In this document: positions 1-58,535 of the stretch, piece by piece
Layout of the letters: every line of letters starts with the position of its first letter
Numbering within the stretch: position 1 is the first letter of the stretch
Source of the DNA: Anaerococcus sp. AGMB09787
Lineage (GTDB): Bacteria > Bacillota > Clostridia > Tissierellales > Peptoniphilaceae
Direction of reading: 5' to 3'
NCBI RefSeq assembly: GCF_022808955.1
Contig: NZ_JAKZEY010000002.1
Coordinates: 1 to 58,535, forward strand
Length of the DNA stretch: 58,535 nt
The notes under the pieces: model-generated
The model's input: the letters and a program-made list of their open reading frames with translations, nothing else
What the model was told of the DNA's origin: nothing
The model's database searches: none
Made by a program: the position numbers and the translations under genes

Positions 1-147
1 GGCGTAGAAATGGTAATGCCAGGAGACAACGCAACCTTCAAGATAACTCTACAAAAGCCAATAGCTCTAGAAGAAGGACTAAGATTCGCAGTACGTGAAG
101 GTGGAAGAACAGTAGCATCAGGAGTTGTTACTAAAGTAGTTAAGTAA
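1..147 (+). CDS. tuf: Elongation factor Tu, C-terminal fragment
   Basis: Only the last 48 codons are in the window; the 5' part lies upstream. The residues match domain 3 of EF-Tu, including MVMPGDN and the ending [18 protein letters not shown]-Tu carries aminoacyl-tRNA to the ribosome as a GTP-dependent factor in the cytoplasm. A strong hairpin terminator follows 27 nt after the stop, so the tuf transcript probably ends here. Confidence 0.97.
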
Positions 148-174
148 CTCTCATAAAGAATTAATATCAATATT

Positions 175-199
175 GGCGGACCTTCGGGTTCGCCTTTCT
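175..199 (+). terminator. Rho-independent terminator after tuf
   Basis: An 8-bp stem GGCGGACC/GGTTCGCC (one G-U pair) closes a TTCG tetraloop at 175-194 and is followed by a short T-rich stretch. It separates tuf from the lipoprotein gene that starts at 216. Confidence 0.85.
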
Positions 200-215
200 T
201 GATTAAGGAGATAAT

Positions 216-1547
216 ATGAAAAAAATAATTCCCTTAATGCTTGCTTTAACATTTGCTTTGGCTGGATGTAATTTTTCTGAAAATAAAGGGCCAGTAGAGG
301 AAAATATCGAAGTAAGCGAGAATAAGGCAGTAGGAGAGGCAGAAGTGTCCAGCGGGGAAGAGGAAAATCCATCTGAGGATAAAGCAAAGCAAGATAAAAA
401 GGGCCTAGTTAATCAAGCACTAGAACACGAAGAGGGAGTACCTTATGAGGTTGGAGTGACCCCAGATGATTATAATATGGACTACGATACTTCAAGACTC
501 CTATCATTAGAAGATAAGAAGAGTGAGTATTATCCAGAAGATGGAGTCAAGGGACTTTACTTTAACTCATATTCAGTAAACGATCCTGCAACCTTTGATA
601 AGATTATAGGCTTAATCGAAGATACTAGGCTAAATGCGGTAGTCATTGATATCAAGGACGACTGGGGCAATGTTACTATGAACTTTGAAACAGACGATGA
701 AGACATCACTTATTCTAAAATTGATATCATAGACCCAGAAAGCTTCTTAGAGGATATGCATGATAGGGGAATCTATGTTATAGGTAGGATTACAACTTTT
801 AAGGACTCTATCATAACAGAAAAGCATCCAGATTGGGGCTTTACTCTAGAAGATGGTAGCCTATGGAAAAATGGTGCTGAAGAAGCCTTTATGAATCCAT
901 TCCTGAATGAAGTCCAAGACTATGATATCAAAATTGCCAAGCTTGCAGCCAAGGCTGGTTTCGATGAAATCCAATTCGACTATGTAAGATTTGCTGAGGG
1001 CTTTGAAACCTTTGGTGATACCCTAGAATACTCAAGGGGAGAATATGAAAATGCCGATATGGAAGAAGGGGACAAGAGAGTTTCCGCTATTACTGGTTTT
1101 GTAAAACGTGCTAGGGAAGAACTTCAAGAGCTAAATGTACCGATATCTATAGACGTCTTTGGTTATGCCTTACAAGTAGGTAGGGCTGACGGTATAGGCC
1201 AAGACTTTGGAGAAATGAGTAACCAAACCGATATAATGAGTTCAATGATTTATCCATCCCACTGGGGAGCTTGGTCCTTTGATATCGAAAAACCAGATCT
1301 AGAGCCATATGAACTTGTCAAAAGATACTTAGATGCTGAGCAAAAATACCTATCTAACATAGAACATAAGCCATTATCCCGTCCATGGATCCAGGACTTC
1401 ACAGCTACTTGGATAGGAGAGGGTAATTGGATGGAATATGATAAAGAAGCAGTTGAAGCTCAAATTCAAGCTATTTATGATTCAGGCCAAAAGGAATTTT
1501 TGCTTTGGAATGCATCATCTGATTACACAATGGATGTGGAATACTAA
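216..1547 (+). CDS. Lipoprotein with putative glycoside hydrolase domain (DUF4015 family)
   Basis: A type II signal peptide with lipobox LAGC (Cys18) predicts a lipoprotein anchored outside the cell. An acidic, low-complexity linker (about residues 20-75) is followed by a barrel-like domain from about residue 105. It contains KGLYFNSYSVND, NAVVIDIKDDWGNV, FDEIQFDYVRFAEG and PISIDVFGY, as in the DUF4015 putative glycoside hydrolase family. The substrate is unknown; a cell-surface glycan is a reasonable guess. AAGGAG lies 5 nt before the ATG. The stop overlaps the next gene's ATG (TAATG), so the two are probably co-translated. Confidence 0.8.
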   Translation: MKKIIPLMLALTFALAGCNFSENKGPVEENIEVSENKAVGEAEVSSGEEENPSEDKAKQDKKGLVNQALEHEEGVPYEVGVTPDDYNMDYDTSRLLSLEDKKSEYYPEDGVKGLYFNSYSVNDPATFDKIIGLIEDTRLNAVVIDIKDDWGNVTMNFETDDEDITYSKIDIIDPESFLEDMHDRGIYVIGRITTFKDSIITEKHPDWGFTLEDGSLWKNGAEEAFMNPFLNEVQDYDIKIAKLAAKAGFDEIQFDYVRFAEGFETFGDTLEYSRGEYENADMEEGDKRVSAITGFVKRAREELQELNVPISIDVFGYALQVGRADGIGQDFGEMSNQTDIMSSMIYPSHWGAWSFDIEKPDLEPYELVKRYLDAEQKYLSNIEHKPLSRPWIQDFTATWIGEGNWMEYDKEAVEAQIQAIYDSGQKEFLLWNASSDYTMDVEY

Positions 1548-2176
1548 TGAAAAAACATAGAGATGCTAATATTTTTATAGAAAAGGTAGCAAGCATCATA
1601 GAATTTGCCGTATGCCTTATAGTAATAGCAGGAGTTGTAGCAGGGATCCCCAAGCTAGTTAGCTATATAATAGACTTTTTTAGGGCTGGAGAGCTATCAG
1701 ATTCATACTTCTTGATGAATGAATTCTTGAAACACGCCCTCCTCCTTATAGTAGGAATTGAGCTAATAGCTATGATCTTAACAAGGAGCCATGAGTCAAT
1801 CCTAACCCTCATCCTCTTTGTTATAGCCCGCAAGATGCTAGTATATTCCCAAGGACTAACAGATATTTTGATAGGAACTATATCAGTTGCTATAATATTT
1901 TTGGTAATGAAATTTGTTCTTTCAGATAAAAAACTTTTGGCTAAGATAGATAACACCTTTGATGCATCTATGCCTATAGAGAGGATAAATAGGGACTTTA
2001 ATATGAATCTACCTACAACATCATATACCCTAGGAGAGCTGATATATGACCTTGCAAGTCGTGAGGATGTGAGAGTAATCCACGAAAATTCTACTATAGT
2101 ATATGGTGAATATGTCTACAGGATAGTAACTATTGAAAATGAAACTATAAAAAGAGTTAGGATAGAAGAAAATTAA
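1547..2176 (+). CDS. PsiE-like membrane protein with C-terminal CorC/HlyC-type domain
   Basis: The 209-residue protein has four predicted membrane segments at about 15-40, 60-78, 84-100 and 105-125, resembling the phosphate-starvation-inducible PsiE family. Residues 142-205 (start IERINRDFNMNLP, with TLGEL) resemble the CorC/HlyC transporter-associated domain that is usually attached to ion efflux proteins. Its function is not established. Translational coupling to the surface lipoprotein upstream suggests an envelope role. It ends just before a long inverted repeat that may terminate transcription. Confidence 0.6.
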   Translation: MKKHRDANIFIEKVASIIEFAVCLIVIAGVVAGIPKLVSYIIDFFRAGELSDSYFLMNEFLKHALLLIVGIELIAMILTRSHESILTLILFVIARKMLVYSQGLTDILIGTISVAIIFLVMKFVLSDKKLLAKIDNTFDASMPIERINRDFNMNLPTTSYTLGELIYDLASREDVRVIHENSTIVYGEYVYRIVTIENETIKRVRIEEN

Positions 2177-2178
2177 AG

Positions 2179-2380
2179 AAAAATCGTCCTAGAATTTTGA
2201 AGTGGTCTTTGAGGGGGAATATCCTTTAGTGGCTAGTCCTCTCCGAGCCGGACGGGCTAGTCCTCAAAGAGCCGGAGGGGCTGTACTCTCCGAGCTAGAC
2301 TGGTTGTCCTCCATGAACTGGCGGGCTTGCCTCCCAGAGCCGGACGGGCTTGCCTCCAATAAAATTCCAGGTCGATTTTT
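2179..2380. repeat. Long inverted repeat (20-bp arms) between convergent genes, enclosing a GC-rich insert
   Basis: The arms at 2179-2198 and 2361-2380 are complementary at 18 of 20 positions (AAAAATCGTCCT... against ...AGGTCGATTTTT). A-runs at one end and T-runs at the other make it a plausible two-way terminator for the PsiE-like gene and the AraC gene. The right arm overlaps the araC-family stop codon. The roughly 160 bases between the arms are much richer in GC than the rest of the window and hold the tandem repeat listed next. Confidence 0.7.
2245..2358. repeat. Five-copy degenerate 22-24 bp GC-rich tandem repeat
   Basis: Five imperfect units share the core GAGCCGGACGGGCT followed by (T/A)GTCCTCC-like sequence; each core can form a small AGCC/GGCT hairpin. 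The first, second and fifth units are closest to the core, while the third and fourth have drifted. An open frame of 60 codons crosses it, but the peptide simply reflects the repeat and has no family resemblance. Confidence 0.75.
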
Positions 2381-3230
2381 ATAGTCTATGTTTTTTTCTG
2401 TATTGGTAGGGGGTTACTCCTACTTTTTTCTTGAAGACTTGGTTGAAGTAGGACTGGGAGTTGAAGCCTACTTCTTCAGCTATTTGATCCATAGGGTGGT
2501 TGGTTGTTATTATTAAGTTTTTGGCAACGTCTATTCTTCTTAGGATTAGGTAGTCTATAGGTGTTAGACTATAGGTATCTTTAAATTCAGCTATGATGTT
2601 GTACTTGTTCATGTAGGCGATGTTTGATAGGTCGTCTAGTTTTATATTTTGCTTAAAATTTTTGTCGATGTAGGATTTGATGAAGCTTATTTGGCTGTTC
2701 AAGTTGACATCAGATATTACTTCAAGTTTTTGTTCGTTATTTCTAATTAGCCCTACTATAAAGATTGTAGCGAGGGCGTTGGCCATAGATGTGTTGTAAG
2801 GACAAGCTCTCTCATATTCTGTAGTTATCTTTTCAAAAAGTTTAGATCTCATATCTTGGAATTCGTAATCTTTAATATAGTAGTAGGATAGTTCCTTTTC
2901 GTCTTCGTCAGACTTACCTATACCAATATTTTCAACTCCAAAACCTTGGACCCTTATCGTGCTAACTTCATCACTAACAGAAATATTATGACCTATATTG
3001 GAATTTAATATTAGGAGGTCGCCTTTTCTTACATTTATAGCATCATTTTCTATAAAAAATATTCCTTCTCCTTCTTTTATAAAATAGAAGTAGACAAAGG
3101 GACGAAACCATATTTTGGAAGGCATGTCATATTTATACCTACAATCCATGATATCTAGAACCCTAATATTTAAATCTTCATCGTTTATTGCCTTATCATC
3201 ATTAGAAATGATTTCCTCGTTGTATTGCAT
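2379..3230 (-). CDS. AraC-family transcriptional regulator
   Basis: The 283-residue protein has an N-terminal cupin-like ligand domain (about 20-120, with the GEGIFFIENDAINVRKGDLL pattern) and a C-terminal double helix-turn-helix (about 180-283). The second helix pair is typical of the family: MDQIAEEVGFNSQSYFNQ, then GVTPYQYRKKH. Such proteins usually activate sugar or stress genes, but no obvious target adjoins it. It is transcribed away from dnaG, and two AAACGTTT palindromes lie in the shared upstream region. The ligand is unknown. Confidence 0.88.
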   Translation of the reverse strand: MQYNEEIISNDDKAINDEDLNIRVLDIMDCRYKYDMPSKIWFRPFVYFYFIKEGEGIFFIENDAINVRKGDLLILNSNIGHNISVSDEVSTIRVQGFGVENIGIGKSDEDEKELSYYYIKDYEFQDMRSKLFEKITTEYERACPYNTSMANALATIFIVGLIRNNEQKLEVISDVNLNSQISFIKSYIDKNFKQNIKLDDLSNIAYMNKYNIIAEFKDTYSLTPIDYLILRRIDVAKNLIITTNHPMDQIAEEVGFNSQSYFNQVFKKKVGVTPYQYRKKHRL

Positions 3231-3243
3231 TTGCTTCCCCTAT

Positions 3244-3304
3244 AAACGTTTAGTATATCTATATTTTAGCACATTAGTGGTAATTAATTCAAATAAAAAC
3301 GTTT
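3244..3304. promoter_or_regulatory. Pair of AAACGTTT palindromes in the araC-dnaG divergent region
   Basis: Identical 8-bp palindromes occur at 3244-3251 and 3297-3304, with centres 53 bp apart (about five helical turns). They sit just upstream of the AraC-family start and about 75-130 bp before the dnaG promoter. They could be operator sites for autoregulation. This is inference only, as an 8-bp AT-rich palindrome can recur by chance. Confidence 0.3.
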
Positions 3305-3379
3305 TAATAATTAAAAATTCATTAACTTTCTTTGTATTAGCTTTAATTGAGGCAAGTAATCTAGGCTAAATTTTATAAA

Positions 3380-3407
3380 TTGAAAAGGTCCTTACTATTA
3401 GTATAAT
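3380..3407 (+). promoter_or_regulatory. Sigma-A promoter for dnaG-rpoD operon
   Basis: TTGAAA (3380-3385) and TATAAT (3402-3407) are separated by 16 bp, and the dnaG start codon lies 17 nt downstream. A transcript starting near 3414 would have a very short leader. Confidence 0.7.
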
Positions 3408-3423
3408 TTTACTAGGTGATAAA

Positions 3424-5082
3424 ATGAGTTTAATTTCGGATGCTAAGATAAATGAAATACTGCAAAGCTCTAATATTGTAGATATTATAGGGGAATATGT
3501 TGACTTGAAGAGGTCTGGGTCTTCCTATAAGGGTCTTTGTCCATTTCATAACGAAAAAACTCCATCCTTCACAGTAGATGATAAGAAACAATTATTTCAC
3601 TGCTTTGGTTGTGGGGCAGGTGGAGATGTTGTTTCTTTTATAATGCAAAAAGAAGGCTTGTCTTATCCAGAAAGTATGAAGTTTCTAGCAGATAAGGCAG
3701 GTATTTCTATAGACTTTAGCGAAGACCCTAGGCAAAATTCTAAGAATAAGAGGCTCTACCAAATTAATAGGGATGTGATGATGTTTTTCTACAAAAACCT
3801 CTTGACTAGCAAGAGAGCCATAGGTTATTTGAAGCAAAGGTCCCTATCTTCTAAGGTTGTCAATAGCTTTATGCTGGGCTATGCCAAGGACAGTTGGGAT
3901 GATTTGCTAAATTTTATAGAGAGTAAGAATTACAAGAAGGAAGACCTAGTTGACCTTGGTCTTATAAAGAAGTCTAACAAGGGGACCTATTATGATAAGT
4001 ACAGGGATAGGCTCATCTTTCCTATCATAGATAATATGGGTAGGGTTATTGGCTTTGGTGGAAGGGCCTTGACTGATGCTCTGCCAAAGTATCTTAACTC
4101 ACCTGAAAATGATGTTTTTAAGAAGCGTTTTAATCTCTATGGACTAAATGTCTTTAAGAAGCAAAAAAGACGAGATATAATCTTGGTTGAGGGGTATATG
4201 GATGTTATAGCCCTAAATAATAGGGGGCTTGATATAGCAGTAGCATCCCTTGGGACTTCTCTAACAGAAGATCAGGCCAAGCTCCTTAAGAGATACAGCG
4301 ATGAGGTATATATAAGCTATGATAGGGATAAGGCTGGTATCAAGGCTACCAAAAGGGCTATAAGCATCTTGAGAGATATAGGGGTAAACCCTAAGATAAT
4401 TAGCCTAGATGATGGTTATGATCCGGATGATTTTGTAAAAGAGTTTGGCAAGGATGCCTTTGAGAAGAAGATGGTAGATGCTAGCGACTCCTATAATTAT
4501 GAATATGAAAATATCCTTGATTCCTATGCCAAGGCAGCCGAAAATGAGAAGTTTGATAAGCTTGACTTGTTTATAGAATTTCTCGCTTCTATAAGGAGCG
4601 ATCTGACCCAAGAGATCTTTATTAACAAGGTTTCTAAGCTCTTTGATATAGATAAGCAAACTTTAAAAGCTTCTATAGAAAGGTATAATAAAAATACTGA
4701 TTCTAAAGGCAAAAAAGAGACTTTTAGGAGAAAAGATAAGGTTATTGTTAAGAATACTAACAAGGGATTTAACATAAATGAATTAGAAGTTTTGAGGCTA
4801 TTTTTTAATCAAAGGTCCGACTATGAGGCCCACAAGGATGTCTTTGAGGAAGTCATCCAAGATGAAAAGATTAAAAATGTCAGAGCTTTTTTAAGAGATA
4901 AAGATGCAAGTAAGTTTGATCTAGGGGATAAGGACTATAAGTATATTCTAGATTATATAAGAGATAATACCAATCCTATTTTGCCAGATGAATTAATTGA
5001 TAAGATTAATTTGTATAATAGGAAAAAGAGGCTTAAAAATTTGAAAGTAACAAGTCTTAGTAAGGGGATTAATGATGACTAG
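3424..5082 (+). CDS. dnaG: DNA primase
   Basis: DnaG makes RNA primers at the replication fork. The CHC2 zinc ribbon has Cys39, His42, Cys60 and Cys63. The toprim core shows [11 protein letters not shown] with Glu256 and YDRDKAG with Asp300 and Asp302, the expected metal-binding acidic residues. At 552 residues it is somewhat shorter than typical primases (about 600), the difference lying in the C-terminal helicase-binding part. The last 11 nt overlap rpoD, the classic primase/sigma-factor operon order. Confidence 0.97.
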
Positions 5083-6877
5083 TGATCAAAATAAGTTGCT
5101 TGATGACGTTCTTAGGGAAATTATCGATGAATTTAAATCGATAAGCGAGTCCCAAGACGGTGTAATAACTTATTCACAAATAGAAACATTTGAAAATTTC
5201 AAGGATATGGATGATGAGAGTAAGAAGCTTGTCATAAATGAAATCCTATCCTTAGGAATTGAGATTGTAGAAAAATCTGAAAGCCTTCTTGAAGAAGAAA
5301 TGGATGAAGTAATCGATGATGAGAATATCGATGACGATGATGATATAGATGAGAATAAGGTAGAAGAAGATCTCAAGAAAAACAGTGACGATATGATGAC
5401 AGGCATCAAGGTGGATGACCCTGTCAAGATGTATCTCAAGGAGATAGGCAAGGTCAACCTCCTTACAGCTAGGGAAGAAATCCTCCTAGCCCGTAGGATA
5501 GAAATCGGTGATATTGCCAAGAAAAAATTAAATAATGTAAAGTTTAACAAGCAAAATAAATTAAAGCTTGCTAATGATATTTTCTTTGGCGACCTAGCTA
5601 GGATTCTTAAATCTGCCAATGATGAACTGGTAAGGGATAAAAGACTTGATGATAGGCTCACCAAGGAAGTAGACAGTATTATTAGTATGGGTCAGCTCTT
5701 TGATACCCTTATGAAGGGGAATCTCGATAGTAAGAAGGTCGAAGAATTGAAGGCCAAGGTTATGATTTGCTCTATTGCTCAAAATAGTATCGAAAATGAT
5801 GACCTTGAAGTTACTGAAGCAAACTCCTTGTGTGATTTGTTCGATTCCTTTGACCACATGCTAAATATAACTGACAACGAAGAATTTGTTTCTTTGGTTT
5901 ACAATTTCTTTAATGATATCTTGTCCAAGGCCATTAACAAGGACCAATTAAAGACTAACGATAGGATGATCCTAGAAGACCTACTAAGTATAGCCAAAAC
6001 TAGTCAAGAGATTAGGGATGGCAATCTTATTGATGACGAATACTTAAAGGAACTCGATGAATTTATCAGTATAAGGGACTTGGCCTACAAGATTACCCTG
6101 GGAGAAAAGCTTGACGAAGATGGCCTTAAGGAACTTAAGAAGGCTGTAATTATTTCTAAGGCTGCCAAGCAAAAATTGGCTGAAACTAACCTTAGACTTG
6201 TAGTATCTATTGCCAAAAAATATGTGGGCCGTGGTATGAGCTTCTTGGACCTAATCCAAGAAGGAAACATGGGTCTTATGAAGGCAGTAGAGAAGTATGA
6301 CTATAGTAGGGGTTTTAAGTTTTCAACCTATGCCACTTGGTGGATTAGGCAAGCCATAACCCGTGCCATAGCAGACCAAGCAAGGACTATAAGAATCCCA
6401 GTCCATATGGTAGAAACTATCAATAAATTGGTCAGAGTCCAAAGGCAATTAGTCCAAGACCTGGGTCGTGACCCATCAAACGAAGAGATAGCAGAGCAAA
6501 TGGGAATCGAGGTAGAAAAGGTCCAAGAGATTAGAAAGATTTCCCAAGATCCTGTTTCCTTAGAAACTCCAATAGGGGAAGAAGATGATAGCCACCTAGG
6601 AGATTTTATAGAGGATGACACTGCCATAGACCCAGGAGAGGCAGCCAACTACACCATGCTTCGTGAACAGCTCAACGATGTATTATCCTGCCTAGGCTCT
6701 AGGGAAAAACGTGTATTACAATTAAGATTTGGTTTAATTGATGGAACACCAAGGACACTAGAAGAAGTAGGCAAGGAATTTGATGTAACAAGAGAGAGGA
6801 TTAGGCAGATAGAAGCCAAGGCCCTTAGGAAGCTAAAAAGCCCTAACAAGAGCGATATTTTGAAAGACTTTTTATAA
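5072..6877 (+). CDS. rpoD: Primary sigma factor (RpoD/SigA) with large internal insertion
   Basis: This is the housekeeping sigma factor. Region 1.2 lies at about 115-148 ([12 protein letters not shown]...[10 protein letters not shown]). Region 2 starts near 360 and includes [19 protein letters not shown] and the -10-binding [14 protein letters not shown]. Region 3 follows, and region 4 includes [17 protein letters not shown] and [17 protein letters not shown]. About 215 residues are inserted between regions 1.2 and 2.1, where Firmicute SigA runs directly on, giving 601 residues instead of about 370. An acidic stretch sits at 75-100. Translation is coupled to dnaG and to trmK (TAATG). Confidence 0.96.
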
Positions 6878-7569
6878 TGGAAGATAAAAGAAGATTAGAA
6901 GATATAATAAAACTCGTAGATAAAAATAAAAGTGTTATTGATATAGGAACTGATCATGGATTGGTTCCTTTATATTTAGCGAAAAATAAGATAAGTAGCG
7001 ATATAGTTGCGACAGATATTTCAGAAAAATCCCTTAACAAGCTAAGAGAGGCCTTGGATGATGAATTAAAAAAGGTTATCCAAACTTATGTAACTGATGG
7101 TTTTAAGGGATTAGAAAAAAAGCCCAACCAAGTAGCTATAATTGCCGGCATGGGGGCTAATACTATCATAGATATTATAAACAATGACCTAGACTTTGCC
7201 CACAACCTAGACTACATGATCCTTGAAAGCAATGTAAATACAGAAAAGCTCAGGGAATTTTTGCTTGCAAATAACTTCTATATAGAAAGAGACTTTATGT
7301 CCCTAGAGAAGGAAAAGTATTATGACATCCTTAAGGTAAGGACCGGTAAGGCTCCCAAGGCAAAACTGTCTGAGACCTACTACCCAAAGGATGATATAGC
7401 CAATAGGTCTCCTATTTTGGAGGAGAAACTAAGGGAAGACTATGAGAAAAACCTCTTTTTTAGAGACCAGATTATAAAAAATTCTTCAGACAAAAATGCC
7501 TTAGACAAGATAAATTTAAAAATCCAAGCCATAGAGGAGGTATATGAAATATGGAAATTAGAGAAGTGA
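6877..7569 (+). CDS. trmK: tRNA (adenine-22 N1)-methyltransferase
   Basis: This SAM-dependent Rossmann methyltransferase of the TrmK (COG2384) family modifies A22 of tRNA. The SAM-binding motif is VIDIGTDHGLVPLYLA at about 19-34, and the family motif ILESNVN occurs near residue 108. The length of 230 is normal. Its ATG overlaps the rpoD stop and it is followed by a nif3-like gene, the usual Firmicute arrangement. Confidence 0.92.
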   Translation: MEDKRRLEDIIKLVDKNKSVIDIGTDHGLVPLYLAKNKISSDIVATDISEKSLNKLREALDDELKKVIQTYVTDGFKGLEKKPNQVAIIAGMGANTIIDIINNDLDFAHNLDYMILESNVNTEKLREFLLANNFYIERDFMSLEKEKYYDILKVRTGKAPKAKLSETYYPKDDIANRSPILEEKLREDYEKNLFFRDQIIKNSSDKNALDKINLKIQAIEEVYEIWKLEK

Positions 7570-8321
7570 TAGAAAAACTTGCAGAAAGATATCCCTTTGA
7601 CTTACAAGAAAGTTGGGATAATTCAGGTCTTCAAGTAGGAAATCCCATCAATGATGTAAAAAATGTTTTAATTTCCCTAGACCTTGAGGAAGAGGGGATA
7701 GATAAGGCTATTGACAAGGGTTGCAACCTAATTATTAACCACCACCCATATTTGTTTAATGGAGTAAAATCAATAGATCTAAGCCAAAATTTCTATAAAA
7801 AATTAGAAAAGTTAATCAAAAATGATATAAGTGTCTATGCCTTCCATACCAACTTGGATATGGCTGATGATGGCCTCAATGATAACTTCGCTGCAATTTT
7901 GGGTCTTAGAGAAGTAAAGCCCCTAGAGGCAAGTGAGTTTCCAGGCCTTGGTAGGTATGGTTTCATTGACAAAATACCTGCAAGAGACTACCTAAACTTT
8001 GTTAAAGAAAAACTCCAGGCATCAGGCCTTGTAGTCTATGGAGATACCAAGAAAGAGGTCTCAAAAATCGCCCTATGTGGAGGAGCAGGGAGAGATGTAA
8101 TAGAAGATGCTATAGCTAAGTCTTGCGATATGATTATAACTGGAGATGTCAAATACCATGACGGAATGGACCTTGCTAATGAAGGAATAATAATAGTAGA
8201 CCCTGGCCACTATGCTAGTGAAAACCACGTTATTTATAAGCTTGCAGAAGAAGTAAATGAGATCATCCCTGGTGAGGCCTTTACCTATGCTAAGGGAGAT
8301 AATTTTAGGGAGTTTTATTAA
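7551..8321 (+). CDS. Nif3-like dinuclear metal centre protein
   Basis: This member of the Nif3/YqfO (GTP cyclohydrolase 1 type 2-like) family has metal-ligand motifs NHHPYLF (His64, His65), HTNLDMADDG and DPGHYASE. At 256 residues it lacks the roughly 110-residue PII-like insert present in Bacillus YqfO. GAGGAGG is 10 nt before the chosen ATG, and the gene overlaps trmK by 19 nt. The cellular substrate is not firmly known; pairing with trmK is widespread in Firmicutes. Confidence 0.9.
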   Translation: MEIREVIEKLAERYPFDLQESWDNSGLQVGNPINDVKNVLISLDLEEEGIDKAIDKGCNLIINHHPYLFNGVKSIDLSQNFYKKLEKLIKNDISVYAFHTNLDMADDGLNDNFAAILGLREVKPLEASEFPGLGRYGFIDKIPARDYLNFVKEKLQASGLVVYGDTKKEVSKIALCGGAGRDVIEDAIAKSCDMIITGDVKYHDGMDLANEGIIIVDPGHYASENHVIYKLAEEVNEIIPGEAFTYAKGDNFREFY

Positions 8322-8349
8322 TTGATAAATGTTAAATAAATAGTATATT
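8322..8349 (+). promoter_or_regulatory. Promoter of RNase P RNA gene
   Basis: TTGATA (8322-8327) and TATATT (8344-8349) are spaced 16 bp apart. The expected start, about 7 nt downstream, coincides with the first base of helix P1 of the RNA. Confidence 0.65.
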
Positions 8350-8355
8350 CTAATA

Positions 8356-8693
8356 TGGAGTAAATCGGATAATCGCGGGATTATATCACGAGGAAAGTCC
8401 GTGCACCACAGAGCGAGGATGCTTGATAACGTCAAGTAAGAGTGATCTTCAGGCAAGTGCAACAGAAAGTATACCGCCGCTTTTGCGGTAAGGTTGGAAT
8501 GGCGAGGTAAGAGCTCACCAGCTATGTAGTGATACATAGGCTATGTAAACCCCATCCGGTGTAAGAACGAATAGGACAGTAGGATGTTGGCTCGACACGG
8601 TCCGGTATGGTAGTTCGCTTGAGCCTATTGGTGACAGTAGGCCTAGACAGATGATTATCTAAGACAGAACACGGCTTATAGATTTGCTCCTAC
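8356..8693 (+). ncRNA. rnpB: RNase P RNA
   Basis: This is the catalytic RNA that trims the 5' leader of pre-tRNA. The conserved GAGGAAAGTCC block lies at 8390-8400 and the conserved 3' block ACAGAACACGGCTTA at 8664-8678. Helix P1 is visible as GGAGTAAATC (8357-8366) pairing with GATTTGCTCC (8681-8690). The length of about 338 nt is normal. A short hairpin terminator follows. Exact ends are inferred from P1 and the promoter. Confidence 0.95.
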
Positions 8694-8723
8694 ATATTGT
8701 TAAATATATTTAATAAATGTTAC

Positions 8724-8747
8724 ACTTTTTTGGAAAAGTCTTTTTTT
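8724..8747 (+). terminator. Terminator of RNase P RNA
   Basis: The hairpin ACTTTT-TTGG-AAAAGT is followed by C and seven T residues, about 30 nt after the mature RNA end. Confidence 0.7.
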
Positions 8748-8789
8748 GTTTGTCTAACAAACAAGGATTGGAGATTATAAAAGAAAAAG

Positions 8790-8806
8790 TGTAATTTTTT
8801 TGTAAC
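8790..8806 (+). promoter_or_regulatory. WalR (YycF)-type box upstream of NlpC/P60 gene
   Basis: TGTAAT-TTTTT-TGTAAC matches the published WalR consensus TGTWAH-N5-TGTWAH at every defined position. It ends 6 bp before the -35 box, where a class II-like activator would sit. WalR controls D,L-endopeptidase genes of the NlpC/P60 class in Bacillus, the kind of gene that lies downstream here. A perfect 10-bp inverted repeat (AAGAAAAAGT/ACTTTTTCTT, 8781-8790 and 8805-8814) surrounds it. Confidence 0.65.
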
Positions 8807-8812
8807 TTTTTC

Positions 8813-8841
8813 TTGACACTTTTGTTAAAATGATATAAAAT
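8813..8841 (+). promoter_or_regulatory. Promoter of the NlpC/P60 gene
   Basis: A consensus TTGACA (8813-8818) and TAAAAT (8836-8841) are separated by 17 bp. The start codon is 85 nt further on, leaving an untranslated leader of about 78 nt. Confidence 0.75.
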
Positions 8842-8925
8842 ATTAGCAGATTATAAATTAGAAGGTCTATCTTGACCTAGAATTGATATATATTATTTTG
8901 ATTAAAATGTTATGATGGAGGACTC

Positions 8926-10623
8926 ATGAAAAAGAAAAATATAGGTGCAGCATTTACAATTGTAGCAGCACTTACAGCAGGGGCTAGTGCCTATGCCACA
9001 ACCCTTGATAATTTAGACCAAGATCAACAAACAAATTCAGTTTTAAATGACGTAAGCAATGTAGCAACTTATAACGACTATGACCTAGTTAAGGCAGAAT
9101 ATAGCAAAGAAGTCGCTAATACAAAGGTTGGAGAAAATACTAAAGTAGAAACTAAGGAAGAAAAAGAAGAAAATTTCGCTAAACTTGTAGAAGAAGCTGC
9201 AAGAGAAACTTTAGTAGAAGTAAGAGCTGATGAAGAAGAAGTAAGCCTAGAAGAAGAGCCTGTAGAAGCTATCGAAACAAGCCAAGCAGAAATCGAAGAA
9301 GAAGTAGTAGAAGAACTCCCAGTTGAAGAAGAAACTCTGGAAGAAGAGGCTTACGAAGAAGAAGCTTACCAAGAGGATACTGAAGAAGATAATAAGGAAG
9401 TTGTAAAATACGTAAATACTCCATTATTAAACATTAGATCTTCAAAAGACCTAGAAGAAAATAATGTCATAGGCTATCTAACTGCAGGATCAAAAATTGT
9501 TGGATACTCAAAGGATGGATTCTTAGAAACTGAAGATGGTTATCTAAAAGAAGAATTTTTGAGCGATACTTATCCTGAAGAATTAGTAAAGTCTGAAGAA
9601 GAAAGACTAGCCCAAGAAAAGGCTCAAAAAGAAGCTGAAGCTAAAAAGGCTGAAGAAGAAAGATTAGCCCAAGAAAAGGCTCAAAAAGAAGCTGAAGCTA
9701 AAAAGGCTGAAGAAGAAAGATTAGCCCAAGAAAAGGCTCAAAAAGAAGCCGAAGCTAAAAAGGCTGAAGAAGAAAGACTAGCCCAAGAAAAGGCTCAAAA
9801 AGAAGCCGAAGCTAAAAAGGCTGAAGAAGAAAGATTAGCCCAAGAAGAAGCTAAAAAAGCCGAAGAAGAAAGATTAGCCCAAGAAAAGGCTCAAAAAGAA
9901 TCCGAAGCTAAAAAGGCTGAAGAAGAAAGATTAGCCCAAGAAAAGGCTCAAAAAGAAGCTGAAAATAAAACTTACTACTATCAAGGATGGGTTAATACTG
10001 AAATTCTTAACGTACGTGATAGTGCAGGTGGCAACATCATAGGATCTGTCAACAAGGGAGATTATTTTGAAGGAAATACAGAAGGATCATTCCTAGAGAT
10101 AGATTACAATGGTTCTAAGGGATATATCTCAATGGACTACCTATCAGATACAGAAGTTAAAGCAGACCCAGTAGTAGTAGAAGAAGTCGTAGAAAGTCCA
10201 GAAGATGTAGTTGAAGAAACATACGAAGAAGAAATCCCTGTAGTTAACAATGGATCAGCTCTAGGTGCAGTAAATGCAGCAAGTCAATTTATTGGCTATC
10301 CTTATGTATGGGGTGCATCAGATCCATCAACAGGTTTTGACTGCTCAGGCCTAACTCGTTATGCCTATGCCCAAGTAGGAGTAAGCCTACCTCACCAATC
10401 AGCAGCTCAATATTCTTATGGTTATGAAGTAGACGTAAACAACCTACAAGCAGGAGACTTGGTATTCTTCACAAGTGGTGGAGCAATTGACCACGTTGGT
10501 ATTGTAACAAGTTCAGATGGAACCTTCATCCACGCTTCAACACCATCAACTGGAGTTATTTATAGTAATGTTTATGACAGCTATTATCAAAGCACACTAG
10601 TTGGAGCAAGAAGAATATTTTAA
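8926..10623 (+). CDS. Secreted NlpC/P60 cell-wall endopeptidase with two SH3 domains and a charged repeat
   Basis: A signal peptide (1 to about 25) is followed by an acidic region, a bacterial SH3 domain (about 160-215), a Glu/Lys/Ala-rich predicted coiled-coil repeat (224-347), a second SH3 domain (348-409) and an NlpC/P60 domain (444-565). The catalytic triad is visible: Cys473 in DCSG, His523 in DHVGIV and His536 in FIHAS. Such enzymes cut peptide stems of peptidoglycan and are needed for growth and separation. ATGGAGGA precedes the ATG. A WalR-type box upstream suggests control by the essential wall-sensing two-component system. A hairpin terminator follows. Confidence 0.93.
   Translation: MKKKNIGAAFTIVAALTAGASAYATTLDNLDQDQQTNSVLNDVSNVATYNDYDLVKAEYSKEVANTKVGENTKVETKEEKEENFAKLVEEAARETLVEVRADEEEVSLEEEPVEAIETSQAEIEEEVVEELPVEEETLEEEAYEEEAYQEDTEEDNKEVVKYVNTPLLNIRSSKDLEENNVIGYLTAGSKIVGYSKDGFLETEDGYLKEEFLSDTYPEELVKSEEERLAQEKAQKEAEAKKAEEERLAQEKAQKEAEAKKAEEERLAQEKAQKEAEAKKAEEERLAQEKAQKEAEAKKAEEERLAQEEAKKAEEERLAQEKAQKESEAKKAEEERLAQEKAQKEAENKTYYYQGWVNTEILNVRDSAGGNIIGSVNKGDYFEGNTEGSFLEIDYNGSKGYISMDYLSDTEVKADPVVVEEVVESPEDVVEETYEEEIPVVNNGSALGAVNAASQFIGYPYVWGASDPSTGFDCSGLTRYAYAQVGVSLPHQSAAQYSYGYEVDVNNLQAGDLVFFTSGGAIDHVGIVTSSDGTFIHASTPSTGVIYSNVYDSYYQSTLVGARRIF
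9595..9966 (+). repeat. Seven-copy 57-bp coding repeat in the NlpC/P60 gene
   Basis: The unit encodes EEERLAQEKAQKEAEAKKA (19 residues). Four nearly identical units come first, then a 13-residue short unit (EEERLAQEEAKKA), then two more. Third-position differences are few (CTA/TTA, GCT/GCC), so the copies arose recently and can change number by slippage or recombination. Confidence 0.92.
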
Positions 10624-10636
10624 TCGATAATTATTT

Positions 10637-10677
10637 AGACCTTTATTGGGACATCCTAATTGAGGTCTTTTCTTATG
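10637..10677 (+). terminator. Terminator after the NlpC/P60 gene
   Basis: A 14-bp imperfect stem begins AGACCT and closes with AGGTCT around an ACAT loop (10637-10668), followed by TTTTCTT. It isolates the wall-hydrolase transcript from the folD-like gene. Confidence 0.75.
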
Positions 10678-10690
10678 TGAGGAGAAGATA

Positions 10691-11470
10691 ATGAATATTT
10701 TAACAAGTGATAATATAAAGAAAAGACTAATCGAAAAATTACAAAGTGAAAAAACAGAAAACAAGATCCTAATCCTATCAAAAAATCCAAGTGAAGAGGT
10801 TTTATCTTATAAAAATGCCATAATAAAAAGGTGTGAGAAGTTTGAGATTGCTTATATAGACAAGGAATTTGACAAGGAAGGCCAAGAGGAGATCTTATCC
10901 TTTATAAATTCTTTCCCAGAAGACTATGGTTTTATAATCCTATCACCCTTCGGAGATGAAGACTTGTCCTACTTAAAGAATAATATTAAACTTAAGGACC
11001 TTGATGCCTTTACCTACAAGTCCAAGGGCCTAGCCATGAAGGGGGATAAAAAATATCTGCCAGCCACAGCTAAGGCAGTAACCTTATTTTTGGAGGATAG
11101 GTTTGAGGACTTGACTGGCAAAAATATAGTTCTTGCCAACAACACCGAAATTATAGGTAAGCCCCTCGCCTTATATCTAATTACCAAAAGAGCAACCCTT
11201 ACTGTAATTAATTCATCTACCCAAAATAGAAAAGAAATTATCAAAAAGGCTGATATTTTTATATCAGCCATAGGCAAGGCCAAGTATTTTGATAGGTCCT
11301 ACTTTAGGGAGAATATGACCCTTATTGATGTGGGTACATCTGTCCTAGATGGGAAAATTTATGGGGATATCGACTATGATAGCCTTGAAGATATGGATAT
11401 AGATGTTTTGACTAACAAAAAAGGAATAGGAGCTATAACAACCCTATCCCTACTAGAATCTTTATTATAA
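10691..11470 (+). CDS. Divergent FolD-like methylenetetrahydrofolate dehydrogenase family protein
   Basis: Over its 259 residues it aligns with FolD (5,10-methylene-THF dehydrogenase/cyclohydrolase): the SY...K.CEKFEI helix, KDLDAF, an NAD(P)-binding segment NIVLANNTEIIGKP and the ending KGIGAITTLSLL. Key residues are changed. The catalytic Lys of the YxxxK motif (human Lys56) is Ile44 and the conserved Gln of VQLP (human Gln100) is Leu84, while the Asp of KDVDG is kept as Asp105. The PCTP motif is replaced by LPAT. Cyclohydrolase activity is therefore doubtful; a dehydrogenase-only or other role is possible. It converges on tpx with only 3 nt between stops. Confidence 0.75.
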   Translation: MNILTSDNIKKRLIEKLQSEKTENKILILSKNPSEEVLSYKNAIIKRCEKFEIAYIDKEFDKEGQEEILSFINSFPEDYGFIILSPFGDEDLSYLKNNIKLKDLDAFTYKSKGLAMKGDKKYLPATAKAVTLFLEDRFEDLTGKNIVLANNTEIIGKPLALYLITKRATLTVINSSTQNRKEIIKKADIFISAIGKAKYFDRSYFRENMTLIDVGTSVLDGKIYGDIDYDSLEDMDIDVLTNKKGIGAITTLSLLESLL

Positions 11471-11473
11471 ATC

Positions 11474-11983
11474 TTATTTATCAAGTTCTTTGACGGCTTC
11501 TATTGCTTTTTGAGTATCAGGAAGCTCACTGTTTTGTGATAGGTATTGGACATAGTGGATAGTATTGTCCTTATCTATTACAAAGACAGACCTATTAAGT
11601 AATTGAAGTTCGTTCATTATTGTATTATATTTCTTACCAAAATCATTATATATATAGTCTGAAACGAATTTGTTCTTCTCGATATCCTTTACATTACAAA
11701 ATCTAATTTGAGCAAAAGGTAGGTCGTTTGATATGGTGATAAGGACCACATTATCAGAAAATTCCTTAGCAGCCTTGGTGAATATTGATGTTTGGATTTC
11801 ACAAACTGAAGTATCTATAGATGGGACTACAGAAATTAGTTTAATTTTGCCATCATCTTCACTAGAAATATAGTCGCTAAGGTCCTTGTTGATAGCCTTA
11901 AATTCTGGTGCTTTATCGCCTACCTTTAGTTCTTCACCGTCAAGAGTGATATTTACTTCTCCAAATTTTGCTCTTCTAGTCAT
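11474..11983 (-). CDS. tpx: Thiol peroxidase (Tpx, atypical 2-Cys peroxiredoxin)
   Basis: This thioredoxin-dependent peroxidase reduces hydrogen peroxide and alkyl hydroperoxides in the cytoplasm. The peroxidatic Cys61 sits in VPSIDTSVCEIQT and the resolving Cys96 in RFCNVKD, the Tpx spacing. The length of 169 is normal. AAAGGA precedes the ATG on this strand. Together with the glutathione peroxidase near 15.5 kb it suggests active peroxide defence in an anaerobe. Confidence 0.94.
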   Translation of the reverse strand: MTRRAKFGEVNITLDGEELKVGDKAPEFKAINKDLSDYISSEDDGKIKLISVVPSIDTSVCEIQTSIFTKAAKEFSDNVVLITISNDLPFAQIRFCNVKDIEKNKFVSDYIYNDFGKKYNTIMNELQLLNRSVFVIDKDNTIHYVQYLSQNSELPDTQKAIEAVKELDK

Positions 11984-12169
11984 GGCACGTCCTTTCTTAA
12001 TTTAACTATTATAATTATATCATATATGTTTAAAAAAATTAAAGGTAATATTTTTGTAAAAAGTATTATATTAATAAAAATCTTTTAGAAGTAGAATTAA
12101 TTTGACCTATAAATCTGTCATAGAGAAAATAAATTACCAGGTAGAAATATTATAATTAAGCCTAAATCA

Positions 12170-12198
12170 TTGTAAAAACTCAATAGGTGAGGTATAAT
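12170..12198 (+). promoter_or_regulatory. Promoter of the L25/Ctc gene
   Basis: TTGTAA (12170-12175) and a perfect TATAAT (12193-12198) are 17 bp apart, 28 nt before the start codon. Confidence 0.65.
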
Positions 12199-12226
12199 CA
12201 ACTAGTATGAAAAATAAGGAGGCAAC

Positions 12227-12877
12227 ATGGCAGAATTAGTATTACAAGCACAAAATAGAGAAGCCAATGGCAAAAATAAAGTAAATAAATTAAGAAATGA
12301 AGAATTAATCCCAGGAGTAGTTTACGGAAAAGACGAAGAAAATATCAACGTACAATTTTCTTCAAGAGACTTTGAAATAATTCTTAGACAAGCAGGAACA
12401 TCAACAATCATTAGCCTAGATATAGATGGAGAAAAGAAAGACGTACTTATCAAAGATTTCCAAACTCACTCTTTCAAAAACCAATATCTACACGTAGATT
12501 TCCAAGCAATCAACCAAAACGAAACAATCAGAGTTACTGTACCTGTTGTACTTGTTGGTAGGGATGATATTAGAGTTGAACCTTCAGTTCTAGTACAAAA
12601 TATTGACGAAATCGAAGTTGAATGTCTACCAAAATACATTCCTCAAACAGCTGAAATCGAAGTAAGTGACCTTCAACTTGGTGAAAACAAAACTGTAGCT
12701 GACTTTGATATAGCAAAAGATGAAAACATTACTATCCTTGCAGAAGAAGATGAAGTAGTATGCTCACTACAAGAAGTTAACGAAGAAGTTTCTGAAGAAG
12801 GTGAAGAGGAAGTAGCAGAAGCAGCTGACGTTCCAACTGTAGATGAAACAGAAGAATCTGAAGAAGAAGCAGAATAA
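12227..12877 (+). CDS. rplY: Ribosomal protein L25 / general stress protein Ctc
   Basis: The L25 domain binds 5S rRNA; it starts with ELVLQAQNREANGKNKVNKL and contains IPGVVYGKDEE. The second domain (about 95-185) is the TL5/Ctc C-terminal domain, followed by a Glu-rich tail. The 216-residue length fits the long Ctc form rather than the short Proteobacterial L25. It has its own promoter. The roughly 370 bases downstream hold a T-box leader. Confidence 0.94.
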   Translation: MAELVLQAQNREANGKNKVNKLRNEELIPGVVYGKDEENINVQFSSRDFEIILRQAGTSTIISLDIDGEKKDVLIKDFQTHSFKNQYLHVDFQAINQNETIRVTVPVVLVGRDDIRVEPSVLVQNIDEIEVECLPKYIPQTAEIEVSDLQLGENKTVADFDIAKDENITILAEEDEVVCSLQEVNEEVSEEGEEEVAEAADVPTVDETEESEEEAE

Positions 12878-12926
12878 AAGCTTTTTAACTTATACCCCTA
12901 ATTATCAAGTAAGTGATTAAAACTAT

Positions 12927-12954
12927 TTGACAATAATAACTAGAGCGGTATTAT
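12927..12954 (+). promoter_or_regulatory. Promoter of the T-box-controlled transcript
   Basis: TTGACA (12927-12932) and TATTAT (12949-12954) with 16-bp spacing place the transcription start about 30 nt before Stem I of the T-box leader. Confidence 0.7.
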
Positions 12955-12984
12955 GAAAAAGTCTAATAGATTTAAATAAACCAT

Positions 12985-13232
12985 AAGAAAAGAAGAGTAG
13001 TCTAATGATTTTCTACAGAGAGTCTCTGGTTGGTGAAAAGAGATGAAGTTGATTTAGATGAACATGGTCTTTGATGGGATGGGTCGATATGAGGTCCATA
13101 CGGGAATTCCCGTTATAGAATTAGAGTATGTACGTACTTGATGAGTGTATGTGTGGGTGATCACGCATAAATTAAGGTGGTAACGCGATTAAACGTCCTT
13201 ATGTTGTAATGACATAGGGGCGTTATTTTTTT
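12985..13232 (+). promoter_or_regulatory. T-box riboswitch, probable methionine specificity
   Basis: The leader carries T-box hallmarks. GAAGAGTAG (12992-13000) forms the 5' side of Stem I, an AGAGAG/GGTTGGTGAAAAG distal region follows, and the T-box motif AAGGTGGTAACGCG is at 13174-13187. A terminator hairpin AACGTCC...GGGCGTT with seven T residues lies at 13192-13232. In the specifier loop the sequence GAACATGGTC places AUG (13064-13066) as the likely specifier, meaning methionyl-tRNA sensing. The alternative registers CAU (His) or GGU cannot be excluded by eye. The MetQ-type lipoprotein downstream supports methionine. Confidence 0.85.
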
Positions 13233-13250
13233 GAAAAGAGAGATGATATT

Positions 13251-14453
13251 ATGAGTATAAGTGATGTAATTAAAGAAAAAATAGAAGAGAACCATAACAA
13301 TATAGTAGCTACTAGGGCTTACCTCCATGAAAGGCCAGAGGTAAGTAGCAAGGAATATGAAACTAGCAAGTACCTCAAAGAAAGGTGTAGGGACTTGGGA
13401 CTTGTGGTAGAGGATGTAGAGGGATCTACTGGCTTTACTGCCCTCCTTGATACGGGTAAACCTGGTAAAACTTTAGGAATTAGGTCTGACATAGATGCCT
13501 TAGCTATCAAAGAAAATCCCTACAACCTCAAGAGAAAAAAGAAAGTTATTTCAAAAAATGAGGGAGTTAGCCATGCCTGTGGCCATGATAGCCACATGAC
13601 TATATCCCTAGTTACTGCAAAAATCTTAAGTGAACTAAAGGAAGAAATATCCGGTAAGGTCTATTTTATCTTTGAAGAAGCTGAAGAAACTGGGGCAGGG
13701 ATTGAAAAGATGGTGGAGCACCTTAGGGATAAGGGCCTAGATGCTGTTTATGGCAACCACCAAACCCCAAAGATTGATAGTGGATATTTTAATATAGTAA
13801 GGGGTCCCCTATATGCAGGCTGTGCTGGTCTTGAGATAGAAGTTATCGGCGAAGGAGGCCATGGGTCAAGACCTGATAAGGTTACTAATCCCCTGATAGC
13901 TGCAAGCCATATAGTAACAAACCTTAATTCAGCCTGGAACAACCAACTAGACATAGAAAAGCCAGTTACCCTGGGCATAGGTGCCATAGTCGGAGGTAGT
14001 GCTCCAAATGTAATCCCTGATAGGGCCACAATAAGGGGAACTTTGAGATTTTTTGACCTAGACGAAGCCAAAAAGGCCATGACCCTAGTGAGAAATATAG
14101 CCACTCTTGTAGGAGAAGCCCATGGGTGTAGGGTAGAATTTAGTGACTACAATAGGGTGGTGGCAGAAGAAGTTGTCAATGACCTAGACCTAGCTGATTT
14201 TACTAGAAATTCGCTTGAGTCTATTTATCCTAATAGGCTAATAGAATGTGAACCAAGCTGGGGGTCAGAGTCCTTCTATGGCTATGCCAAGCTTGCGCCA
14301 AGTGTCTACACACAATTTGGTATAAGAGACGAAGAGTTTGGTAGTGGGTCAGATTCCCATACTGATAAATTTGACCTAGATGAAAAAGTAATTGATTATC
14401 CTATAGGTCTTGTCACAAAATTCGCTATAGATTTTCTAAAGAATAATAAATAA
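13251..14453 (+). CDS. M20 family metal-dependent amidohydrolase
   Basis: The 400-residue protein belongs to the M20D group (IAA-amino acid hydrolase/hippurate hydrolase/N-acyl-amino acid deacylase). Metal-site residues are visible: RSDIDAL (Asp80, Asp82), SHACGHDSHM (Cys110, His112) and FEEAEETGAG. The dimerisation-domain motif is GGHGSRPD. These enzymes release a free amino acid from an N-acyl or amide conjugate. The T-box directly upstream implies that the product or target pathway is linked to one amino acid, probably methionine. The exact substrate is unknown. Confidence 0.9.
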   Translation: MSISDVIKEKIEENHNNIVATRAYLHERPEVSSKEYETSKYLKERCRDLGLVVEDVEGSTGFTALLDTGKPGKTLGIRSDIDALAIKENPYNLKRKKKVISKNEGVSHACGHDSHMTISLVTAKILSELKEEISGKVYFIFEEAEETGAGIEKMVEHLRDKGLDAVYGNHQTPKIDSGYFNIVRGPLYAGCAGLEIEVIGEGGHGSRPDKVTNPLIAASHIVTNLNSAWNNQLDIEKPVTLGIGAIVGGSAPNVIPDRATIRGTLRFFDLDEAKKAMTLVRNIATLVGEAHGCRVEFSDYNRVVAEEVVNDLDLADFTRNSLESIYPNRLIECEPSWGSESFYGYAKLAPSVYTQFGIRDEEFGSGSDSHTDKFDLDEKVIDYPIGLVTKFAIDFLKNNK

Positions 14454-14539
14454 TATCAAAATGCAAACCATCTTATTATTAGATTAGAAGAAATTGGGTA
14501 TAGAATAAAGAGTAATAAGTTAGAAAAAAGGAGATAATA

Positions 14540-15427
14540 ATGAAAAATATAAGTAAAGTAATTTTTGGAATATTTACCCTAGCTACATTAACAGCTTGTG
14601 GTGCTAAGAATAAGGAGGCGACTACAGAAGGTCAATCTGACCAAGCATCTGTAGAAGAATCTGCAAGCGTTGATAAGTTTAAGGATGCAGAAGTCATAAA
14701 AGTTGGTGTAGTTGGTGAGAAAAACGAACCATGGGAAGATGTAGCCAAAAGATATGAAGAAGGCACAGGCAAAAAAATAGAATTTGTTAAGTTCTCAGAC
14801 TATATTGAACCTAACGAAGCCCTCCTATCTGGAGATATAGATATAAATTCCTTCCAACACAAAAAATACCTAGAAGGCTTTAATGAAGAGTCTGGAAGTG
14901 ATGTGGTTGATATTGGTGATACAGTTATGGCACCTTTGGGTATATATTCTACAAGGCTCAAAAGCGTAGAAGAGCTTGATGATGGAGCGAGGGTTGCTAT
15001 CCCTAACGATGCTTCAAATGGCGCTAGAGCTTTATTCTTGCTCCAATCTGCAGGCCTTATCAAGGTTAATGGAAGCGAAGGAGACCTCATAACCCTAGAT
15101 GATATAACAGATAATCCAAAAAATCTAGAAATAATCGAGTTATCAGCAGATCAAACTGCTAGAAGTTTGGATGATACTGATGCAGCAGTTATAAACTCAG
15201 GAATGGCAGTTGATGCAGGCTTTATTCCTACAGAAGATTCCATTTACCTAGAAGACCACACAGATCCAGCGAAGAATATCTATATCAATATAATAGCTAC
15301 AGCTAAGGAGAATGAAAACTCCGAAGTTTTGAAGGACTTGGTAGAAAACTATTACCAAGTAGAAGAAACAGCTAAGATAATCGAAGAATCATCAAAAGGC
15401 TCAGAGATACCAGCTTTTGAATATTAA
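14540..15427 (+). CDS. metQ: MetQ/NlpA-family methionine-binding lipoprotein
   Basis: A lipobox signal (LATLTACG, Cys20) is followed by a NlpA/MetQ substrate-binding domain (about 50-295) with KVGVVGEKNEPWEDVA, VKFSDYIEPNEAL, DINSFQHKKYL and IPNDASNGARALFLLQ, the hallmark MetQ motifs. It captures D/L-methionine for the MetNI ABC importer. No metN or metI gene adjoins it, so the permease must lie elsewhere. It is separated from the M20 gene by 86 nt with no obvious terminator, so it is probably controlled by the same T-box. AAGGAG precedes the ATG. Confidence 0.88.
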   Translation: MKNISKVIFGIFTLATLTACGAKNKEATTEGQSDQASVEESASVDKFKDAEVIKVGVVGEKNEPWEDVAKRYEEGTGKKIEFVKFSDYIEPNEALLSGDIDINSFQHKKYLEGFNEESGSDVVDIGDTVMAPLGIYSTRLKSVEELDDGARVAIPNDASNGARALFLLQSAGLIKVNGSEGDLITLDDITDNPKNLEIIELSADQTARSLDDTDAAVINSGMAVDAGFIPTEDSIYLEDHTDPAKNIYINIIATAKENENSEVLKDLVENYYQVEETAKIIEESSKGSEIPAFEY

Positions 15428-15462
15428 TAATTCATTAGTTGAGAAAATATAAAGGAGATTAT

Positions 15463-15945
15463 ATGACAACCGTATACGATTTTACAGTAAAAGATACAAA
15501 GGGAGAAGATGTTTCCTTAGAAAAATATAAGGGTAAGGTACTTCTTATAGTAAACACAGCAACAAAATGTGGCTTTACTCCTCAATACGATGGACTAGAA
15601 GACCTCTACAAAAAATACAAGGACCAAGGCTTTGAAATCCTAGACTTCCCTTGCAACCAATTTGCCAACCAAGCACCTGAAGATATAAGCGAAATTAATG
15701 GTATTTGTGAGATGAAATTCGGAACAAGCTTTGATAGGTTTGACAAGATTGATGTTAATGGAGATAATGCAGATCCCCTATATGTATATTTAAAGGAAGA
15801 AAAACCAGGTAAAACTGGTAAGGCTATCAAATGGAACTTCACAAAATTCCTAGTAGATAAAAATGGCCAAGTAGTTGGAAGATATGGTTCAACTAAAAAA
15901 CCTGAAAATATAGCAAAAGACATAGAAAAACTATTAGCTGAATAA
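15463..15945 (+). CDS. Glutathione peroxidase family protein (thiol peroxidase)
   Basis: The chosen ATG at 15463 has AAAGGAG just upstream; a TTG 24 nt earlier extends the frame but has no such site. The 160-residue product shows [12 protein letters not shown] (catalytic Cys36, TGT codon, not selenocysteine), FPCNQFANQ (Gln70) and [11 protein letters not shown] (catalytic Trp and Asn). Bacterial Cys-type members usually use thioredoxin. It lies 35 nt after metQ and may share its transcript; a long hairpin terminates it. Confidence 0.93.
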
Positions 15946-15953
15946 TATATAAT

Positions 15954-16001
15954 AGTGATATTGTAAGATAGGTTGCCTATTTTGCGGTATCACTTTTATT
16001 T
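15954..16001 (+). terminator. Terminator after the glutathione peroxidase gene
   Basis: A 19-bp stem rich in G-U pairs starts AGTGATA and ends TATCACT around a TTG loop (15954-15994), followed by TTTATTTT. Confidence 0.75.
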
Positions 16002-16051
16002 TGCATAAATTTAGTCAATATGTGTTATAATTAAGTAAAAAAGGGGGTTAT

Positions 16052-17224
16052 ATGCTAGATAGGGCTGATATTGAAGAAAATATAGACAAATTCGTAAGAG
16101 AGCTTTTTGCTACAGCTATAGAAAGAAGGGCAAGCGATATACATATAGAACCATTCGAAACATCTTGTAAGATAAGGCTAAGGGTTGATGGACTCCTAAA
16201 TGAGCTAATCAGGATAGAAAGATCAGACTACGAAAAGCTAGTAACCAAAATCAAGCTAATGAGTGGTATGGATATTTCAGAAAAAAGGAGACCCCAAGAT
16301 AGCAACCTCAAAGTCAAGGACTTCGATAAGATAGACTTTAGAGTTTCGTCCCTAAATACCGTAAATGGAGAAAAACTAGTCCTAAGAATCCTATCAATGG
16401 ATGAATTTAAGAAGACCTCATCCCTACTAGGATTTTCTAAGGATTCTATTATTAAAATTGACCAAGTCATAAGGGAGAGGGAGGGGATGATAATCTTCTC
16501 AGGGCCTACAGGATCAGGTAAGTCAACTTCACTCTATGCAATACTAAACAAACTAAATACTGGAGCAGAAAACATAGTTACCGTAGAAGACCCTGTTGAA
16601 TTCAAAATCCCAGGAATTAACCAAGTAAGTGTTAACGAAAAAATTGGCCTCGATTTCTCAACAGCCCTTAGGTCAATCTTGCGTCAAGATCCTGACATCA
16701 TAATGATAGGGGAGATTAGGGACTACGAAACAGCCCAAATAGCTATAAGGGCAGCCATAACTGGCCACCTAGTCCTAACCACCCTCCACACCAAGGATGC
16801 CATCTCATCCATAGTAAGGCTCAAGGACCTGGGAATAGAAGACTACCTAATAAGATCTGCCTTATCCTTACTAGCAAGTCAAAGACTAGTAAGAAAACTC
16901 TGCGACTGCAAAGAAAAATCCCAAATGACCGATAGGGAATATGAATTCGTAAGGCACTTTAGAGACATAGATAGAGACCATGAAATATATAGACCAAGGG
17001 GTTGCAATAAGTGTAAGGATGGCTACCTAGGAAGAGAAGCAGTAGAAGAAGTCCTAGTAATAGATAAGGAATTTAGAGAAATCCTAAAAGAAAATTCTTC
17101 GGAGATACTTAAGGAAAAACTAGCCAAAGAAAACTTCAAATCAATGGCAGCCAATGCAATTGATAAGATAATCGATGGGGTAACGAGCTTCGAAGAGATA
17201 AACAAGTCCTTGGACTTTGAATAG
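16052..17224 (+). CDS. GspE/PilB-type secretion ATPase
   Basis: This 390-residue type II secretion/type IV pilus assembly ATPase lacks the N-terminal MshE-like domain of full-length GspE. It has RRASDIHIEPFE near the start, Walker A GPTGSGKST (about 151-159), an Asp box VTVEDPVEF, Walker B RQDPDIIMIGEIRD and a His box TGHLVLTTLHT. A zinc-binding pair CDC...CNKC lies toward the C-terminus. An extended -10 (TGTTATAAT, 16023-16031) lies just upstream. No pilin, membrane platform or prepilin peptidase gene adjoins it, so its partners must be elsewhere or lost. Confidence 0.9.
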   Translation: MLDRADIEENIDKFVRELFATAIERRASDIHIEPFETSCKIRLRVDGLLNELIRIERSDYEKLVTKIKLMSGMDISEKRRPQDSNLKVKDFDKIDFRVSSLNTVNGEKLVLRILSMDEFKKTSSLLGFSKDSIIKIDQVIREREGMIIFSGPTGSGKSTSLYAILNKLNTGAENIVTVEDPVEFKIPGINQVSVNEKIGLDFSTALRSILRQDPDIIMIGEIRDYETAQIAIRAAITGHLVLTTLHTKDAISSIVRLKDLGIEDYLIRSALSLLASQRLVRKLCDCKEKSQMTDREYEFVRHFRDIDRDHEIYRPRGCNKCKDGYLGREAVEEVLVIDKEFREILKENSSEILKEKLAKENFKSMAANAIDKIIDGVTSFEEINKSLDFE

Positions 17225-17244
17225 AACTAAGATTATTTAAAAAT

Positions 17245-17272
17245 TGGTGCGGGATAAAAGACTTGAACGCAT
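17245..17272 (-). pseudogene. Possible 3'-end remnant of a tRNA gene
   Basis: Read on the minus strand, the sequence GTTCAAGTC...TCCCGCACCA matches a tRNA T-loop, 3' acceptor strand and encoded CCA with correct spacing. The 5' half of the T-stem no longer pairs and no anticodon arm can be found, so it is not a working tRNA. It may be a scar from an integrated element. A chance match is possible. Confidence 0.35.
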
Positions 17273-17419
17273 ATAATTTAAATCTCATATTCCAAGCAAA
17301 TCTCCTAATATATTTAAGATGTATCCTATATTTTAAATATATGGGGAATTTATCAAAGAAAATATTTGTAATATACCAAGAAAAAATTTATCCTTAAATA
17401 AAGAGATAGGGAGGAAAAT

Positions 17420-17797
17420 ATGTGGGATATTATTGGAAATTGGAGGATGGTCTTGGAGGGGTAGAGCTAGCATCGGATATTCTAAAAAAAGAAGGCCATG
17501 CAGGAGATGGAGTTGAAACTTGTATTAAGTATATAGAGGATTTCCCTCATTTACATCAGTTGGCTACAGGGTCTTACCCAATTAGGATATAGAAGTTGAG
17601 CTTGATAGTGCCTATATGGACGGATCTACCTTTGACTTTAGAGCTTGTGGAGCTGTAAAAACGTCAAAAATCCTATAAGCCTTGCTAGAGAGCTTTCTAA
17701 GCTTGAAGTCAATAATTTTCTAGTAGGAAGGGTGTCGAGGCCTTTGCTAGTAAACATGGACTTGAGATGGTAAACATGCTAACAGATAGGGCCAAGA
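17420..17797 (+). pseudogene. Decayed N4-(beta-N-acetylglucosaminyl)-L-asparaginase/isoaspartyl peptidase (N-terminal part)
   Basis: An intact GGGAGG ribosome site and ATG open a frame (MWDIIGNWRMVLEG) that breaks after 14 codons. The homology continues in other frames: VELASDILKKEGHAGDGVET, EVELDSAYMDGSTFDF, NPISLARELSKLEVNNFLVG and GVEAFASKHGLEMVNMLTDR, all in the order expected for the Ntn-hydrolase aspartylglucosaminidase family. At least four frameshifts and in-frame stops are present. The segment ends before the catalytic threonine would appear, so no enzyme can be made. Confidence 0.72.
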
Positions 17798-18176
17798 TCC
17801 ACCTTGATGTTGTTGATGAGATGGAAGGCTGGGACTATCCTCCCTTCTAGGGGAAAATCCACAACAATAGGATCTATACCAGGAGAGCCTTAGACAACAA
17901 AGGACCCATAATGGCAGCCTTTTATGGACTACTTATTAAAAAACTTGGGGAGTAAAATTTAACCGAGAATTTAGAATTATCTTTGGTACTGATGAAGAAT
18001 CTGGTATAAGCGACTTAGGTTATTATCTAAGCAAAGAAAAACCACTTGGCCCATCCTTTCCTGGACAAAATGGCATAGCCCACCTCCCTAATGAATGGAT
18101 AGACCTTGATAACTTGTTTTTCTTGGTCAAAATATACGCCTATGCCTTCTTTAGGCTCAATGAATATTACAAGTAA
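17798..18176 (+). pseudogene. Decayed PepV-like M20 dipeptidase, internally deleted
   Basis: It follows the asparaginase remnant without a gap. The pieces HLDVVDEMEGWDYPPF, GKIHNNRIYTRRALDNKGPI, IIFGTDEESGISDLGYYL and GPSFPGQNGIAHLPNEWIDL match the start, middle and extreme C-terminus of PepV-type dipeptidases. A TAG interrupts the YPPF-GKI join and a frameshift follows KKLGE. About half of the enzyme, between YYLSKEKP and GPSFPG, is missing. The homology ends at the natural stop codon (18174-18176). Confidence 0.75.
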
Positions 18177-18200
18177 AAGCTGCCCTAGCCGGCAGTTTTC
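18175..18200 (+). terminator. Terminator after the peptidase pseudogene
   Basis: AAAGCTGCC-CTAGCC-GGCAGTTTT forms a 9-bp stem with one G-U pair, followed by TTTTC. It is the surviving terminator of the decayed gene. Confidence 0.7.
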
Positions 18201-18427
18201 TTTTGCCTAGCTTTATTAGTAAATTTAAAAAAATCTTATATAATAATTAATGGCTTGCAGGGCAATTACAAGTTAGATAAAAAGATTGTTAATAATATGT
18301 ATAAATAATTCGTAGTAAAATACTTGTATTAATTTCAAAGAAGCATAAAATTATATATAGTTAAATATTTGTAATTTAATTTGATATTCAAAATTTATTT
18401 TAAGTTTATATATAGGAAGGAAGTACC
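18201..18427 (+). promoter_or_regulatory. AT-rich leader/promoter region of the dehydratase activase gene
   Basis: This 227-bp gap holds no open frame or recognisable RNA. It is very AT-rich and ends in the ribosome site GGAAGGAAG before the ATG at 18428. Several TATAAA-like hexamers occur but none has a convincing -35 partner, so the promoter cannot be placed. Confidence 0.4.
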
Positions 18428-21400
18428 ATGGCTTTACATATGGGTCTGGATGTCGGTTCTACTACGGTTAAGGTAGTGATTACTGACAAGGATTATAATA
18501 CTTTATATGGTGTATATAGAAGGCATAAAAGCGATGTTAAGAAAACTGTAAGGGAGGTCTTAGAGGAAGTTTATCAATCTTATAAGGATGAAGAGCTAAC
18601 GGTAAATGTTACTGGCTCTGGTGGAATGTTTGTAGAAAAATACTTAGGAATTAATTTTGTTCAAGAGGTTATAGCGGAAACTCGTGCCATTAAGGAGTTT
18701 ATCCCCCAAACCGATGTTGTAATAGAGCTAGGTGGAGAGGATTCAAAGATTACATATTTATCCGGATCTGTTGAACAAAGAATGAATTCAATTTGTGCAG
18801 GGGGTACGGGTGCCTTCATTGACCAAATGGCAGCTTTATTGGATACCGATGCCTCAGGCCTTAATGAGCTAAGTAAGAACTACAAGAAAATTTATCCCAT
18901 AGCAAGTCGTTGTGGAGTATTTGCTAAGACTGATATCCAAGCTCTAATGAACCAAGGGGCAAGTAGGGAAGATATAGCAATATCAGTATTTCAGTCAGTA
19001 GTCAACCAAACTATATCAAACCTCGCCTGTGGTAGGCCAATAAGAGGCAATGTTACCTTCTTGGGAGGACCCCTTCACTTCTTGGAGTCCCTAAGGGGAA
19101 GGTTTATAGAAACCCTTGGAGAAGAAGAAAATACCTTCTTTACTCCAGAAGATGCAGAGCTTTATGTAGCCAAGGGAGCAGCAATCCTCTCTGCTGAAAA
19201 TGAAGAGGCAATTTCTTTTAGGGACTTGATGAAGTCAATGGCTGAAGATAGAAGGGTAAAGATGGATATGACTAAGTCCATGGACCGTCTATTTGAAAGT
19301 CAAGAGGACTATGAGATCTTTAAGAAAGACCACGAAACCAAGCTCGTAAGGTATAGGAACTTGGAGACTTATGAGGGAGATATTTATCTTGGTATAGATG
19401 CTGGCTCTACTACATCAAAGATGGTTATGATTAGTGAAGATAATGAGATTTTGTATAATGATTACCGCATGAACCTAGGTAAACCCCTAGAAGTTGTAAT
19501 CTCTATGTTAAAGGATACCTACAAGAAGATTAACGATAAGGCAAGGATTGTTTCATCTGGTATATGTGGCTATGGGGAAGACTTTATCAAGAAGGCCCTT
19601 CATATAGACACAGGAGAAGTAGAGACCATTGCCCATTACAAGGCTGCCAAGTTCTTTAATGACGATGTTGACTTTATCCTTGATATAGGTGGCCAAGATA
19701 TGAAGGCGATGCATATTAGAAATGGAGTAATAGATTCTATCCAATTAAATGAGTCTTGCTCATCAGGATGTGGGTCCTTCTTATCTACCTTTGCAGCAAG
19801 TGTAGGTCTTAGTGTAGAGGAATTCCAACAAAAGGCTCTCTTTGCTAAAAAACCAGCCGACCTTGGATCAAGGTGTACTGTCTTTATGAATTCCAAGGTA
19901 AAGCAAGCCCAAAAAGAAGGATCAGATGTCGAAGATATAGCTGCAGGCCTTTGCTATTCAGTTATCAAAAATGCCATCCAAAAGGTAATCAAGGTCAGAG
20001 ATCCTAGGACCCTGGGAGAAAATATAGTTGTCCAAGGGGGAACTTTTTATGGAGATGCCATCCTAAGGGCCTTCGAGAAATTATCAACTCGCCATGTAAC
20101 AAGACCTGAAATATCAGGCCTTATGGGGGCTATGGGGATGGCCCTACTTAGTAAGGAAAGGTCAACTGGCCATAGTCAAATCCTAGGTATTGATGAGATT
20201 GACAACTTTACCTATGAGCAAAGACAGGCAAGGTGTGGCAAGTGCTCTAATAATTGTGCCCTACAAATTAATATCTTCCCTGATGGATCAAGGTATATTA
20301 CAGGCAACAGGTGTGAAAGAGGGGCAGGTGTCAAGCAAGAAGATACTCTAGCCGATCTTAATATGTATAAGTTCAAAAAAGACCTCCTCTTTAATAGAAA
20401 AACTCTAGGAGATAAGAATATATTTGGTAGGGTCGGTATACCTAGAGTACTAAATATGTATGAAAATTATCCCTTCTGGCATGAGTTCTTTACATCACTA
20501 GGCTTTGATATAGTTTTGTCAGATGAATCAAGTAGAGAAATTTATGAGAAGGGAATAGCCACCATTTCATCAGAAACTGCCTGCTATCCAGCAAAGATTA
20601 CCCACGGCCATATAGAAAATCTCTTAGAAAAAAATGTCGATATTATCTTCTATCCGGCTATATTTTATGAATACAAGCAATTTGCCAAGGCAGAAAACCA
20701 GCTAAATTGCCCGGTAGTATCAGGCTATCCAAGTGTCATAGAAAATAATGTCGAAGGGCTAAATAAGACTAACTTTATGGCACCTTACCTATCTTTTGAA
20801 TCAGAAAAGATCATAGGCTCTAGGCTTGTTGAAATATTTGAAGGCTTTAGCCAAAATGGTCATAAGCTAGGCAAAAAACAAATCCTAAATGCAGTAGCCA
20901 GGGCTTGGAAGGTCCAAGGAGCCTACCATGACGCTATCAAGAAAAAGGGAATGGAAATTCTAAAATATGTTCACGACCATAAGCAAAGGGCCATAGTCCT
21001 TGCAGGTCGCCCTTATCAAATAGACTCTGAAATAAACCACGGCATACCTGAGCTAATCGAGTCAATGAGGATTCCTGTTTTATCAGAAGATGCAATAGCC
21101 TACAATATAGAAGACTTACCTTACGAAACTAGGGTTCTTGACCAATGGTCATACCATGCAAGACTTTATAGAGCAGCAGAGTTTGTAGCAAGGGATCCCT
21201 ACCTAGAACTTGTCCAATTAAACTCCTTTGGTTGTGGACTAGATGCAGTAACAACTGACCAAGTTGAAGATATCTTGGAGGCCAAGGGCAAGATTTACAC
21301 TCTACTCAAGATAGATGAAGTATCAAATCTTGGTGCAGTGAAGATTAGAATTAGGTCCTTGATGGAAGCTCTTGATCAAAGAAATGAAGATTTTATTCCT

Positions 21401-22678
21401 ACCTATAATGAAAACAATGACTACGACAATCCAGAATTTACTAAGGAAATGAAGGATGCAGGCTACACCATCCTCGCTCCACAAATGGCAAGGGAACACT
21501 TCCAAATCATAGAAGTCCTACTTAATGCCCATGGTTACAATATAGAATTCTTGGATAGGGTTGACGATAAGGTAATAGATAATGGACTCAAATACGTAAA
21601 TAATGATTCCTGCTACCCATCAATTACGGTAGTCGGTCAATTTATGGAGGCAGTAAAGTCAGGAAGGTATGATACCGACAAGCTTGCCCTCCTTATGACC
21701 CAAACTGGAGGGGCCTGTCGTGCATCAAACTACGTAGGCTACATTAGAAAGGCCCTCAAGGATGCAGGCTACCCAAATATTCCGGTAATCGCCCTTTCTA
21801 TCCAAGGAATAGAAAACCACTCTGGCTTTGATGTAAAGAAAATTTCAAACATTCCTTTGATAATTAACCTCCTTAGGTCCTTGCTTCTTGGAGATCTAAT
21901 TAATAGGGTATCCAATGCCACAAGGCCTTATGAGAAAATCCCAGGCGAAGCCAATAGGCTAAAGGAAAAATGGACCAAGATCTGCCAAGATGAAATAGTA
22001 GATATGTCATCCAAAACCTATAGGAAGATAATAAATTCTATAGTAGAAGATTTTGATAGGGTAGAAGTCCTAGATATCAAGAAGCCAAAGGCCGGTATAG
22101 TCGGCGAAATATTGGTCAAATACCTAGAAGAAGCCAACAACCACCTTCTTGATAACCTAGAGAAGGAGGGAGCAGAGGTAATGGTTCCTGACCTAACAGA
22201 CTTCTTTATGTATGTCCTAGCCAATACCGAGCTTAAAAAGGACCTCTATGGCAAGTCTCCTCTCCTAGCCTTCTTTGGTAAGGCTGCCATAAAGACAGTG
22301 GAGAACTATAGGAAGCCTATAAGAGAGGCCCTTAGAAGGTCAAAAAGATTTGATGAGCCTTGCTATATAAATGATATAAAGGACTACGCTAGCGAAATAA
22401 CTAGTCTTGGTAACCAGGCTGGTGAAGGCTGGCTTCTAGCAGGAGAAATGGTAGAGCTAATCCATTCAGGCTGTCCAAACATAGTTTGTATCCAACCCTT
22501 TGGCTGCTTGCCAAACCACATAACAGGTAAGGGAGTTATGAAAAAAATTAGAGAAATCTACCCAGAGGCCAACGTAGTAGCCATAGACTATGACCCAGGA
22601 GCTAGTGAAGTTAACCAACTAAATAGGGTCAAGCTAATGATGAGCCAGGCTCGTGAAAAGATTAAGGTCAATGCCTAA
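18428..22678 (+). CDS. Giant 2-hydroxyacyl-CoA dehydratase activase-type protein (BadF/BadG/HgdC family, duplicated)
   Basis: Two ASKHA ATPase domains lie in tandem. The first (1 to about 270) has GLDVGSTTVKVV and iron-sulfur-type cysteines Cys123 (CAGGTGAF) and Cys162 (SRCGVF). The second (from about 320) has GIDAGSTTSKMV and the matching CSSGCGSF and SRCTVF. A cysteine cluster RCGKCSNNC follows. A long DUF2229/dehydratase-like C-terminal part has RVGIPRVLNMYENYPFWHEF and SETACYPAKITHGHIENLL. HgdC-type activases pass an electron to 2-hydroxyacyl-CoA dehydratases using ATP. This 1416-residue form is common in anaerobic Firmicutes, and its exact target is unsettled. A single-gene unit with its own terminator. 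Confidence 0.88.
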   Translation: MALHMGLDVGSTTVKVVITDKDYNTLYGVYRRHKSDVKKTVREVLEEVYQSYKDEELTVNVTGSGGMFVEKYLGINFVQEVIAETRAIKEFIPQTDVVIELGGEDSKITYLSGSVEQRMNSICAGGTGAFIDQMAALLDTDASGLNELSKNYKKIYPIASRCGVFAKTDIQALMNQGASREDIAISVFQSVVNQTISNLACGRPIRGNVTFLGGPLHFLESLRGRFIETLGEEENTFFTPEDAELYVAKGAAILSAENEEAISFRDLMKSMAEDRRVKMDMTKSMDRLFESQEDYEIFKKDHETKLVRYRNLETYEGDIYLGIDAGSTTSKMVMISEDNEILYNDYRMNLGKPLEVVISMLKDTYKKINDKARIVSSGICGYGEDFIKKALHIDTGEVETIAHYKAAKFFNDDVDFILDIGGQDMKAMHIRNGVIDSIQLNESCSSGCGSFLSTFAASVGLSVEEFQQKALFAKKPADLGSRCTVFMNSKVKQAQKEGSDVEDIAAGLCYSVIKNAIQKVIKVRDPRTLGENIVVQGGTFYGDAILRAFEKLSTRHVTRPEISGLMGAMGMALLSKERSTGHSQILGIDEIDNFTYEQRQARCGKCSNNCALQINIFPDGSRYITGNRCERGAGVKQEDTLADLNMYKFKKDLLFNRKTLGDKNIFGRVGIPRVLNMYENYPFWHEFFTSLGFDIVLSDESSREIYEKGIATISSETACYPAKITHGHIENLLEKNVDIIFYPAIFYEYKQFAKAENQLNCPVVSGYPSVIENNVEGLNKTNFMAPYLSFESEKIIGSRLVEIFEGFSQNGHKLGKKQILNAVARAWKVQGAYHDAIKKKGMEILKYVHDHKQRAIVLAGRPYQIDSEINHGIPELIESMRIPVLSEDAIAYNIEDLPYETRVLDQWSYHARLYRAAEFVARDPYLELVQLNSFGCGLDAVTTDQVEDILEAKGKIYTLLKIDEVSNLGAVKIRIRSLMEALDQRNEDFIPTYNENNDYDNPEFTKEMKDAGYTILAPQMAREHFQIIEVLLNAHGYNIEFLDRVDDKVIDNGLKYVNNDSCYPSITVVGQFMEAVKSGRYDTDKLALLMTQTGGACRASNYVGYIRKALKDAGYPNIPVIALSIQGIENHSGFDVKKISNIPLIINLLRSLLLGDLINRVSNATRPYEKIPGEANRLKEKWTKICQDEIVDMSSKTYRKIINSIVEDFDRVEVLDIKKPKAGIVGEILVKYLEEANNHLLDNLEKEGAEVMVPDLTDFFMYVLANTELKKDLYGKSPLLAFFGKAAIKTVENYRKPIREALRRSKRFDEPCYINDIKDYASEITSLGNQAGEGWLLAGEMVELIHSGCPNIVCIQPFGCLPNHITGKGVMKKIREIYPEANVVAIDYDPGASEVNQLNRVKLMMSQAREKIKVNA

Positions 22679-22689
22679 ATAATTTTTAA

Positions 22690-22731
22690 ATCGTCCTTAG
22701 AAGACTTGAAATTCTAGGGGCGATATTTTTT
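22690..22731 (+). terminator. Terminator after the dehydratase activase gene
   Basis: ATCGTCCTTAGAA pairs with TTCTAGGGGCGAT (two G-U pairs) around a nine-base loop, followed by A and six T residues. Confidence 0.8.
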
Positions 22732-22741
22732 GAAAAGAAAT

Positions 22742-22770
22742 TTGACTTTCTCTGACCTTCCTAGTATACT
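22742..22770 (+). promoter_or_regulatory. Promoter of hsp20
   Basis: TTGACT (22742-22747) and TATACT (22765-22770) are spaced exactly 17 bp, giving a start near 22777, just before the CIRCE-like operator. Confidence 0.8.
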
Positions 22771-22784
22771 ATAAATGTAAGAAG

Positions 22785-22811
22785 TTAGCAGATAAATAAT
22801 GAGAGTGCTAA
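22785..22811 (+). promoter_or_regulatory. CIRCE-like HrcA operator of hsp20
   Basis: TTAGCAGAT-N9-GAGTGCTAA matches the CIRCE consensus TTAGCACTC-N9-GAGTGCTAA. The right arm is perfect, the left arm matches at its first six bases, and the spacer is exactly nine. It lies immediately downstream of the predicted start, the usual place for HrcA repression. Confidence 0.75.
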
Positions 22812-22856
22812 TTCTTATAAGAACGTATCAATTAATAGTACAAAAGGAGATTATTT

Positions 22857-23285
22857 ATGACAAACTTACTAAGAAGAAATAACGAAATAGATAGATTTAA
22901 TGATTTTTATAATATGGTAGACACTTTCTTTAATGATGTAGGCAACTTAAATTCCTTCTCAGATACCTTCAAGGTAGACATATCAGAAGATGAAGATAAT
23001 TATTTGGTTGAGGCAGAGCTTGCAGGCTTTGACAAGGAAGATATTGATATCGACCTTGATAAGGGCAAACTTACACTAACAGCTAAGAAAGTTTCTAGCA
23101 AGGATGAGAGTGACAAGGAGAAAAACTACATCCACAGGGAAAGAAAATCCCAATCTATGTCAAGGACAATGAACTTTGTAGATATAGATGAAGAAAAGGT
23201 TGGCGCTAAGCTTGAAAATGGTATCTTGGAAATAACCCTACCAAAATCTAAGAACGACCCAAAGAGAAAAATCGCAATTGATTAA
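22857..23285 (+). CDS. Small heat-shock protein, Hsp20 family
   Basis: The 142-residue alpha-crystallin-domain chaperone binds unfolding proteins and prevents aggregation. The domain runs from about residue 38 (FKVDISEDEDNYLVEAELAG), with GKLTLTAKK, and ends in the typical ENGILEITLPK (A-x-x-NGvL motif). Its promoter carries a CIRCE-like element, so heat induction through HrcA is likely. It is monocistronic with its own terminator. Confidence 0.93.
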   Translation: MTNLLRRNNEIDRFNDFYNMVDTFFNDVGNLNSFSDTFKVDISEDEDNYLVEAELAGFDKEDIDIDLDKGKLTLTAKKVSSKDESDKEKNYIHRERKSQSMSRTMNFVDIDEEKVGAKLENGILEITLPKSKNDPKRKIAID

Positions 23286-23293
23286 GCGCATAA

Positions 23294-23330
23294 AGCCAGT
23301 AAGGTCTTAGGACTTTGCTGGTATTTTTTT
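23294..23330 (+). terminator. Terminator after hsp20
   Basis: AGCCAGTAAGGTC pairs with GACTTTGCTGGT around TTAG and is followed by a run of seven T residues. Confidence 0.8.
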
Positions 23331-23403
23331 GTCTATAATTCTTGGTCGAAATCTATCAGTTTTTTCGGTATAATGAATTAAGATTTTAGATAAAGAGGTA
23401 AGC

Positions 23404-24102
23404 ATGGATAAGTTAAATGTAGCAAAACATGTGGCTATAATTTTAGATGGAAATGGAAGATGGGCGAAGAAAAGACTTAAGCCTAGGACTTACGGCCATA
23501 AGGTAGGTGCAGAAAATGTGATAGACATCTGCTTATATGCCAAGGAGAAGGGGGTAGAGTGCCTTACTCTTTATGCCTTTTCAACTGAGAATTGGAAGAG
23601 ACCTAAAGAAGAAGTTTCCTACCTTATGAATCTTTTAATTTCCTTTATAAAGACTAAATTCGATATACTAATGAAAGAAGATTGCAAGCTTAATATCTTG
23701 GGGGATACTGATGCCCTCCCAGATAAGGTAAGGGAAGTTTGCCTCAAGGCTTGCGAAGATAGCAAGGATAACAAGAGCCTTTTATTAAATGTCGCTCTTA
23801 ATTATGGGGGCAGGGCAGAGCTAGTCCATGCCTTTAAGAATATGCTAAGGGATGGAATCAAGGAAGATGAGGTGGATGAAGAGCTTATTTCTTCCTACCT
23901 TTATAGCAAGGGTCAAAGCGATCCTGACCTACTTATTAGGCCGGGTGGAGAACTTAGGATATCTAATTTCTTGATCTACCAAATGGCCTATACAGAATTT
24001 TACTTTACTGATACCTTGTGGCCTGACTTTACTAGGGAGGACTTTGATAAGGCCCTAGAAGCTTATAATAATAGAAATAGAAGGTTTGGGGGCTTAGAAT
24101 GA
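23404..24102 (+). CDS. uppS: Isoprenyl transferase (undecaprenyl diphosphate synthase)
   Basis: The enzyme extends farnesyl diphosphate with isopentenyl diphosphate to make the C55 lipid carrier for cell-wall synthesis. The cis-prenyltransferase motifs are AIILDGNGRWAKKR (catalytic Asp), LTLYAFSTENWKRP, NVALNYGGRAEL and DPDLLIRPGGELRISNFL. The 232-residue length is normal. A TATAAT lies at 23369-23374 upstream with no clear -35. The stop overlaps the cdsA start (ATGA). First gene of the uppS-cdsA-rseP-ispG-polC run. Confidence 0.96.
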   Translation: MDKLNVAKHVAIILDGNGRWAKKRLKPRTYGHKVGAENVIDICLYAKEKGVECLTLYAFSTENWKRPKEEVSYLMNLLISFIKTKFDILMKEDCKLNILGDTDALPDKVREVCLKACEDSKDNKSLLLNVALNYGGRAELVHAFKNMLRDGIKEDEVDEELISSYLYSKGQSDPDLLIRPGGELRISNFLIYQMAYTEFYFTDTLWPDFTREDFDKALEAYNNRNRRFGGLE

Positions 24103-24878
24103 AAAATTTTGTTGAGAGAGTCTTTGGTGGGGCAATAATCCTAGCGATTTTGCTCCTAATAACCTTTTTGGGGAGGGTACCCTTCATTATAGGAATAGGG
24201 GCTTTTTCCTTTATAGGGCTCTATGAGATGAAGGAAGTCCTAAAAAAGATAAATATAAATATCCCTCTAAAACTTTTGTTTGTTACCAACACCCTCATAA
24301 TGATAGCTGCCTTTGCTGATAAGACAGACCTTTATATGACGACCTTTGCTATTTGCCTACTTATGCTACTAATATGCATAATTTTTGATAGCAAATATAA
24401 CCTAATAGATGGTTTTGGGGCTAGTTTTACTATGCTATATGTGTCATTTTTGATGAGCCATATAATTAGGATTCAAAATATAAATTATATTTGGCTCTTG
24501 TATTTGACTGCTTGGGGATCTGATACCTTTGCTTATCTGGTAGGATCTACCATAGGCAAGCACAAGATAGACCTTATAGCCCATATTTCACCAAATAAGA
24601 CTCTAGAGGGATGCCTTGGTGGAGTTATCGGAGCTATAATCTTAAATATCATATATGTAAGGAGTGTAAATCTTGACATAAGAATCCTTGATGTCCTTAT
24701 CTTTACCATAATAGCAGCCAGCCTATCTCAAGTAGGGGACCTAGTGGCATCCTACATCAAGAGGCAAACAGGCATCAAGGACTTTGGCCATATTATTATA
24801 GGCCATGGGGGAATTTTGGATAGGTTTGATTCACTTTTGTTTATAGCTCCTGTTCTTTATCTATTTTCAATACTATAA
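24099..24878 (+). CDS. cdsA: Phosphatidate cytidylyltransferase
   Basis: This integral membrane enzyme makes CDP-diacylglycerol for phospholipid synthesis and feeds PgsA, encoded near 44.6 kb. It has about seven hydrophobic segments. The CdsA signature near the C-terminus is clear: HIIIGHGGILDRFDSLLF. It overlaps uppS by 4 nt and is followed after 9 nt by rseP. Confidence 0.93.
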   Translation: MKNFVERVFGGAIILAILLLITFLGRVPFIIGIGAFSFIGLYEMKEVLKKININIPLKLLFVTNTLIMIAAFADKTDLYMTTFAICLLMLLICIIFDSKYNLIDGFGASFTMLYVSFLMSHIIRIQNINYIWLLYLTAWGSDTFAYLVGSTIGKHKIDLIAHISPNKTLEGCLGGVIGAIILNIIYVRSVNLDIRILDVLIFTIIAASLSQVGDLVASYIKRQTGIKDFGHIIIGHGGILDRFDSLLFIAPVLYLFSIL

Positions 24879-24887
24879 GGAGATTAT

Positions 24888-25904
24888 ATGACTAAAATAA
24901 TAATAGCTATAGCCATGTTCTTGTTCTTGATTTTATTTCATGAATTTGGGCATTTCATTGTAGCAAAATTATCTGGAATAAAGGTAAATGAGTTTTCTGT
25001 GGGCATGGGTCCTGAAATATTTTCAACAGTTAAGGGCGAGACCCAATACAGCCTAAGGCTAATCCCAATAGGGGGTTACTGTGCTATGGAAGGCGAAGAT
25101 GAAGAAAGTGATGACGAGCGTAGTTTTGAAAATGCTCCTGCCTACAAGAGGTTCTTGACAATTCTTGCAGGGCCTGTTATGAACTTACTTCTAGCATTTT
25201 TAATTTTTTCTGTAGTTGCCTTCAATACTGGATCACCTACAAGGTTTGTAGGAGGATTTCCTGAGGAGTCGCCAGCAAGAGATGCAGGGATAGAAGTAGG
25301 TGATGAAGTAAGGATGGTAGGAGATAAGGAAGTAGTGGAATTTGCTGATATTTCTAAGAATATAAGCGAATTTTATGAAAAAAACGAAGAAGATGAAACT
25401 ATTCCTGTTAGGATTTATAGGGAGAATGAGGGAGAGAAGGACTTTTCTCTTAAACCTTTTGAAGTTAATGGTGCCAAGGCAATAGGTATAGAATCACAGC
25501 TAGGCGATAATGGATTTTTTGAATCTATCAAGGATGGAATCCTAGAAACTGGAAGAAATATTAAAATGATCTTTACAGTCTTGGGTGGATTATTTACAGG
25601 AAAGATTGCCTTCTCTGCCCTATCAGGACCAATTGGAGTTGTTAAGGAGCTAGGTAACCAAGCATCAAATGGTCTTATGAGCCTCTTATATTTTCTTTCC
25701 TATATATCTGTAAACCTAGCAATCTTTAACCTCTTACCTATACCAGCCCTAGATGGTTCAAAACTTGTAACTTCGTTCTATGAGATGGTTACCAATAAGA
25801 AGGTCAATAAAAAGATTGAAGGAATTGTTACTGTCGTAGGCTTTGTCCTATTAATAGGCTTGATAATTATCATTTCAGTAAAGGATATATTTACATTATT
25901 ATAA
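24888..25904 (+). CDS. rseP: Site-2 intramembrane metalloprotease RseP/RasP
   Basis: It cleaves transmembrane regulators such as anti-sigma factors inside the membrane. The zinc site HEFGH lies in the first membrane segment, a PDZ domain occupies about 120-190 (SPARDAGIEVGDEVRMV), and the third ligand motif NLLPIPALDGSK is in a late segment. The length of 338 is typical for Firmicutes. GGAG precedes the ATG. In many clostridia dxr lies between cdsA and rseP; here it is absent. Confidence 0.95.
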   Translation: MTKIIIAIAMFLFLILFHEFGHFIVAKLSGIKVNEFSVGMGPEIFSTVKGETQYSLRLIPIGGYCAMEGEDEESDDERSFENAPAYKRFLTILAGPVMNLLLAFLIFSVVAFNTGSPTRFVGGFPEESPARDAGIEVGDEVRMVGDKEVVEFADISKNISEFYEKNEEDETIPVRIYRENEGEKDFSLKPFEVNGAKAIGIESQLGDNGFFESIKDGILETGRNIKMIFTVLGGLFTGKIAFSALSGPIGVVKELGNQASNGLMSLLYFLSYISVNLAIFNLLPIPALDGSKLVTSFYEMVTNKKVNKKIEGIVTVVGFVLLIGLIIIISVKDIFTLL

Positions 25905-25914
25905 GGAGAAATAA

Positions 25915-26976
25915 ATGAGAAAGAAAACTAAGAAGATTTATGTAGGAGATGTTGCAGTAGGAGGTGACTCTCCTATTTCTGTTCAATCAATGACAACAGC
26001 CAAGACCTCAGATGTGGAGGCAGTAGTCGCACAAATCCATACCCTAGAAAAAGCTGGCTGTGATATAGCAAGGTCAGCCATTAACTCAATAGAAGATGCT
26101 GAGGCAATTCCTGAGATTAAGTCAAGAACCTCCATTCCCTTGGTGGCTGACATCCAATTTGACTACAAGCTAGCCCTAGCTGCAGTAGAAAATGGCTGTG
26201 ATTGCCTAAGGTATAACCCAGGAAATATAGGGGGAGAAGATAAGGTAAGGCTTTTAGTGGATAAGTGCAAGGAGAAAAATATCCCTATAAGGATTGGGGT
26301 TAATTCTGGTTCCATAGCAAAAGAAATTATAGATAAGTTTGGTGGGGTAAATGCCGACTCCCTTGTAGCTTCTGCCCTAGAAGAGGTAAAAATCCTAGAA
26401 GATATGGACTTTACCGATATAAAAATCTCTGTTAAATCATCAGATGTAAATACCATGATAGATGCCTACAGGATGCTTTCAGATAAGGTTGAATACCCTC
26501 TTCACTTGGGTGTAACAGAAGCTGGTCCTCTATACCAAGCCCTAGTAAAATCATCCATAGGTATAGGGACTCTTCTAAAAGAAGGCATAGGCGATACCAT
26601 AAGAGTTTCTATAACTGGGGATGTAGTCGAAGAAGTCAAGGCTGGTAAGGCCATCCTAAAGGCCCTTAACCTTAGAAGGGATGGGATAGATATAGTATCT
26701 TGCCCAACTTGCTCAAGGACAACAGTCGACCTAGCTAAAATTGTAAAGGAAGTTGAAGATAAGACAGCTAACCTTGACCTCTCTGCCAAGGTTGCCATAA
26801 TGGGCTGCCCTGTAAATGGCCCAGGAGAATCAAAAGAAGCAGACTTTGGCATAAGTGCAGCAAACGGGATGGGTTTCTTGTTTAAAAATGGTAAAACCAT
26901 CAAAAAAGTCAAGGAAGAAGAGATTGTAGATACCTTGATAGAGAGTCTAGTGGAAGCAAATAAAAATGAAAATTGA
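25915..26976 (+). CDS. ispG: 4-hydroxy-3-methylbut-2-enyl diphosphate synthase (IspG/GcpE)
   Basis: This [4Fe-4S] enzyme of the MEP isoprenoid pathway acts on ME-cPP. The TIM-barrel part begins with a VQSMTTAKTSD motif, and the cluster ligands are in CPTCSRT and MGCPVNGPGE near the C-terminus. Its presence shows that the MEP route is used. It follows rseP by 10 nt and overlaps polC by 11 nt. Confidence 0.96.
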   Translation: MRKKTKKIYVGDVAVGGDSPISVQSMTTAKTSDVEAVVAQIHTLEKAGCDIARSAINSIEDAEAIPEIKSRTSIPLVADIQFDYKLALAAVENGCDCLRYNPGNIGGEDKVRLLVDKCKEKNIPIRIGVNSGSIAKEIIDKFGGVNADSLVASALEEVKILEDMDFTDIKISVKSSDVNTMIDAYRMLSDKVEYPLHLGVTEAGPLYQALVKSSIGIGTLLKEGIGDTIRVSITGDVVEEVKAGKAILKALNLRRDGIDIVSCPTCSRTTVDLAKIVKEVEDKTANLDLSAKVAIMGCPVNGPGESKEADFGISAANGMGFLFKNGKTIKKVKEEEIVDTLIESLVEANKNEN

Positions 26977-29900
26977 CCTAGCTGACCTAATAGATATAGG
27001 AAAGGACAAAATCGCTATAATTAAGGCGATTTATTGGAAGAGCAAAAATAAATTAATCCTCTACTTAGAAGGATATAGGGAAAGTTTTACAGAGGATATA
27101 GAAAGAGACCTCATCCAATACTTTGACTTTGTGGATGTGGAGATAGTTTTTGATGAGATTGAAGACGACTCTGATGACCAACCTATAGAAAAGGATGATA
27201 ATAAAGAGTCTGAACAAGAAGTCAAGGAAGCTAGTGCAGAAAATAAAGAGTCTGATCAAGATATTACAGAGCCAAGTACAGAAAATAAATCAAGTAGGGC
27301 AGACCTCCTCCTAGAGCAAAGGGAGAGGGCCATCCAAGAGCAAATCGATAGGACCCTAGAAAATAAAAATAATGCCAAGGAAGAAATTGATCCAGTTGAT
27401 GAAATTAACTTTGGAAGAAAGATAAAGACCGATGTTATAGACATAAAAGATATCTATGAGAAGAAGGGAGTTACTACTTCCCTTATAGGAAAGGTCTACG
27501 GTCTAACTACCTTTGAGACCAAGGGTGGCTACTTTATCTATACCTTTGACCTAGAAGATAAGACCGATGCTCTTTCTTGTAAGCTCTTTGCCAATAGGAA
27601 TAATAATAGCAAGCTCGCTCCCCTAAAAAATGGCTCGACTGTAAGGGTAGAGGGGGTCCTAAACTACGATGACTTTGCCCATGAAGAAGTCTTTACAGTT
27701 AATTCTATGGTTGATGAAGTAATCGGTAGAAGAATAGATACTGCCCTCGATAGGAGGATTGAGCTAGAGGTCCATACCAAAATGACCAACCTAGATGGCT
27801 TTGTAGATAATAAGGACCTAGTCGATACCCTCAAGGCTTGGAAGGTTGATACAGTAGGTATAACCGATACCGAAACCCTCCAAGGCCTCCCTGACCTCTA
27901 CGAGGCCCTAACTAAGGCAGATATCAAAATGCTCCAGGGAGCAGAGCTTTTACTAGTAGAAGATGAGCTTAGAATTTTAACTAACCTATCAGATAGACAA
28001 GTCCCAGAGATAAGGGACATAAAGGACCAAGAATTTGTAGTCTTCGACCTTGAGACAACAGGACTTTCTCGCTACAAGGACAGGATTACAGAAATTGGTG
28101 CAGTTAGGGTTAAGGATGGCAAGATTACAGAAATCTATAATGAATTAGTGAATCCTCAAATGGTCATTCCAGAAAAGGTAGTAGAGCTAACAGGTATTAC
28201 CAATGATTTAGTTAAGGATAAGCCAAAGATAGAAGAAGTCTTGCCAGGCTTTCTTGAATTTTGTGGGGATGCTATCCTAGTGGGTCAAAATACAGACTTT
28301 GATATTGGCTTTGTTAGGGAAAATGCCTACAAGATGGGGATAGATTTTAGTCCAATTTATATGGATACCCTCCCTATGGCAAGGGCGCTCTTTGATGATA
28401 TGAAGAAATTTTCTCTGGATAAGATAGCTAGAAAACTAGAGATCCCTGCCTTTAACCACCACAGGGCATCAGATGATGCCAGGGCGACCGGTCAGATCTT
28501 TATCAAGATGTTTAAGATGATAATGGCCCAAGATGGGATAAATCTTAGCAATATAAACGACCTAAAGAGCTACTGGCCAAAGTCCAAGCACGAAAGTTTC
28601 TCTGCCCTAGTCTTTGCCAAAGACAAAACAGGTCTTAAAAATCTTTACAAGTTAATATCAGAATCAAGGATGAAGTATTTTAACTCTGAGGCTAAGACCC
28701 CTATATCTCTACTCAAAAAATACAGGGAAGGACTCTTAGTTGGGTCAGGGGCTGATGAAGGGATGCTATTTGCTTACCTCCAAAATGCTAGGTCAGAGAC
28801 AGATATAAATAGGCTTCGAGATCTCTTTGACTTTTATCAATTAGCTCCAAGTCAAATCTTTGCTGATAGGATAGATAAGGGCAAGATAAGAGACCTTGCT
28901 CAGGTAGAAGAGATTAATAAGAAAATCCTTGCCATGGCCAAGGAAGATAATAAGCTCGCCGTTGCGACAGGTGCTGTAAGATATCTTGAAAAGAGCGATT
29001 ATATTTTGAGAAATATCCTCCACAAGGGCCAATATTTTTCCTACCACGAAAATCGCCCTCTATATTACCTAAGGACTACTTCAGAGATGATGGAGGGCTT
29101 TACCTACCTAGATTCATTAGATAGGGAGGATGTAGTTATTAGAAATCCTAAGATTTTGGCAAGTCAAATCGAATCCCTAAGGCCAATTCCCAAGGGAACC
29201 TTCCCTCCTGTGATCGAAGGATCTGATAAAGAACTTAGGGAAACTTGCTTTGCCAAGGCCCATTCCATCTATGGTGATCCCCTTCCTAAGCTCGTAGAAG
29301 ATAGGCTCAATAAGGAACTTGATTCTATTATATCAAATGGTTACGCTGTTCTTTATATAATAGCCAAAAAACTTGTAGGTAAGTCAAATGATGATGGCTA
29401 CCTGGTAGGATCTAGGGGATCGGTTGGTTCTTCCTTTGCTGCGACCATGGCAGATATTACAGAGGTAAATCCCCTTTGTCCTCACTACGTGTGTCCATCA
29501 TGCAAGCATAGCGAGTTCTATGAAGAAGACCTCCTAGGCTCAGGAATAGACTATCCCGACAAGGCTTGCCCAGTATGTGGTACCAAGATGAAAAAAGATG
29601 GCCACAACATACCATTTGAAGTCTTCCTAGGCTTTGAAGGAGACAAGGAACCTGATATAGACCTTAACTTTGCTGGAGAATACCAACCTACTATCCACAG
29701 GTACACAGAAGAACTCTTCGGTAAGGGCAAGGTATTTAGGGCAGGAACCATAGGAGCTATCCAGGATAATACTGCCTTTGGCTATATCAAAAAATATAGC
29801 GAAGACTACAAGGAGACCTTTAGCGATGCCCAGGTCAGAAAAATCCAAAGGGGACTAAAGGATGTCAAAAGAACAACAGGCCAGCACCCGGGTGGCCTTA

Positions 29901-31087
29901 TAGTAGTCCCAAATGACATAGAAATATTTGACATAACTCCTATCCAATATCCGGCAGATGATGGTAAGGGAGATATACAAACGACCCACTTTACCTACAA
30001 TATGATGCATGAGACTCTCCTCAAGCTTGACCTCCTAGGCCACGATGTGCCTTCCATAATCAGGGCTCTCCAAGACCTAACTGGAACCAACCCCCTTGAG
30101 ATAACCATGGGAGATCCTAAGGTAATGAAGATCTTCTCATCAACAGAGAGTCTGGATATAAAACACGACTTTTCCAACAATGAAATAGGAACCTTGGGGA
30201 TTCCAGAATTTGGAACGGGCTTTGTAAGGGGAATGCTCAAGGATACCTACCCAACCAAGTTCTCCGAAATGGTAAGGATATCTGGCCTATCCCATGGTAC
30301 AGATGTATGGCTTAATAATGCCCAAGACCTAGTGAGGTCAAATACAGCAAGCTTTGATGAAATAATATCAACTCGTGATGATATCATGAACTACCTAATA
30401 AAACTAGGACTTGATAAGAAAAAGTCCTTTACCATAATGGAAACAGTAAGAAAGGGAAGGATCTTAGACGAAGAAACCCTAGCTTATATGGAAGAAAATG
30501 GAGTGCCTGACTGGTATATAGAATCTTGTAAGAAAATCCAATACCTCTTTCCTAAGGCCCACGCAGTTGCCTACTGCTTGATGTCCTACAGGATTGCCTA
30601 CTACAAGGTCTACTATCCAGAAGCCTTCTATGCCACCTACTTTAATACCAAGATAAACGACTTTAAATATTCAACCGTCATAGGGGGACTTAAAGAAATC
30701 CAAGAAGAACTAGGCAAACTTAGAGATTCCTACGTCCTATCCCAAAGGGATAAACAAGTAAGAACAGTCCTAGAAGTAGCAGAAGAGATGGCAGCAAGAG
30801 ATATCAAACTCGATAGGGCAGACATCTATAAGTCGGATGCAAAAAAATTCTTGCTATCAGATAGACCTGGCTACATCCTCCCACCATTAGCAGCAGTGGA
30901 TGATGTATCAGAGGCTATGGCAGAAGACATAGTAAGAGAGAGACAAAAGAGCGAATTCATATCGGTAGAAGACCTTAGCCAAAGGACCTCAGTAAACAAA
31001 AACGCCTTGTCCTCTCTAAAAAACCTAGGCATAACAGATGGTATCCAAGAAAAAAACCAAATGTCCTTATTTGACGGTTTGTTTTAA
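26966..31087 (+). CDS. polC: DNA polymerase III alpha subunit, Gram-positive type (PolC)
   Basis: This replicative polymerase has a built-in 3'-5' exonuclease. An N-terminal domain with an acidic, variable linker (about 65-150) is followed by an OB fold. The PHP region is split by the exonuclease (VFDLETTGLSRYKDRI from about 359, later HHRASDDARATG). The polymerase catalytic motif PDIDLNFAGEY and the zinc cysteines CPSC...CPVC follow. The PHP metal ligands appear lost: HLH is EVH (Glu268), DH is DT (Thr302) and VHYL is VRYL. At 1373 residues it is slightly shorter than Bacillus PolC. A strong terminator follows. Confidence 0.96.
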   Translation: MKIDLADLIDIGKDKIAIIKAIYWKSKNKLILYLEGYRESFTEDIERDLIQYFDFVDVEIVFDEIEDDSDDQPIEKDDNKESEQEVKEASAENKESDQDITEPSTENKSSRADLLLEQRERAIQEQIDRTLENKNNAKEEIDPVDEINFGRKIKTDVIDIKDIYEKKGVTTSLIGKVYGLTTFETKGGYFIYTFDLEDKTDALSCKLFANRNNNSKLAPLKNGSTVRVEGVLNYDDFAHEEVFTVNSMVDEVIGRRIDTALDRRIELEVHTKMTNLDGFVDNKDLVDTLKAWKVDTVGITDTETLQGLPDLYEALTKADIKMLQGAELLLVEDELRILTNLSDRQVPEIRDIKDQEFVVFDLETTGLSRYKDRITEIGAVRVKDGKITEIYNELVNPQMVIPEKVVELTGITNDLVKDKPKIEEVLPGFLEFCGDAILVGQNTDFDIGFVRENAYKMGIDFSPIYMDTLPMARALFDDMKKFSLDKIARKLEIPAFNHHRASDDARATGQIFIKMFKMIMAQDGINLSNINDLKSYWPKSKHESFSALVFAKDKTGLKNLYKLISESRMKYFNSEAKTPISLLKKYREGLLVGSGADEGMLFAYLQNARSETDINRLRDLFDFYQLAPSQIFADRIDKGKIRDLAQVEEINKKILAMAKEDNKLAVATGAVRYLEKSDYILRNILHKGQYFSYHENRPLYYLRTTSEMMEGFTYLDSLDREDVVIRNPKILASQIESLRPIPKGTFPPVIEGSDKELRETCFAKAHSIYGDPLPKLVEDRLNKELDSIISNGYAVLYIIAKKLVGKSNDDGYLVGSRGSVGSSFAATMADITEVNPLCPHYVCPSCKHSEFYEEDLLGSGIDYPDKACPVCGTKMKKDGHNIPFEVFLGFEGDKEPDIDLNFAGEYQPTIHRYTEELFGKGKVFRAGTIGAIQDNTAFGYIKKYSEDYKETFSDAQVRKIQRGLKDVKRTTGQHPGGLIVVPNDIEIFDITPIQYPADDGKGDIQTTHFTYNMMHETLLKLDLLGHDVPSIIRALQDLTGTNPLEITMGDPKVMKIFSSTESLDIKHDFSNNEIGTLGIPEFGTGFVRGMLKDTYPTKFSEMVRISGLSHGTDVWLNNAQDLVRSNTASFDEIISTRDDIMNYLIKLGLDKKKSFTIMETVRKGRILDEETLAYMEENGVPDWYIESCKKIQYLFPKAHAVAYCLMSYRIAYYKVYYPEAFYATYFNTKINDFKYSTVIGGLKEIQEELGKLRDSYVLSQRDKQVRTVLEVAEEMAARDIKLDRADIYKSDAKKFLLSDRPGYILPPLAAVDDVSEAMAEDIVRERQKSEFISVEDLSQRTSVNKNALSSLKNLGITDGIQEKNQMSLFDGLF

Positions 31088-31112
31088 AAATACGACAATA
31101 ATAAAGAAGTTT

Positions 31113-31141
31113 ACCAGAGATATAGGTGTCTCTGGTTTTTT
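31113..31141 (+). terminator. Terminator after polC
   Basis: ACCAGAGA and TCTCTGGT form a perfect 8-bp stem around TATAGGTG, followed by a T-run. It ends the uppS-polC operon. Confidence 0.85.
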
Positions 31142-31190
31142 ATTGTCCACTTAAGTGTGTTGAACGAACGAAAGAGAGCGAAACAAAAAA

Positions 31191-31209
31191 CCACCTGCTA
31201 TGCAGGTGG
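31191..31209 (+). repeat. Left-end hairpin of the IS200/IS605 element
   Basis: CCACCTGC-TAT-GCAGGTGG is a perfect 8-bp stem, typical of the single-strand structure that TnpA recognises at the left end. Confidence 0.7.
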
Positions 31210-31299
31210 AGGAAATTAGCTTTAGCTTCAAGCACCAAGAAAGCCTCCTTAAAGTATAATTGTGATAATCATATGCACAATAAAATCAAGGAGGATAAA

Positions 31300-31767
31300 T
31301 TGGATAAGAATAGTTTATCACATACAAGTTGGAGGTGTAAATATCATATAGTAATTGCACCAAAATACAGAAGATAAGTGATATATTCAAAACTAAAAAA
31401 AGATATAGGAAGTATACTCAGAGAATTATGTTCAAGAAAAGTAATAAACATAATAGAAGCAGAATTATGTCCAGATCATGTCCATATGTTGGTAGAAATA
31501 CCACCAAAATACTCAATATCACAAATAATGGGATATTTAAAAGGAAAAAGTTCGCTGATAATATTCGATAGACATGCCAACTTAAAATATAAATACGGAA
31601 ATAGACACTTTTGGTGTAGAGGATACTATATGGACACAGTTTATAGGAATGAAAAGAAAATAAAAGAATATATACAAAATCAATTAAAAGAAGATTATTA
31701 AACAGATCAAATAAGTATAAAAGAATACTATGCTCCCTTTACGGATAAGGAAGTCAAACAAAAATAA
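31300..31767 (+). pseudogene. tnpA: IS200/IS605 transposase TnpA with two in-frame stops
   Basis: Translation from TTG at 31300, after AAGGAGG, gives a typical TnpA start (SWRCKYHIVIAPKYRR). It is broken by TAA at 31375-31377 within a normally continuous YRRxVIY stretch. The frame continues with the HUH metal motif (PDHVHMLVEIPP), FDRHANLKYKYGNRHFWCRG and the catalytic Tyr in KEYIQNQL. A second TAA at 31699-31701 removes the tail (TDQISIKEYYAPFTDK). No frameshift is present, so decay is recent. Confidence 0.85.
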
Positions 31768-31823
31768 AGGAAACTCTAAAGCAGTAGTTGGGATAGTGGT
31801 GCATGTGAAAAAAATATTCGACA

Positions 31824-31837
31824 GCCCCTACAGGGGC
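31824..31837 (+). repeat. Right-end hairpin of the IS200/IS605 element
   Basis: GCCCC-TACA-GGGGC forms a perfect 5-bp stem about 55 nt after the transposase frame, as expected for the right end. Confidence 0.6.
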
Positions 31838-31869
31838 GTGCCGGTATTTGCGCCTTATAGACGTTGTGC

Positions 31870-31898
31870 AAACTACTAGCTAAGCTGGTAGTTTTGAT
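31870..31898. terminator. Hairpin terminator, probably serving the minus-strand gene as well
   Basis: AAACTACTAGC-TAA-GCTGGTAGTTT makes an 11-bp stem (one G-U pair) with a T-rich side. It lies just 3' of the small minus-strand gene ending at 31917. Confidence 0.65.
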
Positions 31899-31916
31899 TT
31901 GGTAAAAATAAGTTTT

Positions 31917-32225
31917 TTAATATAGTAGGTTTTTTTCATTAACTACATATAATTTTTTGAAAGTGCCAAGGCCAAAGGCTGAGATGAGGATTTCATCACT
32001 ATCTTCAAAAAACATTTTTAAGTTTGGGTGGTAGAAGATGTCTATGTCTTTGGATCTTTCTTTCTTGTAATTATCCTTATTATCTTCCTTGGTAGTTACT
32101 ACAAAATCACAGACTCCTGGTCCACAGCAGGCTCCCTTTGTATCAAGGTCAGGGTTTACATAAATTTCCCTTATATTTTTCTTATCCAAGAAAATTTTTG
32201 CCTTATCATCTATTAGAAAATTCAT
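31917..32225 (-). CDS. Small CC-motif protein of unknown function (HesB-like or CC/Se-motif family)
   Basis: This is a 102-residue soluble protein with no signal peptide. An adjacent cysteine pair sits in KGACCGPGVCDF (Cys33, Cys34, Cys39), followed by a charged middle and a C-terminal IFYHPNLKMFF...ISAFGLGTFKKLYV segment. The Cys-Cys-Gly pattern recalls small HesB/IscA-like proteins and the family annotated as CC/Se motif (seleno)protein, but I cannot confirm either. All three cysteines are encoded by TGT/TGC; none is UGA. It is a single gene with an upstream AT-rich region of its own. Confidence 0.6.
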   Translation of the reverse strand: MNFLIDDKAKIFLDKKNIREIYVNPDLDTKGACCGPGVCDFVVTTKEDNKDNYKKERSKDIDIFYHPNLKMFFEDSDEILISAFGLGTFKKLYVVNEKNLLY

Positions 32226-32332
32226 AATCGCTCCTATTCTTTATCATCTATTTAAAGATAAGTATTTCTTTGTAATATTATGTTATCATAAAGTCTAGAT
32301 TTTATAAAGTGAAATTAGCTGGTTCAGATTAA

Positions 32333-32360
32333 TTGAAAAGTTAATATTTAGCAGTATAAT
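32333..32360 (+). promoter_or_regulatory. Promoter of the rimP-nusA-infB operon
   Basis: TTGAAA (32333-32338) and a perfect TATAAT (32355-32360) are 16 bp apart, placing the start just ahead of the leader hairpin. Confidence 0.75.
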
Positions 32361-32370
32361 AATCTTAACT

Positions 32371-32396
32371 AAGAGTGGCGGTATTTCCACTCTTTT
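32371..32396 (+). promoter_or_regulatory. Leader hairpin with T-run before rimP (attenuator-like)
   Basis: AAGAGTGG and CCACTCTT pair around CGGTATTT and are followed by TTT, so the first structure of the transcript looks like an intrinsic terminator only a few nucleotides after the start. Because nusA is in this operon, feedback attenuation by NusA is a plausible use. A GTG-started reading frame through this hairpin (from 32375) is not the real rimP start. Confidence 0.6.
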
Positions 32397-32422
32397 TAAC
32401 TGTTAATAAGAAAGAAGGTAGT

Positions 32423-32866
32423 ATGGATTTAGTAGAAAGACTTAAGGAGATTTTCGAAGAGGATATAGGAAATTTAGGATATGAACTTGTCGATATCGAT
32501 TTTCAAGGATCTAAGGGCAATAAAATCCTTACATTTTTTATTTACAATGATGAAGGAATTACTATTGACGACTGCGAGAAGGTAAGTAAGTATCTAGATA
32601 CTAAGCTAGATGAACTTGATCTTATAAAGGATTCATATTATCTTGAAGTGTCAAGCCAAGACTTATCAAGACCCCTAAAAACAGACAGAGACTTGCTAAG
32701 AAACAAGGGTGAATTACTTAAGGTAAAGATGAATGATGGAGAAAGCTTTATAGGATATATAAGGGATATCGGAGAAGATACTCTAAGTTTTGATCTAGAA
32801 GATGATCAAGTTAAGGAAGTTCATAAGGACAATATAAAGCAAATAAATATAGAAATTGTATTCTAA
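32423..32866 (+). CDS. rimP: Ribosome maturation factor RimP
   Basis: It helps 30S subunit assembly. The chosen ATG at 32423 follows AGAAGGTAGT and gives 147 residues, close to the family norm; an upstream GTG lies inside the leader hairpin. The N-terminal RimP domain contains GYELVDIDFQGS and the SSQDLSRPLKTDRDL signature (usually SSPGLDRPL). The C-terminal SH3-like domain starts near residue 90. It is 9 nt from nusA. Confidence 0.94.
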   Translation: MDLVERLKEIFEEDIGNLGYELVDIDFQGSKGNKILTFFIYNDEGITIDDCEKVSKYLDTKLDELDLIKDSYYLEVSSQDLSRPLKTDRDLLRNKGELLKVKMNDGESFIGYIRDIGEDTLSFDLEDDQVKEVHKDNIKQINIEIVF

Positions 32867-32875
32867 GGAGAGAGT

Positions 32876-34126
32876 ATGAACAATGATTTTATGCTAGCTT
32901 TGGACCAGCTTTGTAATGATAAGGGCCTAGATAAGGAAGTAGTCCTCGACGCCTTACAAAAGGCTTTAATAAAAAGCTATCAAAAAAATTATGAAAATGA
33001 AGAAAATGTTGATGTTGTAATTGACGAAGAAAGTGGTCAAATTGAAATATTTGCCTTAAAGGAAGTGGTAGACCTAGTTGATGATGATATTAGCCAAATA
33101 TCCCTAAAGGATGCTCTAGAAATTGACTCATCCTACAAGCTTGGTGATACCGTAAGGATAGAACTTGCACCTAAAAACTTTGGCAGAGTTGCAGCCCAAA
33201 CTGCAAGAAATATTGTCATCCAAAAGATTAGGGATGCTCAAAGGGATAGGCTCTATGGAGATTATATAGAAAGATCCAACGAAATGATTACTGGCTCTAT
33301 CCAAAGGCAAGATAAGTATAATGTATATGTAAATTTAGATAAGATTGAGGGAGTTGTCCCATTAAAGGAGCAAGTTCCAACTGAGTCATACATTCCAAAT
33401 GAGAGGATGAAGTTCCTTATTAAGGAAGTTAGAAATTCCGGCAAGGACCCACAAATTATCCTATCTAGATCAAGTCAAGACTTAGTTACTAGACTCTTTG
33501 AGTTAGAAGTACCAGAAATAACTGATGGCATTATAGAAATCTATAATCTAGCAAGGGAAGCTGGCTCTAGGACCAAGATGGCTGTATTTTCCAATGATGA
33601 ATCTATAGATGCTGTAGGTGCCTGCATAGGATTCAAGGGAGCTAGGGTTAATTCAATAGTAGAAGAACTACAAGATGAAAAAATTGATATTGTTGATTAT
33701 GATAAGGATATCAAGAAATTCATATCCAACGCCCTATCACCAGCTGATATTATAGAAGTATTGATAAATGAAAAGGCAAAGAAGTCCTTGGTAGTAGTAA
33801 GCGAAGACCAACTATCCCTTGCAATAGGCAAGGAAGGACAAAATGCTAGACTTGCAGCTAGACTTACAGGATGGAAGATAGATATAAAATCTGAAGAAGT
33901 ATATGAGAGTCTAGATCAAGATGAAATTGACGAAATCCTTGGCTTAAACGACAAAGAATTAAGCGAAGAAGCCGATGTTGAACTAGACCTAGAAGATATT
34001 GACGAAATAGATGAAGAAGTAAGCGACATTTTAGAGATGGAAACTGACAATACTATAAGTGATCTAGATCTTGATCAGAAGATAAGACAAGATATTTATG
34101 ATGATGATATCGAGGATGTAGAATGA
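32876..34126 (+). CDS. nusA: Transcription termination/antitermination factor NusA
   Basis: NusA binds RNA polymerase and RNA to set pausing, termination and antitermination. An N-terminal polymerase-binding domain, an S1 domain (about 135-200, ITGSIQRQDKYNVYVNL) and two KH domains (about 230-345, with GACIGFKGARVNSIVEEL and LAIGKEGQNARLAARLTGW) are in order. A short acidic tail replaces the repeats of Proteobacterial NusA. GGAGAG precedes the ATG. The stop overlaps the next gene. Confidence 0.97.
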   Translation: MNNDFMLALDQLCNDKGLDKEVVLDALQKALIKSYQKNYENEENVDVVIDEESGQIEIFALKEVVDLVDDDISQISLKDALEIDSSYKLGDTVRIELAPKNFGRVAAQTARNIVIQKIRDAQRDRLYGDYIERSNEMITGSIQRQDKYNVYVNLDKIEGVVPLKEQVPTESYIPNERMKFLIKEVRNSGKDPQIILSRSSQDLVTRLFELEVPEITDGIIEIYNLAREAGSRTKMAVFSNDESIDAVGACIGFKGARVNSIVEELQDEKIDIVDYDKDIKKFISNALSPADIIEVLINEKAKKSLVVVSEDQLSLAIGKEGQNARLAARLTGWKIDIKSEEVYESLDQDEIDEILGLNDKELSEEADVELDLEDIDEIDEEVSDILEMETDNTISDLDLDQKIRQDIYDDDIEDVE

Positions 34127-34389
34127 AAAAAGCTAAAAAAATACCACAAAGAAAGTGTGTAGTTTGTGGTGAGCTTAAAGATAAAAATGACCTTCTAAGG
34201 ATTGTAAAAAACAAGGAAGAAGGGATTTTGATAGATGAAACCGGCAAGAAAAACGGTAGAGGTGCTTACCTATGTAAGGATCAAGCTTGTATAGAAAGTG
34301 CGATTAAGACCAATAAGCTAAACCGAGTATTTAAAGAAAAAATTTCAGAAGAGTTTTACGAGGAGTTAAAAGCTTATGAAGTAAATTGA
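34123..34389 (+). CDS. rnpM: RNase P modulator RnpM (YlxR, DUF448)
   Basis: This 88-residue RNA-binding protein has the family motifs RKCVVCGELKDKNDLLRIV and GRGAYLC. YlxR of Bacillus was shown to bind and modulate RNase P, hence the newer name. It sits between nusA and infB as usual, overlapping nusA by 4 nt. The L7Ae-like ylxQ gene that often follows it is missing here. Confidence 0.92.
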   Translation: MKKAKKIPQRKCVVCGELKDKNDLLRIVKNKEEGILIDETGKKNGRGAYLCKDQACIESAIKTNKLNRVFKEKISEEFYEELKAYEVN

Positions 34390-34399
34390 GGAGAGTTAT

Positions 34400-36514
34400 A
34401 TGGCAGAAAAAATTAGAGTATATCAATTAGCAAAAGAAAATAATATGAGTGCCAAGGAAATGGTTAAGTTATTAAATGAAGAATTTAATATGGATATAAA
34501 GTCACATATGTCTATGGTTTCAGGATCAGAGCTTGAAATAATTAACGAATACTTTGAAGAACTCAAGGAAGAAGAAACTAAAAAATCTAAAAAGCCAGCT
34601 AAGACAAAGAAGGAAACCAAACATCCTAAGAAAAGCGCTGAGGACTATGAAGAAGAGTTTGAGATAGAAGATAAGCCAAAGAAGAAGAGAAAAAAGAAGA
34701 ATAAAAACAAAAAGTCCTCTAAGGTAAATAAAAACCAACAAGTAGAAAAAGAAGAGTCAGGCAAGATCGAAATTCCTGAAACAGTTAATGTAAAGACTTT
34801 TGCTGATAGGCTAGGTGAATCACCAAATGCAGTTATAGGAAAACTCATAGGGCTTGGAGTAATGGCAGGTCTAAATGATCAAATCGAGTATGACCAAGCT
34901 GAACTTGTAGCCTTAGACTTTGGAAAAGAGATAACACCTGAAGTTGAATATGATGCCATTGAAGAACAATCAGTAGAATTAGACTATGAAGATAAGGAAG
35001 AAGATAAGCAAGTTCGTCCACCAGTAGTATCTGTTATGGGCCACGTTGACCATGGTAAAACTTCAATCCTAGATAAGATTAGATCAACCCATGTTACAAG
35101 TGGTGAAGCAGGTGGTATTACTCAACATATAGGTGCGTCAGTTGTAGACCTAGATGGAAGAAAAATTTCCTTCTTGGATACACCAGGCCACGAAGCTTTC
35201 ACTGAGATGAGGATGAGGGGAGCACAATCAACTGATATAGCTATCCTTGTAGTAGCAGCAGATGATGGAGTTATGCCACAAACAATAGAAGCGATAAACC
35301 ACGCCAAGGCTGCAGATATTCCAATAATAGTTGCTATCAACAAGATGGATAAGCAAACGGCTGATCCAAACAGGGTTAAGCAAGAGCTTATGGAATATGG
35401 CCTTGTTTCAGAAGAATGGGGTGGAGATACAATCATGGTAGAAGTATCTGCCCACACCGGCCAAGGAATCGATGACCTCCTTGAGATGGTCCTCCTAGTT
35501 GCTGAAATGAGAGAGCTTAAGGCAAATCCAAATAGACCAGCAGTAGGAATAATAATCGAGGCCCAACTTGATAAGTCAAGGGGAGCAGTTGCAACAGTCC
35601 TTGTTCAAAAGGGTACTCTCCATACAGGAGACTATGTAGTAACAGGTTCTGCATCAGGTAGGATTAGGGCTATGTTTAACTCCTTAGGAGATGCTATAGA
35701 CGAAGCGACACCATCCATGCCAGCGCAAATCCTAGGTCTATCCGACGTAGCAGAAGCTGGAGATAAGATCTATGCAGTAGAAGATGAAAAAGTCGCTAGG
35801 GACTTTGCTAATAGGGCAGCAGAATTTAAGCGTGAAGAACACCTAAAGGCCAAGGCAAATACCAACCTTGAAGATATGTATTCAGACATAAAAGAGGGCG
35901 AACTAAAGGAACTTAATATAATAGTTAAGACTGACGTTAAGGGAACAGTAGATGCAGTTAGCCAATCTCTAACCAAGCTATCTAACGAAGAAGTAAAGGT
36001 ATCAGTTATAGCTGGAGCTGTAGGTGGTATTACTGAATCAGATGTCCTACTAGCCCAAGCATCCAATGCTATTATCATAGGCTTCAATGTAAGACCTACC
36101 CAAGGTGCCCTAGAAAGAGCCAAGGATAATAATATTGAGATAAGAACCTACAGCGTAATCTATGAAGCCATAGAAGATGTAGAAGCAGCTATAAATGGTA
36201 TGCTAGATCCAGAATTTAAGGAAGAAGTCCTAGGAAGGGCAGAAGTACGTGATACCTTCAAGATACCTGGAGCTGGAACTGTAGCAGGTGTTATGGTAAC
36301 CAATGGATCAGTGCCTAGAAGGGCAAAGGTTAGACTCCTTCGTGACAATATCGTAGTCTTTGATGGAGATATTAGCTCAATGAAGAGGTTTAAGGATGAT
36401 GCCAAGGAACTAGCACAAGGCTACGAGGGTGGTATAGGACTAAATAGATTTAACGATGTAAAGGTAGGAGATATAATGGAAGCCTACGAAATCGTTGAAA
36501 AGGAAAGAAATTAA
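34400..36514 (+). CDS. infB: Translation initiation factor IF-2
   Basis: This GTPase places initiator tRNA on the ribosome. N-terminal IF2N repeats (1 to about 50 and about 130-180) flank a lysine-rich linker. The G domain has [25 protein letters not shown] and NKMDK. Domains II to IV follow, with a normal C-terminus. The length of 704 is in the range for low-GC Gram-positives. AGGAGAG precedes the start, 10 nt after rnpM. The stop overlaps rbfA (TAATG). Confidence 0.97.
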
Positions 36515-36900
36515 TGAATAAAAGAAGAACTGAGAGAGTTAGTTCAGAAGTAATGAAAGAACTCTCAAAAATTATAAGAGATGATATAAATGACCCTAGA
36601 CTATCAAGTGAGTCTATGGTCTCAGTCACCGATGTTGAAGTAACCAATGACTTATCCTATGCTGATTGCTATATAAGCGTACTAGGGGATGAAAAGAGCA
36701 AGCAAGATGCCCTAGACGCCCTAAATCAAGCCAAGGGTTATATAAAAGTCCTCATAGGAGATAGGATGAGACTAAGAAGTATGCCTGAATTTAGGTTCAA
36801 ATTCGATGAGTCAATTGAAAGAGGAGCCTACATGGATAAGCTAATCGAAGAAACTATTGCAAAGGATAAGAAAGCCAATGAACAAAGAGAGAATAGATAA
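36514..36900 (+). CDS. rbfA: Ribosome-binding factor A
   Basis: RbfA is a KH-fold factor for late 30S maturation. The 128 residues include RVSSEVMKELSKIIRDD near the start, VTDVEVTNDLSYADCYISVL and the C-terminal MRLRSMPEFRFKFDESIERG. It overlaps infB upstream and the nrnA-like gene downstream (23 nt). Confidence 0.95.
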   Translation: MNKRRTERVSSEVMKELSKIIRDDINDPRLSSESMVSVTDVEVTNDLSYADCYISVLGDEKSKQDALDALNQAKGYIKVLIGDRMRLRSMPEFRFKFDESIERGAYMDKLIEETIAKDKKANEQRENR

Positions 36901-37849
36901 AGAAAAGTTAGATCAATTTAAGGAATTAATAGATGAGAGCCAAACAATAGCCATAGGATCTCACATAAATCCTGATGGCGATAACCTCGGATCAACCCTT
37001 GCCCTAAGAAGGTCTTTGGAACTTTATGGCAAGGAAGTAGAAGTTTTAGCTAATGATACAGTTGACGATTATTTGCAATTTTTGCCTGACGTAGACCATT
37101 ATGGTGAGGCAAAGAGGGATTCTTATGACCTATTTATAATCCTAGACTGTTCAGAATTTGATAGGATTGGAAAACTTACCACCATAGCAAGAAATTCTAA
37201 GAAGACAGCTGTAGTAGACCACCATGTCAAGGGCAAGATATATACAGATCTCAACATAATCTATGATACAGCACCTGCTACTTGTGAGCTAGTCTATGAA
37301 ATAATAGATAGACTTGATTTACCAATGGATGAGACCATAGCAAGCTTACTATTTGCAGGAATTTGTACAGATACAGGAAGGTTCTTGTATTCAAATGTTA
37401 GCGAATATACCCACCTAGTAGCAGGAAAGCTCATAACTGAAGGGGCAGATGTAGAATATATTTTCAGAAATCTCTACCAGTCAAAGCCAATCAAGGTAAT
37501 GAAGTTCGAAACAGACGTTATATCAAAGGCAGAATTTGCTGACAAAAAAGCCTATGCTATGATAAGCAAGGAAGAAGTTGAGAAATTTGGTGTCCAAATG
37601 GGAGATGCTGAAGTCATTGTAAATATGCTAAGGGACCTAGACGAAGTCGAAGTTTCTATGATTCTTAAGGAATATGACAACAACGAATACAAGGTATCCC
37701 TAAGGTCAAAGGGAGTAGATGTATCAGATGTTGCCAGAGCCAATGGTGGTGGAGGACACATCCAAGCTAGCGGATTTTCAATCTTTGAAGATAGTCTAGA
37801 AAAAGCTGACCAAGTAGCAAGAGAAGTCTTAAAGGGAATTAATGTATAG
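36878..37849 (+). CDS. nrnA: DHH-family oligoribonuclease/pAp phosphatase (NrnA-like)
   Basis: It degrades 2-5 nt RNA fragments, and NrnA also dephosphorylates 3'-phosphoadenosine 5'-phosphate. The DHH motifs are GSHINPDGDNLGS, FIILDCSE, VVDHHVKG and the DHHA1 ending GGGGHIQASGF. The start at 36878 (ATG AAC AAA) is preferred over an upstream TTG; it gives 323 residues and lies within the rbfA tail. It overlaps truB by 8 nt. Confidence 0.93.
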   Translation: MNKERIDKEKLDQFKELIDESQTIAIGSHINPDGDNLGSTLALRRSLELYGKEVEVLANDTVDDYLQFLPDVDHYGEAKRDSYDLFIILDCSEFDRIGKLTTIARNSKKTAVVDHHVKGKIYTDLNIIYDTAPATCELVYEIIDRLDLPMDETIASLLFAGICTDTGRFLYSNVSEYTHLVAGKLITEGADVEYIFRNLYQSKPIKVMKFETDVISKAEFADKKAYAMISKEEVEKFGVQMGDAEVIVNMLRDLDEVEVSMILKEYDNNEYKVSLRSKGVDVSDVARANGGGGHIQASGFSIFEDSLEKADQVAREVLKGINV

Positions 37850-38723
37850 CGGAATTCTTATAGTTGATAAGGAAGAAGGAATTTCATCAGCTAGGGTCGT
37901 ATCCCTAGTAAGGGCTGCCTTCAACCAAAAAAAGGTCGGCCACACTGGAACTCTTGACCTAGAAGCCTCTGGTCTCTTGCCCATAGTCTTGGGTAAGGCT
38001 ACCAAGGTATCTGACTATATGATGGAGAAGCAAAAGACCTATATAGCCAAGGCTCACTTTGGAATAAAGACCGATACCCTAGATAGGGCAGGCGAGGTTA
38101 TAGGAAGGTCTGACAAAGTTATTAGCAAGGAAGAATTGGAAGCTGTATTAGAAAATTACAAGGGGGAGATTGAGCAAATCCCTCCCATGTATTCAGCCCT
38201 CAAGGTAAATGGCAAAAAGCTTTATGACCTAGCCCGAGAAGGACAAACCATAGACCGCAAGAGGCGCAAGGTAAGGATATATGACATCAAGATAATAGAC
38301 TTTGCCTTTCCCCTAGCTACTATCGAAGTAACTTGTTCCAAGGGGACCTATATAAGGACCTTGATAGATGATATAGGGGAAGACCTAGGGACCCTTGCCT
38401 ATGTAAAGGGCCTTAGAAGGATTAGGGTCGGTAATTTTCTAGTGGAAGATGCCATAAAGTCTCAGGATATAATGGAGACTGACATAGAAGATCTTAAGGC
38501 TATGCTAAAGGGCCCTGACCTTGCCCTTGAGCGATATGAGAGATACGACCTTGACCAGACCTACTTCAAAAAAATAATTAATGGGATGACAGTAAGAATT
38601 CCCGATAAAAACCAAGGACTAGTTAGACTTTATATAGATAATGAATTTATAGGACTTGCAAGGGCTTTTCTAAGCAAGGGCGAGTATTTTCTAAAAATGG
38701 AGAAAGTATTTTATGATAGATGA
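37842..38723 (+). CDS. truB: tRNA pseudouridine-55 synthase
   Basis: It makes pseudouridine 55 in the T-loop of tRNA. The catalytic Asp is in GTLDLEASGLLPI, with KVGHT just before it, QIPPMYSALKVNGKKLYDLAR in the middle and CSKGTYIRTLIDDIGEDLG later. The 293-residue length is normal. It overlaps both neighbours, as usual in the rbfA-truB-ribF run. Confidence 0.96.
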   Translation: MYSGILIVDKEEGISSARVVSLVRAAFNQKKVGHTGTLDLEASGLLPIVLGKATKVSDYMMEKQKTYIAKAHFGIKTDTLDRAGEVIGRSDKVISKEELEAVLENYKGEIEQIPPMYSALKVNGKKLYDLAREGQTIDRKRRKVRIYDIKIIDFAFPLATIEVTCSKGTYIRTLIDDIGEDLGTLAYVKGLRRIRVGNFLVEDAIKSQDIMETDIEDLKAMLKGPDLALERYERYDLDQTYFKKIINGMTVRIPDKNQGLVRLYIDNEFIGLARAFLSKGEYFLKMEKVFYDR

Positions 38724-39669
38724 GATAATAATTTATGACCTAAACATAGATCTACCAGACCTAGGCAGGAAGGCAGTTAGCCTAGGAAATTTTGATGGAG
38801 TCCACTTGGGTCATCAGAAACTTATGAAAAACAACTTGGAAATTAGTGAAAAATACAACCTAGATCCAGCTGTACTCTTATTTAAGGAAAATACTAAGTT
38901 AAAATTACAAGATGAGAAGGCCTATCTAACAAGTCTAGATGACAAGATAGAAATCCTTGCAAGCCTTGGTATAAAGACCTTTTGCCTAATCGACTTTGAT
39001 GAGAAATTTATGAACCTAAGTCCTAAGAGATTTATAGCTGACATTATAAGTGAAAAATTAAATGCGAGCTATGTCATTTGTGGCGAGGACTATAGGTTTG
39101 GGAAAAATGCCAAGGGAAGTGTAGAAACTCTCAAAAAATACGAATGTAATTACAATTACAAGACATCAGTAGTAGAATTTGAGAAAGAAAATGAAGATGA
39201 GAAGATTTCTTCTAATACTATCAGAGACTTGGTAAGAAATGGCGAGATAAATGATGCCAATAGGCTTCTAGGAAGAAATTATAGAATCAAGGGAGTTGTA
39301 GTATCAGGTTACAAGAGAGGGAGGACTATGAACTTCCCTACAGCTAACCTCAAAACATCCTTTAACTACCTCCTTCCAAGAGATGGTGTCTACCTATCCA
39401 AGGTAAATATAGATGATAAGTCATACTTTGGTCTAACCAATGTTGGCTCAAATCCTACCTTCGAGAATGAAAATAGGAAGAGCGAAACCCATATTCTAGA
39501 TTTTGACCAAGATATCTATGGCAAGGAGATTTCTATAGAATTTCTAGAATTTTTTAGGGATGACTTTAAATTTGATTCCAAGGAAGACCTGGTAGAGCAA
39601 ATGAATAAAGACAAGGCCATGGCCTATGACCATATTGAAAAAATTGGAAAAGATTTTACAAACATCTAA
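38713..39669 (+). CDS. ribF: Bifunctional riboflavin kinase/FAD synthetase
   Basis: It converts riboflavin to FMN and FAD. The N-terminal FAD synthetase domain has SLGNFDGVHLGHQKL and ICGEDYRFGKNAKG. The C-terminal riboflavin kinase domain has GRTMNFPTANL and GLTNVGSNPTF. The 318-residue length is standard. The promoter of rpsO lies in its last codons. Confidence 0.96.
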   Translation: MIDEIIIYDLNIDLPDLGRKAVSLGNFDGVHLGHQKLMKNNLEISEKYNLDPAVLLFKENTKLKLQDEKAYLTSLDDKIEILASLGIKTFCLIDFDEKFMNLSPKRFIADIISEKLNASYVICGEDYRFGKNAKGSVETLKKYECNYNYKTSVVEFEKENEDEKISSNTIRDLVRNGEINDANRLLGRNYRIKGVVVSGYKRGRTMNFPTANLKTSFNYLLPRDGVYLSKVNIDDKSYFGLTNVGSNPTFENENRKSETHILDFDQDIYGKEISIEFLEFFRDDFKFDSKEDLVEQMNKDKAMAYDHIEKIGKDFTNI

Positions 39670-39682
39670 TTAAGAGTATAAT
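39655..39682 (+). promoter_or_regulatory. Promoter of rpsO, overlapping the end of ribF
   Basis: TTTACA (39655-39660) and TATAAT (39677-39682) are spaced 16 bp apart. The resulting leader of about 70 nt before rpsO can fold (TTTAC near 39697 with GTAAA near 39728), which fits the known habit of S15 to regulate its own mRNA. The fold is not proven here. Confidence 0.65.
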
Positions 39683-39759
39683 AAAACAGTACCTTTACTA
39701 AGTAATTGAAACCTCGACTTTTACTTTGTAAATGGCAAATAGAATTTATGGAGGAAAAT

Positions 39760-40026
39760 ATGTTAAAACCAGAAGACAAACAAGCAATAATCAAAGAATA
39801 CCAAAAAGACGAAGGAGATACAGGTTCTCCAGAAGTACAAATTGCAATTTTAACAAAAAGAATTGCTGATTTAACAGAACATTTAAAAGAAAATAAAAAA
39901 GACCACTCATCTAGAAGAGGTCTTTACAAGATGATCAGACGTAGAAAAGGAATGTTAAACTACCTTAAAAACAAGGATATTGATAGATACAGATCTATAA
40001 TTGAGAGACTTGGAATAAGAGGTTAA
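39760..40026 (+). CDS. rpsO: Ribosomal protein S15
   Basis: This 30S protein binds 16S rRNA early in assembly. The ATG at 39760, preceded by GGAGG, gives 88 residues starting MLKPEDKQ; an upstream in-frame ATG lies on the wrong side of this site. Hallmarks are [28 protein letters not shown] and [11 protein letters not shown] hairpin follows before pnp. Confidence 0.97.
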
Positions 40027-40031
40027 TTATT

Positions 40032-40055
40032 GGCGGGGCTTACCCGCCTTATTTT
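40032..40055 (+). terminator. Hairpin between rpsO and pnp
   Basis: GGCGGG-GCTTA-CCCGCC is a perfect 6-bp GC stem followed by TTATTTT. As pnp starts only 15 nt later without an obvious promoter of its own, this may be a partial terminator or an mRNA processing site. Confidence 0.7.
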
Positions 40056-40069
40056 GTATAGGAGTAAAG

Positions 40070-42229
40070 ATGGTAAATACTTATAAATATTCATCAAAAA
40101 GAGGCAGGGACATAGAAGTAACCATAGGCAAGTTTGCTGAGCAAACTAATGGCGAATGTTACATAAGGAGTGGGGACACTTCACTACTTGTAACTGCTGT
40201 AGCAAGTGAGAAGCCAAGGGAAGGGGTAGACTTTTTCCCACTAATCTGTGATTTCCAAGAAAAATTATACGCAATTGGTAAGATTCCAGGTGGATTTTTG
40301 AGAAGAGAGGGTAAGGCTAGTGACGAAGCAACCCTTATATCAAGGCAAATGGATAGGCCACTAAGACCACTTTTCCCAGAAAATTATTACAATGATGTCC
40401 AAGTCGTTGCAACAGTTTTATCTATGGAAGAAGATGTCCTTCCTGATCCATTAACTACAATAGGAGCATCTATTGCCTTAGGTATATCAGATATTCCTTT
40501 TGATGGTCCAGTAGGGGCTGTAACTGTAGGTAAGGTTGATGGTGAGCTAATCATTAATCCAGATAAGAACCAAAGAGAAAAATCAGACCTAACCCTTACA
40601 GTAGCAGGCAAAAAAGGCGCTATCAACATGGTAGAAGCAGGGGCTAACGAGCTATCAGAAGAAGAAATGCTAGAAGCCATGCTCCTTGCCCTAGAAGAGA
40701 TAGGTGATATCTCAGACTTTATCCAAAGTATAATCGATGATATAGGCAAGGAAAAAATGGAAGTTCCTGAAGTAGAAGAAACTGAGCTTGATAGGTTAAT
40801 CAGTGCAGACTTTGAAGAAGATATCAAAAGCTCAATCAGAACAACAGATAAGACTGAGAGAGAAGACAATATCTTTAGGATAGAAGAAGCTGCCAAGGAA
40901 AAATACCTAGAAGAATATCCTGAATGTGAAGATGAAATTCATAGAAGAGTCGACTCTATCATGAAAAAAGAAGTCCGCCGTATGATTTCTATTGATAAGA
41001 TAAGACCTGACGGTAGAGAACTTACAGAGATAAGACCACTATCAGCAGAAGCAGGACTTTTGCCAAGGGTACATGGTTCAGGTTTATTTAAGAGGGGCCA
41101 AACTCAAGTCCTATCAGTAGTAACCTTAGGGTCTCCTGCCGATGTTCAAATAATTGATGGATTAAACAAGGAAGAAATCAAGAAAAGATATATCCACCAA
41201 TACAATTTCCCACCATTTTCTGTAGGAGATATCAAACCTCTAAGGGGACCTGGTAGAAGGGAGATAGGTCATGGAAGACTCGCAGAAAGAGCCTTGATCC
41301 CAGTATTGCCAGATGAGAGTGATTTTCCATATACAATTAGAGTAGTATCAGAAGTCCTATCATCCAATGGATCAAGTTCCCAAGCCTCTATTTGTGGATC
41401 AACCCTAAGTTTGATGGATGCAGGAGTTCCAATCAAGAAGCCAGTTGCAGGTATAGCTATGGGACTTATCAAAGAAGATGATTCTATATCAATTCTTACA
41501 GATATCCAAGGTCTAGAAGACCACCTTGGCGATATGGACTTCAAGGTAGCAGGTACTCGTGATGGTATAACTGCCCTTCAAATGGATATTAAGATAGCTG
41601 GTATTACTAGGGAAGTTCTAGAAACGTCCCTCCAAGATGCCCACAGTGCTCGTATGAGAATCCTTGATGTAATCGAATCTGCCATAGATGCGCCAAGAGC
41701 TGACATATCAGACTACGCACCAAGACTTTTCACCATGGACATAGATCCAGAGAAAGTTCGTGATGTAATTGGTTCTGGTGGAAAAAATATAAATAGAATC
41801 ATAGATGCAACGGGTGTCAAAATCGAAACAGAAGATGATGGCCATATAACCGTAGCATCAGAAAATGGCGAAAGTGGAAAGAAAGCCATCGAGATGATAA
41901 GAAACATAGTAACTGACCCTAAGGCTGGAGATATCTTTACTGGTACAGTTACAAAAATTATGAATTTCGGTGCCTTTGTAGAAATTGCCATAGGCAAGGA
42001 AGGACTCCTTCACATTAGCCAAATCGATACTAAGAGAATTGACAAGGTTGAAGATGTCCTAAGTATCGGAGACGAAGTTACAGTTAAGGTTACTGAAATT
42101 GATAGACAAGGTAGGATCAATCTTTCAAGAAAGGCCCTTCTCAAAAAAGAAGAAGCTGAGGCATGGCCACTAGACAAGTCTCCATACAAGAGAGATAATA
42201 ATGCTAGAAATAATAGAAACAACCATTAA
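40070..42229 (+). CDS. pnp: Polynucleotide phosphorylase
   Basis: This 3'-5' phosphorolytic exoribonuclease takes part in RNA decay. Two RNase PH domains (the second from about 310, RPDGRELTEIRPL, with GRREIGHGRLAERAL) are joined by a helical linker. A KH domain (VIGSGGKNINRIID) and an S1 domain (GTVTKIMNFGAFVEI) follow. The 719-residue length is normal. The S15-PNPase order is conserved in many bacteria. Confidence 0.97.
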   Translation: MVNTYKYSSKRGRDIEVTIGKFAEQTNGECYIRSGDTSLLVTAVASEKPREGVDFFPLICDFQEKLYAIGKIPGGFLRREGKASDEATLISRQMDRPLRPLFPENYYNDVQVVATVLSMEEDVLPDPLTTIGASIALGISDIPFDGPVGAVTVGKVDGELIINPDKNQREKSDLTLTVAGKKGAINMVEAGANELSEEEMLEAMLLALEEIGDISDFIQSIIDDIGKEKMEVPEVEETELDRLISADFEEDIKSSIRTTDKTEREDNIFRIEEAAKEKYLEEYPECEDEIHRRVDSIMKKEVRRMISIDKIRPDGRELTEIRPLSAEAGLLPRVHGSGLFKRGQTQVLSVVTLGSPADVQIIDGLNKEEIKKRYIHQYNFPPFSVGDIKPLRGPGRREIGHGRLAERALIPVLPDESDFPYTIRVVSEVLSSNGSSSQASICGSTLSLMDAGVPIKKPVAGIAMGLIKEDDSISILTDIQGLEDHLGDMDFKVAGTRDGITALQMDIKIAGITREVLETSLQDAHSARMRILDVIESAIDAPRADISDYAPRLFTMDIDPEKVRDVIGSGGKNINRIIDATGVKIETEDDGHITVASENGESGKKAIEMIRNIVTDPKAGDIFTGTVTKIMNFGAFVEIAIGKEGLLHISQIDTKRIDKVEDVLSIGDEVTVKVTEIDRQGRINLSRKALLKKEEAEAWPLDKSPYKRDNNARNNRNNH

Positions 42230-42247
42230 TTTGTTTAGTAACTAAGT

Positions 42248-42272
42248 AAGCTGCCAAAGGGCAGTTTATTTT
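42248..42272 (+). terminator. Terminator after pnp
   Basis: CTGCC-AAAG-GGCAG with flanking AAG/TTT pairs is followed by TTATTTTTT. Confidence 0.75.
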
Positions 42273-42309
42273 TTGCTCTCATTATTATATAATCAATGTA
42301 GAGGTAGCT

Positions 42310-44613
42310 ATGACAGGTAAGAATGATAATAGAATTAGAAAAAAATCGAAGAACAAGAATCCGAATAGGACTAAAAGAGTAAAACCAAGGGAAAAATCTT
42401 TTGACATAAAAAAATTCTCGTTAATAATTATGGTACTACAGGTCTTTTTATTTGTCTTTATATTAAGTTCAAACACTGGCTTTATGGGAGATTTCTTGGA
42501 GCAGTTTTTTGGAAAGATCTTCGGAAAACTTTCCCTAGTTTTTCCAATTTTGATGTTTTTGACCTTCTTAACTTCCTTCAGGGGGACCTTCAAAAACCAC
42601 CTAAGTGAATTTGTCCTAGCCTATATAATCTACCTATTGGTCCTAGGACTCTTATCTAAAGACTATTTGAGAAATACCTTAAAGTGGACTATGGAATATT
42701 CAGCCTTGCAAAGTGTCAAGGGTGGCGGAGGATTGGGTGGACTAGTTGCCCACCTTGTAATAGGACTTATAGGAGAGCTAGGTCTATATCTAATGCTTAT
42801 AGTCTCTAGCCTTGCCCTAATAATCGACCTAAGTCCCCTTACCTACAGGGAATTTTTTGGGAAGGGTCGTGATATCTCCCTAATTGCCTACAATTCGTCC
42901 AAGGCCTTTATTGGAGATTCAAGGAATAAAATCAAAGCTAAAAATAAAGAAAGGCAAGAAAGAAAGGCGCCAGAAGAAAAATCGGAAGAAGAAGTAAAAA
43001 CAAATAAAAGAATAAGTCTAGAAGAAAAGCCAAGAAAAGATCTAGAAAGACCATCCAAAGCCCACAAGAAACCCCTCCAAACAATTAACTTAGATGACCT
43101 AGGAGAGGCCAAAGTCAACAATTATAGGTCTAGACAGGTAGAATTGGCAGACCTAAATGAAAGCTTTAAGAGGGAATTTGGCTCTTATACTTATCCTGCC
43201 ATTGACCTCCTTGATGCTAGAAATGATGTGTCAGATATTGACAATAACGAAATAAAAGAAAAGGCAAGAGCCATAGAGGAGACCCTAGATTCCTTCGCTA
43301 TAGAGGCGAGAGTTGTCCAAATTGATGTAGGTCCTACAGTAACCTGCTATGAACTAAAACCCCAAAGGGGAGTCAAGGTAAGTAAGATAGTTAACCTTGC
43401 TGATGACCTCTCCCTTGCCCTTGCGACAAGTGGGATAAGGATTCTTGCCCCAATTCCTGGTAAGAGCCACATAGGGATAGAAGTACCAAATGACAAGAAG
43501 GAAGTAGTAGGCCTAAAGGAAATTATATCTTCAGAAGCATTTGTGAAAAGCAAATACAAGATTCCCTTTGCCATGGGTAAGTCTATATCGGGTGATATTG
43601 TCGTATCAGCCATAGAAAAAATGCCTCACCTCCTGGTATCGGGAGCTACTGGATCTGGTAAGTCTGTCTGTATCAACACGATTATAATGTCAATTCTTTA
43701 CAAACATTCACCAGAAGATGTCAAACTCCTACTCATAGATCCAAAGGTAGTAGAACTTTCTATCTACAACGGAATTCCTCACCTTATAATGCCAGTAATA
43801 ACTGATCCCAAGAAGGCATCATCTTCATTATTTTGGGGGATAAGTGAGATGGAGAGAAGGTATAAGCTCTTTGAGAGCAACCATGTAAGAGATATAGTTG
43901 GCTACAAAAAAAACCTAGAATCTGATGATTCCATGGAAAAACTACCATATATAGTCATAATTATAGACGAGCTAGCTGACCTCATGATGACAGTAGGATC
44001 TGAAGTAGAAGACTATATAACAAGGCTTGCCCAAAAATCCAGGGCCTGTGGTATCCACCTAATTATAGCGACCCAAAGACCAACAGTAGATGTTATAACA
44101 GGAACCATTAAGGCAAACATACCTTCTAGGATTTCCTTTGCAGTAACTAGTCAAATAGACTCAAGGACTATACTAGATACCCAAGGAGCTGAGAAACTCC
44201 TCGGCAAGGGCGATATGCTCTACGCATCATCAGATTCAATGAGACCAGTTAGAATCCAAGGAGCCTTCGTATCAGATAATGAAGTAATCAGAGTAGTCGA
44301 AAGCCTCAAAGAAGATAACGAGATAGACTATAACCAAGAAGCTATTGATAAAATAGAAGAAGAAAGCCAAAAAATAGAGGCCAGCGAAGATGAAGATGAA
44401 TTGATAGATGAGGCTATCAAAATAATAATAAATGAAAAAACAGCTTCAGTATCCCTCCTCCAAAGAAAACTAAAAATTGGCTATGCCAGAGCTGGTAGGC
44501 TCATTGACCAACTAGAAACCAGGGGACTTGTTGGAGGATACGAGGGAAGTAAACCTAGGAAGGTTCTAGTAGATAAATCTTACTTACAAGGAGAAGAAAA
44601 TGAACTTAGCTAA
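42310..44613 (+). CDS. ftsK: DNA translocase FtsK/SpoIIIE
   Basis: This membrane-anchored motor pumps DNA at the division septum. An N-terminal basic stretch and about four membrane segments (about 38-170) precede a charged linker. The motor domain has the Walker A motif GATGSGKSVCINTI, Walker B IVIIIDELADLMM and ATQRPTVDVITG. The gamma winged-helix domain at the end has SVSLLQRKLKIGYARAGRLID. The 767-residue length is typical. It overlaps pgsA by 14 nt. Confidence 0.95.
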   Translation: MTGKNDNRIRKKSKNKNPNRTKRVKPREKSFDIKKFSLIIMVLQVFLFVFILSSNTGFMGDFLEQFFGKIFGKLSLVFPILMFLTFLTSFRGTFKNHLSEFVLAYIIYLLVLGLLSKDYLRNTLKWTMEYSALQSVKGGGGLGGLVAHLVIGLIGELGLYLMLIVSSLALIIDLSPLTYREFFGKGRDISLIAYNSSKAFIGDSRNKIKAKNKERQERKAPEEKSEEEVKTNKRISLEEKPRKDLERPSKAHKKPLQTINLDDLGEAKVNNYRSRQVELADLNESFKREFGSYTYPAIDLLDARNDVSDIDNNEIKEKARAIEETLDSFAIEARVVQIDVGPTVTCYELKPQRGVKVSKIVNLADDLSLALATSGIRILAPIPGKSHIGIEVPNDKKEVVGLKEIISSEAFVKSKYKIPFAMGKSISGDIVVSAIEKMPHLLVSGATGSGKSVCINTIIMSILYKHSPEDVKLLLIDPKVVELSIYNGIPHLIMPVITDPKKASSSLFWGISEMERRYKLFESNHVRDIVGYKKNLESDDSMEKLPYIVIIIDELADLMMTVGSEVEDYITRLAQKSRACGIHLIIATQRPTVDVITGTIKANIPSRISFAVTSQIDSRTILDTQGAEKLLGKGDMLYASSDSMRPVRIQGAFVSDNEVIRVVESLKEDNEIDYNQEAIDKIEEESQKIEASEDEDELIDEAIKIIINEKTASVSLLQRKLKIGYARAGRLIDQLETRGLVGGYEGSKPRKVLVDKSYLQGEENELS

Positions 44614-45130
44614 CAAAATAACAACATTAAGACTATTACTAATACCTGTTTTCGTTCTTGCCTACTACCTACTTGGTAGGGATATGAATATAGCAGCCAT
44701 AATATTTATAATAGCATCCTTGACAGATGCCCTAGACGGCTATATAGCAAGGTCTAGAAAGCTTGTCACCACCTTTGGCAAATTCGTAGACCCCTTGGTA
44801 GACAAGGTACTCACCATGGCAGCCTTCATAGTACTCGTAGAAGGAAAGATCCTACCTGCTTGGGCAGTAGTCATAATAATAGCAAGAGAGCTTATCATAA
44901 CAGGCTTTAGGACACTCGCAGCTGATGCAGGAAAAACAATAGCTGCATCCCCTTGGGGCAAGGCAAAAACCATAAGCCAAATGGTATCCCTAGTCATGCT
45001 CCTAGTCAATATACCAATCCTAAACAAAATAGGAATCTGGGTCTTCTATATAGCAGTAATCCTAACCCTAATATCTGGCCTTGACTACCTCTACAAAAAC
45101 AAAGAAGTCCTAGACTTAGAAAATATCTAA
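44600..45130 (+). CDS. pgsA: CDP-diacylglycerol-glycerol-3-phosphate 3-phosphatidyltransferase
   Basis: This membrane enzyme makes phosphatidylglycerol phosphate from the CdsA product. The CDP-alcohol transferase signature D-x2-DG-x2-AR-x8-G-x3-D-x3-D is seen in TDALDGYIARSR and FGKFVDPLVDKV. Four to five membrane segments occur in 176 residues. A perfect terminator follows, ending the rimP-pgsA run. Confidence 0.95.
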   Translation: MNLANKITTLRLLLIPVFVLAYYLLGRDMNIAAIIFIIASLTDALDGYIARSRKLVTTFGKFVDPLVDKVLTMAAFIVLVEGKILPAWAVVIIIARELIITGFRTLAADAGKTIAASPWGKAKTISQMVSLVMLLVNIPILNKIGIWVFYIAVILTLISGLDYLYKNKEVLDLENI

Positions 45131-45134
45131 CACT

Positions 45135-45164
45135 TAGCCTTGCCATTATGGCAAGGCTATTTTA
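45135..45164 (+). terminator. Terminator after pgsA
   Basis: TAGCCTTGCC and GGCAAGGCTA make a perfect 10-bp stem with an ATTAT loop, followed by TTTTAG. Confidence 0.9.
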
Positions 45165-45182
45165 GTTAATTTATAATAACAT

Positions 45183-45211
45183 TTGCAAATAAAAAATATT
45201 TGTGTTATAAT
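45183..45211 (+). promoter_or_regulatory. Probable promoter/operator of the bacteriocin cluster
   Basis: TTGCAA (45183-45188) and TATAAT (45206-45211) are 17 bp apart. The promoter is nested in an interrupted inverted repeat: ATAACA, then CAAATA, then TATTTGTGTTAT, which could be an operator. The start would be about 260 nt before the bacteriocin gene. Confidence 0.55.
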
Positions 45212-45480
45212 ATTAGTATAATAATATATATATTAAAAAGCTTATAATCTGAAAGGAAGAAATTCCAAAATTATGTAGAAAGTAGAAGTATTATAGCTGT
45301 TTGTAATGATACAGCTATGCGTGTTGTTAGAAGCTTTAGTAAAGATAAAAGAGGTTTTTGGAGATGAAAAGTATTAATCCAAGCAGATATAAAAATGGCG
45401 ACAATTAAAATTTATGGAATTTAAATTTATTCTAAACTAAGACCAGATTTTATGTAAATAGTAAATTAAGGAGATATATA
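45212..45480 (+). other. Long leader upstream of the bacteriocin gene
   Basis: These 269 bases contain no complete gene. A short open stretch (45270-45364) reads YVESRSIIAVCNDTAM and continues to SFSKDKRGFW before TGA; I cannot assign it, and it lacks a ribosome site. An AAGGAG site (45469-45474) precedes the bacteriocin ATG. Confidence 0.4.
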
Positions 45481-45780
45481 ATGAAAAATAAAATAAAAAG
45501 AAAACTTTTAACAATTACTGCAATGATTATGATGTTAGCTTCTGCTCCTGGAATTGTACATGCGACATCCGAAACTGTTTATTTTAACGGGGATCCTGTT
45601 AACTGGGATCATGGAAGAAAGTGGGGAGTGACTAGTTATTCACAGGTCCAAACACATATTTATGAACACTCAGCAACTGCAAATAGTACATTTTCGGGTT
45701 GGAAAAATCCAGGAGTAACAGCTTATGCTTCACAATTTGTGGGCACATCTAGAGCAACAGCTTACTGGGATTGTAGATAA
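45481..45780 (+). CDS. Lactococcin 972-family bacteriocin precursor
   Basis: This 99-residue secreted peptide has a Sec signal (KIKRKLLTITAMIMML..., probable cleavage after VHA at about residue 28), leaving a mature chain of about 71 residues. The mature part has the lactococcin 972 pattern: an N-terminal VYFNGDPVNWDHG like the family's G-x-W-x-x-G, central HIYEHSATA (family HSATV-like) and an aromatic-rich end, here AYWDCR. Lactococcin 972 binds lipid II and blocks septum formation. The membrane protein and ABC ATPase genes directly downstream are the family's standard partners. The terminal Cys is unusual. Confidence 0.82.
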   Translation: MKNKIKRKLLTITAMIMMLASAPGIVHATSETVYFNGDPVNWDHGRKWGVTSYSQVQTHIYEHSATANSTFSGWKNPGVTAYASQFVGTSRATAYWDCR

Positions 45781-45792
45781 TAAATAACTTTG

Positions 45793-45827
45793 GGAGGCTA
45801 AAGAAATCTATGGAATCTTTAGCCTTC
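45793..45827 (+). promoter_or_regulatory. Intercistronic hairpin between bacteriocin and membrane-protein genes
   Basis: GGCTAAAGA (45796-45804) and TCTTTAGCC (45816-45824) form a perfect 9-bp stem, extendable on both sides, without a T-run. It could protect the 3' end of the bacteriocin mRNA or lower read-through to the downstream genes. Confidence 0.6.
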
Positions 45828-45846
45828 CACTATATTTGGAGGTACC

Positions 45847-48060
45847 ATGAAAAATATTTTTAATGGTAAGATATTAAAATATGTAACTTGTCTTATGATA
45901 ATTGTACAGGGTATTTTATTTTCGTTACTTGCAACTTTTTATATGGGGGAATCTTATTTTAACAAGCTAAGAATATATCCAAACTCTGCTTTATACATAG
46001 AATTAAAGACTATACCTGAAGAAAATACAGAAATGACCTATAGGTTTTTAGATGACTATGCCCGACAAAACGGTTTGTTTTACATAAGGAAAGATTTACT
46101 CATAGATGATATGGGTGCAACCATCGGTATTACATTAAGTGTTGATGGGGATATAGAAAGTAATAGGGATGAATTAAATCTAGACTTTCTAGGTGAAAAT
46201 ATCATTAGTACGAGTAAATTAGATAAGCTTTTAACATCTGATAATGACGATGCAACTCTAGGTCTAGGAAAAAGCTCATTAAATAGTATAGGTGATATTC
46301 CTAGCTTTATAATGGGAAATAGAGTTCTTGTTAAAAAATTAGAAACTACTGTAAAGGAAACTAAAACTATTAATGGACAATACAAGATTGTAGGCTTAAA
46401 TAAAGATAAAGAAGCTGAGTTTTTGGAAGGATTAAGCCAAGTAAGTGGGGTAGATAGTTCGGTATTTTTTGATGGCAAATCTGGATATATCATAGATCAT
46501 GGATTTGGAGAAATGGTTATAGTTGGTACTTTTGTTTTTAGTTCTTTAGTTTTATTAGCTTTACTTATAGTAATAACTATCAAAAACTTACCGAATCTAG
46601 GCAAGCTAATTTTACAAGGATGGTCTAGGAAACATTTTGCTTTGAAATTATATCAACCTTTCCTATATACTGCATTATTTTCAGTTCCTTTATTTATAGG
46701 CTACGGGATAATTTTTACAGGGTTTACTTTTAAATCACTTATTTTCTTTTCCTTGATGGTAGGATTAGGATTAATTAATTTCTTGATTATTGGGATATTG
46801 TTGTTAATATCATCTTTTTTTATCTTTTTAATTTCTCCTATAAATGCCATAAGAGAAAGAATGCCAAGGAAAAAATATATGGGAATAGCTGTTTTTGTAT
46901 ATTGCCTTTTTAATGTTTGTTTAATTGCTATATGCTCCTATATTGATGGCCCTTCCAGAGAAGTTGAGAAAAATATAGAAATTAAACAAAGTTGGGACAG
47001 GGTTTCTGACTATAAAATTCTTAAAGATATTTCTGTAGGCAATGATCAAGCAAGCTTTAATAGGCAGTCTAAAGAATTTTTTAGAGATTTTTATAATTGG
47101 TATAGGTCAATTGCTGATAAGGATGGAGTCTACATAGCTAATACTGCTTTTACCTCCAAGGATGATTTAGAAAACTATAAGGCTAACCATGTGTATGAAA
47201 TTGTGCCTAATGAAGAGTTTTGGCTACTTACAGCTTCTCCTAATTATTTAAATAAAATAGGTATAAGTATGGACGATTCACTAGTTGAAGATGCTAAAGA
47301 GGGCCTTAGAACTTACTTAATTCCTGATAATAAGTCTGACGAAGAAATTGCTTTATTAAAAGAAATGTTAATTGAGCAAGATACCAAAAGTATTAGACCA
47401 GATGATATCGACACTACCTTCAATGATAATAAGGAATTTAATTTTGTAAAATATGCTTACGATGATGACATATTCTCTTACAGTACAGATTCATCAAAGG
47501 ATCTGATGATTAAAAATCCTATTATACTAGTACTTACACCTGAGAACATGATATATAGAGAGTCGGAAAGTTTGTCTGCTATAGGGTTAGAAAATTCCTT
47601 CATCAAACTTGGTGATAAGGCTGATAAATACTTAGACCCATCTTACCTTACCAAGTTTAATTTGGGTGATAATAATATAGAATTTGCTACAATTAGTTTA
47701 TTTGTTGATGGTATTGTGAGAAATTTATGGGTAACTATAAAAATTTTTTTAGGATTTTTACTTTCCCTTACTTTTATAGTTATCATACTCTTGATAACTA
47801 TAGTAACTATTTTTCAAGACGCTTATAAGGAGAGGATATCCGTTAAGAAATTCTTAGGTTATAGTAACTTCCATATATATAAAATACCTATCCTACTAGT
47901 GATTTTTGTCATAACTATTGATATTGCTAGTGTTATAATACTTAGATCTAAGGTAGGCATACTTTTAATGACGATAATTGCTCTTGCCCAAGTAATCATT
48001 TTTTATATGGCTATGGTAAGTAATCAAATGAAAAAATTAAATTTATTTTTGAAAGCTTAG
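45847..48060 (+). CDS. Bacteriocin-associated integral membrane protein (lactococcin 972 cluster)
   Basis: The 737-residue protein has a first membrane segment at about 12-34, a large extracellular-type domain, a central group of segments (about 218-243, 262-330 and 342-365), a second soluble domain, and three final segments (about 630-655, 675-695, 700-722). This FtsX/MacB-like layout matches the membrane protein that accompanies lactococcin 972 bacteriocins (bacteriocin-associated integral membrane family). It probably acts with the following ATPase in self-immunity or export. GGAGG precedes the ATG. The next gene starts 8 nt later. Confidence 0.8.
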   Translation: MKNIFNGKILKYVTCLMIIVQGILFSLLATFYMGESYFNKLRIYPNSALYIELKTIPEENTEMTYRFLDDYARQNGLFYIRKDLLIDDMGATIGITLSVDGDIESNRDELNLDFLGENIISTSKLDKLLTSDNDDATLGLGKSSLNSIGDIPSFIMGNRVLVKKLETTVKETKTINGQYKIVGLNKDKEAEFLEGLSQVSGVDSSVFFDGKSGYIIDHGFGEMVIVGTFVFSSLVLLALLIVITIKNLPNLGKLILQGWSRKHFALKLYQPFLYTALFSVPLFIGYGIIFTGFTFKSLIFFSLMVGLGLINFLIIGILLLISSFFIFLISPINAIRERMPRKKYMGIAVFVYCLFNVCLIAICSYIDGPSREVEKNIEIKQSWDRVSDYKILKDISVGNDQASFNRQSKEFFRDFYNWYRSIADKDGVYIANTAFTSKDDLENYKANHVYEIVPNEEFWLLTASPNYLNKIGISMDDSLVEDAKEGLRTYLIPDNKSDEEIALLKEMLIEQDTKSIRPDDIDTTFNDNKEFNFVKYAYDDDIFSYSTDSSKDLMIKNPIILVLTPENMIYRESESLSAIGLENSFIKLGDKADKYLDPSYLTKFNLGDNNIEFATISLFVDGIVRNLWVTIKIFLGFLLSLTFIVIILLITIVTIFQDAYKERISVKKFLGYSNFHIYKIPILLVIFVITIDIASVIILRSKVGILLMTIIALAQVIIFYMAMVSNQMKKLNLFLKA

Positions 48061-48068
48061 GAGGATAT

Positions 48069-48749
48069 ATGAATATATTGGAATTAGAAAATGTTAGTAA
48101 GAGCTATGATGGAATAAAAGTTATAGACAATCTTAGCCTATCTTTCCCAGGAAAATCTATTGTTGCGATCACAGGAAAGTCTGGTTCGGGAAAAAGTACT
48201 CTACTAAATATGATAGGCCTACTTGAAGAAATTGATAGTGGAGTAATAAAAATAAAGGGTCAAAACCTGCCAAAAATAAATAGTAGGTTAGCCACAAAGT
48301 TGAGAAGAAATGTAATCAATTATTTATTTCAATCATTTGCTTTAATAAGTGATATAAATGTAAGTGACAATCTATTAATTGCTATGGAATTTATGGACCT
48401 ATCCAAAGATGAAAAGATGAAAATTATAGATAGGACCCTTGAGGAACTGGATATATTAAAATTAAAAAACAGAAAGGTAAATACCTTATCCGGTGGAGAA
48501 CAACAAAGGGTTGCTATAGCTAGGTGTATACTAAAACCCGGTGATCTGGTTCTAGCAGATGAACCAACAGGATCTCTAGACCCTCTTATGGCCCAAAAAG
48601 TATTTCGATTAATTCAAAATCTTAGAGATAAATATGGGAAAACTGTAATTATGGTTACCCACGATATGACCTTGGCAAATATGGCAGATCAGATTATAAG
48701 TCTTGATAAGGAATTAGAAATAAAAATAGATAGGGAAATGATTAATTAA
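48069..48749 (+). CDS. ABC transporter ATPase of the lactococcin 972 cluster
   Basis: This 226-residue MacB/LolD-type ATPase has Walker A GKSGSGKST (about 36-44), the signature LSGGEQQRVAIAR, Walker B LVLADEPTG and the H-loop VTHD. It is the usual third gene of lactococcin 972 loci and should energise the 737-residue membrane protein. It is preceded by AGGAGG and followed by a terminator that closes the cassette. Confidence 0.88.
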   Translation: MNILELENVSKSYDGIKVIDNLSLSFPGKSIVAITGKSGSGKSTLLNMIGLLEEIDSGVIKIKGQNLPKINSRLATKLRRNVINYLFQSFALISDINVSDNLLIAMEFMDLSKDEKMKIIDRTLEELDILKLKNRKVNTLSGGEQQRVAIARCILKPGDLVLADEPTGSLDPLMAQKVFRLIQNLRDKYGKTVIMVTHDMTLANMADQIISLDKELEIKIDREMIN

Positions 48750-48758
48750 ATTATCGAC

Positions 48759-48788
48759 AGCCTTACTCGATTTGAGTGAGGTTTTTTA
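48759..48788 (+). terminator. Terminator of the bacteriocin cassette
   Basis: CCTTACTC-GATTT-GAGTGAGG forms an 8-bp stem followed by TTTTTT. Confidence 0.85.
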
Positions 48789-48893
48789 AATGTAAAAAAT
48801 TTAATTAAGTTACAATAAATCTCTAATTGTTATTATAAAGATCGCATTCCATAAAAGACCTCGGCAGATAATTTATTTAAAGTAAAGTTTTAT

Positions 48894-48998
48894 GTAAGGG
48901 AGATCCTCAAGGATTTAAATAAGATAGGGAATACTATCATAGTCGTAACCCATGATGCCTATACTGCTGATATGTGCCAGAGAAGGGTCACTTTGTGA
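48894..48998 (+). pseudogene. C-terminal remnant of a second ABC transporter ATPase
   Basis: The open stretch reads REILKDLNKIGNTIIVVTHD and then AYTADMCQRRVTL before TGA. This is the D-loop to H-loop end of a LolD/MacB-type ATPase. No Walker A, signature or start codon remains. It is more like MacB-class ATPases than a copy of the neighbouring gene, and may be a leftover of another exporter. The rest of the 48790-49083 gap shows nothing else. Confidence 0.65.
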
Positions 48999-49083
48999 TT
49001 TATCATTGCCAATGTCCCTTTAATAAATCCCGAAAAACTATATAGTAATATTAGGAAAATATCTAATATTCTAAGGAGATAAA

Positions 49084-50118
49084 ATGGACAGTGATAAACA
49101 AAAAGCTCTCGATCAGGCTTTTAAAAACATCGAGAAAAAATATGGTAAGGGAGCTATAATGAAGATGGGCGAAGCTCCTAAAGTTTCAATCGAAGCTATA
49201 CCTACTGGAGCTATTAACCTGGATGTGGCTCTTGGTATAGGAGGTCTACCAAGGGGTAGGGTTGTAGAAATCTTTGGACCTGAATCATCTGGTAAGACCA
49301 CCCTTGCCCTTCATATAGTTGCAGAAGATCAAAAATTAGGCCATACAGCAGCCTTTATAGATGCTGAGCATGCCTTAGATGCAGAATATGCCCGTAACCT
49401 AGGAGTTGATATAGATAACCTCATCCTATCCCAACCAGATACAGGGGAACAAGGACTTGACATATCAGAATCCCTAGTAAGGAGTGGGGCAGTTGATCTA
49501 ATTATAATAGACTCAGTAGCAGCCCTAGTGCCTCGTGCCGAAATCGAAGGAGAGATGGGAGATAGCCACGTGGGTCTCCAAGCAAGACTAATGAGTCAGG
49601 CCCTAAGACGACTCACAGGAGTTATATCTAAGTCAAACACTACAGTTGTCTTTATTAACCAACTTAGGGAGAAGGTAGGGGTAATGTTTGGTTCTCCTGA
49701 GACAACACCAGGTGGACGTGCCCTCAAGTTCTATTCATCAGTAAGACTTGATATCAGAAGGATAAAGACAATCACCCAAGGAGAAGATTCAATAGGATCA
49801 AGGACTAGGGTCAAGATTGTAAAGAACAAGGTAGCACCACCCTTCAAGGTTGTTGAATTTGACATAATGTATGGTAAGGGAATTTCTAAATCAGGTACTC
49901 TCCTAGATACAGCAGTTGATGAAGACATAGTAGAAAAGGCTGGGTCATGGTTCTCCTATAAGGGCGAAAAACTCGGCCAAGGTAGGGAAAATGTAAAACA
50001 ATACCTAGAAGATAATCCAGAAATAATGGCCCAAGTTGAAGAAGAAGTTCGTGCCAAGTTCGAAATCAAAGAAGGCGATGAGGGCGAGTCTAAAGAAAAT
50101 ATAGAAAGTGAAGAATAA
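49084..50118 (+). CDS. recA: Recombinase RecA
   Basis: RecA drives homologous recombination and SOS induction. Walker [12 protein letters not shown] (about residues 66-76), Walker [11 protein letters not shown], loop regions [14 protein letters not shown] and the KVAPPFK motif are present. The 344 residues include a typical acidic C-terminal tail. AAGGAG lies before the ATG. I found no clear Gram-positive LexA box in the upstream region. A GC-rich terminator follows. Confidence 0.98.
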
Positions 50119-50122
50119 AATT

Positions 50123-50147
50123 GCCGGCTTATGCCGGCTTTTCTTTT
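50123..50147. terminator. Terminator between recA and dinB
   Basis: GCCGGC-TTAT-GCCGGC forms a perfect 6-bp stem followed by TTTTCTTTT. It lies at the 3' ends of both convergent genes and the dinB stop codon overlaps its T-rich side. Confidence 0.85.
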
Positions 50148-51189
50148 ACAAAAAAGTAAGTTGGTCAAGGTTTCTATTTGCAAGGTTTGATAGGGAGATG
50201 CCTATTAGTCTTAGGGTTTTATCCTTAAGGATTGCCTTTAGTAGGGTAGCTGCTTCGGTGTAGATGTCTTCTTTTTTGTAGATGTATTCTTGGAGGGTGA
50301 TGGATTTGGTATGGCTTGTGAAGTTGTCTTCTTTGATTTTTAAGGTTAGGGTTTTGGCTTTTAAGTTTTTGTTGACCATGTAGGTTTCGATTTTTTTGGC
50401 TAGGTCTTCTAGGATTTTTTCTAGGGTATGGATATCCTTGGTGTTAGTCCTTAAAGTCTGCTCCTTACCTATGCTCTTTCTTTTCCTGTTGGGGTTAACT
50501 GTTCTTTTGTCAATCCCCCTTATCACATTGTAGATGTAGGTGCCTTGCTTGCCGAAGTTTTCTCTAAGGAAGTCTTTGTCTAGCTTTAATAAATCTCTTA
50601 CCTTATAAATTCCTATATCGTTTAGTTTTTTGCAGGTCTTTGACCCTATGCCATGGACCTTTTCTATGGGGAGGTCTGGGAGGAAAGTATCGAGTTGGTC
50701 TTCCCTTATTTGAGTAATGCCCCTGGGTTTTTTCCGGTCGCTTGCAATTTTTGCTAGAAACTTGTTGTAGGATATGCCAACGGAGATAGAAATCTCGGTT
50801 TTAGTAAGGACTTCTTCTTGAATCCTTTTGGCAAGGTCTAGGGGAGACATATCGAATGAGTCCACATCGACTAAGAGGTAGGCCTCGTCGATGGAGACTT
50901 TTTCCATTGTAACTCCGTATTTTTCTATAAGGGAGAAGACTTGGGCTGATTTTTCTTCGTAGTAAGGGTGGTCAACTGGAAGGACCACGAGGTCTGGGCA
51001 GAGTTTTTTTGCCATAAAGATGGGCATAGCACTATGGAGGCCGTATTCCCTGGCCTTGTAGTTGGCAGTTGTTATAATAGACTTATTGGTTAGTCCTCCC
51101 ACTGCCAGGGGCTTGATTTTTAGTTTTGGATTTCTTATTTCTTCACAGGATGCATAAAAGGCATCGCAATCAACATGGAATATCATCAT
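50146..51189 (-). CDS. dinB: DNA polymerase IV (Y-family)
   Basis: This is a translesion polymerase. Catalytic acidic residues are in FHVDCDAFYASCEE and KVSIDEAYLLVD. The palm continues with ISVGISYNKFLAKIASD, and the helix-hairpin-helix with LPIEKVHGIGSKT. A little-finger domain (from about 235, starting RKRKSIGKEQT) ends the protein. The first or second Met could be the start. The length of 347 is standard. It converges on recA. Confidence 0.95.
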   Translation of the reverse strand: MMIFHVDCDAFYASCEEIRNPKLKIKPLAVGGLTNKSIITTANYKAREYGLHSAMPIFMAKKLCPDLVVLPVDHPYYEEKSAQVFSLIEKYGVTMEKVSIDEAYLLVDVDSFDMSPLDLAKRIQEEVLTKTEISISVGISYNKFLAKIASDRKKPRGITQIREDQLDTFLPDLPIEKVHGIGSKTCKKLNDIGIYKVRDLLKLDKDFLRENFGKQGTYIYNVIRGIDKRTVNPNRKRKSIGKEQTLRTNTKDIHTLEKILEDLAKKIETYMVNKNLKAKTLTLKIKEDNFTSHTKSITLQEYIYKKEDIYTEAATLLKAILKDKTLRLIGISLSNLANRNLDQLTFL

Positions 51190-51288
51190 GAGACTATTAT
51201 ACTTGACTAGCCTTACTTATAGAAGCATGGATAGTTAAAGAAATCGGTCTAATTTTGCCATTAATCATTAGTAAAGTAAGATATAGGT

Positions 51289-51534
51289 ATGAGAATTGAT
51301 AAATTTTTAAAAAATGCAAGAATTATTAAGAGAAGACAAGTTGCTAAGGAAGCCTGCGAGAATGATAGGGTTCTTATTAATGGCAAGTATGCTAAGCCAG
51401 GCTCTATAGTAAATGAGGGAGATGAGATAGAGGTCATCTTCGGTAAGTCAAGGCTAAAGGTTAGGGTTTTATCCTTGATAGATGGGGCCAAGAAGGCTAA
51501 TGCAGACGATATGTATGAGGTAATTGATGACTAG
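51289..51534 (+). CDS. rqcP: S4-domain RNA-binding protein RqcP/YabO
   Basis: The 81-residue S4 domain (RIDKFLKNARIIKRRQVAKE and VLINGKYAKPGSIVNEGDEI) matches RqcP (YabO), which works with RqcH in ribosome-associated quality control, or the related Hsp15. Position immediately before divIC favours YabO. It overlaps the next gene by 8 nt. Confidence 0.9.
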   Translation: MRIDKFLKNARIIKRRQVAKEACENDRVLINGKYAKPGSIVNEGDEIEVIFGKSRLKVRVLSLIDGAKKANADDMYEVIDD

Positions 51535-51841
51535 GAAAAATTCTTATTTTAGGAGAAGAAGAAGGCAAAACAAGAGATTTCTTTTGACAATTGTATCTGT
51601 TATAGTTCTAGCCTTTGGCTTCCTATGGATTTATAATCAAAATTATCAAAAGCAAATGGCGAGGCTTGATAAGGATATAGCATCTACCCAGGCTAAGAAG
51701 GATGAGCTTGATAAGGAAATTAAAGGTCTCAAGGAGGATTATAAGAATAGGAATACAGACGAGTTCAAGGAAAAGATTGCCAGGGAAAGACTAAATATGG
51801 TCAAGAAATCTGAAGTGGTTTACGAAGATGAAAATAATTGA
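51527..51841 (+). CDS. divIC: Septum formation initiator, DivIC/FtsB family
   Basis: The short division protein has a basic N-terminus (YFRRRRRQNKR), one membrane segment at about 18-36 and a coiled coil (about 38-75) facing outside, as in DivIC/FtsB. It bridges FtsL and DivIB at the septum. The ATG at 51527 has GAGG 6 nt upstream and is chosen over TTG at 51524. It overlaps tilS by 14 nt. Confidence 0.88.
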   Translation: MTRKNSYFRRRRRQNKRFLLTIVSVIVLAFGFLWIYNQNYQKQMARLDKDIASTQAKKDELDKEIKGLKEDYKNRNTDEFKEKIARERLNMVKKSEVVYEDENN

Positions 51842-53204
51842 TAGGGTTAAAAGTACTATTGTAGATAATAAGCTTATAGAAAAGGGAGATACTGTAGTAG
51901 TAGGAGCAAGTGGTGGCCCTGATAGTGAGTTTCTAATCACAGCCCTAAATTCCATAAAGGAGGAGCTTGACTTTGATATAGTTCTCGCTCATCTAAACCA
52001 CCTCCATAGAAAAGAGGCTATAGTAGACCAAAAGATAGTAGAAGAAAGGGCCAAGGCCCTAAATCTTAAAGTAGAAATCAGAGCGAGGTCTATGGATGAT
52101 TATGCCAGGGAGAATAAGTTGTCCCCAGAAGATGCTGGGAGAAGGCTAAGGTATGACTTCTTTGAGGAGATTCTAGCCAAGTATCCCAAGGGGAAGATTG
52201 CAGTAGCCCACACCTTTGATGATCAAGCAGAAACCGTTTTTATGAGGATAATTAGGGGGACTGGTATCAAGGGGCTTACAGCCATGTCCTATAAGAACGG
52301 CCACATCATAAGGCCCATCCTCGATATTAAAAAGTCCGACCTCCTTACTTACCTTGACCAAGAGCAAATCCCCTACGCCATAGACCAGACCAACCTAATG
52401 GATGACTACACTAGAAATAAGCTAAGGCTTGATATAATCCCTGCTATCGAGAAGATTAATCCCAACTTTAAAAGGGCCCTGGTCAATTTATCTGCCATAG
52501 CAAGGGATGAGCATGAGATAAGTAAGGCTTATGTGGGTAAGATTTATGATGACCTTCTTATAAGTAGTGATGAGACTTCCTTAAAATTTGATAAGGAAGG
52601 CTTGGAGGGCTGTGATAAGGCTATAAGGTCAGCCATCCTAAGGATTGGTATCGAAAATCTCAAGGGAGACCTTAAGGATATATCCAAGGACAATATAGAC
52701 TCTTTTGATAAGCTTTTAGGTCTTGACCCAGGAAAATCTATCATAAAAGATGATATTACATTTTATAAGTCATATAATTATTATGAACTCTTAATAGGAA
52801 AAAGAGGTCAAGATTATATCGAAGACGAGCTAGAGCTAAAGCTTGATGGTGAGGTAAGCTTTGGTCCTTATACTATCAAGGCTAGTAAAGTTTCTTCCTA
52901 TGAGCCGACTTCCAATAGGTGTGTAGGTTTTTTTGATTATGATAAGCTAAACTTTCCCTTGAAGGTTAGATATAGGCGAAACGGGGATAGGTTTAAGCCC
53001 TTTGGTATGAAAAACACCAAGAAGGTCAAGGACTTTCTCATAGATGCCAAGATTGACAGAAAGGATAGGGACAAGTTACCTATAATAACTTCAGCTTCTG
53101 ATATAATTTGGATAGTTCCTTTGAGGATTAGCGAAGATTATAAGGTTAGTTCTAAGAGCAAAAATATTGTTAGGATAGAGGTAGGATATGTTAAGAAATT
53201 ATGA
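51828..53204 (+). CDS. tilS: tRNA(Ile)-lysidine synthase
   Basis: It converts C34 of the CAU-anticodon tRNA-Ile to lysidine. The PP-loop motif is VGASGGPDSEFL (SGGxDS core), followed by AHLNHLHRKEA and the linker region TNLMDDYTRNKLRLDIIPAI. The C-terminal domain has KVRYRRNGDRFKPFGM...KKVKDFLIDAKIDRKDRD. The 458-residue length is normal. It overlaps hpt by 17 nt in the conserved divIC-tilS-hpt order. Confidence 0.96.
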   Translation: MKIIDRVKSTIVDNKLIEKGDTVVVGASGGPDSEFLITALNSIKEELDFDIVLAHLNHLHRKEAIVDQKIVEERAKALNLKVEIRARSMDDYARENKLSPEDAGRRLRYDFFEEILAKYPKGKIAVAHTFDDQAETVFMRIIRGTGIKGLTAMSYKNGHIIRPILDIKKSDLLTYLDQEQIPYAIDQTNLMDDYTRNKLRLDIIPAIEKINPNFKRALVNLSAIARDEHEISKAYVGKIYDDLLISSDETSLKFDKEGLEGCDKAIRSAILRIGIENLKGDLKDISKDNIDSFDKLLGLDPGKSIIKDDITFYKSYNYYELLIGKRGQDYIEDELELKLDGEVSFGPYTIKASKVSSYEPTSNRCVGFFDYDKLNFPLKVRYRRNGDRFKPFGMKNTKKVKDFLIDAKIDRKDRDKLPIITSASDIIWIVPLRISEDYKVSSKSKNIVRIEVGYVKKL

Positions 53205-53757
53205 CGAGTTAATTGATAGGGTATTAATAGATGAAGAGAGCCTAAGGCTTAAGATTAAGCAATTGGCTAAGACAATAAATGAATACTATAGGGATAAGGA
53301 TGAGCTTCTCTTGGTGGGTATCCTTAAGGGAAGTGTTATGTTTATGGCAGAGCTTGCCAAGAATTTAGATGTTGATCTAGATATGGACTTTATGGTAGTA
53401 TCTTCGTATGATCAAAATACCTATTCAAGTGGTAATGTAAAAATATTAAAGGACTTGGATACTGATGTAAAGGGTAGGGAGGTATTGATAGTAGAAGATA
53501 TAATTGATACTGGCTACACCCTAAGTAAAACCAGGGAAACCTTATTAAATAGAGATGCCAAGGATGTAAAGATCGTTACTCTCTTGGATAAACCTGAAAG
53601 AAGGGTAGTCGATATCAAGCCTGACTGGTATTGTTTTAAGATACCTAATGAATTTGTAGTAGGCTTTGGTCTTGACTATGATCAACTTTATAGAAATCTC
53701 CCTTACATAGGAGTTTTGAAAAGATCAGTTTATGAAGATAATGAAGAAGAAAATTAG
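53188..53757 (+). CDS. hpt: Hypoxanthine phosphoribosyltransferase
   Basis: It salvages hypoxanthine and guanine with PRPP. The PRPP loop is VLIVEDIIDTGYTL and the early active-site motif is LVGILKGSVMFM. The 189-residue length is typical. In most Firmicutes ftsH follows hpt; here a small membrane protein follows instead. Confidence 0.95.
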   Translation: MLRNYDELIDRVLIDEESLRLKIKQLAKTINEYYRDKDELLLVGILKGSVMFMAELAKNLDVDLDMDFMVVSSYDQNTYSSGNVKILKDLDTDVKGREVLIVEDIIDTGYTLSKTRETLLNRDAKDVKIVTLLDKPERRVVDIKPDWYCFKIPNEFVVGFGLDYDQLYRNLPYIGVLKRSVYEDNEEEN

Positions 53758-53765
53758 GAGGTAGG

Positions 53766-54257
53766 ATGAACTCATTAGATTCAGTGATTATTGTATTATA
53801 TGGACTTATAGTAGCTTTTTTCCTTTATAGGATTGTAAAGCATATTTTAGCTAAGAAAAATATAGAAGGCGAAGTAAGAGCCTTCAAGAAACCGACATCC
53901 AGTTTTGAAATTATTTTGATAGTGATTTTGGTAATTACGGGTGGAGTAAATGTATATTATGGCTACAAGCAAGGCAACAATCAAAGCATACTTACAGCCT
54001 TGGTTATGCTCTTATTGGCCCTAGTATTCTATATCTCATCAAGATTAAATATCTATGTCGCAGAAAATGGCATCCTTGCCAATTCAAAGTTTTCATCCTA
54101 CAAGCAAATTAAGAAATGGGGTTTTGATACAGATAGTGGGGACATAGTTATCTTAGTCAAGGATAAGATGGGAGAAAGTAGAGAGTCAACTAAGGTCAGA
54201 AAAGAAGACATCGAAGAAATAAATACCCTAATAAGAAGGTATAAATTAGGAAAATAA
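53766..54257 (+). CDS. Small membrane protein with DUF5673-like cytoplasmic domain
   Basis: The 163-residue protein has three predicted membrane segments (about 5-25, 48-66 and 75-95) followed by a soluble C-terminal domain (about 97-163; NIYVAENGILANSKF, then SYKQIKKWGFDTDSGDIVIL). This resembles the DUF5673 pattern of small PH-like membrane proteins; the role is unknown. AGGAGG precedes the ATG, 8 nt after hpt, so it is in the same operon. It occupies the site where ftsH is usually found. Confidence 0.65.
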   Translation: MNSLDSVIIVLYGLIVAFFLYRIVKHILAKKNIEGEVRAFKKPTSSFEIILIVILVITGGVNVYYGYKQGNNQSILTALVMLLLALVFYISSRLNIYVAENGILANSKFSSYKQIKKWGFDTDSGDIVILVKDKMGESRESTKVRKEDIEEINTLIRRYKLGK

Positions 54258-54259
54258 GC

Positions 54260-54287
54260 TTGAAATTTACTCATATAGATGTATTAT
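54260..54287 (+). promoter_or_regulatory. Promoter of coaX-dusB-greA-lysS
   Basis: TTGAAA (54260-54265) and TATTAT (54282-54287) are spaced 16 bp apart, about 40 nt before the coaX ATG. Confidence 0.6.
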
Positions 54288-54326
54288 ATAAGGGTTAATT
54301 ATAAATTTTTTGGAGATGTTTTGTAA

Positions 54327-55118
54327 ATGTTATTAGTAATAGATATTGGAAATACCAATACTATGATTGGCGTTTTCGATGGAGAAAATTTAAAATCTAG
54401 ATTTAGAGTGGCGACTAATTTAAAGAAAACTAGCGATGAATTGGTTGCTACTTTATTTAATATGTTGGTAATTAAAAATATAGATATTGATTCTATCGAA
54501 GATTCTATCATATCTTGTGTAGTACCAGACGTCTTATACAATTGGCAAAGTGCTAATAGGAAGCTCTTTCAAAGGGAGGCTATCATAGTCAATGCCAGCA
54601 CACCAACCTTCTTGGATATAGCCTATGACAATCCAAAGGAAGTAGGAGCTGATAGGATAGTGGACTGTGTGGCAGCCTATAGCAAGTATGGGGGTCCAAT
54701 TGTAGTAATAGATATGGGTACAGCCATTACCTTCGATGTAGTTACAGAAGATAAAAAATACTTGGGGGGATCTATTGCTCCTGGTATCAGGATTGCCCAA
54801 GATGGACTCTTTGGATCTACTGCCAAGCTTCCTAAGATTAGATTGTCTGTACCAGACTCTGCCATTGGTAGGGATACTTCATCAAGTATCAATGCTGGTA
54901 TAATATTTGGATACATTGGTATGATTGATAAGATAATCGAAGTAATAGAAGATGAATTGGTAGAAAAATACAATATCAAGAGGGAAGATATAAGGGTTGT
55001 ATCAACTGGAGGCTTTTCAGAGCTTATATCCAATGAAAGCAAGTATATAGACGTAATAGAACACGACCTTATGCTTGATGGATTGAGGATAATATATGAG
55101 TCAATCAAGGGAAAATAA
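54327..55118 (+). CDS. coaX: Type III pantothenate kinase
   Basis: This ASKHA-fold kinase is the first step of CoA synthesis. The phosphate-binding motif is VIDIGNTNTMIGVF, followed by GADRIVDCVAAY, VVIDMGTAITFDVV and GGSIAPGI. The 263-residue length is normal. It overlaps dusB by 23 nt. Confidence 0.95.
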   Translation: MLLVIDIGNTNTMIGVFDGENLKSRFRVATNLKKTSDELVATLFNMLVIKNIDIDSIEDSIISCVVPDVLYNWQSANRKLFQREAIIVNASTPTFLDIAYDNPKEVGADRIVDCVAAYSKYGGPIVVIDMGTAITFDVVTEDKKYLGGSIAPGIRIAQDGLFGSTAKLPKIRLSVPDSAIGRDTSSSINAGIIFGYIGMIDKIIEVIEDELVEKYNIKREDIRVVSTGGFSELISNESKYIDVIEHDLMLDGLRIIYESIKGK

Positions 55119-56094
55119 AAGTGTCATGCTAGCTCCCTTGGCTGGAGTTACTGATAGTGCTTTTAGAGTTATAGCTGAAGAAAATGGAGCCGATAAGACC
55201 TTTACTGAGATGGTTTCAGTAAATGCCCTAAGGTATGATAATAGGGCAACTTACGATATAATGTATCATAGCGACCTTGAGCATAAGTCAAACATCCAAA
55301 TCTTTGGTAGGGATGAAGACATAATAGAAGAAGTTGTCAAGGATAAGATAAATATCCTTCCCTACTATGATGAGATATGCTTTAATATGGGGTGTCCTGC
55401 CCCAAAGATATTTAAGAACGGTCAAGGCTCGGCCTTATTAAGTGATCCCCACAAGGTCTATTCCATAGCAAAAACCCTAGTTGACTCTACAGATAAGATA
55501 GTCAGTGTAAAATATAGGCTGGGAATAAATGAGGATTCAATAAATTATATAGAAGTCGGCCATGCCCTAGAAGATGCAGGTGTCGACTATGTAATCCTCC
55601 ACGCTAGGACCAGAGAACAGTTTTACCAAGGCAAGGCTAGATGGGATGAGATTAGAAAACTTAAGGAAGATCTAAGCATCCCAGTTATAGCTAATGGTGA
55701 TGTATATACAGTTGAAGACTATATAAATATCCTGGAACAGACCAAGGCTGATGGAGTTATGATAGCAAGAGGAGCTATGGGTAACCCCTTTATCTTTAGG
55801 CAAATTAAGGACTACCTAGCAGGTAGGGAGGTAAGTAGGGTTAGTTTTAGAGAAATCCTAGCCACCATAAAAAGACAATATGACCTATCCCTTGCCTACA
55901 AGGACGAAAGGCTCGTTGTAAACCAAATGAGAAAGCATGTGGGCTGGTATATCAAGGGCCTAGCTCAGGCAACTACATTTAGGAAAAGAGTAAATGAAAC
56001 TAAGACAAGCCAAGAAATCTTTGACTTGTTAGATGAGTATGAGAGATATTTAGAGGAAAATTATGACAGAGAAGAAAGAAGTAATATTAAGTAA
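55096..56094 (+). CDS. dusB: tRNA-dihydrouridine synthase
   Basis: This flavin enzyme reduces uridine in the tRNA D-loop. The motifs are LAPLAGVTDSAFR, the catalytic Cys in FNMGCPAPKI, the ILHARTREQFYQGKA stretch and IANGDVYTVED. The 332-residue length and GMGNPF-like IARGAMGNPFIF fit the DusB group common in Firmicutes. It overlaps greA by 32 nt. Confidence 0.94.
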   Translation: MSQSRENKSVMLAPLAGVTDSAFRVIAEENGADKTFTEMVSVNALRYDNRATYDIMYHSDLEHKSNIQIFGRDEDIIEEVVKDKINILPYYDEICFNMGCPAPKIFKNGQGSALLSDPHKVYSIAKTLVDSTDKIVSVKYRLGINEDSINYIEVGHALEDAGVDYVILHARTREQFYQGKARWDEIRKLKEDLSIPVIANGDVYTVEDYINILEQTKADGVMIARGAMGNPFIFRQIKDYLAGREVSRVSFREILATIKRQYDLSLAYKDERLVVNQMRKHVGWYIKGLAQATTFRKRVNETKTSQEIFDLLDEYERYLEENYDREERSNIK

Positions 56095-56536
56095 AGAGTA
56101 TTTAGAAAAACTTGAAGATGAACTAGAATATTTAAAAACTAAAAAGCGTCCCCAAATCGCTGAAAAAATCAAAGTAGCAAGAAGTTTTGGAGACCTTTCA
56201 GAAAACGCCGATTACGATGAAGCAAAAAATGAACAAGGTGAAGTTGAATCAAGAATTGCCAAAATCGAAGATATGATTAGAAATGCTAAGACCATCGAAG
56301 TTAAGGAAAATTCTGATGAAGTAGGCGTTGGTAATATAGTTACAGTATACGATGAAGAATTTGACGAAGAAAATGACTACAAGATAGTAGGAACAGCGGA
56401 ATCAAACCCACTAGAAGGCTTTATATCAAATGAAAGTCCAGTAGGTGCCGCCCTCTTAGGAAAGAAAATAAACGATAGGGTAGAAGTATCAACACCTAAT
56501 GGAAAGATGTTCTACGTAATTAAAAATATTAAATAA
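56063..56536 (+). CDS. greA: Transcription elongation factor GreA
   Basis: It rescues backtracked RNA polymerase by stimulating cleavage of the transcript. The N-terminal coiled coil carries [20 protein letters not shown] with the tip acidic residues. The C-terminal FKBP-like domain ends [18 protein letters not shown]. Its start lies inside dusB. The dusB-greA-lysS order is common in Firmicutes. Confidence 0.97.
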
Positions 56537-56543
56537 AGGAGAA

Positions 56544-58439
56544 ATGATGGCTGATAACAAAGATATAAACGAGATGCTAAAAATCAAGAGGGATAAGTTA
56601 GAAGAACTCAAGGCTGAAGGCAGAGATCCCCACAAGGAAGTAAACTTTAGGGGAAGAATACCTTCAAAAGATATCAAAGATGACTTTGAAGACTATAACG
56701 GTAAAAGTGTAAGGATTGCTGGAAGAATTATGGCTAAGAGAGGTCATGGAAATATGTCCTTCATGGATATCCAAGATGAGACTGGCCAAATCCAAATTGT
56801 TAACCGTAAAAATGTTATCGGCGATGAATTCAACCAAGTTAAAAAATACGATATAGGAGATATAGTAGGTATCGAGGGTAATGTATTTAAGACCAACCAA
56901 GGAGAAATATCTGTAGAAACATCTACTCCAACCCTCCTAACCAAGTCCCTACAAATGCTCCCAGAAAAATGGCATGGTCTAAAGGATCCTGACCTAAGAT
57001 ATAGGCAAAGATACCTAGACCTAATAGTAAATCCTGATGTAAAGGAAGTCTTTGTCAAAAGGTCAAAAATAATCTCAGAAATCAGAAGATTCTTAGATAC
57101 TAAGGGCTTCTTGGAAGTAGAAACGCCAATCTTAAATACCATAGCAGGTGGAGCTACAGCTAGACCATTTACAACCCACCACAACAGCCTTGATATAGAT
57201 ATGTACCTAAGGATCGCAAGCGAGCTATACCTAAAAAGACTTATAGTAGGTGGCTTCGATAAAGTATATGAAATAGGTAGGATGTTTAGAAATGAAGGAA
57301 TGGATGCAACCCACAACCCAGAATTTACCTCAATGGAACTCTACCAAGCCTACGGCGACTTCGAAGATATGATGGAAATTACAGAAAATCTAGTAGAAAC
57401 TGTAGCTAATAATGTAAAAGGTACTACATCAGTAGAATTTGATGGGAATACTATCGAACTAAAGGCTCCATGGAAGAGAATATCTATGATTGATGCAGTC
57501 AAAGAAGAGTCAGGTGTAGACTTTAACGAAATTACAGACTACGAAGAAGCTGTAAGGGTAGCCAAGGAAAACAATGTTGAAGTTAAGTCAACCAGGGGAG
57601 AAATAATAGCAGAATTCTTCGATGCCTTTGTAGAAGATAAGCTAATCCAACCAACCTTTGTCATAGATTATCCAGTAGAAATATCCCCACTGGCTAAGAG
57701 AAAAGCAGACGACCCAAGCTTAACCTATAGGTTTGAAGCCTTCATAAATGGAGCAGAAATTGCTAATGCCTTCTCTGAGCTAAACGATGCAATCGATCAA
57801 AGAGAAAGATTTGAAGAGCAAGTTGCAAAGAGAGAAGCAGGAGATGACGAAGCCCAAATGATGGACTACGACTTTGTCAATGCCCTAGAAGTAGGTATGC
57901 CTCCAACAGGTGGTCTAGGAATAGGAATCGATAGACTTATAATGATCCTCACAGGTCAACACTCAATTAGGGATGTCCTACTATTCCCAACAATGAAGCC
58001 AATGGGCAAGGAAAAAGAAAGCCAACTAGAAGCCAAGGCTAGCCAAGCTAATAGCGTAAAAATTGATCTATCCAAGGTAAAAGTTGATCCACTATTTGAA
58101 GATGAAGTAGACTTCGATACCTTTTCCAAGTCTGACTTTAGAGTAGTCAAGGTTAAAAAATGCGAAGAAGTACCTAAGTCAAAGAAACTCTTGAAATTCA
58201 CCCTAGATGATGGATCAGGAGAAGATAGGATAATCCTATCAGGTATCAAAAACAACTATTCAGCAGAAGAGCTTGTAGGAAAAACCCTCCTAGCTATAGT
58301 AAACCTTCCACCAAGGAAGATGATGGGAGAAGAATCATGTGGTATGCTCTTATCAGCAGTATGCGACTATGATGGAGAAGAACTCCTAAACCTAATAATG
58401 CTAGATTCCAATATTCCAGCAGGAGCAAAAATTTATTAA
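56544..58439 (+). CDS. lysS: Lysyl-tRNA synthetase (class II) with C-terminal Trbp111-like tRNA-binding domain
   Basis: Residues 1 to about 495 form a normal class II LysRS: an OB-fold anticodon domain ([19 protein letters not shown]), motif 2 [20 protein letters not shown] and motif 3 [14 protein letters not shown] short linker leads to residues 516-631 ([50 protein letters not shown]). This is the EMAP/Trbp111 tRNA-binding fold normally found at the end of bacterial MetRS. The fusion is in one uninterrupted frame. AAAGGAG precedes two consecutive ATG codons, and either may be used. Confidence 0.96.
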
Positions 58440-58535
58440 TTTAATATAAAAATCAAGGACGGAAGTGACCTGAACCCGTAAACACGGAATAATTTAATAA
58501 TATTTTAAGCGGAATGTAATCTGTACATGACAGGT
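58440..58535 (+). other. Non-coding tail after lysS
   Basis: The last 96 bases contain no open frame. A small hairpin CCGT-AAAC-ACGG lies at about 58474-58485, next to TGACCTGAACC. The sequence change could mark the start of a mobile element or an RNA gene continuing beyond the window, but there is too little to decide. Confidence 0.3.

Follow-up and report, generated by a model that had tools for sequence, protein, structure and literature searches.

Lactococcin 972 (Lcn972) is a bacteriocin that targets the cell wall. Its operon on plasmid pBL1 (L012, NC_004955) encodes a peptide, a membrane protein, and an ATPase in that order, and the peptide carries a Sec-type leader as read from its sequence. 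Lcn972 is described as homodimeric (PMC4289311), and the fold of the family is given as a beta-sandwich (PMC11796350). A related system is streptococcin B of Streptococcus pneumoniae, whose competence-controlled scbABC operon is accepted as Lcn972-like. This peptide is secreted whether or not ComAB is present, and the authors of that work read the finding as support for export by Sec. Strains of S. pneumoniae also exist that have the scb pump genes but no bacteriocin gene.

The window analyzed here, a stretch of 58,535 nucleotides from Anaerococcus sp. AGMB09787, carries a locus of the same plan at the pgsA–recA junction. Three open reading frames (ORFs) on the forward strand encode proteins of 99 (45481–45780), 737 (45847–48060), and 226 (48069–48749) amino acids: a secreted precursor, a large membrane protein, and an ATPase, the order seen in Lcn972-type loci. 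An ORF check bore out the gene order and coordinates given in an earlier, sequence-only reading of this DNA, and its call of an anaerobic coccus as the host agrees with the closest records, which are Anaerococcus. We consider it probable that the locus is a three-gene, Lcn972-type bacteriocin cassette gained by horizontal transfer, with a peptide that is exported by Sec and acts on the cell wall of neighboring cells and a pump pair that makes the producer immune. The window shares with pBL1 the gene order, the Sec-type leader, and homologous partner proteins; it differs in the C-terminal Cys of its peptide, its chromosomal location, and a mature peptide that lies beyond the family models. Its likeness to scbABC is drawn from description rather than from sequence.

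The partner genes link the locus to Lcn972. The membrane protein has about seven to eight hydrophobic spans, spread as in its pBL1 counterpart of 648 residues, and two large inter-span stretches (residues about 35–218 and 369–625) that we take to be extracytoplasmic. A profile of seven such proteins matches a profile of five canonical Lcn972 membrane proteins with a probability of 99.67% over 623 columns, and the score of 207 compares with 21 for the best of 20 permutations and 26 for the reversed profile. By this measure, the membrane protein is homologous to those of Lcn972 loci. The family model TIGR01654 matches neither the window protein nor two of its fragments, and it gives a 97% identical protein from the sister species 72.6 bits against a cut-off of 189.35. 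A membrane protein encoded beside a canonical peptide in another Anaerococcus genome (G019) is likewise below that cut-off, at 133.2 bits. No FtsX domain (PF02687) was detected in the window protein, and scores for two relatives are sub-threshold (18.8 and 22.3 against 25.5 bits).

For the ATPase, TIGR03608 is the best model and leads the next one by 54 bits, at a score below its cut-off (232.9 against 254.85 bits). In a phylogenetic tree, 22 cassette ATPases are set apart from 18 others with support of 98/91. This tree includes L095, L097, L098, and L099; L107 and L109 are missing, and L008 was left out. The ATPase frame of L008 is interrupted. As placed by the tree, the window protein groups with Lcn972 ATPases and not with LolD/MacB-type ATPases of the same genomes. 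The possibility that the two partners belong with unrelated FtsX/LolD exporters, which the sequence-only reading had named as one of two outcomes that would count against it, is contradicted by both the tree and the membrane profile. Its proposal of a three-gene Lcn972-type cassette is supported by the partner genes, although neither protein reached its model's cut-off in the search that it had suggested.

In the mechanism that we favor, Sec would export the precursor and the signal would be cleaved. The mature protein of about 71 residues would then work extracellularly against the cell wall of susceptible neighbors, presumably killing them. The most likely mode of action is binding of lipid II, which would block septum formation. 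The membrane protein and the ATPase would form a MacB/FtsX-like pair at the cell surface that serves immunity rather than export, perhaps through target protection as has been proposed for BceAB.

Alternatively, the ABC pair could be the dedicated exporter of the peptide, with immunity encoded elsewhere. Gene linkage and the name of TIGR03608, "putative bacteriocin export," are in keeping with this arrangement, which we nevertheless regard as quite unlikely given the Sec-type signal of the peptide and the ComAB-independent release of streptococcin B. In addition, five of the nine genomes bearing this membrane type have the pump genes with no peptide gene upstream, and these five membrane–ATPase pairs therefore favor immunity over export. 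Two close pairs among the peptide-less pumps have dN/dS ratios of 0.11 and 0.13. Because all five form one clade in the ATPase tree, the peptide gene may have been lost just once, or the pairs may have another function. Such pairs make the choice between immunity and export directly testable.

The precursor has a Sec-type signal at residues 1–28, ending in VHA, and the mature part ends in WDCR. Both the signal and its cleavage site were assigned by reading the sequence, without a prediction tool. Relatives were found in two Anaerococcus MAGs, at 96% and 56–57% identity, and a scan of genome contigs returned three loci. Viral contigs, scanned twice, yielded no relatives. One of five family-wide peptide matches (L005, genome G068) was rejected as a chance hit; it has two internal stops and overlies a long frame on the opposite strand. 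Between the window and the sister species, dN/dS is 0.27 for the peptide and 0.20 for the membrane protein. These ratios and the relatives indicate that the three genes are not chance ORFs. For the ATPase, dN exceeds dS (0.014 against 0.008; 181 codons, seven codon differences), so this pair gives no sign of constraint on that gene.

A weapon is not the only conceivable role for such a peptide. It has been reported that immune responses are altered by a homologue of streptococcin B from Streptococcus iniae (discussed in PMC11796350), and the Anaerococcus peptide might have some other surface role, for example in interaction with an animal host. We judge this very improbable in view of the linked pump pair of the Lcn972 kind, the intact frames, the low dS, and the dN/dS ratios of the peptide and membrane protein.

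The relationship of the peptide itself to Lcn972 is much less clear. The sequence-only reading had proposed a search of 45481–45780 against the family and had named the lack of a significant hit as the other outcome that would count against it. The peptide indeed reaches neither family cut-off: TIGR01653 gives 17.5 bits where 32.1 are needed, and PF09683 gives no match at E ≤ 1 for the window peptide or for those of L007, L009, L010, and L015. Five of five positive controls (the Lcn972, Streptococcus salivarius, G019, G034, and G526 peptides) pass PF09683. Three relatives of the window peptide score a sub-threshold 16.6–18.3 bits with TIGR01653, and the L015 peptide has no match; the model is still the top NCBIfam family, below threshold, for four of the five group-A peptides scanned. 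In whole-genome scanning with TIGR01653, the window genome was not among the matches at E ≤ 0.01, and those of the G026-type and Staphylococcus pseudintermedius relatives were missed even at E ≤ 1. Matches of 17–18 bits also occur elsewhere in three of 299 genomes, two of them in unrelated long proteins and one in a secreted protein. The sub-threshold matches L016–L018 were set aside after inspection.

Profile comparisons were made on mature regions, with signal peptides removed, and judged against permuted columns. The mature profile matches a set of intermediate Anaerococcus peptides better than any of 400 permutations, over 15 columns around SGW..P...A.AS, and one of these intermediate peptides passes PF09683 (28.4 against 22 bits). 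Against canonical Lcn972 peptides the match is no better than with permuted columns (178 of 400 as good), and against the two sets joined, four of 400 permutations do as well. Two comparisons that included signal peptides (one at 54%; the other at 43% for the intermediate, 24% for the canonical, and 93% for the joint set) were not used because the alignment in one of the two covered nothing but the leader. An HMM control with shuffled decoys was replaced; the decoys had retained their leader. The tryptophan and histidine pattern noted in the sequence-only reading is present, together with glycine positions like those of Lcn972, as a weak resemblance. A search of solved structures found no related chain (a single match at E 0.73 is taken as chance), and AlphaFold gave no usable model of the peptide (pLDDT of 41.7 alone and 41.3 with a four-row alignment).

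These results raise the alternative that a secreted protein outside the Lcn972 family, with another target, took over an Lcn972-type immunity pair. The absent PF09683 match, the sub-threshold TIGR01653 scores, and the permutation result with canonical peptides all point in this direction. So does a match to PF21230 (Nakanori-like, with an actinoporin-like fold), which is about as strong as that to TIGR01653 (18.4 bits, cut-off 27). We consider such a takeover unlikely given the match to the intermediate peptides and the rank of TIGR01653 among the group-A peptides. The window peptide is at best a distant relative of Lcn972, tied to it by a weak profile link through the intermediate peptides and by gene context. 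It belongs to an Lcn972-type subgroup whose peptide is not named by Pfam or NCBIfam.

Members of this subgroup also occur in Macrococcus plasmids and in Staphylococcus. The mobilizable plasmid p19Msa1047-4 of Macrococcoides caseolyticum (L007) has the same gene order and a peptide ending in YWNCR, whereas its membrane partner is 34% identical to that of the window; the PLSDB gene table lists no gene at the peptide. The lone Cys that the sequence-only reading had contrasted with Lcn972 is real (residue 98 is the only Cys of the precursor) and is found in five of six subgroup peptides, the window included. The contrast does not extend to the G026 peptide, which ends in WDAR, with Ala in place of Cys. 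The further idea that this Cys could permit a dimer needs qualifying: Lcn972 is described as homodimeric and its precursor is Cys-free, so a dimer does not require the residue.

The chromosomal site holds traces of another Lcn972 lineage. At 48879–48995 on the forward strand lies a relic of the C-terminal end of an ATPase, 23 of 37 residues of which are identical to the G019 ATPase, with a score of 130 against a maximum of 45 in 300 shuffles. The G019 ATPase is also its best match among genes seen whole in 31 genomes of the genus. In G019, the pgsA–recA site is occupied by a canonical cassette (L054) with the same three-gene plan. Unlike the window peptide, its peptide is recognized by both models (TIGR01653, 54.4 bits; PF09683, 50 bits), and its ATPase is of the type of the relic and not of the whole gene in the window. 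An older cassette at this site may thus have been replaced by the present one.

Between the window and the sister species, divergence of the cassette is unusually low, with a dS lower than in any of the 12 flanking genes compared, which suggests recent transfer. The dS of pgsA (0.459) was computed separately; an overlapping-ORF rule had removed this gene from the flanking-gene run. The cassette in G019 at this site, the relic, and the low cassette dS are new observations. TIGR01654 matches occur in 14 of the 31 genomes of Anaerococcus, a human-associated genus in which Lcn972-type cassettes are accordingly frequent and some are recognized by the family models, one of them at this same site. 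As a tentative and rather doubtful proposal, the pgsA–recA junction could be an exchange site where unlike Lcn972 lineages displace each other between species, and the window lineage could carry a new toxin domain that sits on a conserved Lcn972 immunity pair, ends in a C-terminal Cys, escapes the Pfam and NCBIfam models used, and is also present in Macrococcus plasmids and Staphylococcus.

Signals around the genes are less distinctive. Hairpins with 11-pair stems lie at 45135–45159, after pgsA and with a T-run, and at 48759–48783, both on the forward strand. They occupy the places expected for the two flanking terminators of the sequence-only reading and have the longest stems among terminator-like sites in 44000–50000, where the count of such sites (4) is within the range of shuffles (2.8 ± 1.8). 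Similarly, its promoter corresponds to a consensus match, TTGCAA-17-TATAAT with TG ahead of the –10 (forward strand, 45183–45211), and such matches are as common in shuffles (25 against 26.6 ± 5.6). A palindrome, ATTTGCAAAT, covers the –35 of this extended –10 site (45181–45211). No Rfam family matches at E ≤ 0.5 across 44600–49100. The leader of about 270 bases (45212–45480, forward strand) was dropped as a candidate repeated element; the genome holds one full copy. The region 45181–45480 is 97% identical to that of the sister species (G027), in which TTTGCAAA and the –10 region are kept. Among 13 peptide genes, four (those of the window, G027, G019, and G030) have TTTGCAAA within the 450 bases upstream, and the promoter palindrome is regarded as no more than a lead.

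The window locus is a predicted lactococcin 972 (Lcn972)-type cassette, and its peptide is placed outside the family models tried. The neighboring genes are, as we take them from their sequences, pgsA upstream and recA downstream. Three open reading frames on the + strand follow in the order proposed by the sequence-only reading: a 99-residue peptide precursor (45481-45780), a 737-residue membrane protein (45847-48060), and a 226-residue ATPase (48069-48749). The same reading placed the cassette between two terminators and behind one promoter. Terminator-like hairpins on both sides (45135-45159 and 48759-48783) and a promoter-like match (45183-45211) do occupy the expected positions. However, neither kind of match is more numerous than in shuffled sequence, so these signals are supported by position rather than by count.

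The G+C content of 45160-48759 is 0.30 versus a mean of 0.37, and across the contig no stretch of that length (3.6 kb, 275 compared) falls lower. The host genome assembly, taken to belong to Anaerococcus, is 2.0 Mb in size and 98% complete. A palindrome, ATTTGCAAAT, covers the −35 element (45181-45190). It occurs once in the window versus 0.13 expected, and is present in 12 of 100 shuffles. The element TTTGCAAAT lies 89 bases upstream of the peptide in the cassette of G019, a genus genome whose own cassette sits at the same chromosomal site. In the leader, an open stretch at about 45245-45363 (frame of 45161) ends in SFSKDKRGFWR and is mostly kept in the sister species G027; it has no ordinary start codon near its beginning.

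The precursor opens with a basic start and a hydrophobic core, followed by VHA ahead of TSETVYF. Judged by reading these residues, it carries a predicted Sec-type signal, and the mature peptide has ∼71 residues. Assignment of the peptide to the Lcn972 family was not borne out by model searches. The NCBIfam model TIGR01653 is its top match, but at 17.5 bits under a cut-off of 32.1. Three relatives score 16.6 to 18.3 bits, and the Staphylococcus pseudintermedius peptide has no TIGR01653 match. A whole-genome scan of 299 genomes with this model (E ≤ 0.01) did not recover the window genome; matches of 17-18 bits in three other genomes look like chance or unknown proteins. The Pfam model PF09683 matches none of five window-type peptides scanned. 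Three other Anaerococcus-type peptides do pass it, as do Lcn972 and a peptide of S. salivarius.

We also compared profiles of the mature regions with 400 column permutations, using five window-type peptides and excluding the truncated G075 peptide. Against six canonical peptides, 178 of 400 permutations were as good, which is chance level. Against five intermediate Anaerococcus peptides, the profile beats all 400 permutations, over 15 columns, and against both sets jointly four of 400 are equal or better. Together with the TIGR01653 and PF09683 results, these numbers suggest that the window peptide is probably a distant Lcn972 relative, connected via intermediates, and place it outside the family as currently defined.

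The claim of a lone Cys near the mature C terminus was confirmed, since residue 98 is the only one. This penultimate Cys is found in five of six subgroup peptides (window, G027, Macrococcus, S. pseudintermedius, and G075) and is replaced by Ala in G026. It therefore marks the subgroup and is not required in every member. Lcn972 is homodimeric according to a passage of PMC4289311, and its precursor contains no Cys, again as claimed.

The best model for the window ATPase is TIGR03608 (lactococcin 972 ABC), at 232.9 bits versus 178.6 for the next model and 254.85 for the curated cut-off, which it does not reach. An ATPase tree was built from 40 rows, comprising 22 cassette ATPases (those of the Lcn972 plasmid pBL1 and S. 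salivarius included) and 18 encoded by other ABC systems in G000 (the window's genome), G019, and G034; locus L008 was left out, and outgroup loci L107 and L109 yielded no row. A branch with support of 98/91 puts all 22 cassette rows on one side, and the window ATPase falls in a subgroup of 10 (support 100/99).

The window membrane protein has no NCBIfam match, whole or as two fragments, and in Pfam only DUF1430 below threshold (25.5 versus 28.2). The membrane protein model TIGR01654 gives 72.6 bits for the G027 protein (97% identical to the window's), 85.7 for S. pseudintermedius, 85.0 for Macrococcus, 59.1 for G026, and 41.2 for a Clostridiaceae plasmid, none of which reaches the cut-off of 189.35. 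Even so, when a profile of seven window-type proteins is compared with five canonical ones, the probability is 99.67% and the score 207, with 623 columns aligned at 15% identity; column permutation reaches 21 at best in 20 trials, and the reversed profile scores 26. The match to five intermediate-type proteins has 97.34% probability (score 99; controls 27 and 20). Hydrophobic spans are similarly placed across the sets: one near the N terminus (missing by this measure in one of the five intermediate proteins) precedes a long stretch, about four more lead to another long stretch, and two or three close the protein. The grouping with LolD-like exporters that the sequence-only reading named as a refuting outcome was not found.

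A pgsA search found the gene in all 31 genus genomes and returned 30 loci: in 27, recA lies no more than about 520 bases away, and two have a cassette (window and G019). The G027 contig stops 224 bases past pgsA. The G019 cassette is canonical as judged by its models, with the peptide at 54.4 bits (TIGR01653) and the ATPase at 273.1 (TIGR03608), both exceeding cut-offs, and the membrane protein at 133.2 (TIGR01654), under cut-off. Downstream of the window cassette, a 39-residue relic (48879-48995) matches the end of the G019 ATPase at 23 of 37 positions. It scores 130 against that protein, versus 59 against the window's own and a maximum of 45 in 300 shuffles. Among the 31 genomes, the best whole-gene match is the G019 ATPase (61%, E 1e-12). 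A better match (71%) is a stretch of G027 that also lies ahead of recA, where the contig ends, so this gene may or may not be whole. Most simply, the site would once have been occupied by an older cassette from a different lineage, of which the last codons persist.

Compared with G027, the window cassette shows a dS of 0.069 for the membrane protein, 0.008 for the ATPase (181 codons), and 0.065 for the peptide, versus 0.118-0.387 (median 0.26) for 12 flanking genes and 0.459 for pgsA. Cassette dN (0.014-0.017) lies inside the flanking-gene range (0.006-0.064), and therefore the low dS does not stem from unusual protein constraint. Identity is 97.5% over 3458 bases from leader into ATPase, versus 82% over 203 bases of relic and spacer. 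These differences suggest that the two lineages exchanged the cassette recently. On a second G027 contig, the leader adjoins the end of what we take to be a transposase-like frame; some G027 cells may therefore carry an insertion sequence at that point.

The window peptide matches five of 130 family genomes (E ≤ 0.01), its own included; the G075 match is a truncated copy, and that in G068 was rejected as chance. With a four-sequence profile, the window itself was the sole match among 398 genomes sampled across the phylum. Window-type peptides also occur on two Macrococcus-type plasmids of equal size, and S. pseudintermedius LMG 22219 carries a relative without a signal sequence. On one of the two plasmids, Macrococcoides NZ_CP080018.1 (L007), the peptide gene at 882-1178 is missing from the distributed gene table.

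Predicted Lcn972-type cassettes are common in Anaerococcus. TIGR01654 (E ≤ 1e-5) gives 23 matches in 14 of 31 genus genomes, over cut-off in three; the membrane protein of the window gave no such match. A lactococcin-like peptide frame lies directly upstream in 11 of 22 matches inspected (19 loci plus those in L009, L010, and L054; L088 not among them). We claim newness neither for the genus at large nor for the Macrococcus or staphylococcal loci. One paper that mentions both lactococcin 972 and Anaerococcus lists the genus for a different peptide class.

A helix-turn-helix protein precedes the G026 peptide (L010:1241-2152; HTH_3 35.0 bits, TPR matches under cut-off); no such gene was noticed beside the cassette of the window. 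By eye, four intermediate-type cassettes (L082, L083, L084, and L087) have similar-looking frames ahead of the peptide. Peptide-pheromone control would fit such proteins. A second lactococcin-like peptide of G075 (L021, contig C45, about 1489-1890, − strand) has two Cys, adjoins a membrane protein frame, and scores 25.7 bits with TIGR01653, under cut-off.

Passages of PMC11796350 report that Lcn972-type peptides bind lipid II and halt septum formation, are thought to be Sec-secreted, and have pump genes whose function is so far verified at no locus. The arrangement of hydrophobic spans, together with lipid II as the presumed target, leads us to infer that the pump pair would act at the cell surface in a BceAB-like manner; matches to the FtsX domain itself stay sub-threshold, in two relatives. 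The window-type membrane protein (E ≤ 1e-30) is found in nine of 130 family genomes. Among these, the window genome, G026, and G027 hold a whole peptide gene, and G075 has a truncated peptide and a broken membrane gene. No peptide lies within 400 bases upstream of the pump, on that strand, in G016, G021, G030, G031, and G034. Because these pump genes are kept without the peptide (dN/dS 0.11 and 0.13 in two close pairs), their retention fits an immunity role. The argument is limited because the five peptide-less pairs form a single clade in the ATPase tree and may reflect one loss. In G030, G031, and G016 (L095, L099, and L100), the peptide-less pair directly follows a large polymerase-like gene, presumably polC, a site that recurs in three genomes.
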